A stretch of DNA of 37,617 nucleotides, from IMG/VR virus record IMGVR_UViG_3300007734_000654, positions 1 through 37,617 of that record; one strand, 5' to 3'. Source of the DNA: a virus. Of this stretch, positions 1 through 37,617 are shown one piece after another (the stretch's first letter is position 1; each line of letters starts with the position of its first letter). The position numbers were made by a program, and so were the translations under genes. The notes under the pieces are model-generated. The model made no database searches. It worked only from the letters and a program-made list of their open reading frames with translations, and was not told the DNA's origin.

Positions 1-99
1 AATACGAACGCAATTAACCAAATAACTTTCACCGTAGACGGCGGCTCAAACTTCGTCCAATACTCGACCGCATCCCTTTACGGCATCCTCAAAGCATAG
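1..99 (+). CDS. 3' end of the third tail adhesin (copy of the gene at 37083-37589)
   Basis: This partial reading frame encodes the last 32 residues of the adhesin whose full copy is at 37083-37589, including the NFVQYS...LYGI ending shared with its two upstream paralogues. It exists only because the contig ends overlap. It should be counted once in the genome. Confidence 0.9.
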   Translation, partial: NTNAINQITFTVDGGSNFVQYSTASLYGILKA

Positions 100-127
100 G
101 AGAAACAATGGAAACCCGAATCGAAAT
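1..127. repeat. Terminal near-identical repeat (circular contig overlap)
   Basis: Bases 1-127 match 37491-37617 at 125 of 127 positions. The only differences are two adjacent bases (CA at 106-107, AC at 37596-37597) just before a start codon. The repeat runs through the end of the last tail gene and the start of the next. The simplest reading is the overlap of a circularised assembly; 127 is also a common largest k-mer in short-read assemblers. A biological terminal repeat cannot be excluded from sequence alone. Confidence 0.9.
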
Positions 128-329
128 CAACTGCACCACCGGAGAAGTAACCGAGATCCCACTCACTCAAGCCGAACTCGATCAACGCGAAACCGACCGG
201 ATCGCCTACGAAATGGAACAAGCCAACAAGGAAGTAGAACAGGCAGCAAAAGCCGATGCAAAAGCCAGCGCGAAAACTAAACTTGCGGTGCTTGGTTTAA
301 CTGAAGAAGAAATCCAAGCAATTATTTAG
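108..329 (+). CDS. Small tail-fibre-associated protein, unknown function
   Basis: A 73-residue protein. It has an N-terminal beta-like stretch (RIEINCTTGEVTEIPLT), a long charged Ala/Glu/Lys helix and a C-terminal LGLTEEEIQAII tail. Small proteins with this layout often follow tail fibre or adhesin genes in siphoviruses and may be fibre chaperones, but no function is established to my knowledge. The start follows AGGAGAAAC. It sits between the adhesins and the minor tail protein, and its codons end in C much more often than those of the next gene, as in the adhesin upstream. A second, truncated copy begins at 37598. Confidence 0.7.
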   Translation: METRIEINCTTGEVTEIPLTQAELDQRETDRIAYEMEQANKEVEQAAKADAKASAKTKLAVLGLTEEEIQAII

Positions 330-347
330 TAAAGAAGGAGGTCAGTA

Positions 348-1436
348 ATGACTACCACTTACCGTTACCTGTTCGCTGACCTTCTCACTAACGCAATCAT
401 TGGTGAACTACCTCTTACGGGTGTTTCATTTACGCAACAGTTAAACAGCGCGGGAACTTTAAGTGGTCATTTACAATTAGCGGGTTTAGATTCGGAAGCG
501 TTTAATGTTGATACTTCAACTACGCCTGGGCGTAACGCTATTTATGTTGACCGTGACGGAACTCTTGTGTGGGGTGGAATAATATGGGGCAGAGAATATA
601 ACAGTTCTGACCAGACTTTATCTTTTACTGCGCGTGAGTTTGAATCATATTTAGAACATAGGCGTATTACTTCTACAACAGATTTTAATAACATTGACCA
701 GTTGGCTATTGTGCAATCACTTGTGAGTACTATGCAAGGTATTACGAATGGTGATATAGGTATTTTGATTGGTACTGAAACTTCTGGCGTGTTAGTTGAT
801 AGAACTTTTTATGGTTATGAGTTCAAAACAGTTTATTCAGCGTTACAAGATTTGTCGCGTTCTGATGATGGTTTTGATTTTAATATCAACTTATCATATT
901 CCGGTGGCACACCTATTAAAACTTTAGCATTATCGTATCCGCGTTCCGGTGTTATTTATTCTGCGTCTGACTCTGAAGCGTTAGTGTTTGAGTTTCCGTC
1001 AAGTAACATTGTTGAGTATGTGTATCCTGAAGATGGTTCTCTTGTTGCTAATACTGTTTATGCTTCTGGTGCTGGTAGTAATGAAGGCAAAATAAGTTCT
1101 ACGCAATCTAGTGCTACACAGTTAGCGGCAGGTTATCCAGTATTGGAAACACAGGTTTCTTATAGTGATATTACTGACCAAACTTTATTAACTAATTTAG
1201 CGTTAGGTCAATTAACTGCTGTATTAAATCCACCTGTTACTATGCGTATTGTTGTTCCACCTTTTCAAGAACCTTTATTCGGTACTTATGATATTGGTGA
1301 TGATGCGCGTATAAGGATTCTTGATGATAGATTTCCTACGCAGTTGGATACTACTTTCCGCATTGTCGCGTTTAGTGTTACGCCAGGTGAAGATGGTCCA
1401 GAGCGTGTAACTATTACTTTGACAGAGGAAACATAA
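348..1436 (+). CDS. Minor tail protein, Gp37-like / tail hub candidate
   Basis: A 362-residue protein behind a strong AAGGAGG site. The N-terminal region (YRYLFADLLTNAIIGELPL, then DRDGTLVWGGIIWGREY and a DQTLSFTAREFESYLEHRRI stretch) resembles siphovirus minor tail proteins of the ReqiPepy6 Gp37-like type, which belong to the tail tip or hub region. The C-terminal 70 residues (GTYDIGDDARIRILD...RIVAFSVTPGEDGPERVTITLTEE) look like the beta-rich end common in hub proteins. Its place after the distal tail protein and adhesins and before lysis fits. The family name is from memory of the motif pattern, so the structural role is surer than the exact family. It overlaps the next gene by one base. 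Confidence 0.7.
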   Translation: MTTTYRYLFADLLTNAIIGELPLTGVSFTQQLNSAGTLSGHLQLAGLDSEAFNVDTSTTPGRNAIYVDRDGTLVWGGIIWGREYNSSDQTLSFTAREFESYLEHRRITSTTDFNNIDQLAIVQSLVSTMQGITNGDIGILIGTETSGVLVDRTFYGYEFKTVYSALQDLSRSDDGFDFNINLSYSGGTPIKTLALSYPRSGVIYSASDSEALVFEFPSSNIVEYVYPEDGSLVANTVYASGAGSNEGKISSTQSSATQLAAGYPVLETQVSYSDITDQTLLTNLALGQLTAVLNPPVTMRIVVPPFQEPLFGTYDIGDDARIRILDDRFPTQLDTTFRIVAFSVTPGEDGPERVTITLTEET

Positions 1437-1651
1437 TGGGATTCATTAACTTGCCACCTAACCTGTTTGCTATTTTTTCTGACATTACGCAACGGTTAAA
1501 TAAGTTAGAAACAGCGACACGGTTCACTTTACCTAATGTGACTACTGACCCCACTAATCCGCGTAAAGGTGATATGTGGTTGAACACTACGAGTAATCTT
1601 GCTAAAGTTGTAGATGCTAACGGTACGACTAGAGTTCTGACTTGGACATAA
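1436..1651 (+). CDS. Small putative virion protein
   Basis: A 71-residue protein that starts inside the stop codon of the minor tail gene (TAATG). It has an N-terminal predicted helix (LFAIFSDITQRLNKLETA), then a Pro-rich NVTTDPTNPRKGDMWLNTTSNLAKVVDANG stretch. The KGDMWLNTTSN pattern resembles the short beta-hairpin segments found in phage fibre and tail-tip proteins. The helix could trimerise. A minor structural role is inferred from position. The fold pattern is all that can be seen. Confidence 0.6.
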   Translation: MGFINLPPNLFAIFSDITQRLNKLETATRFTLPNVTTDPTNPRKGDMWLNTTSNLAKVVDANGTTRVLTWT

Positions 1652-1652
1652 T

Positions 1653-1859
1653 ATGACTGCTACTGAATGGGCTGGTATCGCTGTTGCGGTAACAACCATT
1701 GTGAGCAGTTTTGTTATTTCAGTTCGTTGGTTAGTGAAACATTATTTGTCAGAGTTGAAGCCTGACGGTAATGGTGGACATAATTTAGAGGGAAAAGTTG
1801 TAAGATTAGAAAAAAGAGTTGACGACATTTATCAGATTCTATTGGGAGGAAAACAATGA
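1653..1859 (+). CDS. Holin-like single-span membrane protein
   Basis: A 68-residue protein with one clear membrane segment at residues 5-28 (WAGIAVAVTTIVSSFVISVRWLV). A charged, glycine-containing linker follows, then a C-terminal amphipathic helix (KVVRLEKRVDDIYQILL) that could form a coiled coil. Small proteins of this design sit beside endolysins in many actinophages and are thought to act as holins or holin regulators. The coding end overlaps the endolysin start by 4 bases (ATGA), so the two are probably translated together. A second membrane protein at 2329 is the other holin candidate. Confidence 0.65.
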   Translation: MTATEWAGIAVAVTTIVSSFVISVRWLVKHYLSELKPDGNGGHNLEGKVVRLEKRVDDIYQILLGGKQ

Positions 1860-2311
1860 CAAGCGTTACAGATATTGCTAAATCACAGTTAGGTTTCAAA
1901 GAAGGTCCAGACAATCAAACTATGTACGGAAAATGGTATGGGTTAGACAATAATCCGTGGTGTGCCATGTTCGTGAGTTGGTGTTACGCGGAGGCGGGAT
2001 TGTCTGCAAAAGTTGCCGCGTCTGGTAAGAAGGGTTTTGCTTCGTGTGATGCTGGCTTGAAATGGTTTGCTAAAAATAATAAACTTGTTCCTATTGGAAA
2101 TGCTCAACCAGGTGACATTGTATTTTTTCAATTTGATGATGATGCCGAACCAGATCATGTAGGTATTGTTAAAGGAAACAACAGCACTTTGAAATATATG
2201 TATTGTTACGAAGGCAACACCTCTGATGGCAAAGGCAGTCAGAGTAACGGTGATGGCGTTTATCTCAAAAAGCGTAACTATTCATCGGTGATGGCGGTTG
2301 CCAGACCGTAA
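1856..2311 (+). CDS. CHAP-domain endolysin
   Basis: A 151-residue protein made of a single CHAP (cysteine, histidine-dependent amidohydrolase/peptidase) domain that cuts peptidoglycan. The catalytic Cys is C36 in NPWCAMFVSW and the His is H101 in PDHVGIV. The third polar residue is probably E119 or N121 in CYEGNTS. The QPGDIVFF strand before the His is typical. There is no signal peptide and no recognisable separate cell-wall-binding domain, so export should depend on a holin, consistent with membrane proteins on both sides. Whether it is an amidase or endopeptidase cannot be told from sequence. The start has a GGGAGGAAAACA leader. Confidence 0.92.
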   Translation: MTSVTDIAKSQLGFKEGPDNQTMYGKWYGLDNNPWCAMFVSWCYAEAGLSAKVAASGKKGFASCDAGLKWFAKNNKLVPIGNAQPGDIVFFQFDDDAEPDHVGIVKGNNSTLKYMYCYEGNTSDGKGSQSNGDGVYLKKRNYSSVMAVARP

Positions 2312-2328
2312 CAAATAAAGGAGAAAAA

Positions 2329-2577
2329 ATGAGTGCGCAAGTTGGTTCCATTCTGAAGTCTTATATTAGAGGATTTGTTACTGCGATTGTTCCTTTGATT
2401 ATGGCGGGAATTACAGACTGGAAGGCGATTGCTTTTGCTGGAGCAGCAGCGGTTATCCCACCGGCTTTGCGTGCGATAGACAAGAATGATCCTATGTTTG
2501 GTTTGATTGCGCACGCTTTGGAAAGTAAGGCTATTCAGGTGACTCCAGAGTTGCCTGTTACAGAAAAAACTCAATAA
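2329..2577 (+). CDS. Putative holin, two-span membrane protein
   Basis: An 82-residue protein with two hydrophobic stretches. One is at residues 10-28 (YIRGFVTAIVPLIMAGITDW) and the other at about 31-46 (AIAFAGAAAVIPPALRAI). A polar C-terminal tail follows. This size and topology, directly after the endolysin, fit a small holin. An AAAGGAG site precedes the ATG. It ends just before a perfect 11-bp hairpin that could close the lysis operon. It could instead act with, or oppose, the single-span protein at 1653. Confidence 0.7.
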   Translation: MSAQVGSILKSYIRGFVTAIVPLIMAGITDWKAIAFAGAAAVIPPALRAIDKNDPMFGLIAHALESKAIQVTPELPVTEKTQ

Positions 2578-2579
2578 CG

Positions 2580-2626
2580 CTTTACCTGGGTACGGCAAAA
2601 GGGGAAGTTGCTTTGCCCAGGTAAAG
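2580..2626 (+). terminator. Perfect 11-bp hairpin after the lysis genes
   Basis: CTTTACCTGGG at 2580-2590 is the exact reverse complement of 2616-2626. The loop holds a second pairing option (GGCAAA with TTTGCC). No T-run follows, so it is either a hairpin terminator of the kind common in actinobacteria or an RNA-stabilising end. It lies between the holin candidate and the HTH gene. Confidence 0.6.
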
Positions 2627-2677
2627 GTAAATTCAATTATGTGATGTACCATTATGAGTACGATAATTGGAGGCGTT

Positions 2678-2908
2678 ATGGCGTTAGATGAAAGTTTAAC
2701 AAAATATGTCAAATCAACCGTTGGGTTATGTCCTTTTGCAAACTCAATAAAAAACATAAACAAAGATGATTTGAAAGCGTTAAACAAAGCATTTGATGAT
2801 GGTGTTTCTACATTAGCAATTGTTTATGCTTTGCGTGATGAAGGTTTCAAAGTTTCTAAAGATACTCTTAGCGCGCATAGAAAAAAGGCGTGTCGATGCA
2901 AACAATAG
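2678..2908 (+). CDS. Small helix-turn-helix protein
   Basis: A 76-residue protein if the ATG at 2678 is used, which has a TTGGAGG site just upstream. An earlier in-frame ATG at 2654 has no such site. The core (DDLKALNKAFDDGVSTLAIVYALRDEGFKVSKDTLSAHRKKACRCKQ) looks like a helix-turn-helix in which the second half (GFKVSKDTLSAHR) is the recognition helix. It ends in a Cys pair. Proteins with this ending (HRxxxCxC) are common in actinophages, often near a metallophosphoesterase as here. The target is unknown; it may regulate late genes or act with its neighbour. Confidence 0.65.
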   Translation: MALDESLTKYVKSTVGLCPFANSIKNINKDDLKALNKAFDDGVSTLAIVYALRDEGFKVSKDTLSAHRKKACRCKQ

Positions 2909-2917
2909 AAATTATTT

Positions 2918-3952
2918 ATGAGTCTTGAACAGAGACTTAACGACCTGCCGGAAGGTATTGACTCTTCTGATGTAGTTGAATTGCGTAGAGCGTTAATGAA
3001 TACGCAAAAAAGATTATTAGTAGCAAAACATAAAATAAGTGAATTGGTAGAGGCTACGCATAATGCTTCCTATGAAGCAACGCTGTCTGCTGGACCAATA
3101 ACTAATGTAAAAGAAAAACAGTTCCCTAAGAGTAGTAAAAAGACTGAGGTTGCTTTATGGCATTTGACGGATTGGCAGGGTGCTAAAAAAACTACTTCGT
3201 ATGATTCTAATGTAATGCGTACGCGGGTAATGAACTTTGTTGAAAAAGCGGTAACAATTACTGATATTCAGAGAGCCGACCACCCAGTCAATAATGTAAC
3301 TATTATGTTTGGTGGGGATATGGTGGAAGGTTTGTTTAACTTTCCTGGTCAGGCGTTTGAAATAGATTCCACTCTTTTTGAACAATATGTAAATGTTTCC
3401 AGGTTATGTGTAGATGTTGTTCGGTATGCGCTTGCGAACTATAAGAGTGTGACGGTTGTTCCTGAGTGGGGTAATCATGGCAGGATTGGTAGTAAGCGCG
3501 ATAATGTTCCGCGTTCGGATAACTTCGACCGTATGTGTTATGAATTGGCGCGGCAACTTCTTGCGGGTGAGAAACGATTAACTTGGCAGGAATGTCCTGA
3601 CGATATTCAAAGAGTACAAATTGGAAACTATAAGGCTTTGTTGATTCACGGTGATGAAGTAGGGCGAAATGGTTTTGCTTCACCAGGGGCAATAGTTCAG
3701 CACGCTAATCGTTGGCGTTCCGGTGCGTATCCCTGGGATTTTCGTGATGTGTATATCGGTCACTACCACACTCACGCGGAGTGGGCTATGGCGAACGGTC
3801 AGGGTTCTGTGTATCAGACTGGTTCTACTGAATCCGATAATCGTTATGCGGGTGTAATGTTGGCGGCAAGTGCTACGCCTTCGCAACGACTACATTTTGT
3901 TGACCCAGACAAGGGTCGTGTGACTGCTTCCTATAAAGTGTGGTTGGACTAA
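2918..3952 (+). CDS. Calcineurin-like metallophosphoesterase
   Basis: A 344-residue protein with a coiled-coil-like N-terminus (residues 1-60) and a full set of metallophosphoesterase motifs: H82/D85 in WHLTDWQ, D134 in GGDMVEG, N186-H187 in WGNHG, H244 in LIHGDE, and H282/H284 in GHYHTH. These residues bind two metal ions. The family includes DNA nucleases of the Mre11/SbcD type and phosphodiesterases. Phage versions are often labelled Mre11-like, but nuclease activity cannot be read from sequence. The start has no obvious ribosome site. Its stop codon overlaps that of the minus-strand gene in a tail-to-tail arrangement. Confidence 0.9.
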   Translation: MSLEQRLNDLPEGIDSSDVVELRRALMNTQKRLLVAKHKISELVEATHNASYEATLSAGPITNVKEKQFPKSSKKTEVALWHLTDWQGAKKTTSYDSNVMRTRVMNFVEKAVTITDIQRADHPVNNVTIMFGGDMVEGLFNFPGQAFEIDSTLFEQYVNVSRLCVDVVRYALANYKSVTVVPEWGNHGRIGSKRDNVPRSDNFDRMCYELARQLLAGEKRLTWQECPDDIQRVQIGNYKALLIHGDEVGRNGFASPGAIVQHANRWRSGAYPWDFRDVYIGHYHTHAEWAMANGQGSVYQTGSTESDNRYAGVMLAASATPSQRLHFVDPDKGRVTASYKVWLD

Positions 3953-4158
3953 CCTTCTTCTTCTTCTGTTTCAAGATAGTCTGTAACTAATGTCATTACG
4001 GTTATGTCAATGTCATTTTCTTTTGCGACAGTTACACCGTCTTTAAATAGTTTAAGTGTGCGTGCGCATAGGTCATCTAATCCATCAGGATAGGTAAGTT
4101 CTGTTTGCGTATTAACAGAAAGACCACCAAGCCGTATTTCTATTGAGGAATATGCCAT
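3949..4158 (-). CDS. Lone minus-strand small acidic protein, unknown
   Basis: A 69-residue acidic protein and the only convincing minus-strand gene. The sequence looks like a folded protein: a beta-like start (YSSIEIRLGGLSVNTQTEL), then helices (LDDLCARTLKLFKDGVTVAKEN, ITVMTLVTDYLETEEEE). There is no ribosome site, but TACAAT lies 5 bases before the ATG, which would place transcription start at the ATG itself, a leaderless gene as is common in actinobacteria. It faces the metallophosphoesterase and its promoter faces the iteron cluster. An early regulator or host-takeover protein is possible. I do not recognise the family. Confidence 0.6.
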   Translation of the reverse strand: MAYSSIEIRLGGLSVNTQTELTYPDGLDDLCARTLKLFKDGVTVAKENDIDITVMTLVTDYLETEEEEG

Positions 4159-4163
4159 GGTTC

Positions 4164-4169
4164 ATTGTA
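4164..4169 (-). promoter_or_regulatory. Candidate leaderless -10 element for the minus-strand gene
   Basis: On the minus strand this reads TACAAT, ending 5 bases before the ATG at 4158. That spacing puts the expected first transcribed base at or near the start codon. Only a weak -35 (TTCTTA-like) can be seen upstream, so this rests on the -10 match and the absence of a ribosome site. Confidence 0.4.
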
Positions 4170-4207
4170 AATGATTAACAGTTTATTAAGAACGCTCTAG
4201 GGCGTGT

Positions 4208-4347
4208 CGTTTTTAGGCTGTCCTAGCCTGTCTTTTGCCTGCCCCTGGTCTGGACTACCCTGGCTCGTTTTAGGCTGTCCTAGCCTGTCCTAGCCTGGTC
4301 TAGCCAGCCAATTTCAGCCTAATCGAGCCTAAATCAGCCTAAAAAAC
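4208..4347. repeat. AGCCT iteron-like repeat cluster, candidate origin or regulatory site
   Basis: A 22-bp stretch containing TAGGCTGTCCTAGCCTGTC occurs perfectly at 4211-4232 and 4268-4289. TCCTAGCCTG occurs at 4221, 4278 and 4288. AGCCTAA then recurs at 4316, 4326 and 4336, a 10-bp spacing that keeps all copies on one face of the helix. AGGCT and AGCCT are inverted copies of each other, so each long repeat is also a dyad. The two ends (TTTTTAGGCTG near 4210, CAGCCTAAAAAA at 4335) form a long-range inverted repeat. This is what a replication initiator or repressor binding array looks like, though a terminator role is possible. Confidence 0.6.
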
Positions 4348-4826
4348 TTCCAAAATGGGCTGTACAAGTGTTACAGCACCCGTTAGGATTTACTTAGTAC
4401 CAAGAATCCTCCCGCAAGGAAGGTCGTTCGAATAAGTTTCTTGGGAAACCGCACCACTTGACAACTACACAGAGCGGGTTGGTAAATCAAATCAAACCGG
4501 CAGTTTTCAAAACTTTTCTAAGTGAGGCGGAATCGTTCGTCACTTAGACCGAATCGGATAAATAAGTTGAGAAACCAAACTACCGGCAAGGTTGGCAGGC
4601 AAAATAAACCGCACGTATCACCACAGGTGATTAACCAGAGAAACGCGATGACATTAACTTAACCAGAGTTAAAAGAGCGAGTGACATTTCAAGGCCAGCG
4701 TCAACGGGAATAAAAGCCTAAGCCAGATTGAAGTTGCCCGATGAAAAACAAACGGATTACAAAAACATTTAAGACGAAACCATTACAGATTCCTTTTGTA
4801 ATGGTCGTGGAGGTTCGCATCTTCAC
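4348..4826 (+). ncRNA. Candidate large structured noncoding RNA (or structured leader)
   Basis: About 480 bases with no credible gene but many short perfect helices on the + strand: 4359-4364/4372-4377, 4400-4406/4438-4444, 4518-4525/4540-4547 (8 bp), 4617-4622/4626-4631, 4654-4659/4667-4672, and 4780-4787/4797-4804 (8 bp). AACCAGAG occurs at 4633 and 4661. Purine-rich linkers (GAAAC, GAAAA) between helices are typical of structured RNA. Size, phage context and lack of coding recall large phage RNAs such as GOLLD, which are known from lake metagenomes, but I cannot match a consensus. TTGACA at 4458 is a possible -35 with only a poor -10. It could instead be part of the origin. Confidence 0.45.
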
Positions 4827-4868
4827 CTGATGAGTCAGCGACAACTACTAACAAGGGATAAACAAATG
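4827..4868 (+). promoter_or_regulatory. Repeated translation leader, copy 1 (hairpin + AAGGGATAA)
   Basis: A short CTGA/TCAG hairpin is followed by AACTACTAACAAGGGATAA, then CAAATG. The AAGGGA serves as the ribosome site and fixes the start at 4866. The same module occurs before 5457 with a stronger hairpin and, without the hairpin, before 5050. Confidence 0.6.
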
Positions 4869-5045
4869 AGTCCAGAAGATTACCGAACAAAAATTATTTA
4901 TTGGGAAAAAACATTGAGTGATTTAGGAGCAACTAAAAATTGGTTTTGGCTAGATAACATGAAAAAAATGTACGGTGCTGAAGGTTGGATTGACCAATAC
5001 GCGATGCAACTTGCTACCGCGTCTAAAACTACTAACAAGGGATAA
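4866..5045 (+). CDS. Small early protein, unknown
   Basis: A 59-residue protein read from the ATG at 4866, chosen over the upstream in-frame ATG at 4830 because the AAGGGATAA leader shared with the next two genes sits just before it. It is rich in Trp and Tyr (YWEKTL, NWFWLDNMKKMYGAEGWIDQYAMQL) and probably all-helical. First gene of the rightward early operon; such genes in phages often encode host-takeover factors. I recognise no family. Confidence 0.6.
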   Translation: MSPEDYRTKIIYWEKTLSDLGATKNWFWLDNMKKMYGAEGWIDQYAMQLATASKTTNKG

Positions 5046-5052
5046 GCAAATG
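5027..5052 (+). promoter_or_regulatory. Repeated translation leader, copy 2
   Basis: AACTACTAACAAGGGATAAGCAAATG, here written in two parts as AACTACTAACAAGG and GATAAGCAAATG, lies partly inside the end of the upstream gene. It repeats the leader of the 4866 gene almost base for base, without the hairpin, and sets the start of the next gene at 5050. Confidence 0.6.
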
Positions 5053-5361
5053 GGACTTAACTACAAAGACTTCGCATGGGGAGAAAGAATTACTTCCGAC
5101 GAAGATTCGGTTGACCGATTTATGCACGAAGGTTTAGTAATCCCACACGCGCCATCAGTTGGCGATATATGGCACGCCGCAGAATGGTTAGCGACTTATG
5201 GTTCTGAAACAGCAGAGGAATCAGAAGGTTTGGCGAATGTGATTGCCTTCTTAATCTTAACTGCTGAATCAAAAGAAAAGCGCACCGCAACAAATACAGC
5301 GAAACGCAATTACGCTAAAGAGCATGGTTTGAAAGTTTCTCAAGTTCGCATCAAGAAATAA
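5050..5361 (+). CDS. Early protein, unknown
   Basis: A 103-residue protein. A frame open from 4975 exists, but the repeated AAGGGATAA leader and the loss of protein-like sequence upstream favour 5050. The body is mixed acidic helices (DEDSVDRFMHEGLVIPHAPSVGDIWHAAEWLA, ESEGLANVIAFLILTAES). The C-terminus is strongly basic (KEKRTATNTAKRNYAKEHGLKVSQVRIKK), which could bind nucleic acid. Family not recognised. Its stop overlaps a possible 16-codon leader ORF. Confidence 0.65.
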   Translation: MGLNYKDFAWGERITSDEDSVDRFMHEGLVIPHAPSVGDIWHAAEWLATYGSETAEESEGLANVIAFLILTAESKEKRTATNTAKRNYAKEHGLKVSQVRIKK

Positions 5362-5456
5362 TGGCGAAACATTTGGTACTGCTTCCCTTTACCAAATGTC
5401 TTACGGTGTAACCGTAACTGATGAGCCATCAGTAACTACTCACAAGGGATAAGCAA
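5361..5456 (+). promoter_or_regulatory. Three-hairpin leader with a possible 16-residue leader peptide
   Basis: Three consecutive perfect hairpins: 5369-5378/5390-5399 (10 bp), 5401-5406/5411-5416 (6 bp), and 5418-5423/5427-5432 (CTGATG/CATCAG). An ATG overlapping the previous stop opens MAKHLVLLPFTKCLTV, ending at 5411 inside the second hairpin. The third hairpin belongs to the repeated translation leader that ends at the 5457 ATG. This is the shape of a translation-coupled attenuator, but the leader ORF may be chance. Confidence 0.45.
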
Positions 5457-5741
5457 ATGACGCTCAACGAACTGATAGAAGAATTGCAAGACATTCTTGA
5501 AGAAAATGAATCACTTGGTGAAACGGAAGTGAATGTTGCTTTTCAACAAAATTATCCGCTAGCAGGATTTGTTGCAAATGTAACTATTGTTAATACTGAT
5601 GCTGATGATGATTGCGAACACGACACAAATGCTGAATGTCGTATTATGGATTGTGCAGGAGATGTTCCGCAAGTGTGGATTGCTATTACTGATAACAATG
5701 TTGCGCCTTATGCTCCTCGTGCTGCTTGGAGGAACAACTAA
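5457..5741 (+). CDS. Conserved small phage protein, unknown function
   Basis: A 94-residue acidic protein. The N-terminal LNELIEELQDILEENESLGETEVNVAFQQNYPLAG pattern recurs in small early proteins of many actinophages and cyanophages and is followed by a beta-rich part (VNVTIV, VWIAITDNN). A stretch of Asp, Cys and His residues (DADDDCEHDTNAECRIMDC) may bind metal. No function is known to me. The start is fixed by the third copy of the AAGGGATAA leader. TAATG overlap couples it to the next gene. Confidence 0.7.
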   Translation: MTLNELIEELQDILEENESLGETEVNVAFQQNYPLAGFVANVTIVNTDADDDCEHDTNAECRIMDCAGDVPQVWIAITDNNVAPYAPRAAWRNN

Positions 5742-5947
5742 TGAAACACAATCTAGTAAGCGCGTGTATCAAAGCAAGTGATATTCAACCTGGTGACTAT
5801 TTAGACATCACGGGTAAAACAAAAGTTCATGCCGTTAGAATGATAGGTCAATACTTTACGGTCGCACACAAAACTCGTGGCGCTCGTTCTGGAAACATCA
5901 CGGAGTTCCAGCCAGGTCATATCGTTAGAGTGTGGAGGAAAAACTAA
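5741..5947 (+). CDS. Small beta-rich protein, unknown
   Basis: A 68-residue protein starting at the ATG at 5741, which overlaps the previous stop and has TTGGAGG upstream. The sequence alternates short beta strands and turns (IKASDIQPGDYLDITGKTKVHAVRMIGQYFTVAHKT...FQPGHIVRVWRKN), resembling a small barrel or KOW/Hint-like fold. The IQPGDYLDI and FQPGHIVRV segments look like an internal repeat. Such barrels often bind nucleic acid or protein, but no function can be assigned. Confidence 0.65.
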   Translation: MKHNLVSACIKASDIQPGDYLDITGKTKVHAVRMIGQYFTVAHKTRGARSGNITEFQPGHIVRVWRKN

Positions 5948-6153
5948 TGGCTACCAAATTAAATAGTTCAAACAAAATCATATTTACTTGTGATCGTTGT
6001 AAAAACACAGTTGAGTTTTTTCACGGTATGACAACTTACAGAATGGTTTATGAACAAGACCACCAGCGCATTATCAACAAAGATGATGTTCGTAGTTTTT
6101 GTTCTCAACTTTGTGCGCGTGAAGTTTATCTAACTGAAAGGAAGGCAAACTAA
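5947..6153 (+). CDS. Small zinc-finger-like protein
   Basis: A 68-residue protein with two Cys pairs, [12 protein letters not shown] near the N-terminus and [13 protein letters not shown] near the C-terminus. They are separated by about 35 residues that include His. This spacing fits one treble-clef-like zinc site. It starts in a TAATG overlap with a GGAGGAAAAA leader. Similar layouts recur in three other small proteins of this operon (7063, 7253, 7401). Function unknown; a role in binding host transcription or translation proteins is only a guess. Confidence 0.7.
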
Positions 6154-6404
6154 TGTCGGGTACTTATGAAGGCTGGAAAAATTACGAAACCTGGAATGTT
6201 TCGCTATGGATAAATAATGATGAACCAACATACCACGCGGCAGTTGAGTTCATGAAAAATACTCCGCACAAAGATGACCTGTATAAACGCTTCATTGTTC
6301 ACGCAGGTTTATCTAATGCCCAAACAAACGATGATGTCAAATACATTTCTAACTTACTTAATTATGACGAACTCAATTCTATGATGGAGGATTTCAATGA
6401 GTGA
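6153..6404 (+). CDS. DUF7249-like protein ([16 protein letters not shown])
   Basis: An 83-residue protein. The N-terminal [21 protein letters not shown] motif is a widely spread signature in phage and bacterial small proteins, which I place in the DUF7249 type from memory. The rest is helical ([41 protein letters not shown]). No biochemical role is known to me. It overlaps the next gene by 8 bases. Confidence 0.75.
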
Positions 6405-6732
6405 AGTAAATAAAAAAATGTTAGAACCAACAGTTCAAACTGTTGTTAACAACATTTTCAAGACAGCACCAACTACTTATGTTGTTATTAACCCATATAG
6501 TTATTATTACAACGCTTGTTTGGCTGAAGGTTTTTGTCAGCCGGAACAATATCTGGTGATTGGTTTTCAGGCTTGGCTTGATTGGTTTAACGAGCAAACT
6601 AATGACTGGGGTTGTAGTTATGTGCCGCCAGCACCGTTTTATTGTGCTGATAAATATATTCATGCTGTTCAAGTTTCTAATATGTTAAATGAAGGTTCGG
6701 ATAGTTACTCACAACAACAGGAGGCAAAGTAA
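6397..6732 (+). CDS. Early protein, unknown
   Basis: A 111-residue protein with an ATGGAGGATTTCAATG ribosome site inside the previous gene. It is rich in Tyr, Asn and Trp ([44 protein letters not shown]) and has four Cys, but not in a standard zinc spacing. No signal peptide or membrane segment. Family not recognised. One-base overlap with the next gene indicates a shared operon. Confidence 0.6.
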
Positions 6733-6845
6733 TGAACTGCCCAAAATGCAAAACTGAGATGCACACTAACTCAATTATTACAACCCGACCCTGGAAAAAA
6801 TATCAAGAATGTTCAAAATGCGGTTACAAAACGGAGGCAAAATAA
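6732..6845 (+). CDS. 37-residue zinc-ribbon mini-protein
   Basis: This short gene begins [15 protein letters not shown] and ends QECSKCGYKTEAK, giving CxxC at residues 3-6 and CxxC at 27-30, the classic zinc-ribbon spacing. It starts in the stop codon of the previous gene (TAATG) behind GGAGGCAAAG, and its own stop overlaps the next start. The tight coupling and the perfect knuckle pair support it in spite of its length. Function unknown. Confidence 0.75.
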   Translation: MNCPKCKTEMHTNSIITTRPWKKYQECSKCGYKTEAK

Positions 6846-7063
6846 TGAGAACTAAAGCGTATGTCTTAATTGCAGTTGAGTTTGAAACGCCTGCTTTTTA
6901 TGATTCAGGATTAGGCGAAAGCAGTAATCCTAGCCACCCTGGAATTCAATTTCTAGAAAATGAAAAACGCAATTTCATTTGGGACGAAGTTCACGAATGG
7001 ATTGCAGATAAGCCTGAGTTTGTTCGTATTCAAAAAGTATCCCTAACAAGAGAGGCAAAGTAA
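6845..7063 (+). CDS. Small early protein, unknown
   Basis: A 72-residue protein from the ATG at 6845, which overlaps the previous stop behind GGAGGCAAAA. The longer frame to 6809 would run through the zinc-ribbon gene. The start (RTKAYVLIAVEFETPAF) is beta-like, and the end (WDEVHEWIADKPEFVRIQKVSL) a helix and strand. It may be a small ferredoxin-like fold. Family not recognised. Confidence 0.65.
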   Translation: MRTKAYVLIAVEFETPAFYDSGLGESSNPSHPGIQFLENEKRNFIWDEVHEWIADKPEFVRIQKVSLTREAK

Positions 7064-7239
7064 TGACTAGCAAAACTAAACAAATGAAATGGCGTTGCGG
7101 TTACTGTGAAGAATGGAAGGAAATGAGTACCGCACAAATGGTTTGGAACTTCACAGATAAATCTTATGCGCACCCAATCGGTTTTTGTTCTGAAGCGTGT
7201 ATTAAACACGCACAGGTAGAAATCGAATTACGAAAGTGA
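7063..7239 (+). CDS. 58-residue zinc-finger-like protein
   Basis: Starts MTSKTKQMKWRCGYCEEWKEM and ends GFCSEACIKHAQVEIELRK. The CGYC and CSEAC pairs, the second followed by His, match the layout of the protein at 5947, so the two may be paralogues. It starts in a TAATG overlap behind AGAGGCAAAG. Function unknown; a small metal-binding adaptor is likely. Confidence 0.7.
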   Translation: MTSKTKQMKWRCGYCEEWKEMSTAQMVWNFTDKSYAHPIGFCSEACIKHAQVEIELRK

Positions 7240-7252
7240 GTTGCACCATATT

Positions 7253-7411
7253 ATGGATGATTTAATGAAAATTGACGAATTTCGTGATTTCATGTTTCAT
7301 ATTATTTTAGCCCATTCTCTTGAATGTCCTGGATGCAAAGAGAAAATAACCGCTTTAGAAAATAAACTATTCGGAGTTGAAATACCAAAAGGGGAGGATT
7401 GTGAGTTGTAA
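7253..7411 (+). CDS. 52-residue CxxC protein, unknown
   Basis: MDDLMKIDEFRDFMFHIILAHS is an amphipathic or partly hydrophobic helix, followed by LECPGCKEKITALENKLFG with one CxxC. It may dimerise to complete a zinc site. There is no strong ribosome site before the ATG at 7253, so this is less sure than its neighbours. It overlaps the next gene by 11 bases, which fits translational coupling. Confidence 0.5.
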   Translation: MDDLMKIDEFRDFMFHIILAHSLECPGCKEKITALENKLFGVEIPKGEDCEL

Positions 7412-7571
7412 TCATATTAACGATTACCAATTTTCAGATAATCGTTACTGTGTTAATTGTGAAAAAACTTTCACAGTTGATATAGATGTGTGCAATTCTA
7501 TTCAGTATTGGAATTGCCCTAAGTGTTTGCGAGAGTACCAATCAGATAACCAACTAACAGGAGGCAAATGA
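7401..7571 (+). CDS. 56-residue double zinc-knuckle protein
   Basis: The GTG at 7401 is chosen because AAGGGGAGG lies just before it; the open frame continues up to a TTG at 7377, but that lacks a ribosome site. The protein has Cys/His near the start (SCNHIND), then YCVNCEKTF and WNCPKCLREY, a zinc-ribbon pattern. It overlaps both neighbours. Function unknown. Confidence 0.65.
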   Translation: MSCNHINDYQFSDNRYCVNCEKTFTVDIDVCNSIQYWNCPKCLREYQSDNQLTGGK

Positions 7572-8023
7572 TGCAAACCTTTTTACCGTACGCAGATTTT
7601 CATACAACTGCTAAATGTTTAGACTATAAACGATTAGGCAAACAACGAGTAGAGGCTTGGCAGATTCTTAATGCGTTGCGTGGCAAAACAAAAGGTTGGG
7701 TAAATCACCCCGCAACTGTTATGTGGCGTAATTACGAACAAGCACTAATCCAATACGCAATAGTTATTTGCGAAGAATGGATTTCGCGCGGTTACAAAGA
7801 CACATTATTGCCACGATTCAAAGCAGAAGTTCTAACCAACAATCCAGAAATGCCCTGGTGGTTAGGATTAAAAGAATTGCACCGTTCACACCAATCTAAT
7901 TTGCGACGCAAAGATGCAGTCTTTTACAAGTTCAATGTAAAAGATAACTTGCCTTATGTGTGGTGTAACACAGATGGTACTTACTACAAAACCCAACCAA
8001 CTCAACTAAAAGAAAAGGGATAA
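7568..8023 (+). CDS. MSMEG_6728-family / pyrimidine-dimer-glycosylase-like protein
   Basis: A 151-residue protein. It carries the family signature TFLPYADF, LDYKRLGKQRVEAWQIL, GWVNHPATVMWRNYEQALIQY, RGYKDT, LHRSHQSNLRRKD and LPYVW. This family is related to T4 endonuclease V-type pyrimidine dimer DNA glycosylases (Pyr_excise), although activity of this branch is not well established. A role in UV repair would suit a sunlit aquatic phage. Alternatively it could act on modified bases. Two ATGs in tandem (7568, 7571) are both possible starts; the first overlaps the previous stop and follows GGAGGCAA. Confidence 0.82.
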   Translation: MMQTFLPYADFHTTAKCLDYKRLGKQRVEAWQILNALRGKTKGWVNHPATVMWRNYEQALIQYAIVICEEWISRGYKDTLLPRFKAEVLTNNPEMPWWLGLKELHRSHQSNLRRKDAVFYKFNVKDNLPYVWCNTDGTYYKTQPTQLKEKG

Positions 8024-8027
8024 CAAA

Positions 8028-9005
8028 ATGTCACATCAACTAGAACAATTCACAGACGGTACAACCGCGTTCTTCACAGCAAGAGAAGTAGCGTGGCATA
8101 AACTAGGTACAGTCACGGCAGATGCTTTAACTGCTGATGACGCTTTGCGTACCGCACAACTTGATTGGGAAGTATTGAAATCAGATTCGCCAGTAAGTGT
8201 AAGTGTAGGTGACGATTTGGTTTCTTTCAAAGAAAAGTTTATGACATACAGGGCAAATCCTAAAACAAAAAAACCAGAAGCATTAGGTGTTGTAGGTAGC
8301 AGGTACACGCCTTTACAAAATAGTGAGGCGTTTGCTTTCCTTAACGATTTATCTGATGAATCAGGTGCGGTGTTTGAAACTGCTGGCAGTATAGATAATG
8401 GTCGTAAAGTATTTATGACTATGAAAATGCCTGACGGTTTAGAAATCGGTGGTGTTGATTCTGTGAACCTTTATCTGATGGCGTGGAATACGCATGATGG
8501 TTCTAGTTCCTTCAATGTCGCTGTTACTCCAATTCGGGTTGTATGTCAAAACACTTTATCGTGGGCGATAGATTCTGCGGTAAGTAATTTTGCGTGGAGG
8601 CATACACCTAAGATGACAAGCAAAGTGCAGGTTGCGCGGGAAACACTTGGATTGACTTTCAAGTTTGTTGAAGCGTTTGAGAAGCAGGCAGAAAAATTGT
8701 TAGCGCAAGGTTTTACTGACCAACAGTTCTTTAAGTTAGTTGAAAAGTTAATACCTGTTGACGAAGAATCGTTGCGTGTTCAAAATGTTGCCGAAGAAGC
8801 GCGTGGTGCGTTGATGGGTTTGTGGAAAGCACCTACGCAAGCGAATGTTGCTAATACTAAGTGGGCGGCAATTAACGCGGTCGTTGAATATAGCGATTGG
8901 GCGAAGCCGGTGCGTGGTGCGAATCAGGCGGTGGCTCGCGCTGAAAAGATTGTGACTGGCGCTAACAATAGTTTCAAATCACGAGCGTTGGCTCTATTAA
9001 GTTAG
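8028..9005 (+). CDS. DUF932 / TIGR03299 phage-plasmid protein
   Basis: A 325-residue protein. The N-terminal signature (FTAREVAWHKLGTV), ALGVVGSRYTPLQNSEAFAFL, WNTHDGSSSFNVAVTPIRVVCQNTLSWA and the C-terminal EYSDWAKPVRG...AVARAEKIVTGANNSFKSRALALL are typical of the DUF932 family that is common on plasmids and phages. The role is unknown; it is often found with recombination genes, as here upstream of Bet. Length is normal for the family. It is the last gene before a strong terminator. Confidence 0.9.
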   Translation: MSHQLEQFTDGTTAFFTAREVAWHKLGTVTADALTADDALRTAQLDWEVLKSDSPVSVSVGDDLVSFKEKFMTYRANPKTKKPEALGVVGSRYTPLQNSEAFAFLNDLSDESGAVFETAGSIDNGRKVFMTMKMPDGLEIGGVDSVNLYLMAWNTHDGSSSFNVAVTPIRVVCQNTLSWAIDSAVSNFAWRHTPKMTSKVQVARETLGLTFKFVEAFEKQAEKLLAQGFTDQQFFKLVEKLIPVDEESLRVQNVAEEARGALMGLWKAPTQANVANTKWAAINAVVEYSDWAKPVRGANQAVARAEKIVTGANNSFKSRALALLS

Positions 9006-9012
9006 AACTATA

Positions 9013-9057
9013 AATATGAGGCGCGTGGGTTTCGACTTACGCGCCTTATATTGTTTT
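9013..9057 (+). terminator. Strong intrinsic terminator
   Basis: A 14-bp stem (9013-9026 with 9039-9052, one G-U pair, GC-rich AGGCGCGT core) with a 12-base loop is followed by GTTTT. It closes the early operon after the DUF932 gene. Confidence 0.88.
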
Positions 9058-9075
9058 AGCGTTAAATAAATGCTT

Positions 9076-9103
9076 GTTTTCTTTTACGCAGATTGCGTAT
9101 AAG
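9076..9103 (+). promoter_or_regulatory. Candidate promoter for the recombination/replication operon
   Basis: TTGTTT near 9075-9079 and TATAAG at 9098-9103 are about 18 bases apart, directly after the terminator and ahead of the 9125 gene. The position is sensible because the upstream operon has just ended, but the match to consensus is only fair. Confidence 0.4.
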
Positions 9104-9124
9104 ATAGGAACCGGAGGCAATCCA

Positions 9125-9340
9125 ATGATAAGTATTTTAGTCAGTTTAGTGTTAGCGATTCTATTCGCGTGTTTTGTTATTTTTCTCTTTCGTGAAAACC
9201 AATTAACGGTTCGTGGTACGCGTGTCGTATTCATTCTCATAATCGTTGTTGGTTTTTTTCTATTTTATGTCACATCACACATTGTTGTTGATTGTGATGT
9301 GCGTGTAAGTAATTACCCCTGCCAGATTTCCTGGCTCTAA
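9125..9340 (+). CDS. Small two-span membrane protein
   Basis: A 71-residue protein from the ATG at 9125, which follows CCGGAGGCAATCC; the longer frame from 9074 lacks this. Two membrane segments are evident: MISILVSLVLAILFACFVIFLF at the start and VVFILIIVVGFFLFYVTSHIVV after a short charged loop. A C-terminal tail contains two Cys. Location ahead of the recombination genes, away from lysis, suggests an early membrane role such as superinfection exclusion, but that is a guess. Confidence 0.65.
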   Translation: MISILVSLVLAILFACFVIFLFRENQLTVRGTRVVFILIIVVGFFLFYVTSHIVVDCDVRVSNYPCQISWL

Positions 9341-9361
9341 CAAAAAAGAAGGAAGGCTAAA

Positions 9362-10189
9362 ATGAACGCAACACTACAAGTCACTAACGAACAAACCTGG
9401 TGGGAAGATAAACAACTCGCCGCGTTAAAACAAATCGGATTAGCCGATGCACCTAAAGCAGAACTAGCAGTCTTTTTACACTACTGTCAAAAGACTGGTC
9501 TTGACCCATTCGCGCGACAGATTTATATGATTGCTCGTGGTGGTCGTTACACGATTCAAGCAAGCATTGACGGTCTGCGCATAGTGGCACAACGCAGTCT
9601 TGAATATGCGGGGCAGGCTGGACCGTATTGGTGCGGAGAAGATGGCGCGTGGTCAGATGTATGGCTTAGCGATACGCCACCTGTCGCGTCTAAGGTTGGC
9701 GTGTACCGTAAAGGTTTTACTGAACCGTTGGGGGCGGTAGCAAAGTTTCAGTCTTACTGTCCTCTTGGTCGTGACAATAAGCCTATGGGTTTGTGGACGA
9801 AGATGGCTGATGTGATGCTCGCAAAGTGTGCTGAATCGTTAGCGTTGCGGAAAGCGTTTCCACACGACTTGTCGGGTATTTATACGAGTGAAGAAATGGC
9901 GCAGGCTGATACGCAAGATAAGCCAGCGAAGGTTATCAAACTGGTGACGGATACACCGCCAGTTGAATTAACTGAAGCAACTCAACCTACTGAAACTAAG
10001 GTTGAGTTTCCTGACGGTAAGTTACAAGAGATTGAAGCAAAGATTTCTTTAACCGCAAACATAAATGATTTACGCAAACTTTATCGCGAGAACAGTATGT
10101 ATTTAGACATTGAGTTTCATTCTGATGCGCATCAGGGTGTTACTGACTTGCGTTCCTTGTTTGAGAAATCAAGAAAGGAGTTGGAGTAA
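9362..10189 (+). CDS. bet: Bet/RecT-type single-strand annealing protein
   Basis: A 275-residue protein. The core (ELAVFLHYCQKTGLDPFARQIYMIAR, GRYTIQASIDGLRIVAQRSLEYAGQ, VGVYRKGFTEPLGAVAKF, WTKMADVMLAKCAESLALRKAFPHDLSGIYTSEEM) is characteristic of the Bet branch of RecT-like recombinases. They anneal complementary single strands during phage recombination and concatemer formation. The C-terminal 80 residues are divergent and polar. A Cas4-like nuclease at 11199 and SSB at 14510 complete a likely recombination set. The ribosome site is AAGAAGGAAGG. Confidence 0.93.
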   Translation: MNATLQVTNEQTWWEDKQLAALKQIGLADAPKAELAVFLHYCQKTGLDPFARQIYMIARGGRYTIQASIDGLRIVAQRSLEYAGQAGPYWCGEDGAWSDVWLSDTPPVASKVGVYRKGFTEPLGAVAKFQSYCPLGRDNKPMGLWTKMADVMLAKCAESLALRKAFPHDLSGIYTSEEMAQADTQDKPAKVIKLVTDTPPVELTEATQPTETKVEFPDGKLQEIEAKISLTANINDLRKLYRENSMYLDIEFHSDAHQGVTDLRSLFEKSRKELE

Positions 10190-10190
10190 T

Positions 10191-10529
10191 ATGGGTACAC
10201 AGTACTTTCTCAATTACAATGAGCCACATATTTCTAACGGTAGGAAACTTAATGCCGTTGAAAGGTTTGAGGCTTTCCATCAAGCAAATCCACAGGTATT
10301 TGTTTTGTTAGAGGATATGACTAAGGAACTTGTGGCGCGTGGTCGCAGAAAGTTTGGTATTCAATGTTTAGTAGAAGTATTGCGTTGGAATCATTATATG
10401 CAAACAGATGATGCTAATTCTGATTTCAAAATAAATAATGATTACTGCGCGCATTACGCAAGACTGTTAATAGATAGCCACCCAGAGTGGGTAGATGTTT
10501 TTCAATTAAGAAAGTTGAAGGCGGCATAA
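10191..10529 (+). CDS. Conserved actinophage protein, unknown function
   Basis: A 112-residue protein starting at 10191 behind AAGGAGTTGGAG; a longer frame from 10110 runs into bet. The pattern RFEAFHQANPQVFVLLEDMTKELVARGRRKFGIQCLVEVLRWNHYMQTDD...FKINNDYCAHYARLLIDSHPEWVDVFQLRKLKA is a family I have seen often in phages beside recombination genes. It is all-helical and has no known activity. One-base overlap with the next gene. Confidence 0.72.
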   Translation: MGTQYFLNYNEPHISNGRKLNAVERFEAFHQANPQVFVLLEDMTKELVARGRRKFGIQCLVEVLRWNHYMQTDDANSDFKINNDYCAHYARLLIDSHPEWVDVFQLRKLKAA

Positions 10530-10768
10530 TGGATACAACTATTACAAGTCAATGGTTAGATTTTTTGAAAGATAAATATGGTGAAGATGCCATAAAGAAA
10601 ACAAGTATTCATATTATTAGAAAAAAATCAACTGATGATAAAGACATTACTGAGATTCCATTAGATAAGTTGTATGAGTTTTACGGCAACTTGATTCTTA
10701 ATGGTTTTAGTGAATCAGAAGCATTAACGATTACCGCAAAGGTTGCATCTCATGTCAGAGCCAATTAG
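10529..10768 (+). CDS. Small early protein, unknown
   Basis: A 79-residue protein from the ATG at 10529, in a TAATG overlap behind a GAAGGCGGC site. It is Lys/Asp-rich. The start (SQWLDFLKDKYGEDAIKKTSIHIIRKK) and the end (YEFYGNLILNGFSESEALTITAKVASHVRAN) look like helices. Family not recognised. The last 17 bases overlap the next mini-gene. Confidence 0.6.
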   Translation: MDTTITSQWLDFLKDKYGEDAIKKTSIHIIRKKSTDDKDITEIPLDKLYEFYGNLILNGFSESEALTITAKVASHVRAN

Positions 10769-10853
10769 ATGTTGGTATTGCGGTGATTGGAAAGTAGATG
10801 AAGTTGTGCGTTGTAAAACTTGTGGAAATACTGGAAAGGTAAAGTTGAAATGA
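10752..10853 (+). CDS. 33-residue zinc-ribbon mini-protein
   Basis: Begins MSEPIRCWYCGDWKVDEVVRCKTCG, giving CxxC at residues 7-10 and again at 21-24, then a short basic tail. It overlaps the previous gene by 17 bases, and the next by 4 (ATGA). The spacing is right for one zinc knuckle pair. Such mini-proteins are easily missed. Function unknown. Confidence 0.65.
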   Translation: MSEPIRCWYCGDWKVDEVVRCKTCGNTGKVKLK

Positions 10854-11188
10854 TTACACCAGCAGGGATTGAAAATCGTTTAGTCACTTTAAGCAAAGAG
10901 ATTGACTATGCGCACGCTAATTTGATTGAGGCAGAGAATAAATATCATAAGAGTAAAAGTGATTATGAGATTGCTATTGCTAAAGCCAGATTATCTTTCG
11001 GTGATAACAAAATGCGTGTGCAAGATGTATCCGATAAGGCTTTACTTATGTGTGAAAAACAATTTCACGAGTTAAGTATTGCTGAGGCTATTGTTAAAGG
11101 CGCGCGTGCTAACGCAGGAAGGATAAGAACACAAGTAGATATTGCTCGCAGTATTGGAACCAGCGTCAGAGCGTCGCTGGAAATGTGA
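10850..11188 (+). CDS. Coiled-coil protein, unknown
   Basis: A 112-residue protein starting at 10850 (ATGA overlap). Most of it is one long helix (GIENRLVTLSKEIDYAHANLIEAENKYHKSKSDYEIAIAKARLSF, then QFHELSIAEAIVKGARANAGRIRTQVDIARSIGTSVRASLEM) with heptad-like spacing. Similar coiled-coil proteins lie between the annealing protein and the nuclease in other actinophages. No known activity. Confidence 0.68.
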   Translation: MITPAGIENRLVTLSKEIDYAHANLIEAENKYHKSKSDYEIAIAKARLSFGDNKMRVQDVSDKALLMCEKQFHELSIAEAIVKGARANAGRIRTQVDIARSIGTSVRASLEM

Positions 11189-11198
11189 AAGGGATAAA

Positions 11199-11819
11199 AT
11201 GTTAATAGAAGAAATGTTAGTGAAGGCATTAACAAGTTTTGATAACAATAGAGAACGCTCGCAACAAAAAGAACTGGGCGTAAGTTCTATCGGTGGTTGT
11301 CGGCGTAGCGTGTATCACACTTTGCGCGGTGATATGAAAACCAATCCGGTGTTGCGGTTGCCTGGTTTAATGGGTACTGCGATTCATAAGATGATTGAAG
11401 AATCTCTAGTGTGGTCTGATTATGAATTAGAACTGGAAGTTGAGTATGACGGTTTGAAAGGTCACTTGGATTGTTATATTGAGGAAGCCGGTGCTGTTAT
11501 AGATTGGAAAACTGTAAAGATGAAAAGTCTTAAAAGTTTTCCTACGGAACAACAAATATGGCAGGTGCAGTTGTATGGATATTTATTAACAAAAAATAAT
11601 AGGAGTGTGAAAACTGTTTCGCTTGTTGCTATTCCGCGTGACGGAGATGAGAGAGACATAAAAGTTCATACAGAAAATTATAGTGAGGCTGTTGCATTAG
11701 AAGCGTTACAATGGTTGTCGGAAGTGAAAGAACTTACGGAACCGCCAGCACCAGAAAAGTATGTTGCTTTTTGTAAATTATATTGCGGGTATTACGGCTC
11801 AGAGTGTTTCGGTAAGTAA
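11199..11819 (+). CDS. Cas4/RecB-like PD-(D/E)XK exonuclease with Fe-S cysteines
   Basis: A 206-residue protein starting at 11199 (site AAAGGGATAAA). It has the Cas4-like layout: C34 in SSIGGCRRSVYH, H63 in GTAIHK, D91 in GHLDCYI, D102 and K104 in VIDWKTVK, QVQLYGYLL, and three C-terminal Cys (C192, C196, C203). C34 and these three would hold a 4Fe-4S cluster. Cas4-like enzymes resect DNA ends, so this is the probable partner of Bet in a Red/RecET-like pathway. No CRISPR array or other Cas gene is present. Confidence 0.88.
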   Translation: MLIEEMLVKALTSFDNNRERSQQKELGVSSIGGCRRSVYHTLRGDMKTNPVLRLPGLMGTAIHKMIEESLVWSDYELELEVEYDGLKGHLDCYIEEAGAVIDWKTVKMKSLKSFPTEQQIWQVQLYGYLLTKNNRSVKTVSLVAIPRDGDERDIKVHTENYSEAVALEALQWLSEVKELTEPPAPEKYVAFCKLYCGYYGSECFGK

Positions 11820-11839
11820 CTAGCAGGAAGGGATATGTA

Positions 11840-12766
11840 ATGACTTGGATAAAAATAAATGATTCATTTCCAGACCACCCAAAAATTATCGGGTTGTCAG
11901 ACAAAGCGTTTCGCATACACATAAGCGGTTTGTGTTACTGCGGAACTTATTTAACAGATGGACTTGTACCTATGGCGGTGGCAAGCAGGCTGGCTGATAA
12001 CAATATAGTTTGGCTTAGCGAATTAACTTCTGCTGGTTTGTGGATAGAAAAATTAAGCGAGAACGGTTTTGTTATACATGACTATCTTTTACATCAGAGT
12101 TCTAAACGACAAGTAGAAGATAAGAAAGAATTGTCGAAGGCGCGTGTTGAAAGATTTAGACAGAAGAAAGAAACCGCAACTGGTAACGCAATTAGTAACG
12201 CGTTAGTAACGCGACCAGAATACAGAGAACAGAATACAGAGAACAGAGAACAGAGAAATAATAAGAAGGCTGATTTAGAGACCCTTTTAGACCTGCCTAT
12301 CGCTAAGAGGCAGGAAACCCTGCCACAAGCCATAGGTGACGGTTCTAAGGAGACTTCCCTATCTGGCCAGTATATTCCAACCCTTCCCAGGAGTCAGACG
12401 GCCAAAACCGCAATTCTAGCCGTTAGAGAGCGTTTGGCAAGTGCCAGAGATGCCGGCATGAACGCTTGGAACCTGTCTCTGCTCATTGAGGAAGCCTGGG
12501 ACGATTTACACGAAAAAGATGATATGACCGCGTGTTATGGATTAACAGTTTGGTATGTTTCCGAATTACTAAGCAGAGATTTAACAAGTACAGAAATCGC
12601 TCGCATTACACAACTTACTAAACGCTACGGCAGGATTGCTTTGCTTGCGATAGATATTGCCGCAGGGAAAGATTTAACAAAAAACAATACCGAAGGTGAT
12701 TTAGTTAGTTACGCAACAAAAGTTGCTTCCAGTATGTATAAAGAAAGAAAGGCAAATAATGGTTAA
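11840..12766 (+). CDS. Replication initiator / DnaD-like winged-helix protein
   Basis: A 308-residue protein. The first 110 residues (WIKINDSFPDHPKIIGLSDKAFRIHISGLCYCGTYLTDGLVP, VWLSELTSAGLWIEKLSENGFVIHDYLLHQ) are a winged-helix form common in phage replisome organisers. A Gln/Arg/Glu-rich linker follows at about 115-145 (short CAGAGAACAGA DNA repeats near 12230), then a helical C-terminal domain. No helicase, primase or polymerase gene is seen, so it probably recruits the host machinery. It is the best candidate to bind the repeat cluster near 4.2 kb, which is untested. Start follows AGGAAGGGATATGTA. Confidence 0.72.
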   Translation: MTWIKINDSFPDHPKIIGLSDKAFRIHISGLCYCGTYLTDGLVPMAVASRLADNNIVWLSELTSAGLWIEKLSENGFVIHDYLLHQSSKRQVEDKKELSKARVERFRQKKETATGNAISNALVTRPEYREQNTENREQRNNKKADLETLLDLPIAKRQETLPQAIGDGSKETSLSGQYIPTLPRSQTAKTAILAVRERLASARDAGMNAWNLSLLIEEAWDDLHEKDDMTACYGLTVWYVSELLSRDLTSTEIARITQLTKRYGRIALLAIDIAAGKDLTKNNTEGDLVSYATKVASSMYKERKANNG

Positions 12767-13049
12767 GAAAAAAGTAGCAAACGATTGTAACAATAATCAT
12801 TGGGTAATTATTGACGGACAACTATTTCTCACAACGCTTGATGAAGAACAACAAGAAATAGTTAAAACTGTTATCAAAGTATTAGAAAAACAAATACGAA
12901 TAAAGATTAGTGAAGATATTTGGAACTGGAAACCATTAACAGGTAGGAAGGACATTATGAAACTGTCTGGCAGTTTAGACAATGCGTTAATCGGTGTTCA
13001 AGCGATTTGTGCAGACATAGCGTTAGGAGAAAGTAATGGAAGATTGTGA
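12759..13049 (+). CDS. Early protein, unknown
   Basis: A 96-residue protein from the ATG at 12759 (site AAAGGCAAAT, 8-base overlap with the previous gene). It has a Lys-rich start, then HWVIIDGQLFLTTLDEEQQEIVKTVIKVLEKQIRIKISEDIW and a helical end. Sequence pattern looks folded, but I know no family. Position between the initiator-like gene and the transglycosylase suggests a replication-stage role. Confidence 0.6.
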   Translation: MVKKKVANDCNNNHWVIIDGQLFLTTLDEEQQEIVKTVIKVLEKQIRIKISEDIWNWKPLTGRKDIMKLSGSLDNALIGVQAICADIALGESNGRL

Positions 13050-13299
13050 TTGCGACGAAGGGTTTGTTGAAACTTCTTATGTAAAGGTTAAGAAGATTTA
13101 TGTAAAGGGTAATTGGATTGAAAAAGAAACTGTGTATGATGGTGTTACCTTCTGCCCCAAGTGTGAACCTATACGGTCACGAATTCAGTCCACTTCTACA
13201 TCTAGTGCTGAACTTGGGAAACGACTCAAAGAGCGTTCGCCTCATAAACTAATTGAAACCTACGAAAGAGATGAAGCGAGCAAAACGCGTACCCTATAA
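13036..13299 (+). CDS. Putative zinc-binding protein, unknown
   Basis: An 87-residue protein overlapping the previous gene by 14 bases with a TTAGGAGAAAGTA site. Residues 4-6 (CDC) and a later FCPKCEP give four Cys that could bind one metal; the first pair is atypically spaced. In between lies a beta hairpin (VKVKKIYVKGNWIEKETVYDGVTF). The C-terminal half is helical and charged. Function unknown. Confidence 0.62.
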   Translation: MEDCDCDEGFVETSYVKVKKIYVKGNWIEKETVYDGVTFCPKCEPIRSRIQSTSTSSAELGKRLKERSPHKLIETYERDEASKTRTL

Positions 13300-13308
13300 G
13301 GAGACGAA

Positions 13309-13713
13309 ATGAAATCGCCAAAAATCAAAAGAAAGTTTCTAGTCGCTTGTATTGTTGCAATTTTTACTATTACAACATCAGCACAGGCACACGCCCCTAT
13401 GAAAAAAGTAGTAATAGAAAAACCAGTTAAAGTTATTGAATTAAATGTTAAAAGTTATGCGCAAGAAAAGTTAAAAAGTTATGCTTGGAATGATGAACAA
13501 TTTTCTTGTCTTAAATTATTATGGACTAAAGAAAGTAATTGGAATCCCAAATCAGACAATCCTGACAGTACTGCTTTTGGTATTGCGCAAATGTTAAATG
13601 AAAAATCAACTGACCCTAAGAAACAAATACATAACGGTTTGCGCTATATTGAACACCGTTATGGAACACCTTGTAACGCCTGGAAGTTCTGGAGAAGTCA
13701 TTACTGGTATTAG
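13309..13713 (+). CDS. Secreted lytic transglycosylase-like protein
   Basis: A 134-residue protein with a signal peptide (positive KIKRK, hydrophobic core LVACIVAIFTITT, likely cleavage after A27 in SAQA). The mature domain has the actinobacterial/phage transglycosylase signature: FSCLKLLWTKESNWNP with E75 as the probable catalytic Glu, FGIAQML, IHNGLRYIEHRYGTPCNAWKFWRSHYWY. Such enzymes cut glycan strands of peptidoglycan. It lies among replication genes, not with the endolysin, and carries its own export signal. It may act late, or remodel the wall early. The 3' end overlaps rusA. Confidence 0.88.
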   Translation: MKSPKIKRKFLVACIVAIFTITTSAQAHAPMKKVVIEKPVKVIELNVKSYAQEKLKSYAWNDEQFSCLKLLWTKESNWNPKSDNPDSTAFGIAQMLNEKSTDPKKQIHNGLRYIEHRYGTPCNAWKFWRSHYWY

Positions 13714-14140
13714 CGCGCACTTTTTTGTAAGTGGAAAACCAGTTCCACAAGGTTCTTTGAAGTTCATTAACGGTCACGCTATTCATGTACGCGCACAAGA
13801 TTTAGCGTTATGGCGTGCCGATATTGCTAATACGGCAAGGAAGGTATTAGTGAGCAAGGCGGAAGGTGCTGTTGAAATAACATTAACTTTCATTCTGTTA
13901 AAACCTAAGACTGTTAAAAGAGATGAACCGTTTGTTAGACCCGACTTAGATAAATTAATCAGAGCGGTGCTTGATGGATTAACAGATGTTGCTTATCTTG
14001 ATGACCAACAAGTCACTTATATTACTGCTAATAAAATGTATGGAGACAATCAAGGCGTGTGGATAAGAATTAAAGACTTAGAAAAGTCAAGCCGCATTGG
14101 AAATCAAGTAAGTACTAAAATCAACGCAGATTCCGATTAG
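13661..14140 (+). CDS. rusA: RusA-like Holliday junction resolvase
   Basis: A 159-residue protein. After FFVSGKPVPQGSLKF comes the RusA core RPDLDKLIRAVLDGLTDVAYLDDQQV, with acidic residues D95, D97, D105, D114 and D115 that coordinate metal. RusA cuts Holliday junctions, helping resolve recombination intermediates before packaging. The start is unsure: ATG 13661 is the first ATG that does not overrun the transglycosylase gene too far, but it has no clear ribosome site and adds about 15 residues to the usual N-terminus. It overlaps the upstream gene by 53 bases. Confidence 0.85.
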   Translation: MEHLVTPGSSGEVITGISAHFFVSGKPVPQGSLKFINGHAIHVRAQDLALWRADIANTARKVLVSKAEGAVEITLTFILLKPKTVKRDEPFVRPDLDKLIRAVLDGLTDVAYLDDQQVTYITANKMYGDNQGVWIRIKDLEKSSRIGNQVSTKINADSD

Positions 14141-14169
14141 TCCAGCACGATATTCAAGAAGGAAATCTA

Positions 14170-14520
14170 GTGGCGAATTGGAAGAAACTTCGGGAGATTG
14201 TTTTAACACGGTGCGAAGCATACTGCGAAAAGTGCGGGCGTGGATTGCCAGAGTCATTTGCGTTACACCACAGGAAGTTGAAATCCAGAGGTGGCAAAGA
14301 TTTAGTTGAAAACCTTTTAGCGTTACATCACGAATGTCACAACCTGGGAACAGACAGCGTTCACTTAAATGTAACACTATCTGAATTGCGTGGTTTGATT
14401 GTTCCAGGACACGCCGACCCAGAAACATATCCATTAGTGCTTTTTAACGAATCTGTTGTTACACTTAATCCTGAAGGTCAATATGTCTATATTGAGAGGA
14501 AGGCACATTATGGCTTTTGA
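14170..14520 (+). CDS. HNH endonuclease
   Basis: A 116-residue protein with a GTG start at 14170 behind AAGAAGGAAA. The HNH fold is visible: CEAYCEKCGRGLPE (zinc Cys), FALHHRKLKSRGGKD with H33/H34, N48 in VENLLALHHECHN, and H53/H54 and H57. Free-standing HNH enzymes in phages may assist terminase or act as homing or anti-competitor nucleases. This one lies in the recombination block, far from terminase, so repair or homing fits better. Confidence 0.87.
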   Translation: MANWKKLREIVLTRCEAYCEKCGRGLPESFALHHRKLKSRGGKDLVENLLALHHECHNLGTDSVHLNVTLSELRGLIVPGHADPETYPLVLFNESVVTLNPEGQYVYIERKAHYGF

Positions 14521-14905
14521 AGGAACTATTACGGTTGCCGGAAATCTTGGTGCTGATGCTGAACTAAAAAAAACAACGCAAGGAACTCTGGTTACTTCTT
14601 TTCCGTTAGCAAATCAACCACGCATCAAAAAAGGTGACGAGTGGATTGACGGGGAAGCAATATGGTTTCGCTGTTTTATCTGGGGTAAAGACGCTACTGG
14701 TGCGGCAAACGAATTGCGTAAAGGTATGCGCATTGTTGTCACAGGTAAGTTCTCGTCAAACACTTGGGTGAACAAAGACGGCGAAAGCGTTAAAACCCTT
14801 GAAGTAAATGTTGAAAGTTACGGTGTAACGCCACGAAATGTTGCGGAACCTGTTTCATATCCTGATACTAAATCCATTGAGGACCCGCTGGATGAGTGGG
14901 CGTAA
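14510..14905 (+). CDS. ssb: Single-stranded DNA-binding protein
   Basis: A 131-residue OB-fold protein: FEGTITVAGNLGADAELKKTTQGTLVTSFPLAN, IWFRCFIWGKDATGAANELRKGMRIVVTGKFSSNTWVNKDGES, TLEVNVESYG. It starts at 14510 behind GAGAGGAAGGC, inside the HNH gene end. The tail ends in an acidic DPLDEWA, reminiscent of but not identical to the DDDIPF tip that recruits partners. It would coat single strands for Bet and replication. Confidence 0.92.
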   Translation: MAFEGTITVAGNLGADAELKKTTQGTLVTSFPLANQPRIKKGDEWIDGEAIWFRCFIWGKDATGAANELRKGMRIVVTGKFSSNTWVNKDGESVKTLEVNVESYGVTPRNVAEPVSYPDTKSIEDPLDEWA

Positions 14906-14914
14906 GGAAGGAAT

Positions 14915-15112
14915 ATGATGGAAGAACAAGATTTAATAGATTCGTTTGTTGCTTCTGAAATGTTAGGTGTATCGCGTAATCATTTGCGTCAGTTTGTTTT
15001 CCACAAAATAATTACACCTGCGGGAAAAAGCAAAAGGCGTTCATTGTTTAACCGTTCAGATATTGAAGCATTAAAACTTTCTCGCTCTAGGTTTATCCCT
15101 TCCGCTGAGTGA
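14915..15112 (+). CDS. Excisionase/MerR-like small DNA-binding protein
   Basis: A 65-residue protein with a winged helix-turn-helix of the Xis/MerR type: DSFVASEMLGVSRNHLRQFVFHKIITPAGKSKRRSLFNRSDIEALK. The pattern of two helices, a short wing (GKSKRRSLFNRSDIEAL) and a final helix is typical. No integrase or attachment site is visible in the genome, so it is more likely a transcription regulator than an excisionase. Tandem ATGs at 14915 and 14918 follow AAGGAAGGAA. It is the last gene before a hairpin. Confidence 0.75.
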   Translation: MMEEQDLIDSFVASEMLGVSRNHLRQFVFHKIITPAGKSKRRSLFNRSDIEALKLSRSRFIPSAE

Positions 15113-15121
15113 GAGAAAAGG

Positions 15122-15171
15122 GAACGCGCGTCTGTTTTGTTTGCCTGCTAGCGATATTCAGGCGCGCGTTC
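15122..15171 (+). terminator. GC-rich hairpin with nested stem
   Basis: GAACGCGCG at 15122-15130 pairs perfectly with 15163-15171. Inside the loop, CCTG 15144-15147 pairs with CAGG 15159-15162 and abuts the outer stem. Flanking GAGAA/TTCTC can extend it. There is no T-run. It separates the replication block from the sugar cassette. Confidence 0.6.
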
Positions 15172-15202
15172 TTCTCATAGAAACATTTATTAAGGAGAAG
15201 GA

Positions 15203-16252
15203 ATGTCGTTAAGAATACTTTTAACTGGTGCTGGTGGTTTTGTTGGACATCACACATTAGAGCATCTGTTAAAAAATACTGATTGGGAAATTGTTGCCCT
15301 AGATAGTTTTAGAAATAAGGGATTCAGTTCAAGACTTAGAAGCGTATTTGCGGCTAATCCGCACGAAGTTAAACGCGTTACTGTTATCACGCATGATTTA
15401 ACTACACCCATTGATATTGTTACAAGCACAAATATTGGCAAAATAGATGTAATCATTAACAATGCCTCTGAATCTCATGTTGATAGAAGCATTACACACC
15501 CACGACCATTTGTAGAAAACAATGTTTCGCTTGCTATTACAATGTTAGAATACGCGCGAACAGTTGAAAATCTAAAAGTTTTTGTACAAGTCAGTACAGA
15601 TGAAGTTTATGGTCCAGCAATAGATGGACTTCCACACCCTGAATATGACACTATGCTTCCGTCTAATCCTTATTCAGCGAGTAAGGTATCGCAGGAAGCA
15701 ATAGCAATTTCATATTGGCGAACATACGACATTCCCGTAGTAATTTCTAACACAATGAACATTATCGGTGAGCGTCAAGACATAGAAAAGTTTATCCCCA
15801 AAACAATGGTTAACATTTTAGCAGGAAAGAAAATGAATGTTCACTCTAATTTTATAGATGGCAAGTGGGTATCTGGCACTAGATACTACCTACACGCTCG
15901 CAATCAAGCAGATGCACTACTATTTGCCATTAAACATTGTTGCAAAAACCCTAATAAGTTTTCAGAAGGAATTAAACGCCCACACAGATTCCATGTGGGT
16001 GGAGAACGCGAAGTTGCTAATGATGAAATGATTTCCCTTATTGCTGAATATATGAACATGAAAGGCGATTGGGTTAATTATGAAGATGTTGGAATGACTA
16101 GACCAGGACACGATTTAACTTATGCGTTAGAGCGAACAACATTAGACGAGTGGGGTTGGGTAGCACCTATTCCATTCAAGGATTCACTTAAACAAACCGT
16201 TGAATGGACAATGAAAAATAAAGAATGGTTGTTAGGCGAGGAAAGTGCCTGA
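15203..16252 (+). CDS. rmlB: RmlB-like NDP-glucose 4,6-dehydratase
   Basis: A 349-residue extended short-chain dehydrogenase. It has the NAD-binding GAGGFVG, ASESHVDRSI, T132-D133-E134 in STDEVYG (the catalytic trio of 4,6-dehydratases, unlike the SS...YG of epimerases), Y157/K161 in YSASK, and RPGHD with TVEWTMKN near the end. RmlB turns dTDP-glucose into dTDP-4-keto-6-deoxyglucose. No other rhamnose pathway gene is present. It is the first gene of the sugar cassette, with AAGGAGAAGG, and overlaps the mutase gene by 8 bases. Exact substrate (dTDP- or another NDP-sugar) is not certain. Confidence 0.85.
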   Translation: MSLRILLTGAGGFVGHHTLEHLLKNTDWEIVALDSFRNKGFSSRLRSVFAANPHEVKRVTVITHDLTTPIDIVTSTNIGKIDVIINNASESHVDRSITHPRPFVENNVSLAITMLEYARTVENLKVFVQVSTDEVYGPAIDGLPHPEYDTMLPSNPYSASKVSQEAIAISYWRTYDIPVVISNTMNIIGERQDIEKFIPKTMVNILAGKKMNVHSNFIDGKWVSGTRYYLHARNQADALLFAIKHCCKNPNKFSEGIKRPHRFHVGGEREVANDEMISLIAEYMNMKGDWVNYEDVGMTRPGHDLTYALERTTLDEWGWVAPIPFKDSLKQTVEWTMKNKEWLLGEESA

Positions 16253-17366
16253 CTTAATAGTTGGCGGGGCTGGCATTTTTGGATTAACCATTGCCGAACG
16301 AGCCGCTTCTAGCGGATACAAAGTTATTATCGTTGAAAAAAAAGACATTATTGGCGGCAATATGTCATCTTACAATGATGAAAAAACAGGAATTGAAGTA
16401 CATAAATACGGTTCACACATTTTTCATACCTCTAATGAAATTGTTTGGGAGTATGTAAATCGCTTTACAGAGTTTGTACCATACACACACAGAGGCAGAA
16501 CTGTTACTGCTAACAATAAAGTTGTACCGTTACCATTTGGATTAGCATCATATAGTGCATTTTACGATAAACTTTTCACACCTGAATCAATGCAAGAACA
16601 TATTAAACAATTTGCAAACCATACTGGAAATGATTTTGAAAGTGTTGCAATTAGGTCTATCGGCAAAGATTTATATGAAAATGTTGTAGAAGGTTATACA
16701 AGAAAGCATTGGGGAAGAAATCCAAAAGACTTACCTTCAAGTGTTATTAAACGCCTTCCTGTTCGTGAAACTTTTGATGATAATTATTTTACGGACACAT
16801 ATCAAGGAATACCATCAAGCGGGTATCAAGCGTGGTTAGAAAAAATGGCAAACCACGAAAACATAACAGTTCAATTATCTTGTGACATTTTAGATTACAA
16901 ACACACATCACCGTTAGTTTATACAGGCGAACTTGATGCTTTTTTTAATTACAAGTTTGGTCGTTTAGGTTGGCGGTCAGTAGATTTTATTGAAGAAAGA
17001 TTAGACATAGACAACTATCAAGGTTGCTCAATAGTTAATTATGCTGATTATGAAATTCCTTACACGCGCGTACACGAATATAAACACTATCGCCCTGACA
17101 AAAATTCGCATGGAACAATTATTCATAAGGAATATCCGCGCGAAACTTTACCTGGCGAAGTAGGTGCTTATCCTGTTAACGCTATACAAGACAAAGAAAA
17201 GTTACAAAAGTATCGTAATGCTGTTTCAGAGTTAGAAGGCGTGTGGTTTGGTGGAAGATTAGGGTCTTACAAGTATATAGATATGCACGCCGCTATCGCA
17301 TCAGCATTAACACTTTGGAACAATAAAGTGAAACCTTATCTGGAGGAACAATGTCGCACAGCATAG
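16245..17366 (+). CDS. glf: UDP-galactopyranose mutase family (Glf)
   Basis: A 373-residue flavoenzyme, full family length, with a GTG start at 16245 inside the end of the dehydratase gene. It has the FAD-binding GGAGIFGL and EKKDIIGGNM, then VHKYGSHIFHTS, YTRKHWGRNPKDLPSSVIKRLPVR (the substrate/phosphate Arg region), HEYKHYRPDK, and GRLGSYKYIDMHAAIASAL. Glf converts UDP-galactopyranose to UDP-galactofuranose. Paired with an RmlB-like enzyme it may instead work like Fcf2, which makes dTDP-fucofuranose; sequence cannot tell. It overlaps the ParB-like gene by 16 bases. Confidence 0.93.
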   Translation: MPDLIVGGAGIFGLTIAERAASSGYKVIIVEKKDIIGGNMSSYNDEKTGIEVHKYGSHIFHTSNEIVWEYVNRFTEFVPYTHRGRTVTANNKVVPLPFGLASYSAFYDKLFTPESMQEHIKQFANHTGNDFESVAIRSIGKDLYENVVEGYTRKHWGRNPKDLPSSVIKRLPVRETFDDNYFTDTYQGIPSSGYQAWLEKMANHENITVQLSCDILDYKHTSPLVYTGELDAFFNYKFGRLGWRSVDFIEERLDIDNYQGCSIVNYADYEIPYTRVHEYKHYRPDKNSHGTIIHKEYPRETLPGEVGAYPVNAIQDKEKLQKYRNAVSELEGVWFGGRLGSYKYIDMHAAIASALTLWNNKVKPYLEEQCRTA

Positions 17367-18040
17367 AACTTGTAGCACTAGAAAACTTAAATCCCAATCC
17401 ACTTAACCCTAAAAGTCACGACAATGTGTTAATAAACAAATCATTTTCTGCTTTTGGTTATATAGACCCAATAGTTGTTGATGAGCGCACAAATTATATG
17501 ATTAGTGGTCACGGCCGTCATGAAGTATTAAAACAAATGAAAGAAAGTAATCAACCAGCACCCACCGGAGTTGTTGTTAAAAATGGTAAGTGGTTTGTGC
17601 CAATAGTTAAAGGGTGGGCATCAAAAGATGATACAGAGGCACGCGCCGCACTTGTAGCGTTAAATCGCACTAACGAACGCGGTGGTTGGGACAATGAAAA
17701 CTTATTTACAATCCTTCAAGAACTTTTAGAAAGTGATAAATTAGATTCAGTAGGATTTTTAGAAACTGATGTTCTAATGTTAGAACGCGCATTAGAAGCA
17801 GAAAATGTTTTTACACAAGACCTTTCCAAAGCAATAGATGAGTTTATTAACGAAACAGGCGTAGATATGGAAGGAAGGGTTGCACACTATTCAACGGTGT
17901 TGCGTGTTTATTTTCAGACAGAAGAATCACGCCAAGAGTTTTTTGAACTTATTAAATATCAAAATGAAGGAAAAAAACAAGCGTCAATCCGTTACCCTGC
18001 AACATTCGCAAGAGAAACGGCAGAACAATGGCAGGGATAG
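17351..18040 (+). CDS. ParB/sulfiredoxin-fold nuclease-like protein
   Basis: A 229-residue protein. The N-terminal 120 residues have the ParB fold: LVALENLNPNPLNPKSHD, SFSAFGYIDPIVVDE, the G53-H54-G55-R56 box in ISGHGRHEVLKQM, and a terminal EARAALVALNRTNERGGWD. The C-terminal half is helical. ParB-like proteins of this form often sit beside phage methyltransferases or TET/TAGT base modification genes and are thought to bind or nick DNA, but no exact role is known here. Overlap with both the mutase and the glycosyltransferase implies one functional unit. Chromosome partitioning is unlikely since no ParA is present. Confidence 0.82.
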   Translation: MSHSIELVALENLNPNPLNPKSHDNVLINKSFSAFGYIDPIVVDERTNYMISGHGRHEVLKQMKESNQPAPTGVVVKNGKWFVPIVKGWASKDDTEARAALVALNRTNERGGWDNENLFTILQELLESDKLDSVGFLETDVLMLERALEAENVFTQDLSKAIDEFINETGVDMEGRVAHYSTVLRVYFQTEESRQEFFELIKYQNEGKKQASIRYPATFARETAEQWQG

Positions 18041-18867
18041 AACCATCACTACAATTTCCCGTGTACATTAACACACGCGGCAGACCAACTACTCAATTAA
18101 CAGCCAATGCGTTACTTAAATTAGGGATAAAGCCAACACTTGTTGTTGAAAAAGCAGAAGAAGAAATATACAAATTACACAATCCCGAATGTAATGTTAT
18201 TGCCTGGCCGCAAAGATATTTTGATGACTATGAAAAAACGCCTGAACTAGACCCACACCCAACAACAGGAGTAGGACATAACTTTGCCTGGGACCATTCA
18301 AGAGACTTAGGGTTTACTCATCATTGGATTATGGACGACAACATAAGGTCGTTTCTTATATGGAACAAGGGCAGACGCGCTCATGTCGCTAACCCTAAAG
18401 CGTTACGCTGGCACGAAGATTTTATGTTAAAGTATGAAAACCTTGCTGGCATAAGTTTAGGTATGAGTTTTACAATGAAATCAACACCTATTGGATTAAA
18501 CACACGACTTTATTGCGCGGTGTTATACAGGAACGACTTAAACAAATACGGCATAACATACCGCAGAGGTATAAATGATGACACTATTGTTAGCCTAGAC
18601 ATTCTTAAAACTGGATATTGGTGTACCGCAGAGAGTCATATTGTAGGAATAGTTAAAGTAGGCACAAGTAGAAAAGGTCGCTTAGCCGGAGGCATGACAG
18701 ATTTCTATGCACAAGGCGGGTTTATTAAAAAGTCAGCAGAATTAGTAAGACTGCACCCTGACTGTGCAAAAACAGTAGTGAAGTTTAATCGTGTTCATCA
18801 TGTTGTGGATTACAAAAGATTTAAGCAACAACTCATTCCCGTTAAACCAGATGTAACAAAACCATGA
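18028..18867 (+). CDS. TET-associated glycosyltransferase (TAGT)-like protein
   Basis: A 279-residue GT-A-like glycosyltransferase. The start FPVYINTRGRPTTQLTANALLKLGIKPTLVVE is the nucleotide-sugar-binding Rossmann half. HHWIMDDNIRSF carries D103-D104-N105, the DxD-like metal/sugar-nucleotide motif. The IN-DDTIVSLDILKTGYWC region follows. This pattern matches the TAGT family, first defined beside phage TET/JBP dioxygenases and proposed to glycosylate hydroxymethylated pyrimidines in DNA. No TET/JBP gene occurs in the window. It overlaps parB by 13 bases and is followed closely by the terminase genes. Protein or cell-wall glycosylation are alternatives. Confidence 0.78.
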   Translation: MAGIEPSLQFPVYINTRGRPTTQLTANALLKLGIKPTLVVEKAEEEIYKLHNPECNVIAWPQRYFDDYEKTPELDPHPTTGVGHNFAWDHSRDLGFTHHWIMDDNIRSFLIWNKGRRAHVANPKALRWHEDFMLKYENLAGISLGMSFTMKSTPIGLNTRLYCAVLYRNDLNKYGITYRRGINDDTIVSLDILKTGYWCTAESHIVGIVKVGTSRKGRLAGGMTDFYAQGGFIKKSAELVRLHPDCAKTVVKFNRVHHVVDYKRFKQQLIPVKPDVTKP

Positions 18868-19022
18868 CAAAAGCAACATTATGGTTTGACTATTACTGTG
18901 TCGAGTGCGGTAGTGTTTATCAATGCCCAGACAGCGACTATTACACAAACGCAAATGTAACAGCGTTACCAAAACAAACAACTAAACAAGAAATTGTTAA
19001 TGAACACATAGGGAGTGAATAA
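18864..19022 (+). CDS. 52-residue Cys-containing protein
   Basis: Reads MTKATLWFDYYCVECGSVYQCPD near its start and ends in a short polar helix. The CxxC plus a third Cys may form a partial zinc site, completed by Asp, His or dimerisation. It overlaps the TAGT gene by 4 bases (ATGA) and the small terminase gene by 1, bridging the sugar cassette and packaging genes. Function unknown. Confidence 0.6.
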   Translation: MTKATLWFDYYCVECGSVYQCPDSDYYTNANVTALPKQTTKQEIVNEHIGSE

Positions 19023-19465
19023 TGGCTAACAGTAGAAAGGGAAAACACCTAGACCCTGACACACTAGAAAAAGAAGCACAAGTGTTATCTCTCAGGAGAT
19101 TAGGTTTCACTTTCGACCAGATAGCAAAACAATTAGGATACGCAAGTAGTAGCGGAGCCTATAACGCTTACCGTAGAGCCTGCCTTAAAATTATTTATGA
19201 AGAAGTTGAAGAAACCCGCAAAATGGAAATGGATAGGTTAGACAACGCACAAATGAGAATAATGACTGGCGTTAACAATGGAAACATTGCCGCCATTAAC
19301 ACTTTGTTAAGAATTATGGAACGCAGAGCAAGACTGTTAGGTCTAGACCAACCGATGAAGGCGCAAGTGGAAGTGACTAACTATGACACCAGCAGTATTG
19401 ACGCAGAAGTCTCCCGACTTGTCGCGCTCCTTAATAGCGGCACGCAGAGTCAACTGGACACATAA
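19022..19465 (+). CDS. terS: Terminase small subunit
   Basis: A 147-residue protein. An N-terminal helix-turn-helix (SLRRLGFTFDQIAKQLGYASSSGAYNAYRRAC) would recognise the packaging site, and a long central helix (EEVEETRKMEMDRLDNAQMRIMTGVNNGNIAAINTLLRIMERRARLLGL) would form the oligomer. The order before the large subunit supports this. The 3' end overlaps terL by 83 bases. Confidence 0.82.
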   Translation: MANSRKGKHLDPDTLEKEAQVLSLRRLGFTFDQIAKQLGYASSSGAYNAYRRACLKIIYEEVEETRKMEMDRLDNAQMRIMTGVNNGNIAAINTLLRIMERRARLLGLDQPMKAQVEVTNYDTSSIDAEVSRLVALLNSGTQSQLDT

Positions 19466-20729
19466 CCTTGCGCGCCCAGAGCAGTTACCAGACGAAGATT
19501 ACGAATGGCATACTTGGCTTTATCTTGCTGGTCGTGGTGCAGGGAAGACGAGGACGGCGGCAGAGTGGCCTGCTTGGCAGGCAACAAGGTTTCCAAAGAC
19601 TCGGTGGGCTATTGTCGCTCCTACATACTCTGACGCACGCGACACCTGTGCCGAAGGTGAATCAGGAATCATTAACATTCTCAGAGAGTACGGAACACTA
19701 AAAGATTACAACCGAAGTATCGGTGAAATCTTTTTAACAAATGGCACGCGCATTAAACTTTTCTCAGGTGAGGAACCTGACCGTTTGCGTGGACCACAGT
19801 TTCACGGTGGTTGGTTTGATGAGTTAGCGGCATTTAAGTACCCTGAGACTTGGGACCAGTATCAGTTTGGTTTGCGTCTAGGTAACGCTCCACAGACTCT
19901 TGTAACAACTACACCGCGTCCGACAAAGATTATTAAAGATTTGATTGCGCGTGATGGCATACGACTTATTCGCGGCTCAACTTTTGATAATGCTAAAAAT
20001 CTTGCCCCGTCTGCTCTTGCTGAATTAAAACTACGCTACGAAAACACGCGACTAGGCAGACAAGAATTATATGGCGAACTCTTAGAAAGCATAGAAGGCG
20101 CACTCTGGACACGCGAACTAATCGAATCGGCACGCGTACAGAACGCACCGCCACTCGTTCGTATCGTTGTTGGTGTTGACCCTGCTGTTACGAATAATGA
20201 GAATAGTGACCAGACCGGAATCGTTGCCGCAGGAATAACAGCAGACGGACATTATTATATTCTTGATGACAAATCTATTTACGCTTCACCTGATGCTTGG
20301 GCGCGCGTAGCGGTAACACTTTATCAAGACTTGAAAGCAGACAAGATTGTTGCTGAAACAAACAACGGTGGAGATATGGTTATTTTACTTATGCAACAAG
20401 TTGACCCCACAGTAGCAACAAAGAAAGTAACAGCAACGCGTGGAAAACAATTAAGAGCAGAACCCATATCAAGTCTTTATGAACAGAAAAGGGTTCACCA
20501 TGTAGGATACTTTCCTGAACTTGAAACGCAAATGTGTGAATGGACACCTGCTAGTAAAGATTCTCCCGATAGACTTGATGCGCTCGTGTGGGCTATTAGT
20601 GAATTAAATGCTGGCGGTTCCAGTATGCTTGCGTTAGCAAGTATGGCAGTATTGTGTCAAGCGTGTGGTATGCCGTCACCTAAAATGGCTAGTGTTTGCT
20701 TCACTTGTGGCACGCAACTGAAAGGTTAA
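19383..20729 (+). CDS. terL: Terminase large subunit with C-terminal zinc ribbon
   Basis: A 448-residue protein with ATPase motifs (Walker A AGRGAGKT at 49-56, Walker B GGWFDELAAF, the coupling TTTPRP) and an RNase H-like nuclease domain (VGVDPAVTNNENSDQTGIV, VAETNNGG, DSPDRLDALVWAI). It drives DNA into the prohead and cuts it. After the nuclease domain there is an unusual extra piece: C425, C428, C439 and C442 (CQACG...CFTCG), a zinc ribbon. The start at 19383 lies in the terS gene, behind GTGGAAGTGACTAACT. No downstream ATG precedes the ATPase region. Confidence 0.95.
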   Translation: MTPAVLTQKSPDLSRSLIAARRVNWTHNLARPEQLPDEDYEWHTWLYLAGRGAGKTRTAAEWPAWQATRFPKTRWAIVAPTYSDARDTCAEGESGIINILREYGTLKDYNRSIGEIFLTNGTRIKLFSGEEPDRLRGPQFHGGWFDELAAFKYPETWDQYQFGLRLGNAPQTLVTTTPRPTKIIKDLIARDGIRLIRGSTFDNAKNLAPSALAELKLRYENTRLGRQELYGELLESIEGALWTRELIESARVQNAPPLVRIVVGVDPAVTNNENSDQTGIVAAGITADGHYYILDDKSIYASPDAWARVAVTLYQDLKADKIVAETNNGGDMVILLMQQVDPTVATKKVTATRGKQLRAEPISSLYEQKRVHHVGYFPELETQMCEWTPASKDSPDRLDALVWAISELNAGGSSMLALASMAVLCQACGMPSPKMASVCFTCGTQLKG

Positions 20730-20733
20730 TGGA

Positions 20734-22548
20734 ATGGGTTTAATTGACAGGATTGCGACTAGAGTTGCGACTGAAATAAATAAAGCACCAAACCTTCCAG
20801 CAGGTGCAACTACTTTAACTGAAACACAAATGCGCAACGCCGCAAATAATAATACTTATGGCGTTTCAGATGCGTTACCTCGTAATCCTATTTTGCCTAT
20901 GATTCCTTTTGGTCCAGGGCAACCTCTAGTACCTGGCGCAATAAATCCGCTTACTGATTCAGGAAGACCTGACCCGCGTCGTAATGAGTTCCAGGTCGCA
21001 CAGAACATAAATGTTACAGAGACGCGTCCAATTTCTTTTGCTACTTTGCGTGGTGCGGCAGAGCAGATAGATATTTTGCGTAGATGTATTGAAGTATTGA
21101 AAAGTAAAATTGTTGGATTACAATGGGATATTGTTCTTGGCGAAGATAGTGTTGAAAAGATTATTGCTGAAATTGGTGGCACACAGGTTCGTGCCGCACA
21201 GATAGCGCGCGAGAAATATACTGATGAAATAAATAAGGCTAAACAATTTTGGGAACAACCAGACCGTTCTAACGGTTTTGTGTTCGCTGACTGGCTTAAT
21301 ATCGCGTTAGAAGAAATCCTAGTATTAGACGCGTGGACAGTCTGGCCTCAAAAAACGGTAGGCGGTGACTTGCTTGGGTTACAAATCCTTGACGGTGCAA
21401 CTATTAAACCTCTGATTGACGATAGAGGTATGCGACCAATGCCACCGTTCCCTGCGTTCCAACAAATCCTTTACGGTTTCCCACGCTCAGAGTTCACAGC
21501 ACCCACAGAGTCAGAAAAAACTGACGGAGAATTCACAACAGACGAATTAGCATATATGGTGAAGAATCGTAGAACGACTACCATATATGGTTATTCTCCT
21601 ACTGAACGCGCTCTTGCTGTTGCAGACATTTATTTACGCAGACAACAATGGTTACGCGCAGAATACACAGACGGTGTAACACCAGAGTTGTTAATGAAAA
21701 CCGATGCAACTTTTGGTAACAATCCAGACTTACTTCGCGCGTATGAAAACATTTTCAATAACGATTTAGCGGGACAAACAGAACAACGCAAACGCGTTCG
21801 CTTACTTCCTTCCGGTATGGAACCAATCCAATTTGATGGTTACGGTGAAAGATTCAAAGACACACTAGATGACTACTTAGTCAATTCAATCTGTGGACAT
21901 TACGGTGTGATGCCTAGCGAAATTGGTTTCAATCCTAAAGGCGGTTTAGGTGGCTCTGGTTTCCAATTAGGTCAAGCCGAATCATCTGAAGTCATTGGCG
22001 CAATTCCTCTTGCTAACTGGATTGCTCGAATGATTACCAATCTGTCTTATGTGTTTCTTGGTATGCCGCGTGAACTTGAATTTAAGTTTATGGAATCCGG
22101 TAGAACTGATAGTGAAGCAGACGCACGAACAAATGACATTAACATTAAGTCTGGTAATCTCACAATAAATGAATCCCGTTCGCGTAACGGTTTGAGTTTG
22201 ATTGACGCAAAAGAAGCAGACTTACCAATTATTGTTGCTGGCTCTGGCGCTTACTTTGTTACTCCTAACGGTATTTTGCCGTTCGATAATGCTCTTGCAA
22301 ATACTTCCACAGCAGTAGATGAACTAGAAGATACTTCTGTTAATGAATTAGGTGAGAAGTATGACGACACGGATACGGTTAAAGTACAGAAAGAAATCAA
22401 AGCGTTTCTTAGGTTTGTAAGGAAGTCACCTACACGCGCGTTTGATTTCAAAAGTGTTCCGGTCATTTACGCTGATGTGTTAAATAAGTTTGTAAGTGTT
22501 GCGGATTATGATTCAGCGCGTTGGTATGCCGAACGCTACTTGGCATAG
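20734..22548 (+). CDS. Portal protein
   Basis: A 604-residue protein following terminase. RPISFATLRGAAEQIDILRRCIEVLKSKIVGLQWDI, YGYSPTERALAVADIYLRRQQWLRAEYTDG, GLGGSGFQLGQAESSEV and a helical end are typical of actinophage portal proteins, which form the ring at the head vertex. Residues 1-60 are Pro/Asn-rich and probably flexible, and the last 80 are acidic then basic, perhaps internal to the head. It ends three bases before the MuF gene. Confidence 0.9.
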   Translation: MGLIDRIATRVATEINKAPNLPAGATTLTETQMRNAANNNTYGVSDALPRNPILPMIPFGPGQPLVPGAINPLTDSGRPDPRRNEFQVAQNINVTETRPISFATLRGAAEQIDILRRCIEVLKSKIVGLQWDIVLGEDSVEKIIAEIGGTQVRAAQIAREKYTDEINKAKQFWEQPDRSNGFVFADWLNIALEEILVLDAWTVWPQKTVGGDLLGLQILDGATIKPLIDDRGMRPMPPFPAFQQILYGFPRSEFTAPTESEKTDGEFTTDELAYMVKNRRTTTIYGYSPTERALAVADIYLRRQQWLRAEYTDGVTPELLMKTDATFGNNPDLLRAYENIFNNDLAGQTEQRKRVRLLPSGMEPIQFDGYGERFKDTLDDYLVNSICGHYGVMPSEIGFNPKGGLGGSGFQLGQAESSEVIGAIPLANWIARMITNLSYVFLGMPRELEFKFMESGRTDSEADARTNDINIKSGNLTINESRSRNGLSLIDAKEADLPIIVAGSGAYFVTPNGILPFDNALANTSTAVDELEDTSVNELGEKYDDTDTVKVQKEIKAFLRFVRKSPTRAFDFKSVPVIYADVLNKFVSVADYDSARWYAERYLA

Positions 22549-22550
22549 TA

Positions 22551-23399
22551 ATGGATTTATTGTGGAAGAAAAGGAATGCGGCAAAGGTTCGCCTTGCTGT
22601 TAAACACGCCACCCTTATTCGTAACGCAATAAAAAGTTCAATAGATGTAGATAAAGTTGTTGTGGATTGGTTAGCAACACATAACACTTTTGAGATAACT
22701 ACTGATCAAGCAAGAGAATGGGCAAGAGTACATATCAGACCCAACGATGCAAAACTTAATGAAGCGTTAAAAAGAGTATATGTTGAAGGTTTTGTATTTG
22801 GTCAAGATGTTGCTATGTCAGCCATTCCACGCGCAAAAATAAGTAAAGCACCGTCATTAAATCAAATGCGTAACGCTATGAATATAGATTGGGATAAATG
22901 GAAACCAGGCAATAAACCTGCCGCAGCGTTAGTAAAACCTTCTGGCGGTTTATCTAAACTGTTAGATAGTCGTGGTGTAACCATATCTGGGTTAAGAAAA
23001 ACAACTCTTGATCGTATTGGTACACAACTCGCTTATGCGTTACAAGAAGGTTTGCCACCTAAAGAAATTGCGGCAGACATAGAAGAATTAGTTGGTGATA
23101 GTGAAAGAGCATTAACTATTGCACAAACAGAAACAAGCAGAGCAGTAACAGTAGCGTCAAGAGAACTATATGAAGAAAGTGGCGTGGAATTAGTTACTTG
23201 GTTAGTCGCTGATCCTTGCGATATATGTCAAGAAAATGAAGATGCTGGACCAATCCCAATAGATGATACATTTCCATCTGGTGATACTGAACCACCCGCG
23301 CACCCAAATTGCGTATGCGACCTATCGCCTTATGTAGTCAATACACAAAACATTAGTGAAGATGAGTTATCATCTCTGCTAGAAGATGAGGAGCAATAA
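22551..23399 (+). CDS. MuF-like head morphogenesis protein
   Basis: A 282-residue protein starting at 22551. The second half carries the MuF signature: ALTIAQTETSRAVTVASRELYEESG, VTWLVADPCDICQENEDAGPIPIDDTF, and EPPAHPNCVCDLSPY, with Cys and His that may form a small metal site. MuF proteins aid head assembly and can be ejected with DNA. The N-terminal half is helical. Normal order after the portal. Confidence 0.85.
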   Translation: MDLLWKKRNAAKVRLAVKHATLIRNAIKSSIDVDKVVVDWLATHNTFEITTDQAREWARVHIRPNDAKLNEALKRVYVEGFVFGQDVAMSAIPRAKISKAPSLNQMRNAMNIDWDKWKPGNKPAAALVKPSGGLSKLLDSRGVTISGLRKTTLDRIGTQLAYALQEGLPPKEIAADIEELVGDSERALTIAQTETSRAVTVASRELYEESGVELVTWLVADPCDICQENEDAGPIPIDDTFPSGDTEPPAHPNCVCDLSPYVVNTQNISEDELSSLLEDEEQ

Positions 23400-23680
23400 T
23401 GGCTTTTAACCATGTCAATACAACAACATTTACTTCCGCACAACCATTAGTTCAAATAAGTGCTAACGCACGACCATTAACACCAGTCACTATCTATAAC
23501 GGTCATAGTGCTTCTATTTTTATTGGTGATGCAACTATTGCTACATCAGGCGCAACTATTGGTCGCACAATTCCAACAGCATCGTCTCAAACATTTTATG
23601 CTGGACCAAACGATATAATCTATGGAATCTCTGCGGCAGGTTCAACAGCAGGCATTATTGTTGTTACATATCCGGCATAA
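23399..23680 (+). CDS. Small putative virion beta protein
   Basis: A 93-residue protein with almost only beta-prone and Ser/Thr/Ala residues (VQISANARPLTPVTIYNGHSASIFIGDATIATSGATIG, TFYAGPNDIIYGISAAGSTAGIIVVTYP). It resembles small jelly-roll or decoration-like proteins found near head genes in aquatic phages. A capsid surface or head-associated role is inferred from position and fold. One-base overlap with the MuF gene. Confidence 0.65.
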   Translation: MAFNHVNTTTFTSAQPLVQISANARPLTPVTIYNGHSASIFIGDATIATSGATIGRTIPTASSQTFYAGPNDIIYGISAAGSTAGIIVVTYPA

Positions 23681-23682
23681 AA

Positions 23683-25332
23683 ATGGCTGACGGTTTTGTT
23701 CCTCCTCAGGGCGTAAGAAGTAATGCCGCACGCGGTTTAGAATTACGCAGAGAATTCAATCGTGGTGGTACATTAGTAGGTGTTGCGCGTGCGCGTTCAC
23801 TTTCTAACGGTCAAGCCATACCATTAGAAACCATTAACAGAATGGTGAGTTACTTTGCTCGCCATGAAGTTGACAAAAAAGGTAAGGATTGGGATAACAA
23901 TTCTGCCGGATATATTGCTTGGCTCCTGTGGGGTGGAGATGCAGGAAAAACTTGGGCAAATAGTATTTCACAGCGAGCAAAGAAAAAGGACAAGTCAATG
24001 AATACTGATATCGCTACCGCTTATGCGGAAATCATTAAACAAGAAAAACAAGATGATGGAACACTTTTAGTATATGGAAAAGCGACAGATGATTCAATAG
24101 ATATTGACCAACAAATCTGTGACGCTACTTGGTTAGAAAAGGCTATGCCTGAATGGTTTAAGACTGGCGGAAACATTCGTGAGCAACATTCTAATATTGC
24201 GGCAGGTGTCGCTAAAGAACTTGATTTAAAACCAGACGGACATTACATTACAACTCTTATCGTTGATCCTGTAAGTGTTAAAAAAGTTGAGACGGGTGTT
24301 CTCAAAGGTTTCAGTATTGGTATCCGCGCACCCCGTATTGTTCGTGATACTAAAGCGGCAAACGGAAGAATCATTGACGGACAAATCGTTGAAGTTTCTT
24401 TAGTAGATAGACCAGCAAACCCTAACGCTAAGTTAATGTTAGCCAAATCTGTTGATGGTGAAACAGGTTTAGTACAAGTAGAAGAACTCACAGAAACATT
24501 AGACACTACACATACCGTTAAAGGAGACACTATGGAAAACAATGTTGATGATAAAGCGGTAGGTGAAGTACCGTCTAAAGAGGAAGCATTGAAAGCATTA
24601 GAAGAATTAAAAAGCCAACTTGATGACTATGTAAATATGTGCAAAGAGGCTGGCTACATTGAAGATGAAGAAAAAGCAGAAGATGATCAAAAACCTGTTG
24701 GCGAATCTGCGGAAGAAGAAACAGAAGAAGGTTCTGAACCTAACGCGGCAGAAGAAGAAGTAGAAGAAGCAGAAGGCAAAAAACCAATTCCAAATAAATC
24801 TGCTACTGCTAAGTGTTTAGAATGTGGTTGTGATCAACCAAGTAATGCGCATGGTCGTACAGATGTTTCTACTGCAACTATTGTTTCTCCAGATGAAACA
24901 CCAAAGTCTGCTGAACCTGTTGTCCCTGAACCTCACATTGAAAGTTATCCTGGAACACAAGATAATGATGATGATGAAGAAGATGGTTTAATCTTGAACG
25001 ATAAAACCATAAATGCTATTCTTACAAAAGCCGTAAAGAGTGCAACTGATAGTGTAAGTAATGAGATTGCTTTACTTAAATCCGCAAATGAGGCGGCACA
25101 AGTTGAAGTCAATAAGTTACAAACAGAGTTAGCATTGGCAAACAATAAAGCAGTAAGCGGTGGACCTAAGCGTGCGTTAATCAAGAATGATAATTCTTTT
25201 GAAGAGTTTTCTTTGATTGCAAACACTTATTTAGCAAAAGCGTCTGCCACAAGTGACAAAACATTACAACGCGGATATAAAGAACTCGCAGATGAGTTCG
25301 CCGCAAAAGCCGTAAAACCAACTAACAATTAA
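23683..25332 (+). CDS. Prohead protease fused to scaffold
   Basis: A 549-residue protein in three parts. Residues 1-105 form a Phe/Ala/Arg-rich domain (GLELRREFNRGGTLVGVARARSL...MVSYFARHEVDKKGKDW, AWLLWGGDAGKTWAN) seen in other phage head proteins. Residues 106-260 look like an S78-type (XkdF-like) serine protease: H169 in REQHS, S211 in KGFSIGI, VEVSLVDRPANP. Residues 284-549 are acidic and coiled-coil-like, a probable scaffold, with a Cys cluster (KCLECGCDQ) in the linker. Internal ATGs at 23998 and 24532 could give separate products. The protein is expected to self-cleave during head maturation. Confidence 0.82.
   Translation: MADGFVPPQGVRSNAARGLELRREFNRGGTLVGVARARSLSNGQAIPLETINRMVSYFARHEVDKKGKDWDNNSAGYIAWLLWGGDAGKTWANSISQRAKKKDKSMNTDIATAYAEIIKQEKQDDGTLLVYGKATDDSIDIDQQICDATWLEKAMPEWFKTGGNIREQHSNIAAGVAKELDLKPDGHYITTLIVDPVSVKKVETGVLKGFSIGIRAPRIVRDTKAANGRIIDGQIVEVSLVDRPANPNAKLMLAKSVDGETGLVQVEELTETLDTTHTVKGDTMENNVDDKAVGEVPSKEEALKALEELKSQLDDYVNMCKEAGYIEDEEKAEDDQKPVGESAEEETEEGSEPNAAEEEVEEAEGKKPIPNKSATAKCLECGCDQPSNAHGRTDVSTATIVSPDETPKSAEPVVPEPHIESYPGTQDNDDDEEDGLILNDKTINAILTKAVKSATDSVSNEIALLKSANEAAQVEVNKLQTELALANNKAVSGGPKRALIKNDNSFEEFSLIANTYLAKASATSDKTLQRGYKELADEFAAKAVKPTNN
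23984..24000 (+). promoter_or_regulatory. Internal start before the protease domain
   Basis: AAAAAGGACAAGTCAATG gives a fair ribosome site 7 bases before an in-frame ATG at 23998. It would yield a 444-residue protease-scaffold without the N-terminal domain. The first codons (MNTDIATAYAEIIKQ) look like a natural N-terminus. Confidence 0.45.
24521..24534 (+). promoter_or_regulatory. Internal start for a separate scaffold protein
   Basis: AAGGAG at 24521-24526 is 5 bases from an in-frame ATG at 24532, as good a ribosome site as those of real genes nearby. Translation would give a 266-residue acidic scaffold (MENNVDDKAVGEVPSKEEALKAL...), like lambda Nu3 nested within C. Confidence 0.65.
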
Positions 25333-25353
25333 CTCTTTACGAAAGGAAATGAA

Positions 25354-27024
25354 ATGGCTCTTACAGCCCCTAAAGCAACAGAACTTTTCTCTGATGTAAC
25401 ATCAGCGAAAGAAGTTGCACAGCGTCAAGAAGAATTCATTGGAGAACTTTCTAAGTCTCTCTCTAATGCTTCTACTGTACCTGGACAAGCACCAACTTCT
25501 GACCCAACTTCCGCTCTTGAAAGCCTTGTACTTAACAAGTCACTTACGCAAGAAGCATTAAGTTCACTTAACACAGCACTTTCTTCACAAAGAATGGCTA
25601 TGCAGGAGATTCAAAAAGATATTACTTTGACTTCTCCACTTAGCACTTCTTTTGCCGCGTTCGACCTTGAAGCACCGGCAAAACTTCTTACACCACGACC
25701 AACTCCACTCCGTAACCGTATTCCGCGCAAGAAAGGCGTTGGCACTAGCCACCGCGTAAAGCGCATCACGGGTTACACAGGTACTGGTACTGGTTCGCAA
25801 GCACAAATCTGGCCTGGTATTACAGAATCAACCACTACTGCGTTTGGTTCTATTTCATACGAGCGTGGTGCAAAGATTTCTTACACCGCAGACGATTTGA
25901 TTCTCCCTTACAACTCGTACTCGCTCTCAGATAGCGTTTCTTTTGACGCTAACTTCTCTGGTCTTGGATACCAAGATTTGCGTCAACTTTCTTCAACAAC
26001 CACGCTTTACGCAACAATGTTGATGGAAGAACGCATGATGTTGATGGCTCGTGGTACTGCTACCGGTTATTCTGGCGCACTCACCGCACCAACCGTTACA
26101 CTTACTTCGCCTGTCGCGTCTGCTACACAAACAGCACTCGCCGCAACGACTTATTATGTGTATGTCACTACTGATGCTGGTATTGCTGTCAACGGTTTTG
26201 GTGAATCTATTGCTTCATCTGTTGCTTCAGAAGCAGTTGCTTCAGGAGATGTTCTTAAAGTTTCCGTTGCCGCCATCACAGGCGCACTCGGATACAATGT
26301 GTATGTTGGAACCACAACTGGTCTTGCCAACTGTAAGTTCCAGGGAGTAATGAAGGGAACTTCCTGCTTTATTCAAGGCGCAGGAACAACCGGACTTACT
26401 GGTGACAACTTTGCTCTTACCACTACTGGTGCGGCGGCAACTCGCGCAACAGCAGACACTTCTGCTTACGCAACAGGTTATGACGGTATTTTGCCAACAG
26501 TTCTCGGCGCAAACTCCGGTTCAATCAACCGTATTAACTCGGTGTTCTCTACTTCTAATCCAGGTGTTGAATTCCAATCCGTGTTCGCTGACTTGTATTC
26601 CGCTAACAAGGCTGACCCAGATTTGGTTCTCATCAACGGCAACGACCGCAAGCAACTCTCTGACGCAATCAAGTCAGGTTCAACTGCTAACTACCGTTTG
26701 ACGATTGACAATCCTGGCGCTGGCGGTGGAACCACATACGGTTCTATTGTTACTGGTTTGCAGAATGAAGTAACTGGTAAGTCTGTTCCGCTTGAAGTTC
26801 ACCCCTGGTTGAACGCTGGCGTTGCTCCAGTTCTTTCCTTCACGCTTCCAATCCCTGATACCGAAGTTTCTGATGTATGGGCAAACTTTATGGTTCAGGA
26901 TTACATGGGAATCCAATGGCCTGTAACTCAGTTTGCTTATGAGTTCTCGACTTACTTCCGTGGAACTTTCTTCTGTACCGCTCCAGGTTGGAATGGCGCA
27001 GTTGCAGGAATCATTAGCGCATAA
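25354..27024 (+). CDS. HK97-type major capsid protein with Ig/Fn3-like insertion
   Basis: A 556-residue protein. The N-terminal 110 residues are helical (delta domain-like), then the HK97 fold starts (PTPLRNRIPRKKGVGTSHRVKRITGY, ISYERGAKISYTADDLILPYNSYSLSDSV, MEERMMLMARG) and resumes at DGILPTVLGANSGSINR...DPDLVLINGNDRKQLSDAI. Between about residues 241 and 370 sits an extra beta-rich domain (TYYVYVTTDAGI, FGESIASSV, AITGALGYNVYVGTTTG) that resembles an Fn3/Big-type fold and would lie on the capsid surface. Codon use and the strong AAAGGAAATG leader fit high expression. The family call is confident, the insertion's fold less so. Confidence 0.9.
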   Translation: MALTAPKATELFSDVTSAKEVAQRQEEFIGELSKSLSNASTVPGQAPTSDPTSALESLVLNKSLTQEALSSLNTALSSQRMAMQEIQKDITLTSPLSTSFAAFDLEAPAKLLTPRPTPLRNRIPRKKGVGTSHRVKRITGYTGTGTGSQAQIWPGITESTTTAFGSISYERGAKISYTADDLILPYNSYSLSDSVSFDANFSGLGYQDLRQLSSTTTLYATMLMEERMMLMARGTATGYSGALTAPTVTLTSPVASATQTALAATTYYVYVTTDAGIAVNGFGESIASSVASEAVASGDVLKVSVAAITGALGYNVYVGTTTGLANCKFQGVMKGTSCFIQGAGTTGLTGDNFALTTTGAAATRATADTSAYATGYDGILPTVLGANSGSINRINSVFSTSNPGVEFQSVFADLYSANKADPDLVLINGNDRKQLSDAIKSGSTANYRLTIDNPGAGGGTTYGSIVTGLQNEVTGKSVPLEVHPWLNAGVAPVLSFTLPIPDTEVSDVWANFMVQDYMGIQWPVTQFAYEFSTYFRGTFFCTAPGWNGAVAGIISA

Positions 27025-27029
27025 GTTAT

Positions 27030-27070
27030 CTGAAAGCGGTGTGTCATATAATGGGCGCACCGCATTTCAG
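27030..27070 (+). terminator. Hairpin after the capsid gene
   Basis: CTGAAAGCGGTG at 27030-27041 pairs with 27058-27070 (one bulged A). No T-run follows. It could partly terminate transcription or shield the 3' end of the capsid transcript and so keep downstream genes lower. Confidence 0.6.
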
Positions 27071-27090
27071 GTGTTAAAGGAAGGTATGTT

Positions 27091-27366
27091 ATGACACGAA
27101 TGGTTGCACCGGATAAAGGTGTGAGAGAAACTGAAATTGGTCGCAAGTTGTATAAGCCTGACCGTGGTGGAATCTATACTGTTGAAAATGCTAGTCATGC
27201 TCGTGCTATGAAGGCTGAAGGATTTTTTGAGGCGTCATTAAATCCGTATGATGTGAAAGATGGGCAAAGAGGTTTTAGTTGTAACGCTTGTGGTTTCAAT
27301 GGTTGGTTTAAGAAGTGTGGTCGTTGTGGTCACGAAACTGATATGACTATTGGAGATGGTGATTAA
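27091..27366 (+). CDS. Zinc-ribbon head-region protein
   Basis: A 91-residue protein with C64, C67, C76 and C79 (CNACGFNGWFKKCGRCG), a tight zinc ribbon in the C-terminal third. The start (RETEIGRKLYKPDRGGIYTVENASHARAMKAEGF) is a basic, possibly capsid-binding part. It sits between the capsid and connector genes; a head or head-tail minor component is inferred. Site is AAAGGAAGG. Confidence 0.75.
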   Translation: MTRMVAPDKGVRETEIGRKLYKPDRGGIYTVENASHARAMKAEGFFEASLNPYDVKDGQRGFSCNACGFNGWFKKCGRCGHETDMTIGDGD

Positions 27367-27368
27367 CA

Positions 27369-28259
27369 ATGGCAACTGGTATTACTTCCATTACACCATA
27401 TAGTGAGAAACCTTATTTAACGAACGCTGAATATATTAACGCTCCTACCGCTATTGACTATGACAATCTGGTGGTGGGTGGTAACGCTAATGCGCAAGCG
27501 GCAGAATTAACTAATGTTATTTTGCGTGCTAGTTCTATGATGGATAATTATATGTCACAGAACTTAAATGCTACTTCGCAAACGGAAACGCAACGGGTTC
27601 GTTTTACTCCAGAAGGTTTTATTGCGCTACACCCTAATCAGAATCCTGTTATTTCTTTGTCAAGTTTTCAATATGGTACTGACATAAATAATCTTAATAC
27701 TTTGACTGATTGTTCAACGGTATGGTTTGAGGACCAGCAAATCATTATTCCGGTGTCACAACTTTCAACAACTTATTCAAGTCAGGGACCATTACAGTTC
27801 GGTGGTCCAATGAGTGGAAGAAATCAAGTTTTCACTAAATATACTTATGTGTCTGGTTTTGTTAATTCTACTGTTTTGTCTGCGACTGCCGGCGCAAGCA
27901 CTTTTACTGTTAATGATGGTACTGGAATTATCGCAGGACAACTGTTACGAATCTCTGATGGCGCTAGTTCGGAATCGGTTACCGTAGCAAGCACTTACAC
28001 CTACGGCTCTACCACCGTTCCTACGGTCTCTGCGCTGTCATACAGCCACTCAAATGGCGTTGCCGTAGGAAACCTACCCAATATGCTTAAAGAGGCTTGT
28101 ATCCTTATTACAACGGCTTTGATTAAAATGCGTGGTGATAGTTCAATGACCATGAGTGTTACAACTACTGCGTCTGGAAACATAGATGGCGCGAATCGTT
28201 ACGGAAACGATATTGCGCTAGCGTTACAAATGGTTAATCTTTACCGCAGGGTGAGATAA
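27369..28259 (+). CDS. Head-tail adaptor/connector protein
   Basis: A 296-residue protein. The N-terminal YLTNAEYINAPTAIDYDNL...AQAAELTNVILRASSMMDNYMSQNLNAT region is the helical bundle typical of gp6/gp15-like adaptors that sit under the portal. Beta-rich residues 160-225 (TAGASTFTVNDGTGIIAGQLLRISDGASSESVTVASTYT) look like an inserted domain, before the final helix (MLKEACILITTALIKMRG). Order before the tail terminator supports the call. Confidence 0.75.
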   Translation: MATGITSITPYSEKPYLTNAEYINAPTAIDYDNLVVGGNANAQAAELTNVILRASSMMDNYMSQNLNATSQTETQRVRFTPEGFIALHPNQNPVISLSSFQYGTDINNLNTLTDCSTVWFEDQQIIIPVSQLSTTYSSQGPLQFGGPMSGRNQVFTKYTYVSGFVNSTVLSATAGASTFTVNDGTGIIAGQLLRISDGASSESVTVASTYTYGSTTVPTVSALSYSHSNGVAVGNLPNMLKEACILITTALIKMRGDSSMTMSVTTTASGNIDGANRYGNDIALALQMVNLYRRVR

Positions 28260-28747
28260 TGGCAGGGCGCACAGGCGTACGCGCCACCCTTTACTCATTC
28301 CTTAACACGCCAGCCATCACAGGCTTAAATCAAGTTTTCACATCTTTCCCAAAAACAATTAACTTCCAAGAGAACTCCACAGCCGGACAATCATCACGCG
28401 CCGCACTCATTATCTTTATTCAATCAGAAGCAGAAACACGCTTAGCAATAGGCGGTGCAACTAACGGTTGGAAAAGAGTAGATTACAGCGTTGTTCTCCA
28501 AGTTTATCAACACTCGTTACTGCGAAATGCTGAAGATGTGATGACAGACTTTGATACACTCATTGACGCAATCAAAACAAGGTTACGGTCGAACCATAAC
28601 TTTGGAGATACCACCGGCAATTTGGTTTGGCAAGGTGCTGAACCTATGATTAACGCACAATATGGAGAACCAACAACATTGAAAGAAGGAGCAACTGAAA
28701 CATTTGCTGAACTTCAATTTGTTGTTACCGAAATGATACAAGCATAG
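28259..28747 (+). CDS. Tail terminator / head-tail joining protein
   Basis: A 162-residue protein. It has an N-terminal segment (RATLYSFLNTPAITGLNQVFTSFPKTI), a central SSRAALIIFIQSEAETRLAIGGATNGWKRVDYSVVLQVYQHSLLRNAEDVMTDFDTLIDAIKTRLRSN, and a final beta strand (ETFAELQFVVTEMIQ). This alpha/beta ferredoxin-like layout is typical of tail terminators that cap the tail tube. The role is also backed by position between adaptor and tube genes. The first 250 bases are unusually C-rich at third codon positions. Confidence 0.75.
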   Translation: MAGRTGVRATLYSFLNTPAITGLNQVFTSFPKTINFQENSTAGQSSRAALIIFIQSEAETRLAIGGATNGWKRVDYSVVLQVYQHSLLRNAEDVMTDFDTLIDAIKTRLRSNHNFGDTTGNLVWQGAEPMINAQYGEPTTLKEGATETFAELQFVVTEMIQA

Positions 28748-28751
28748 GAGA

Positions 28752-28940
28752 ATGATGAAGCAAACATATATCGGAAATGAAGAACGCGTGTTCCCTGTGC
28801 TTGGTGTCACAGTCAAGAATGGTGATGAAGTTGAAACACCTGAAGGATTCACTCACCCAGATTTCAGCACAACAGGAAAAACTAATACTAAACCAGTCAC
28901 AGAACCGCCTGTTGTTACAGGCTTGAAAGTAGGAGAGTGA
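28752..28940 (+). CDS. Small putative head-tail region protein
   Basis: A 62-residue protein with a beta-rich, Pro/Thr-rich sequence (YIGNEERVFPVLGVTVKNGDEVETPEGFTHPDF). Tandem ATGs at 28752 and 28755 follow TAGGAGAATG. Small proteins like this often lie between the tail terminator and tube genes. Role unknown. Followed one base later by the tail tube gene. Confidence 0.62.
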   Translation: MMKQTYIGNEERVFPVLGVTVKNGDEVETPEGFTHPDFSTTGKTNTKPVTEPPVVTGLKVGE

Positions 28941-28941
28941 G

Positions 28942-29928
28942 ATGTCAGTACAACAATCATCACGGTCAGTTATAGGAATCGCAAAAGAAACAACAAAAGG
29001 AACAGCAGTAACACCCACCGACTTCATTCCAGTAATGAAGGATTCAGTCAAGCCAGCAGATATTATTGACCCACTTTACGATACTGGTTTGCGTGGTTCC
29101 AATGTTGTGAATTACAACTATATTCCAGGGCGTACGCGTTCCACCTTCGATTACTCTAGTGCCGCGTTCGCTGACACTATTGGTTATCCAATCGCAGGCT
29201 TACTTGGAAGTTGTGCTACAGCTGGCGCAAGCGCACCCTACACGCACACTATTTCTTTGAAGAATAGTCAAACTGCCGCCGCAGATGACCAACCTATTTC
29301 TTACACGCTGACAGATTTCTATTCTGCCGCAGTTCGCGCATACCCAGGTTGCCAGTATTCTGATTTCTCTTTGAAGTTTAACGCTGACGGAATGTTGGAA
29401 TATGACGCAAAGGCAACGGGCTGGATTTCCGCTTCTGCCGCAACACCTACCGCAAGTTTTAGCGCCATCGTTCCTACTCCTACTTGGACGGGTACTGTAA
29501 CAATCGCAACCGTACAAGTATCAAATGCTATGACTGGCAGTATAGATATGAAGCGTTCTGTAACGCCCGTGTATGGGATTTCAAATACACAAAACCCTTT
29601 TAATGTATTTCTTGGACCATTAGAAGTATCAGGTAAGTTCACTTTCATTATGGAAGATAATACTGAACTCACTCGCTACCTTACGAATACGCAACCAGCA
29701 ATCGTTCTCCTTTGGACAACTGGCGCATCTTCCTCACTCGTACAAATCCAAGCAACTCTTACGAAGGGTGCTTATACTGCGGCAGTTATTGAACGCGGTG
29801 ACGATTTTGTTAAAATCAGCGTTGACATTAACGCTATGGCTAACAGTACTGATGCTGGTTCTACTGGCGGTCAAGCACCAATTAAGTGGGAACTAAAGAA
29901 CGCAAAGGCTTCTAGTACCTATGTGTAA
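28942..29928 (+). CDS. Major tail tube protein
   Basis: A 328-residue protein. SVIGIAKETTKGTAVTPTDFIPVMKDSVKP and the beta-rich body (YSDFSLKFNADGMLEYDAKATGWISAS, NPFNVFLGPLEVSGKFTFIMEDNTELTRYL, FVKISVDINAMANS) are typical of phage tail tube proteins. It would stack in rings to make the tail lumen. Position after the tail terminator and before the tail chaperones and tape measure agrees. A strong hairpin follows it. Confidence 0.87.
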   Translation: MSVQQSSRSVIGIAKETTKGTAVTPTDFIPVMKDSVKPADIIDPLYDTGLRGSNVVNYNYIPGRTRSTFDYSSAAFADTIGYPIAGLLGSCATAGASAPYTHTISLKNSQTAAADDQPISYTLTDFYSAAVRAYPGCQYSDFSLKFNADGMLEYDAKATGWISASAATPTASFSAIVPTPTWTGTVTIATVQVSNAMTGSIDMKRSVTPVYGISNTQNPFNVFLGPLEVSGKFTFIMEDNTELTRYLTNTQPAIVLLWTTGASSSLVQIQATLTKGAYTAAVIERGDDFVKISVDINAMANSTDAGSTGGQAPIKWELKNAKASSTYV

Positions 29929-29939
29929 CTAGAACAAAA

Positions 29940-29997
29940 GTGGTTGCGGGATTCAAGTTGTAGCAGACGCCTTCCCTGCTCCTTCTCCCGCAACCAC
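29940..29997 (+). terminator. Perfect 12-bp hairpin with nested stem after the tail tube gene
   Basis: GTGGTTGCGGGA at 29940-29951 pairs perfectly with 29986-29997. In the loop, AGCAG 29962-29966 pairs with CTGCT 29976-29980. No T-run. The nested design matches the hairpin at 15122. It could separate high tube expression from the lower expression needed for chaperones and tape measure. Confidence 0.7.
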
Positions 29998-30040
29998 GCT
30001 TCACCTGGAAGGCAACAAACTAACAGATGGAAGGAAAACA

Positions 30041-30397
30041 ATGTCAAACAAAACTATTACATTACCAAGCGGGGCAACTGTTGTAATGAAAGACCCAACA
30101 TTGTTACGCGTGAAGGATAGAAAAAAGATTTTCAAAGCGGCAAGTATAGAAAATGAAGGCATTATGCAAGCACTCTCTTTGGCTGATGGGTTGATTGCTG
30201 TGCTTGTAGAATCTTGGTCACTTGATTTGATTATTCCGTCTGTGAATCTTGCTTCGATAGATGAAATGGAAATGGCTGACTACGATTATTTAACAGAACA
30301 AACTAAAGAGGCACAAACCATTTTGTTCCCTTCTGTTAATGAAACACCGGAGGCGGAAAAAGACCCAAAAGTGCGTACCGGCAACTCCAAAGATTAA
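30041..30397 (+). CDS. Tail assembly chaperone, short (G-like) form
   Basis: A 118-residue protein. KTITLPSGATVVMKDPTLLRVKDRKKIFKAA, then helices and an acidic SVNETPEAEKDPKVR end are typical of the first tail chaperone reading frame. It sits between the tube and tape measure genes and would guide tube polymerisation along the tape measure. The AGATGGAAGGAAAACA leader fits. Frameshifting near the end gives the long form. Confidence 0.82.
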   Translation: MSNKTITLPSGATVVMKDPTLLRVKDRKKIFKAASIENEGIMQALSLADGLIAVLVESWSLDLIIPSVNLASIDEMEMADYDYLTEQTKEAQTILFPSVNETPEAEKDPKVRTGNSKD

Positions 30398-30585
30398 AAT
30401 GGTTACTTGAAGGTGGACAAAGATATGATGACTTCATTTATCCAGATGACCAGTTCTTTTACTTTGTGTGTGCTGACAGTTTTGGTTGGACGCCAAACGA
30501 AGTAGATGAACAACCCGCGTATTTAGTTGATTGGTTGATAGCCATTAACTCTTTAGTGAAAAAGGTGCAGAGTGATAACCAATAA
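30041..30585 (+). CDS. Tail assembly chaperone, long (GT-like) frameshift product
   Basis: If ribosomes slip -1 at 30364-30370, reading continues with SAYRQLQRLKWLLEGGQRYD and DFIYPDDQFFYFVCADSFGW to a stop at 30583-30585, giving 181 residues. The -1 frame is open exactly through this region, has no start or ribosome site of its own, and its peptide looks like the T part of siphovirus chaperones (DDFIYPDDQFFYFV, ...YLVDWLIAINSLV). It would be made at low level and bind the tape measure protein. Confidence 0.85.
30364..30370 (+). promoter_or_regulatory. -1 ribosomal frameshift slippery site CCCAAAA
   Basis: In frame this reads GAC CCA AAA, so C-CCA-AAA fits the X-XXY-YYZ rule, with X = C and Y = Z = A. 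It lies nine codons before the short-form stop codon (30395-30397). It is the only good heptamer in the overlap between the two frames. Confidence 0.85.
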
Positions 30586-31003
30586 TTTGAAAATGGTTCG
30601 CGCCTCTGTTAATAAAGCGGTTGTTGGTTTAGATGCTGGTGCTATGGCGGCACGAGATGAAATGATGATGACGCTTATTCAGTTATCTAAGGAAGAAATC
30701 AAAGGCAGACGACAACCTGGAGAGAAGGCACAGGCTGGTCAACCGCCAATGAACCGTACCGGCAATCTGCGTAGAGGAATTACTGGCGAAAGATACAGCA
30801 CAGGATTCGCTTCACATTATGCTCTTGTTGGTCCAACAATGATTTATGGTAGAGCCGTTGAAGTGGGTGGAATATATGCGCCTCCTTCGTGGCAAAATAC
30901 TTCCGCTATGCGTGGTTTCCCTTATATGCAACCTGCGTTTAAGAAGTTCTCAACTCTTGCTCCTGCTATCATTAGCAAACACTTAGGGTTAGGAAACGCA
31001 TAA
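30572..31003 (+). CDS. HK97 gp10-like tail component
   Basis: A 143-residue protein with a GTG start at 30572 that overlaps the chaperone end. It has an N-terminal helix (ASVNKAVVGLDAGAMAARDEMMMTLIQLSKEEIKGRR), PPMNRTGNLRRGI, and YALVGPTMIYGRAVEVGG...YMQPAFKKFS, the pattern of HK97 gp10-like proteins involved in tail completion. These normally lie upstream of the tail terminator; here the gene is between chaperones and tape measure. Confidence 0.72.
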   Translation: MITNNLKMVRASVNKAVVGLDAGAMAARDEMMMTLIQLSKEEIKGRRQPGEKAQAGQPPMNRTGNLRRGITGERYSTGFASHYALVGPTMIYGRAVEVGGIYAPPSWQNTSAMRGFPYMQPAFKKFSTLAPAIISKHLGLGNA

Positions 31004-33858
31004 TGGGGTTTTTCCCACCGGCTATATTTGAAATCAAGGCGGTTGCTGGTCAAGCGATTGCTCAATTTCAAGCCGTCAATGCTGAACTAGCGTTAATGGA
31101 AGCGCAGGCGGTAGGTGCTGGTGCTGGTTTATCTACCTTAGATAAAGCATCTAAAACTGCTACTGCCGCAGTAGGTGTTCTTGGTATTGCCGCAGTAGCA
31201 GTAGGCGTTCTATCTGTTAAAACAGCGTTAGAAGTTCAAGATTCATATTCTCGTCTTGGTCAAGCGATGGCAAATGCTGGTGTTAATACAGAAAAAAATC
31301 GTAAGTCAACTGAAAACCTTTTGGACAGTTATGAAAGAATGGGTTTTCAAAATGAAGTAAGTGCGGTTGGTTATCAAAAACTTATTCAAGCAACACATAG
31401 CGTAGAGCAATCAAATAAGTTGATGGCTATTTCTGCCGATTTTGCTAGAGCAAAAAATATAGATTTAGATGTTGCCGCAGGCTTAATGGCTAAAGGCACA
31501 CAAGGTTCCATGAAAGCAATGAAGGAATTAGGTATTACTCTTGATACAACTTTACCTAAGAATGAGGCTATTACTAAAGCGTTCCAGGAATTAAGTGTTA
31601 CTGTTGGTGGGCAGGCGATTGCATACACAAAAACTTTTAATGGGCAGATGGCAGTACTTGGTTCTGAAGTTGAAAATGTGGGAGAAAAAATTGGTACAGC
31701 GTTAATACCTATTTTGATGAGTATGATTGACGGTGTAAGAAATGCGTTCCATTGGTTAGGTCAAAATAAAGAGATTTTGTTAAAGGTTGGTTATGCGGTA
31801 GGTGCTGTAACACTTGCGCTTGTTGCTTATCGCGCAACTATTCTTATTACAAATGCGGCGCAAAAAGCCTTTCTTGTTATTCAAACTATCGCAAGAACAG
31901 CGATGGCGTTAATGACCGGTCAACAAATGGCGTTAAATGCGGCTATGGCTATGAACCCAATCGGATTAGTAGTTGCGGCGATAGCGTTACTTGCGGCAGG
32001 TTTCATTTACTTATGGAACCATAGTGAAAGTTTTAGAAAGATTGTTATTGCTGTTGGCAAAGTTGGCGTTCTCGCAATCAGTTTCATTATTCATCAAGTA
32101 GGTATGCTTGCTACAAGTTTTCTAAAAATTGTTACTGGACCAATGAAACTATTTCTAAAAACTTTAGATGCGCTTGGTGTTGACGCGGCAGGCAAAGCGT
32201 TAAAAAGTGTTGATGGAGTAATTAACACGGTTGGTGATTTCTTTGAAGGTGCTTCTAAAAAAGTTTTAGGATTTACAAAAACTTTAGATTCATTAGAAAA
32301 CAAAAAGTTTTCTTTACCTTTTGAGTTAGATTTTAGTGGACCAAAACTTAAAGAAGGCGTTGCTGGTTTGAAAAGTGAAGGAGATATTAAGGGTGGTCTT
32401 GGTACGGCTGGAGATGTAGCAAAAGGTGGCACAAAACAATCTGCTGTTCAAAAAACTATTTCTGCTATTAACGCAAAGTTAGTTGATGTTCAAAAAACTT
32501 ACACAGACAAAATGCTTTCATTACAAAACGATTACGCAGAGAAGTCTGCCGTCATTGAAGATAAAAGCAAAGCAACTATCGCTGATGCTCAAAAAAGTTT
32601 TAACGATACTATGCGTGACCTTAACGCTGAATCTGGTAAGGCTATGGCAGAACTTGATGTTAAGTTTGCCGCAACAAAAGAAAAGATTAACAGCGACTCT
32701 TTGAAGAATATGGAAAAACTTGAAGCAGACCATAATTCTAAAATACTTGAAATCAGGAAAGCCGGTTTAGCGAAACTTGATTCTATTGTTCAACAATCTA
32801 TTGACAGATTGCGTGACGCGTATCGTGGAGCAACTTCTACTGATGTGGGTAAAATCTTTGGAGATATGGTTGGCGCACAGGCAGACGGTGGCGCGGAAGC
32901 AAATGCGGCTGGTTTGTTGGCTTCATTAAAAACTAAACTTGTGTCAATTAAAACTCTTGCTACAAGTGCGGCACAGTTACAGGGCGCAGGGTTTTCACAA
33001 ACATTTATTGAACAGGTTGTTTCTGCTGGTCCAGAAGTTGGGAATCAACTAGCAAAATCTATTATGAGTTCCAGTACTGCTTCGCAAACGGAAATGAAAA
33101 CTCTTTTTAATGATTTAGAAAAGACTTCTAATACTGGTCTTGATATGTTGGCTAAGAGTATGAATGTGGGTGGGAAGTTAGCAACTGATGAATTAACTAT
33201 GATGTATCAGGTTGCTGACCGTGAATTAGTTTTGTCTTTGCGTGAACAAAATCAGTCTTTCCTAGATGCTTGCGTAAGTTTAACAAAAGACTTTGATAAT
33301 GCTATGGCTTCTGCTGAGAAAGATATGTATGACGCGCAAACTGCTGTGCGTGAAAAACATTATGCGGCTATGGCTGATGCTGAGAAAACTCGTGATGAAG
33401 TTATTTCTAAGGCAAGTAAAGATGCGGTTGATAGTATGGCTGATTTGCAGAAAACTTTAGCGAGTGCGCAGGCTGATGCGCGTAAGTCTTTGTTAGATTC
33501 TTTGACTAAAATTGAGTCAGATTTTGATACAAAACTTGGTAGCATTAAAACTAAAGTGAAAAGCACTATTGACGAGATTAAAACATTACAGAGTTCTATT
33601 GCTAACGCTGGCGCAATCGTTACACAACAAAGTCAGTTGAGTACGCAAACTTCTTCGCTAGGTTTAGCCAATAATGCTAACGCTAGAGAATCAAGAGTTG
33701 AACAAGTGGGAACCACAGTAAAAAATGAGGTAACTATTTATGCGCAAACTAATGTTGATGCTAATGAATTAAGTCAGTCTATGATTAACGCATTGAAGTT
33801 CAATACACCCATTTTGGTTTCTAATGCGAGCAGTAATACTGGAAGGCGTGTTGACTAA
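31003..33858 (+). CDS. Tape measure protein
   Basis: A 951-residue protein, the largest in the genome, directly after the chaperones. The first 200 residues are Ala/Gly-rich helices (AIAQFQAVNAELALMEAQAVGAGAGL). Hydrophobic segments appear at about residues 255-345 (VGYAVGAVTLALVAYRATILI, IGLVVAAIALLAAGFIYLW), the usual membrane-active zone. Then come long heptad-like coiled coils (KTISAINAKLVDVQ..., KTRDEVISKASKDAVDSMADLQKTL). From its length, and the usual 0.15 nm per residue, a tail of about 140 nm is expected. No obvious peptidase domain. Confidence 0.93.
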   Translation: MGFFPPAIFEIKAVAGQAIAQFQAVNAELALMEAQAVGAGAGLSTLDKASKTATAAVGVLGIAAVAVGVLSVKTALEVQDSYSRLGQAMANAGVNTEKNRKSTENLLDSYERMGFQNEVSAVGYQKLIQATHSVEQSNKLMAISADFARAKNIDLDVAAGLMAKGTQGSMKAMKELGITLDTTLPKNEAITKAFQELSVTVGGQAIAYTKTFNGQMAVLGSEVENVGEKIGTALIPILMSMIDGVRNAFHWLGQNKEILLKVGYAVGAVTLALVAYRATILITNAAQKAFLVIQTIARTAMALMTGQQMALNAAMAMNPIGLVVAAIALLAAGFIYLWNHSESFRKIVIAVGKVGVLAISFIIHQVGMLATSFLKIVTGPMKLFLKTLDALGVDAAGKALKSVDGVINTVGDFFEGASKKVLGFTKTLDSLENKKFSLPFELDFSGPKLKEGVAGLKSEGDIKGGLGTAGDVAKGGTKQSAVQKTISAINAKLVDVQKTYTDKMLSLQNDYAEKSAVIEDKSKATIADAQKSFNDTMRDLNAESGKAMAELDVKFAATKEKINSDSLKNMEKLEADHNSKILEIRKAGLAKLDSIVQQSIDRLRDAYRGATSTDVGKIFGDMVGAQADGGAEANAAGLLASLKTKLVSIKTLATSAAQLQGAGFSQTFIEQVVSAGPEVGNQLAKSIMSSSTASQTEMKTLFNDLEKTSNTGLDMLAKSMNVGGKLATDELTMMYQVADRELVLSLREQNQSFLDACVSLTKDFDNAMASAEKDMYDAQTAVREKHYAAMADAEKTRDEVISKASKDAVDSMADLQKTLASAQADARKSLLDSLTKIESDFDTKLGSIKTKVKSTIDEIKTLQSSIANAGAIVTQQSQLSTQTSSLGLANNANARESRVEQVGTTVKNEVTIYAQTNVDANELSQSMINALKFNTPILVSNASSNTGRRVD

Positions 33859-34721
33859 TGCCAATCACTAGCCTTAACCAGTACGAGTTTGCTTTCAACG
33901 GTTTTCAGTTTGGCGGTACTGGTTCCGCGTATCAGATTGAAAGCGTTGAAGGTTTAGAAGGCTTGCCTGGTATTCGTTCGCAAGACGACAATCGTGGATA
34001 CAACGATGGTATGTTTTCTGGTCGTGATTTTTATTCTGGCAGAAACATTACGATTACTATTTTGACTCTTGCTTCTTCTACTCATTCCGCACAATATAAT
34101 TTTAACACTTTGCAGTCATATTTGATTCCGCAACAAACCGGCACAGGAACTTTACAGTTCCAGTTGTCCACGACTTCTGATGGGTTACAAGTTATTTATG
34201 CGCGTGTGCGTTCGCGTAAGGTTGCGGTTGACCCTAATTACACTTATGGATATATCCGTTCGCAGGTAGAGTTTTTTTGCCCTGACCCTACATATTTTGA
34301 TAACACATTAAATAGTGCTGTGTTGGCGGTGGGTAATCCTTTAGGTAGAACTTATGACCGCGTATATCCGTTACTGTACGGTGGTGGTTCTTCCGCTTCC
34401 ACCACAACTGTTACTAATGCCGGTTGGGCTAACTCATATCCTACAATTACTATGAATGGTCCAATAACAAACCCCACTTTCGGTAACACTACGCAGGCTT
34501 TGTATTTGACCTTCACCGGAACATATACAAATACAGATGTATTTGTGATTGACTTGTATAATAAACTCATCACACTTAACGGAGTGACGGCACGAAATCT
34601 TTTAACATCAGGAGATTGGTTTTACGCACAACCAGGTGTGAACCAATTTTATATGTCGGGAACATCTACCACAGCACTATTGACTAGCGCGACAGTCACT
34701 TGGCGGTCTGCTTATGTTTAG
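33858..34721 (+). CDS. Distal tail protein (Dit-like)
   Basis: A 287-residue protein starting in a TAATG overlap after the tape measure gene. YEFAFNGFQFGGTGSAYQIESVEGLEGLPGIRSQD, DFYSGRNITITILT, and a YARVRSRKVAVDPNYTYGYIRSQVEFFCPDPTYFD segment are typical of the phage tail (Dit) fold. The C-terminal half (TNAGWANSYPTITMNGPITNPTFGNTTQALYLTFTGTYTNTDVFVIDLYNKLITLNG) is an added carbohydrate-binding-like domain. It forms the hub to which adhesins attach. Confidence 0.85.
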   Translation: MPITSLNQYEFAFNGFQFGGTGSAYQIESVEGLEGLPGIRSQDDNRGYNDGMFSGRDFYSGRNITITILTLASSTHSAQYNFNTLQSYLIPQQTGTGTLQFQLSTTSDGLQVIYARVRSRKVAVDPNYTYGYIRSQVEFFCPDPTYFDNTLNSAVLAVGNPLGRTYDRVYPLLYGGGSSASTTTVTNAGWANSYPTITMNGPITNPTFGNTTQALYLTFTGTYTNTDVFVIDLYNKLITLNGVTARNLLTSGDWFYAQPGVNQFYMSGTSTTALLTSATVTWRSAYV

Positions 34722-34730
34722 GAGAAAATA

Positions 34731-36023
34731 ATGGCATTAAGAACACCGCCAAGTTGGTTACAAAACGGTTCGCATCCCGCAGAAAATGATCGGTTAAGTT
34801 CGCAAGCAATTTTTGCTTCAACTGGAATCATTGGAAGTTCATCATTAGCAGTAACACAAAACTCTCCTGCTGGAATGAGTGTGTTAATTGCTTCTGGTTG
34901 GGCAGCAATCGTAGGTGACTACCAATCCAATATGGGCGTGTATCAAGTCTATAATGACGCCTCTGCGGTCGCAACAATCACTACCGCTAATCCTTCTAAC
35001 CCACGCATTGATATCGTCTGCTTGACCGTTTCTGATGCGTATTACACGGGTGCTGTGAATCAGGTTGCGATAAATGTTGTTGCCGGTACTGCCGCCGCAT
35101 CTCCCGTTGCTCCTGCTACGCCTACCAACTCTATTAAACTTGCGACCATCGCGGTGGGTGCTGGTGTTACATCTATTTTGACGGCAAACATTACAGATAA
35201 CCGTACTAACATTACAACTAATTTGCCGGTAGGTGACTTGACGGAAGTTGCCGCAGGAACAGGAATAACTGTTACAAGTGGTACGGGTCCAATTCCTTCT
35301 GTCGCTATCAACACCGCAGTTACGGCAGATTTAACAACAGCACAAACTTTGACTAACAAAAAATTATCTGACTCAACTACTACCATTGTTGATGTTTCTG
35401 ATGCTACGAAGGCAATTAAGTTTGATGTTGCGGGAACAACTGCTATTACGGGAACGATTGCTACAAACTTTACTACCGCAAAAACATTAACATTACCTGA
35501 CGCAACCGATACTCTTGTGGGTAAAACTACTACGGATACGCTTACAAATAAGACTCTGACTTCTCCAGTTATTGCCACTATTGTTAATTCAGGAACATTA
35601 ACGCTTCCAACATCTACCGACACTTTAGTAGGTAAAGCAACTACCGATACTTTTACAAATAAGACTCTCACAAGTCCAGTAATTACTACACCAAAAATAT
35701 ACATTGGCTACACAACTAAAACTGCCGCTTACACCGTAGCAAGCGGTGATGAAGGCTACTTGTTCTCAATGAATAACGCGACAACACAACAATTTAACAT
35801 TCCTACTGATGCTACTTTTAACTTTTCAATCGGTACAGAGATTCATTTTGTGTGGATTACTGGTGCAGGTCAACCTACTATTGGCGCTACTACTCCTGGA
35901 ACGACAACTATTTTAAGTACTGGCGCTACTTCGGTGACGCCTAAACTTCGTGTAGCAAACTCTGCCGCTACTGCAATTAAGTTAGCGGCAAATAACTGGT
36001 TGGTCATTGGAGATATTTCCTGA
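34731..36023 (+). CDS. Tail fibre / baseplate protein with TNKTLTSP repeats
   Basis: A 430-residue protein. The N-terminal 150 residues (RTPPSWLQNGSHPAENDRLSSQAIFASTGI...NPRIDIVCLTVSDAYYTGAV...NSIKLATIAV) resemble the tail-attached N-domain of siphovirus fibres. The middle holds imperfect repeats with TLVGK, TTDT and TNKTLTSPVI elements, about 37 residues each, near residues 245-325, a shaft-like region. The C-terminal 100 residues (YTKTAAYTVASGDEGYLFSMNN..., IGTEIHFVWITGAGQPTIGA) form a typical trimeric tip. Receptor binding is inferred. Confidence 0.85.
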   Translation: MALRTPPSWLQNGSHPAENDRLSSQAIFASTGIIGSSSLAVTQNSPAGMSVLIASGWAAIVGDYQSNMGVYQVYNDASAVATITTANPSNPRIDIVCLTVSDAYYTGAVNQVAINVVAGTAAASPVAPATPTNSIKLATIAVGAGVTSILTANITDNRTNITTNLPVGDLTEVAAGTGITVTSGTGPIPSVAINTAVTADLTTAQTLTNKKLSDSTTTIVDVSDATKAIKFDVAGTTAITGTIATNFTTAKTLTLPDATDTLVGKTTTDTLTNKTLTSPVIATIVNSGTLTLPTSTDTLVGKATTDTFTNKTLTSPVITTPKIYIGYTTKTAAYTVASGDEGYLFSMNNATTQQFNIPTDATFNFSIGTEIHFVWITGAGQPTIGATTPGTTTILSTGATSVTPKLRVANSAATAIKLAANNWLVIGDIS

Positions 36024-36565
36024 TGCCTATTCTTGGTGTTGTTGCTTCTGGTATTTCGGGGAGTGTGGCTTCCTCGTTTGAGTCAATCTTTACCTACACC
36101 GCCGCAACTGCTCAAAGTTCTATCGTCTGGTCTAGCATTCCTGCGACGTATAGCCATCTCCAGATTCGGTGTATGAATAAACTTACAACGGGTGGAAATA
36201 TCCGTCTTTATTTTAATACGGACACGGGAGCCAATGCCGTTTATGACACTCACTACTTGTACGGTGATGGAAGCACAGCCTTAGCAGCGAGAGGATCGCA
36301 ACAACCGTATGCAATAAGTGTGGGCTTTACTTATTACACAACACAGTTCAACGTTTTTGTCGCAGACATATTTAACTACAGCAACACAACCACAAATAAG
36401 ACGGTGCGTTCTTTGTCGGGTTGCGATAACAACGGTTCGGGTGACATTCTTTTCAATTCCGGTTTGTGGATGAGAACCAACGCCATCTCTACTATTACTC
36501 TTGCACCACAGTCAGGCAATTTTGCTCAGTATTCGTCTTTTGCATTGTATGGGGTGAAAGCGTAA
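36023..36565 (+). CDS. Tandem tail adhesin paralogue 1
   Basis: A 180-residue beta-rich protein, starting in a one-base overlap. ESIFTYTAATAQSSIVWSSIPATYSHLQIRC and the ending LWMRTNAISTITLAPQSGNFAQYSSFALYGVKA match the same positions in the next two genes. The middle differs. It is probably a small receptor-binding or fibre-tip protein. The N-terminal 15 residues (GVVASGISGSVASSF) are Gly/Ser-rich and may anchor it to the fibre. Confidence 0.75.
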   Translation: MPILGVVASGISGSVASSFESIFTYTAATAQSSIVWSSIPATYSHLQIRCMNKLTTGGNIRLYFNTDTGANAVYDTHYLYGDGSTALAARGSQQPYAISVGFTYYTTQFNVFVADIFNYSNTTTNKTVRSLSGCDNNGSGDILFNSGLWMRTNAISTITLAPQSGNFAQYSSFALYGVKA

Positions 36566-37083
36566 TGGCTGCCGGAGCAACATACACACCCATAGCAAGT
36601 TACACAGTCTCGACGGCTCAAGCGTCGTACACGTTCTCTAGTATCAGCGGAAGTTTCACCGACCTCGTGCTTATTGTAAACGGACAAACATCATTAAATG
36701 ATCGAGAAATTTGGGCTCAAGTGGGAAACGGATCAGCCGACACGGGAACAAATTATTCGTGGACAAGCGTACTTGGATACAGCGGGGGAGCAATCAGCCA
36801 ACGCGGTACCACGTTGGATCATTTGCAAATTTCTTCTAGTTCAAGTAACACAGTCCCGGCAGTATATTCGGCGTCTTTTATGAACTATGGAAATACCACA
36901 ACATATAAAACCACATTAAGCCGAGGTAATAGCGTTGGCACTACTTCAATGACCGACTCAAACGTGAGCCTTTGGCGTTCTACTTCCGCAATTAACACAA
37001 TTAAAATTTATCCAAACCCAAGCATTTCAACAAATTTCAGCGTGGGCACTACTCTGGCGCTTTATGGAATTACGGCCGCATAA
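36565..37083 (+). CDS. Tandem tail adhesin paralogue 2
   Basis: A 172-residue protein from the ATG at 36565, in a TAATG overlap; the open frame from 36466 lies inside paralogue 1. TYTPIASYTVSTAQASYTFSSISGSFTDLVLIVNG is the shared N-domain and LWRSTSAINTIKIYPNPSISTNFSVGTTLALYGITAA the shared C-end. The middle third is Ser/Thr/Asn-rich and unlike its neighbours, consistent with variable receptor contact. Confidence 0.75.
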   Translation: MAAGATYTPIASYTVSTAQASYTFSSISGSFTDLVLIVNGQTSLNDREIWAQVGNGSADTGTNYSWTSVLGYSGGAISQRGTTLDHLQISSSSSNTVPAVYSASFMNYGNTTTYKTTLSRGNSVGTTSMTDSNVSLWRSTSAINTIKIYPNPSISTNFSVGTTLALYGITAA

Positions 37084-37589
37084 TGGCTACTACTTTTACA
37101 CTCATCAAAACTTATACACTCGCATCAGCCACCGCATCGTTCGACTTCACGTCAATACCAAGCACCTTTACCGACCTAGTAGTTAAACTATCCGTAAGAT
37201 GTAGCGACGCTGCACAAGACAGACAAGTCTTTATGTCATACAACGGATCAGGCACAAGCAAAGCATCCAGAGTATTACGAGGAAGCGGAAGCGCAGCCAC
37301 AAGTTACACCTCAACAAATATGGAAACATCACGAGCAGACGGAGCCGGATCAACTTCCAGTACCTTCTCGAACATCGAGGTCTACATACCAAACTACGCA
37401 GGATCAACATACAAAAGCGCATCATCTGACGGTGTAACAGAAAACAATGCCACAAGCGCATACGCCGAACTCGCTGCACACCTTTGGTCGAATACGAACG
37501 CAATTAACCAAATAACTTTCACCGTAGACGGCGGCTCAAACTTCGTCCAATACTCGACCGCATCCCTTTACGGCATCCTCAAAGCATAG
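37083..37589 (+). CDS. Tandem tail adhesin paralogue 3
   Basis: A 168-residue protein, again in a TAATG overlap. It begins TTFTLIKTYTLASATASFDFTSIPSTFTDLVVKLSV and ends LWSNTNAINQITFTVDGGSNFVQYSTASLYGILKA. Its middle is rich in Ser, Gly and Thr. It uses many C-ending codons, unlike most of the genome, as does the small gene after it. The 3' 99 bases are duplicated at the start of the window through the circular overlap. Confidence 0.78.
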   Translation: MATTFTLIKTYTLASATASFDFTSIPSTFTDLVVKLSVRCSDAAQDRQVFMSYNGSGTSKASRVLRGSGSAATSYTSTNMETSRADGAGSTSSTFSNIEVYIPNYAGSTYKSASSDGVTENNATSAYAELAAHLWSNTNAINQITFTVDGGSNFVQYSTASLYGILKA

Positions 37590-37597
37590 GAGAAAAC

Positions 37598-37617
37598 ATG
37601 GAAACCCGAATCGAAAT
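37598..37617 (+). CDS. 5' fragment of the gene at 108-329 (circular overlap)
   Basis: Only METRIE and two bases are present. It repeats the start of the small protein at 108 after the same AGGAGAAA leader, apart from the CA/AC difference. Not a separate gene. Confidence 0.9.

Follow-up and report, generated by a model that had tools for sequence, protein, structure and literature searches.

A diverged representative of a family of large noncoding phage RNAs, with type II hammerhead structures, in an IMG/VR tailed phage

Gene content and layout of the locus

We analyzed all 37,617 nucleotides (the window) of IMGVR_UViG_3300007734_000654, a 37.6-kb record of a tailed phage with terminase (19383-20729) and portal (20734-22548) genes, together with a RecT-like gene at 9362 and a replication initiation gene at 11840-12766. 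The longest stretch of the window without an open reading frame (ORF) of at least 60 amino acids spans 4159-4829 (671 nt; runner-up, 313 nt) and is flanked by a 69-aa gene on the minus strand (3949-4158) and a 59-aa gene on the plus strand (4866-5045). A preliminary description, made without database searches, had pointed to a gene-free, hairpin-rich stretch at 4348-4865, and this claim held: the stretch is the longest of its kind, and the helices named there are exact, pairing 4518-4525 (CTAAGTGA) with 4540-4547 (TCACTTAG) and 4780-4787 (CCATTACA) with 4797-4804 (TGTAATGG). Its extent had to be corrected: the RNA probably starts at about 4396, positions 4771-4840 form a hammerhead that the description had missed (the second helix is stem III of this motif), and the leader at 4843-4865 carries a ribosome-binding site.

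The divergent 69-aa gene, which anchors the RNA locus by synteny, is of unknown function and has no Pfam or PHROG match; relatives occur at 67 viral loci, and two aligned relatives show 51-59% identity. The 59-aa gene that comes first after the RNA is likewise of unknown function and without a match in Pfam and PHROG searches, and the second (103 aa, 5050-5361, plus strand; function unknown) has only two viral relatives, at 41%, and is preceded by a leader repeat without a hammerhead. An SbcD-like exonuclease gene (2918-3952; phrog_284) is 78-85% identical in 80 viral contigs, behind which the RNA locus is present or absent; among these best 80 relatives the RNA is mostly absent, while contig L013 carries it. 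Another contig, L087, entered the relative set through the leader repeat. The isolated lake phage DSL-LC01 has an exonuclease with 48% identity, yet only a 75-nt gap follows before another gene.

Elsewhere in the window, the second ORF-free stretch (7064-7376, 313 nt) contains neither a hammerhead nor an Rfam match, a gene at 15203-16252 resembles NAD-dependent epimerase/GDP-mannose dehydratase and is a possible sugar-modifying auxiliary gene, and tandem repeats (12-nt and 7/14-nt units) at 12175-12257 within the replication initiation gene are perhaps a replication origin. Between the 69-aa gene and the RNA, short direct and inverted repeats at 4211-4345 (10-nt period TAGCCTGTCC, AGCCTAAATC) form a possible operator or iteron array, and AGCCT-rich stretches resembling them also lie 5' of the RNA in L013, L134 and L143.

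We place the large structured noncoding RNA, which is free of ORFs, at about 4396-4806 on the plus strand. Both limits are inferred from sequence alone, with an approximate 5' end that depends on a putative promoter and a 3' end set by the predicted hammerhead cut. This promoter (4362-4389, plus strand) was inferred by eye and consists of TGTACA, 16 nt and TTAGGAT (-10-like TAGGAT at 4384-4389); a sigma-70 scan found no consensus promoter at 4362-4389. GTTACAG[AC]ACCCGT in the putative promoter region is common to the window and L229, a contig with a partial copy of the large RNA. Counting perfect helices with loops of 3-40 nt revealed a modest excess over chance, with eight of at least 6 bp (3.8 in shuffles; 11 of 300 shuffles as high) and three of at least 8 bp (0.3 in shuffles; 1 of 300 as high). 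The total folding energy was not significant (z = -1.5; 6 of 100 shuffles folded equally well), and the claim of a structured RNA therefore rests on comparison with relatives.

A large RNA family and the membership of the window

Loci were collected with the 69-aa gene as an anchor (alignment A1). Among its 67 viral relatives, some have a promoter-sized gap opposite the gene and others 340-1000 nt without a gene, in many cases ended by a hammerhead. One subfamily (14 contigs, alignment A2) comprises an RNA of ~620 nt with 135 predicted pairs, in which 93.4% of cells are paired. Two-sided changes were detected at 51 of these pairs (26.1 ± 2.8 in shuffles), covariation was 0.240 versus 0.106, and all slid controls fell far below the true structure. 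Because the structure was predicted from the same alignment, the percentage paired is favoured and more weight falls on the two-sided changes; relatedness is not taken into account by the shuffle control.

In the window, a conserved 3' domain at 4607-4714 (plus strand) forms a three-way junction, with CGCGATGAC, a hairpin and GAGCGAGTGACA, as well as AGCG, CAACG and AATAAA. The motif CGCGAnGAC...GAGCGAGUGAC, derived by comparing the window with L240 and L254 and scanned against viral contigs, returned 31 stretches, comprising 20 family members and 11 chance matches in coding DNA. A hammerhead core lay 55-106 nt downstream in 19 of the 20 family loci and in none of the 11 chance coding matches. 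With the pattern of the other subfamily, the core was again downstream in 19 of 20 loci, the remaining contig ending inside the hammerhead, which makes 38 of 40 loci with a downstream core across the two pattern-defined sets. Overall, the large RNA is present in 43 other IMG/VR contigs (20 from each pattern set, plus L143, L233 and L013), some of which are near-identical.

An alignment of the 3' domain (A5; 12 sequences, window excluded) showed covariation of 0.506 versus 0.158 when shuffled, with two-sided changes in 53 cells versus 19.5. The 3'-domain model R1, built from these 12 sequences and therefore also without the window, has a single window match, at 4607-4714 (33.9 bits, E = 9e-8). 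Since the motif behind R1 came partly from the window, we built a further model without the window, R2, from four loci that had been reached through synteny or the hammerhead pattern (L313 and L310, on the contigs of L240 and L250, together with L143 and L233), and it gave the same single match (35.4 bits, E = 4e-7). The rows of R2 were aligned by R1, which leaves a small residual dependence, and the tool itself describes its E-values as rough. The window RNA thus belongs, as a divergent copy, to a family of large noncoding RNAs found in phages, with membership established via its 3' domain. It lies opposite the 69-aa gene, as in many relatives, although not every pattern-found contig was checked for this arrangement. 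The 620-nt subfamily scores merely 15.8 bits with R1, and it is therefore tied to the window by synteny, by the hammerhead they have in common and by short motifs present in both.

The window copy has diverged strongly and lacks some features that relatives conserve. Its 5' half (~4396-4600) has no close homologue among the loci examined, with only short stretches aligning to L143, L233 and L234, and the helices of this half, including 4518-4525/4540-4547, are therefore unconfirmed by covariation. The preliminary description had proposed a structured plus-strand noncoding phage RNA that would be refuted by homologues without covarying helices; covarying helices are present in the homologues, and the proposal is supported, while its helix at 4518-4525/4540-4547 is exact in sequence without being confirmed in this way. 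Its failure to match the stretch to a known family also held for the large-RNA families of Rfam 15: neither the window nor the relatives searched match any of them, GOLLD and ROOL included. Hammerhead_II, in relatives, was the only family offered, and Rfam scans of the window itself came back empty. The GOLLD and ROOL covariance models gave no match at E up to 5 in the window, L013 and L087, or at E up to 1 in eight relatives. A blastn search of the RNA region from the window, L285 and L262 against the 50,697 phage records of INPHARED returned no match, and the 11 pattern matches in GTDB genomes are about the estimated chance number, none having a significant R1 score.

Long gaps in L035, L049, L057 and L060 were considered as RNA loci and rejected, since they look like ordinary promoter or small-gene regions. 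A shorter, possibly related noncoding RNA (~340 nt before a hammerhead) occupies the same place in L260, L265, L270, L273, L277, L278 and L280; the loop I/tail pair of their hammerheads, UCGC/GCGA, is that of the first window hammerhead.

Type II hammerheads before ribosome-binding sites

The structural descriptor identified two type II hammerheads on the plus strand, hammerhead 1 at 4771-4840 and hammerhead 2 at 5361-5431, the latter with a predicted cut after C5400. In hammerhead 1 the order is GAC-GAAA-stem III-UC, cut site, stem I-CUGAUGA-GUC, and the open stem II defines type II. Its parts are the core CGAAA (4775-4779), stem III (4779-4787/4797-4805), stem I (4807-4826), CUGAUGA (4827-4833) and a stem II of GAC (4773-4775) with GUC (4834-4836), and the predicted cut falls after C4806. 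The catalytic core CUGAUGA...GAAA...NUH with the cut-site C is intact in both copies, for which the descriptor gives 8/3/11 (hammerhead 1) and 7/5/10 (hammerhead 2) pairs in stems I/II/III. A pseudoknot between loop I and the 3' tail is possible in hammerhead 1 (UCGC/GCGA, 4815-4818/4838-4841) and has only 3 bp in hammerhead 2. As controls, the descriptor had 0 hits in 1.66 Mb of reversed locus sequences and 1 hit in total in 300 whole-window shuffles.

Model R3, built from 18 hammerheads of other contigs (covariation 0.704 versus 0.176 shuffled), matches exactly these two places in the window (32.4 bits, E = 1.1e-6 for hammerhead 1; 39.4 bits, E = 1.4e-8 for hammerhead 2). Rfam RF02276 (Hammerhead_II; gathering cut-off 37 bits) reported neither copy; among relatives, it scored L285 and L240 above the cut-off (37.6-41.8 bits) and L013 and L087 below it (27-32 bits), and some relatives have stem II mismatches (L087-type CUGAUGAUGG). 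The window copies are type II hammerheads by structure and not Rfam members; their self-cleavage is predicted, without cleavage data.

Both window hammerheads directly precede a copy of a leader repeat with a ribosome-binding site and ATG. Three near-identical leaders, AACTACT[AC]ACAAGGGATAA[AG]CAAATG, occur in the window where none is expected by chance, two of them behind hammerheads (4843-4868, plus strand, AACTACTAACAAGGGATAAACAAATG; and 5434-5459, plus strand, with the ATG of a 94-aa gene at 5457-5741) and one without (5027-5052), and L087 carries a related leader. This position is fixed more widely: all 46 distinct hammerheads, a set that excludes loci fetched through a pattern requiring AAGGG, have a Shine-Dalgarno sequence, an ATG and an open frame in the next 60 nt, compared with 225 of 4000 random positions. 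Many genes that lack a large RNA also have a hammerhead in this position.

Of the 18 RNA-linked hammerheads, 14 carry ACUAAAAG or a close variant as their stem III loop, against 1 of 182 others; for one of the 18, in L159, the link is probably not a true one. After cleavage, stem III would stay on the upstream RNA as a 3' hairpin, and its conservation only in that setting therefore fits a released RNA; the lack of this loop in the stem III of the window is a weak point for that reading. Intergenic hammerheads in L239, L241, L242, L244, L248, L251, L263, L264 and L281 (minus strand) have a long stem III with a loop resembling GAAGTNGGCAGTTTTTTAATCC. This is another conserved hairpin, and no large RNA lies directly before those hammerheads.

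The window hammerheads share with the published type II hammerheads (RF02276; Perreault et al. 2011, PMC3088659) the core, the three stems, the open stem II and the position before phage genes, as well as, by inference, the presence of several copies per transcript and, in hammerhead 1, a possible loop I/3'-tail pseudoknot. They differ in that the motif here ends a large structured RNA, with a stem III loop conserved only in that setting.

Proposed release of the RNA and competing explanations

The likely explanation is a large, folded, stand-alone phage RNA released from a polycistronic transcript by the hammerhead at its 3' end; transcription, cleavage and the independent existence of the RNA are all inferred. 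In this model, a promoter near 4362-4389 would drive the RNA and the small genes behind it as one transcript, and hammerhead 1 would fold during transcription and cut after C4806. The cut would free a folded RNA of ~410 nt, with the stem III hairpin as its new 3' end, and the downstream mRNA would start at G4807 with a short leader and a ribosome-binding site. Hammerhead 2, cutting after C5400, would likewise set off the next gene.

Among the alternatives, a long structured 5' leader that regulates the small genes behind it in cis, through translation or stability, with the hammerhead as part of the control, survives best, but we regard it as unlikely. In its favor, a ribosome-binding site follows the RNA directly, and a role in gene control has been suggested for type II hammerheads upstream of phage genes (PMC3088659). 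However, the genes behind the RNA differ (the 103-aa gene has just two distant viral relatives), hammerheads hold the same position where no large RNA precedes them, a cut at 4806 would separate the RNA from the message, and stem III is conserved only alongside the large RNA. A replication element, in which the short repeats at 4211-4345 mark an origin served by an RNA primer or origin RNA, is very unlikely. The 10-nt-period repeats 5' of the RNA and the replication and recombination genes downstream speak for it, but GC skew does not change near 4200, the covariation indicates structure at the RNA level, and the repeats inside the replication initiation gene (12175-12257) are in a more usual place for an origin. 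A decayed remnant, or a chance fold without function, is also a very improbable reading of the window copy. Its divergence, missing features and unremarkable folding energy might allow this, but held-out models match the copy and both hammerheads keep an intact catalytic core.

The preferred reading, a released RNA, invites comparison with the known large phage RNAs (Kretsch et al. 2025, PMC12286853). GOLLD resembles the RNA described here in its unknown function, size, ornateness and phage location, and ROOL in being a large ornate RNA of phages and prophages (659 nt, versus ~620 nt in one subfamily here). The window RNA differs from both in having no covariance-model match and in ending in a hammerhead, and no tRNA was found in the window, whereas GOLLD and ROOL are often near tRNA genes. 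The vrRNAs of VIPR (PMC13142463, preprint), ~100 nt with 9-16 YNNGG repeats, are also phage intergenic noncoding RNAs near short repeats; by inspection, the repeats here do not follow the YNNGG rule, and a guide RNA of the VIPR kind was rejected on that ground. The hammerhead is of a known kind and the large RNA has no Rfam family; their coupling, a hammerhead-terminated large phage RNA, was not found in the open PMC literature, a search that did not extend to subscription papers or to most preprints.

By analogy with GOLLD and ROOL, our working guess is that the free RNA may be an abundant scaffold-like or host-directed molecule, which is no more than a possibility. A bolder reading, which could as easily prove wrong as right, is that these RNAs form a new class among the large ornate RNAs of phages, with no relationship to GOLLD or ROOL. 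A built-in hammerhead would mature the 3' end, the same phages would also use hammerheads to divide their polycistronic messages into single genes, and the free RNA could be structural, possibly oligomeric, and act on the host. Few classes of large structured RNA are known in phages, and GOLLD and ROOL form RNA cages (PMC12286853). The family described here adds another of comparable size, which Rfam does not list and which occurs in several dozen phage contigs from the environment. If its 3' end is indeed made by the hammerhead, these ribozymes would have a concrete job, namely excising a folded RNA and single genes from a shared transcript.

Follow-up and report, generated by a model that had tools for sequence, protein, structure and literature searches.

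We analysed a window of 37,617 nucleotides, the IMG/VR virus record IMGVR_UViG_3300007734_000654, in which four overlapping genes with a probability of roughly 0.6 constitute an exchangeable phage DNA-modification cassette directly upstream of the terminase genes, where UDP-galactofuranose (UDP-Galf) made by the mutase Glf would be moved by a TAGT glycosyltransferase to a DNA base, with a ParB-like protein positioning the reaction. According to this proposal, Glf would convert UDP-galactopyranose, provided by the host or, in some relatives, made by a phage GalE, to UDP-Galf, TAGT would transfer the furanose onto a base of the phage DNA, and the ParB-like protein would recruit or position TAGT on the DNA. 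An RmlB-like dehydratase may supply or tailor a second sugar donor in the lineage of the window. The features of the locus are the following:

about 15120–15173: hairpin with a stem of ~14 bp, flanked by an excisionase-like HTH gene and the cassette, recognized by its folding z-score
15203–16252, plus strand: RmlB-like NDP-sugar 4,6-dehydratase (Pfam and PDB matches, TDE and YxxxK), accessory
16245–17366, plus strand: Glf, UDP-galactopyranose mutase (UGM; Pfam GLF, alignment with solved UGMs), core
17351–18040, plus strand: ParB-like N-domain followed by a small C-terminal domain resembling the 'MPEF' domain (PHROG, Foldseek), core
18028–18867, plus strand: TAGT, GT-A-fold glycosyltransferase (Pfam PF20691, structure model), core
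18867–19021, plus strand: intergenic stretch of ~155 nt with an ORF of ~52 codons, between TAGT and TerS
19022–19465, plus strand: terminase small subunit, TerS (Pfam/PHROG), recurrent downstream neighbour
19383–20729, plus strand: terminase large subunit, TerL (Pfam/PHROG), recurrent downstream neighbour

The original prediction had described four genes overlapping by 8, 16 and 13 bases and located between a hairpin and the terminase genes. The ORF coordinates confirm these overlaps among four plus-strand ORFs, the hairpin is real (−29 kcal/mol, z −4.5), and TerS and TerL begin at 19022 and 19383, respectively. All motifs listed earlier (STDEVYG, YSASK as the YxxxK element, RKHWGRNP, GHGR and WIMDDN) were found in the proteins. 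The relative L003 possesses identical 8/16/13 overlaps and, unlike the window, no gap between TAGT and TerS. Hairpins that are equivalent in position and unrelated in sequence are present in L003 (z −7.8) and L005 (z −5.1), and the hairpin 5′ of the cassette is probably a terminator or an operator.

Since the two ends of the window (1–127 and 37491–37617) share 125 of 127 bases, the genome appears near-complete and circularly permuted. Its gene content is siphophage-like, comprising a portal, a Mu-F-like protein, tape measure, Dit, endolysin, RecT, a PDDEXK exonuclease, SSB and RusA. The nearest cellular Glf matches among those retrieved are actinobacterial and the nearest relatives of the window ParB and RmlB are harbored by actinophages, so that the sequence comparisons point to a likely actinobacterial host. 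A genome scan with the alignment of the TAGT clade returned neither a prophage nor a named host.

The assignment of the 279-residue protein to the TAGT family was substantiated by both profile and structure searches. It matches PF20691 with an E-value of 8e-22 (78.6 bits, cut-off 27.5), and its structure model (pLDDT 91.5) resembles GT-A transferases (1e-6 to 1e-5), including GnT-I and a UDP-Gal-dependent collagen galactosyltransferase. The DxD-like DDN motif is invariant in an alignment of 17 TAGT sequences. In L005 to L009, the TAGT gene encodes a fusion of two TAGT domains with a length of 572–595 residues. We infer that the TAGT acceptor is DNA and that UDP-Galf serves as the donor; the transfer may take place just before packaging.

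The upstream mutase gene had been predicted to encode a Glf-type mutase, and the sequence comparisons point to an intact UGM. Glf matches the Pfam GLF profile PF03275 with an E-value of 5.8e-72 (242 bits, cut-off 26), and its residues 3–363 align end to end with solved UGMs at 1e-107. The FAD motif and R174, R275, Y309, Y344 and D346, which we take to be active-site residues by reference to the Mtb and Klebsiella UGMs, are conserved relative to the solved enzymes and invariant in the phage clade. The most likely donor would be UDP-Galf or a related furanose, used within a DNA-modification cassette.

To judge how stable the gene set is, we used the close TAGT clade of 12 IMG/VR contigs (TAGT identity 53–90%), nine of which extend far enough upstream to be informative (L002, L003, L005, L006, L007, L008, L009, L011 and L119). 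The GC content across this clade ranges from 39 to 68%. The predicted linkage of all four genes held in part: Glf, ParB and TAGT stand side by side in this order in 9/9 informative relatives, whereas the dehydratase slot is in most of them either empty (L005, L006, L008, L011 and L119, with neither RmlB nor GalE) or occupied by GalE directly 5′ of Glf (L007 and L009). GalE feeds galactose mutase. The latter two contigs carry, as the one interruption, a single cytidylyltransferase gene between Glf and ParB. On contigs that are long enough and gave a terminase match, terminase comes after ParB-TAGT. The identities of ParB and TAGT correlate with r 0.94 and each of them correlates with TerL with r 0.90–0.91, while the correlation between Glf and TerL amounts to r 0.63 only. 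Glf and the enzyme upstream of it appear to have been replaced in place among the relatives. A careful tree groups the L009 Glf with actinobacterial UGMs (support 95/89), apart from the group formed by the window, L003, L005, L008 and L011, and a topology test marginally rejects a clade of these six phage Glfs (AU p 0.044). This placement is suggestive of a re-acquisition of UGM activity in the same cassette slot by L009, which would favour the view that the product of UGM is needed for function.

The dehydratase itself is well recognizable. It matches Pfam Epimerase/GDP_Man_Dehyd at 2e-41, its best matches among solved structures are dTDP-glucose 4,6-dehydratases (3e-40), and the Thr-Asp-Glu of STDEVYG and the YSASK element align with solved RmlB. 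These intact motifs, together with the overlap of the gene with Glf by 8 bp in the window and L003 and its position upstream of Glf in L002, would fit a two-donor series of the Fcf type, in which RmlB generates a dTDP- or UDP-4-keto-6-deoxyhexose, a host reductase acts on it, the mutase converts the product to a furanose and TAGT transfers the latter. A 4-keto sugar lacks the 4-hydroxyl group needed for furanose ring closure, and Pfam scans covering almost every window ORF revealed no C4-ketoreductase and no second SDR. Moreover, the window Glf aligns with ordinary UDP-galactopyranose mutases, and within the close clade the RmlB-like gene is confined to the window, L002 and L003. The series, which the original prediction had entertained, was consequently not borne out by the relatives; we consider it, and with it the dTDP-6-deoxy-furanose variant, quite improbable. 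RmlB lies outside the conserved core, as an accessory confined to a single sub-lineage.

An indication for a role of the locus in DNA modification comes from the ParB-like protein. The protein matches PHROG 620 at 1.2e-26 and no Pfam family, and its model matches ParB-N structures in Foldseek at 1e-4; a ParA was not detected among the scanned window ORFs. Its small C-terminal domain resembles the 'MPEF' domain, which is elsewhere found beside or fused to TAGT, and a similar domain also occurs as a gene of ~80 codons in front of TAGT or fused to the N-terminus of TAGT itself. In the wider set, a ParB-like gene is often located near TAGT, with one similarity cluster comprising 59 loci, and this neighbourhood recurs in dozens of unrelated phages. 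The iterated ParB profile pulled in TAGT via fusion proteins, and the counts of its last round are left out here. Because some of the ParB-TAGT loci bring an SDR and a UDP-glucose dehydrogenase, while a cytidylyltransferase is added in others, donor-making enzymes appear to be a recurring theme of these loci.

The window ParB shares mostly 15–29% identity with the ParBs of other TAGT loci, compared to 40–57% with those of Microbacterium cluster EC phages, its nearest cultured relatives. In Nicole72 and Megan, ParB heads a cassette of two DpdA-like proteins, QueC, QueD, QueE and FolE directly before terminase; preQ0 genes have been noted as well (PMC12352058). The cassette of Cinna, also directly before terminase, instead combines ParB with a TET/JBP-like protein and a P-loop nucleotide kinase 3, and Margaery shows the same gene order. 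Kozie encodes a TET/JBP-like protein, an amino-acid:DNA transferase (ADDT), an FAD oxidoreductase and the same type of kinase, with ParB at the opposite end of the linear record. The TET/JBP matches in these cassettes, at 2e-7 and 1e-5, lie below the Pfam cut-off. The expectation that ParB-like genes occur in a DNA-modification context is thereby borne out, and since the Microbacterium cassettes differ behind a shared ParB subfamily, one slot with its ParB seems to serve several known base-modification chemistries, the window differing from them by its sugar mutase and TAGT. As this subfamily heads base-modification cassettes before terminase, a DNA-modification cassette is the most likely reading of the window locus as well, with ParB presumably targeting the TAGT reaction. 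A literature search for ParB together with TAGT or DpdA2 brought up nothing direct.

Although the name TAGT implies a TET/JBP context, no TET/JBP dioxygenase was found in the near-complete window genome and 23 relatives. Likewise, searches of the window and its relatives detected no TS-like dCMP hydroxymethylase, ThyX, P-loop nucleotide kinase 3, 2OG oxygenase or C5-methylase; Pfam scans of almost the whole ORF set of the window returned no acceptor-making enzyme, and tblastn with the Microbacterium cassette enzymes yielded no homologues in the window or the relatives. This lack would also be expected if TAGT placed Galf on a virion or host protein or on a cell-surface glycan, with antigenic masking, superinfection exclusion or an altered receptor as the outcome. 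Actinobacteria, the source of the nearest retrieved cellular Glfs, are known to carry Galf on their surface, the best GT-A structural match of TAGT glycosylates collagen hydroxylysine, and many unrelated phages possess Glf without a nearby TAGT, in some cases adjoining amidase genes. Stand-alone Glfs of Rhizobium, Agrobacterium and Streptococcus phages are UGM homologues with about 36–43% identity and have no annotated TAGT or ParB alongside where inspected; for two neighbours that lack annotation in Aeromonas phage 50AhydR13PP, Pfam returned no match. We nevertheless regard a protein or glycan target as unlikely because ParB is a constant partner, its subfamily heads DNA-modification cassettes in other phages, and the cassette contains neither a membrane nor a lipid-carrier gene. 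Furthermore, published work on T6-like phages attributes to their TAGT the transfer of glucose to hydroxymethylcytosine that already bears a glucose (PMC13216743, PMC13390438). Given this activity and the absent acceptor enzymes, the window TAGT would have either a new acceptor or a target other than DNA. Within the preferred reading of a DNA-modification cassette, it is possible, if tentative, that galactofuranose is linked to a nucleobase with none of the known hydroxymethylating or oxidising enzymes involved, which would represent a new acceptor chemistry, targeted by ParB and embedded in interchangeable cassettes.

When compared to known systems, the window protein shares the family (PF20691; beta-glucosyl-HMC-alpha-glucosyltransferase, PHROG 842), the GT-A fold, the DDN motif and a conserved C-terminal region with the TAGTs of T6-like and other phages, but the window has no detected hydroxymethylcytosine enzyme and carries its own UGM in the operon. 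RB69-type phages, which place arabinose on 5-hydroxycytosine (PMC13390438), resemble the proposed system in that phage DNA is modified by a sugar other than glucose, whereas in the window the sugar enzyme is a galactose mutase and cytosine-modifying genes were not detected. TAGTs without an alpha- or beta-GT have been called potentially novel transferases, and such solitary TAGTs were counted in 288 of 753 GT-encoding phage genomes (PMC13216743). None of the papers searched described a galactofuranose donor that a phage makes for DNA. If real, the cassette would add a new sugar to the phage anti-restriction repertoire, offer a substrate hypothesis for the solitary TAGTs and point to a slot next to terminase, headed by ParB, where entire base-modification chemistries are exchanged.

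The extent of such a modification may be limited, as suggested by the palindrome content of the DNA. AGCT occurs once in the window compared to 92 expected sites and is missing from G002 (115 expected). Several 4-bp palindromes are almost missing in the clade, whereas none of the non-palindromic 4-mers is underrepresented; an approximate manual count in comparison with other TAGT loci, with kinship ignored, gave a p of 7e-5. This depletion suggests that the DNA is not shielded from restriction throughout and does not argue against sparse modification. It would suit a variant of the preferred reading in which ParB directs TAGT to a few sites, for instance near the packaging start, and the mark serves packaging or timing rather than a restriction shield. 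ParB-fold proteins act as clamps on DNA, terminase recurs downstream of both the ParB-TAGT and the Microbacterium ParB cassettes, and the extreme palindrome avoidance implies unshielded DNA. We consider such sparse marking rather doubtful, since neighbour order is positional evidence and neither a ParB-binding nor a pac site was identified.

Among the comparison genomes, lambda and an Aeh1 stretch showed no depletion and T7 a depletion of GATC only. Palindrome avoidance was also considered as a ground for excluding modification altogether, an argument weakened by Nicole72, which encodes a full 7-deazaguanine gene set and avoids AGCT too (5 observed, 142 expected), with CTAG depleted as well.

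Cassettes of other composition also lie before terminase genes in other phages:

Streptomyces phage Zuko (locus L212), 1319-5650: consecutive RmlB-like gene, GT-B-like glycosyltransferase gene, HTH gene and terminase
Microbacterium phages Kozie (L225), 1-3273, and Cinna (L224), 1-2179: TET/JBP-like and P-loop kinase genes, in Kozie together with ADDT (amino-acid:DNA transferase) and FAD oxidoreductase genes

The gene order in Zuko parallels that of the window cassette, whereas its glycosyltransferase differs. The Kozie and Cinna cassettes precede the terminase in two ParB-carrying phages, and the existing annotation of their genes reads hypothetical or oxidoreductase.

Other enzyme genes lie next to the TAGT gene elsewhere, and in loci of the close TAGT clade two divergent TAGT domains are fused, the second sharing ~23-27% identity with the first:

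L009, 6848-7285: cytidylyltransferase-like gene (HldE-C/TagD-like)
L005, 4335-6053; L008, 8001-9758; L009, 7977-9764: tandem TAGT fusions

The cytidylyltransferase-like gene recurs beside TAGT in unrelated phages (also L054, L059, L064, L074, L075 and L087). In L013, L015-L018 and L022 an SDR gene and one resembling UDP-glucose dehydrogenase come after ParB-TAGT, possibly another phage-made sugar donor set.

Across the whole window and in G002, G007, G008, G005 and L010, several of the palindromes AGCT, GATC, CCGG, GGCC, ACGT and CATG are nearly wholly missing, the set varying by phage; no non-palindromic 4-mer is depleted in these sequences.

Two further features were noted in the window:

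1-127 and 37491-37617: terminal repeat in direct orientation, matching at 125 of 127 bases
7568-8023: pyrimidine dimer glycosylase resembling T4 endonuclease V

Because of the repeat, the record looks like a near-complete, circularly permuted genome. The glycosylase is common to several clade genomes.
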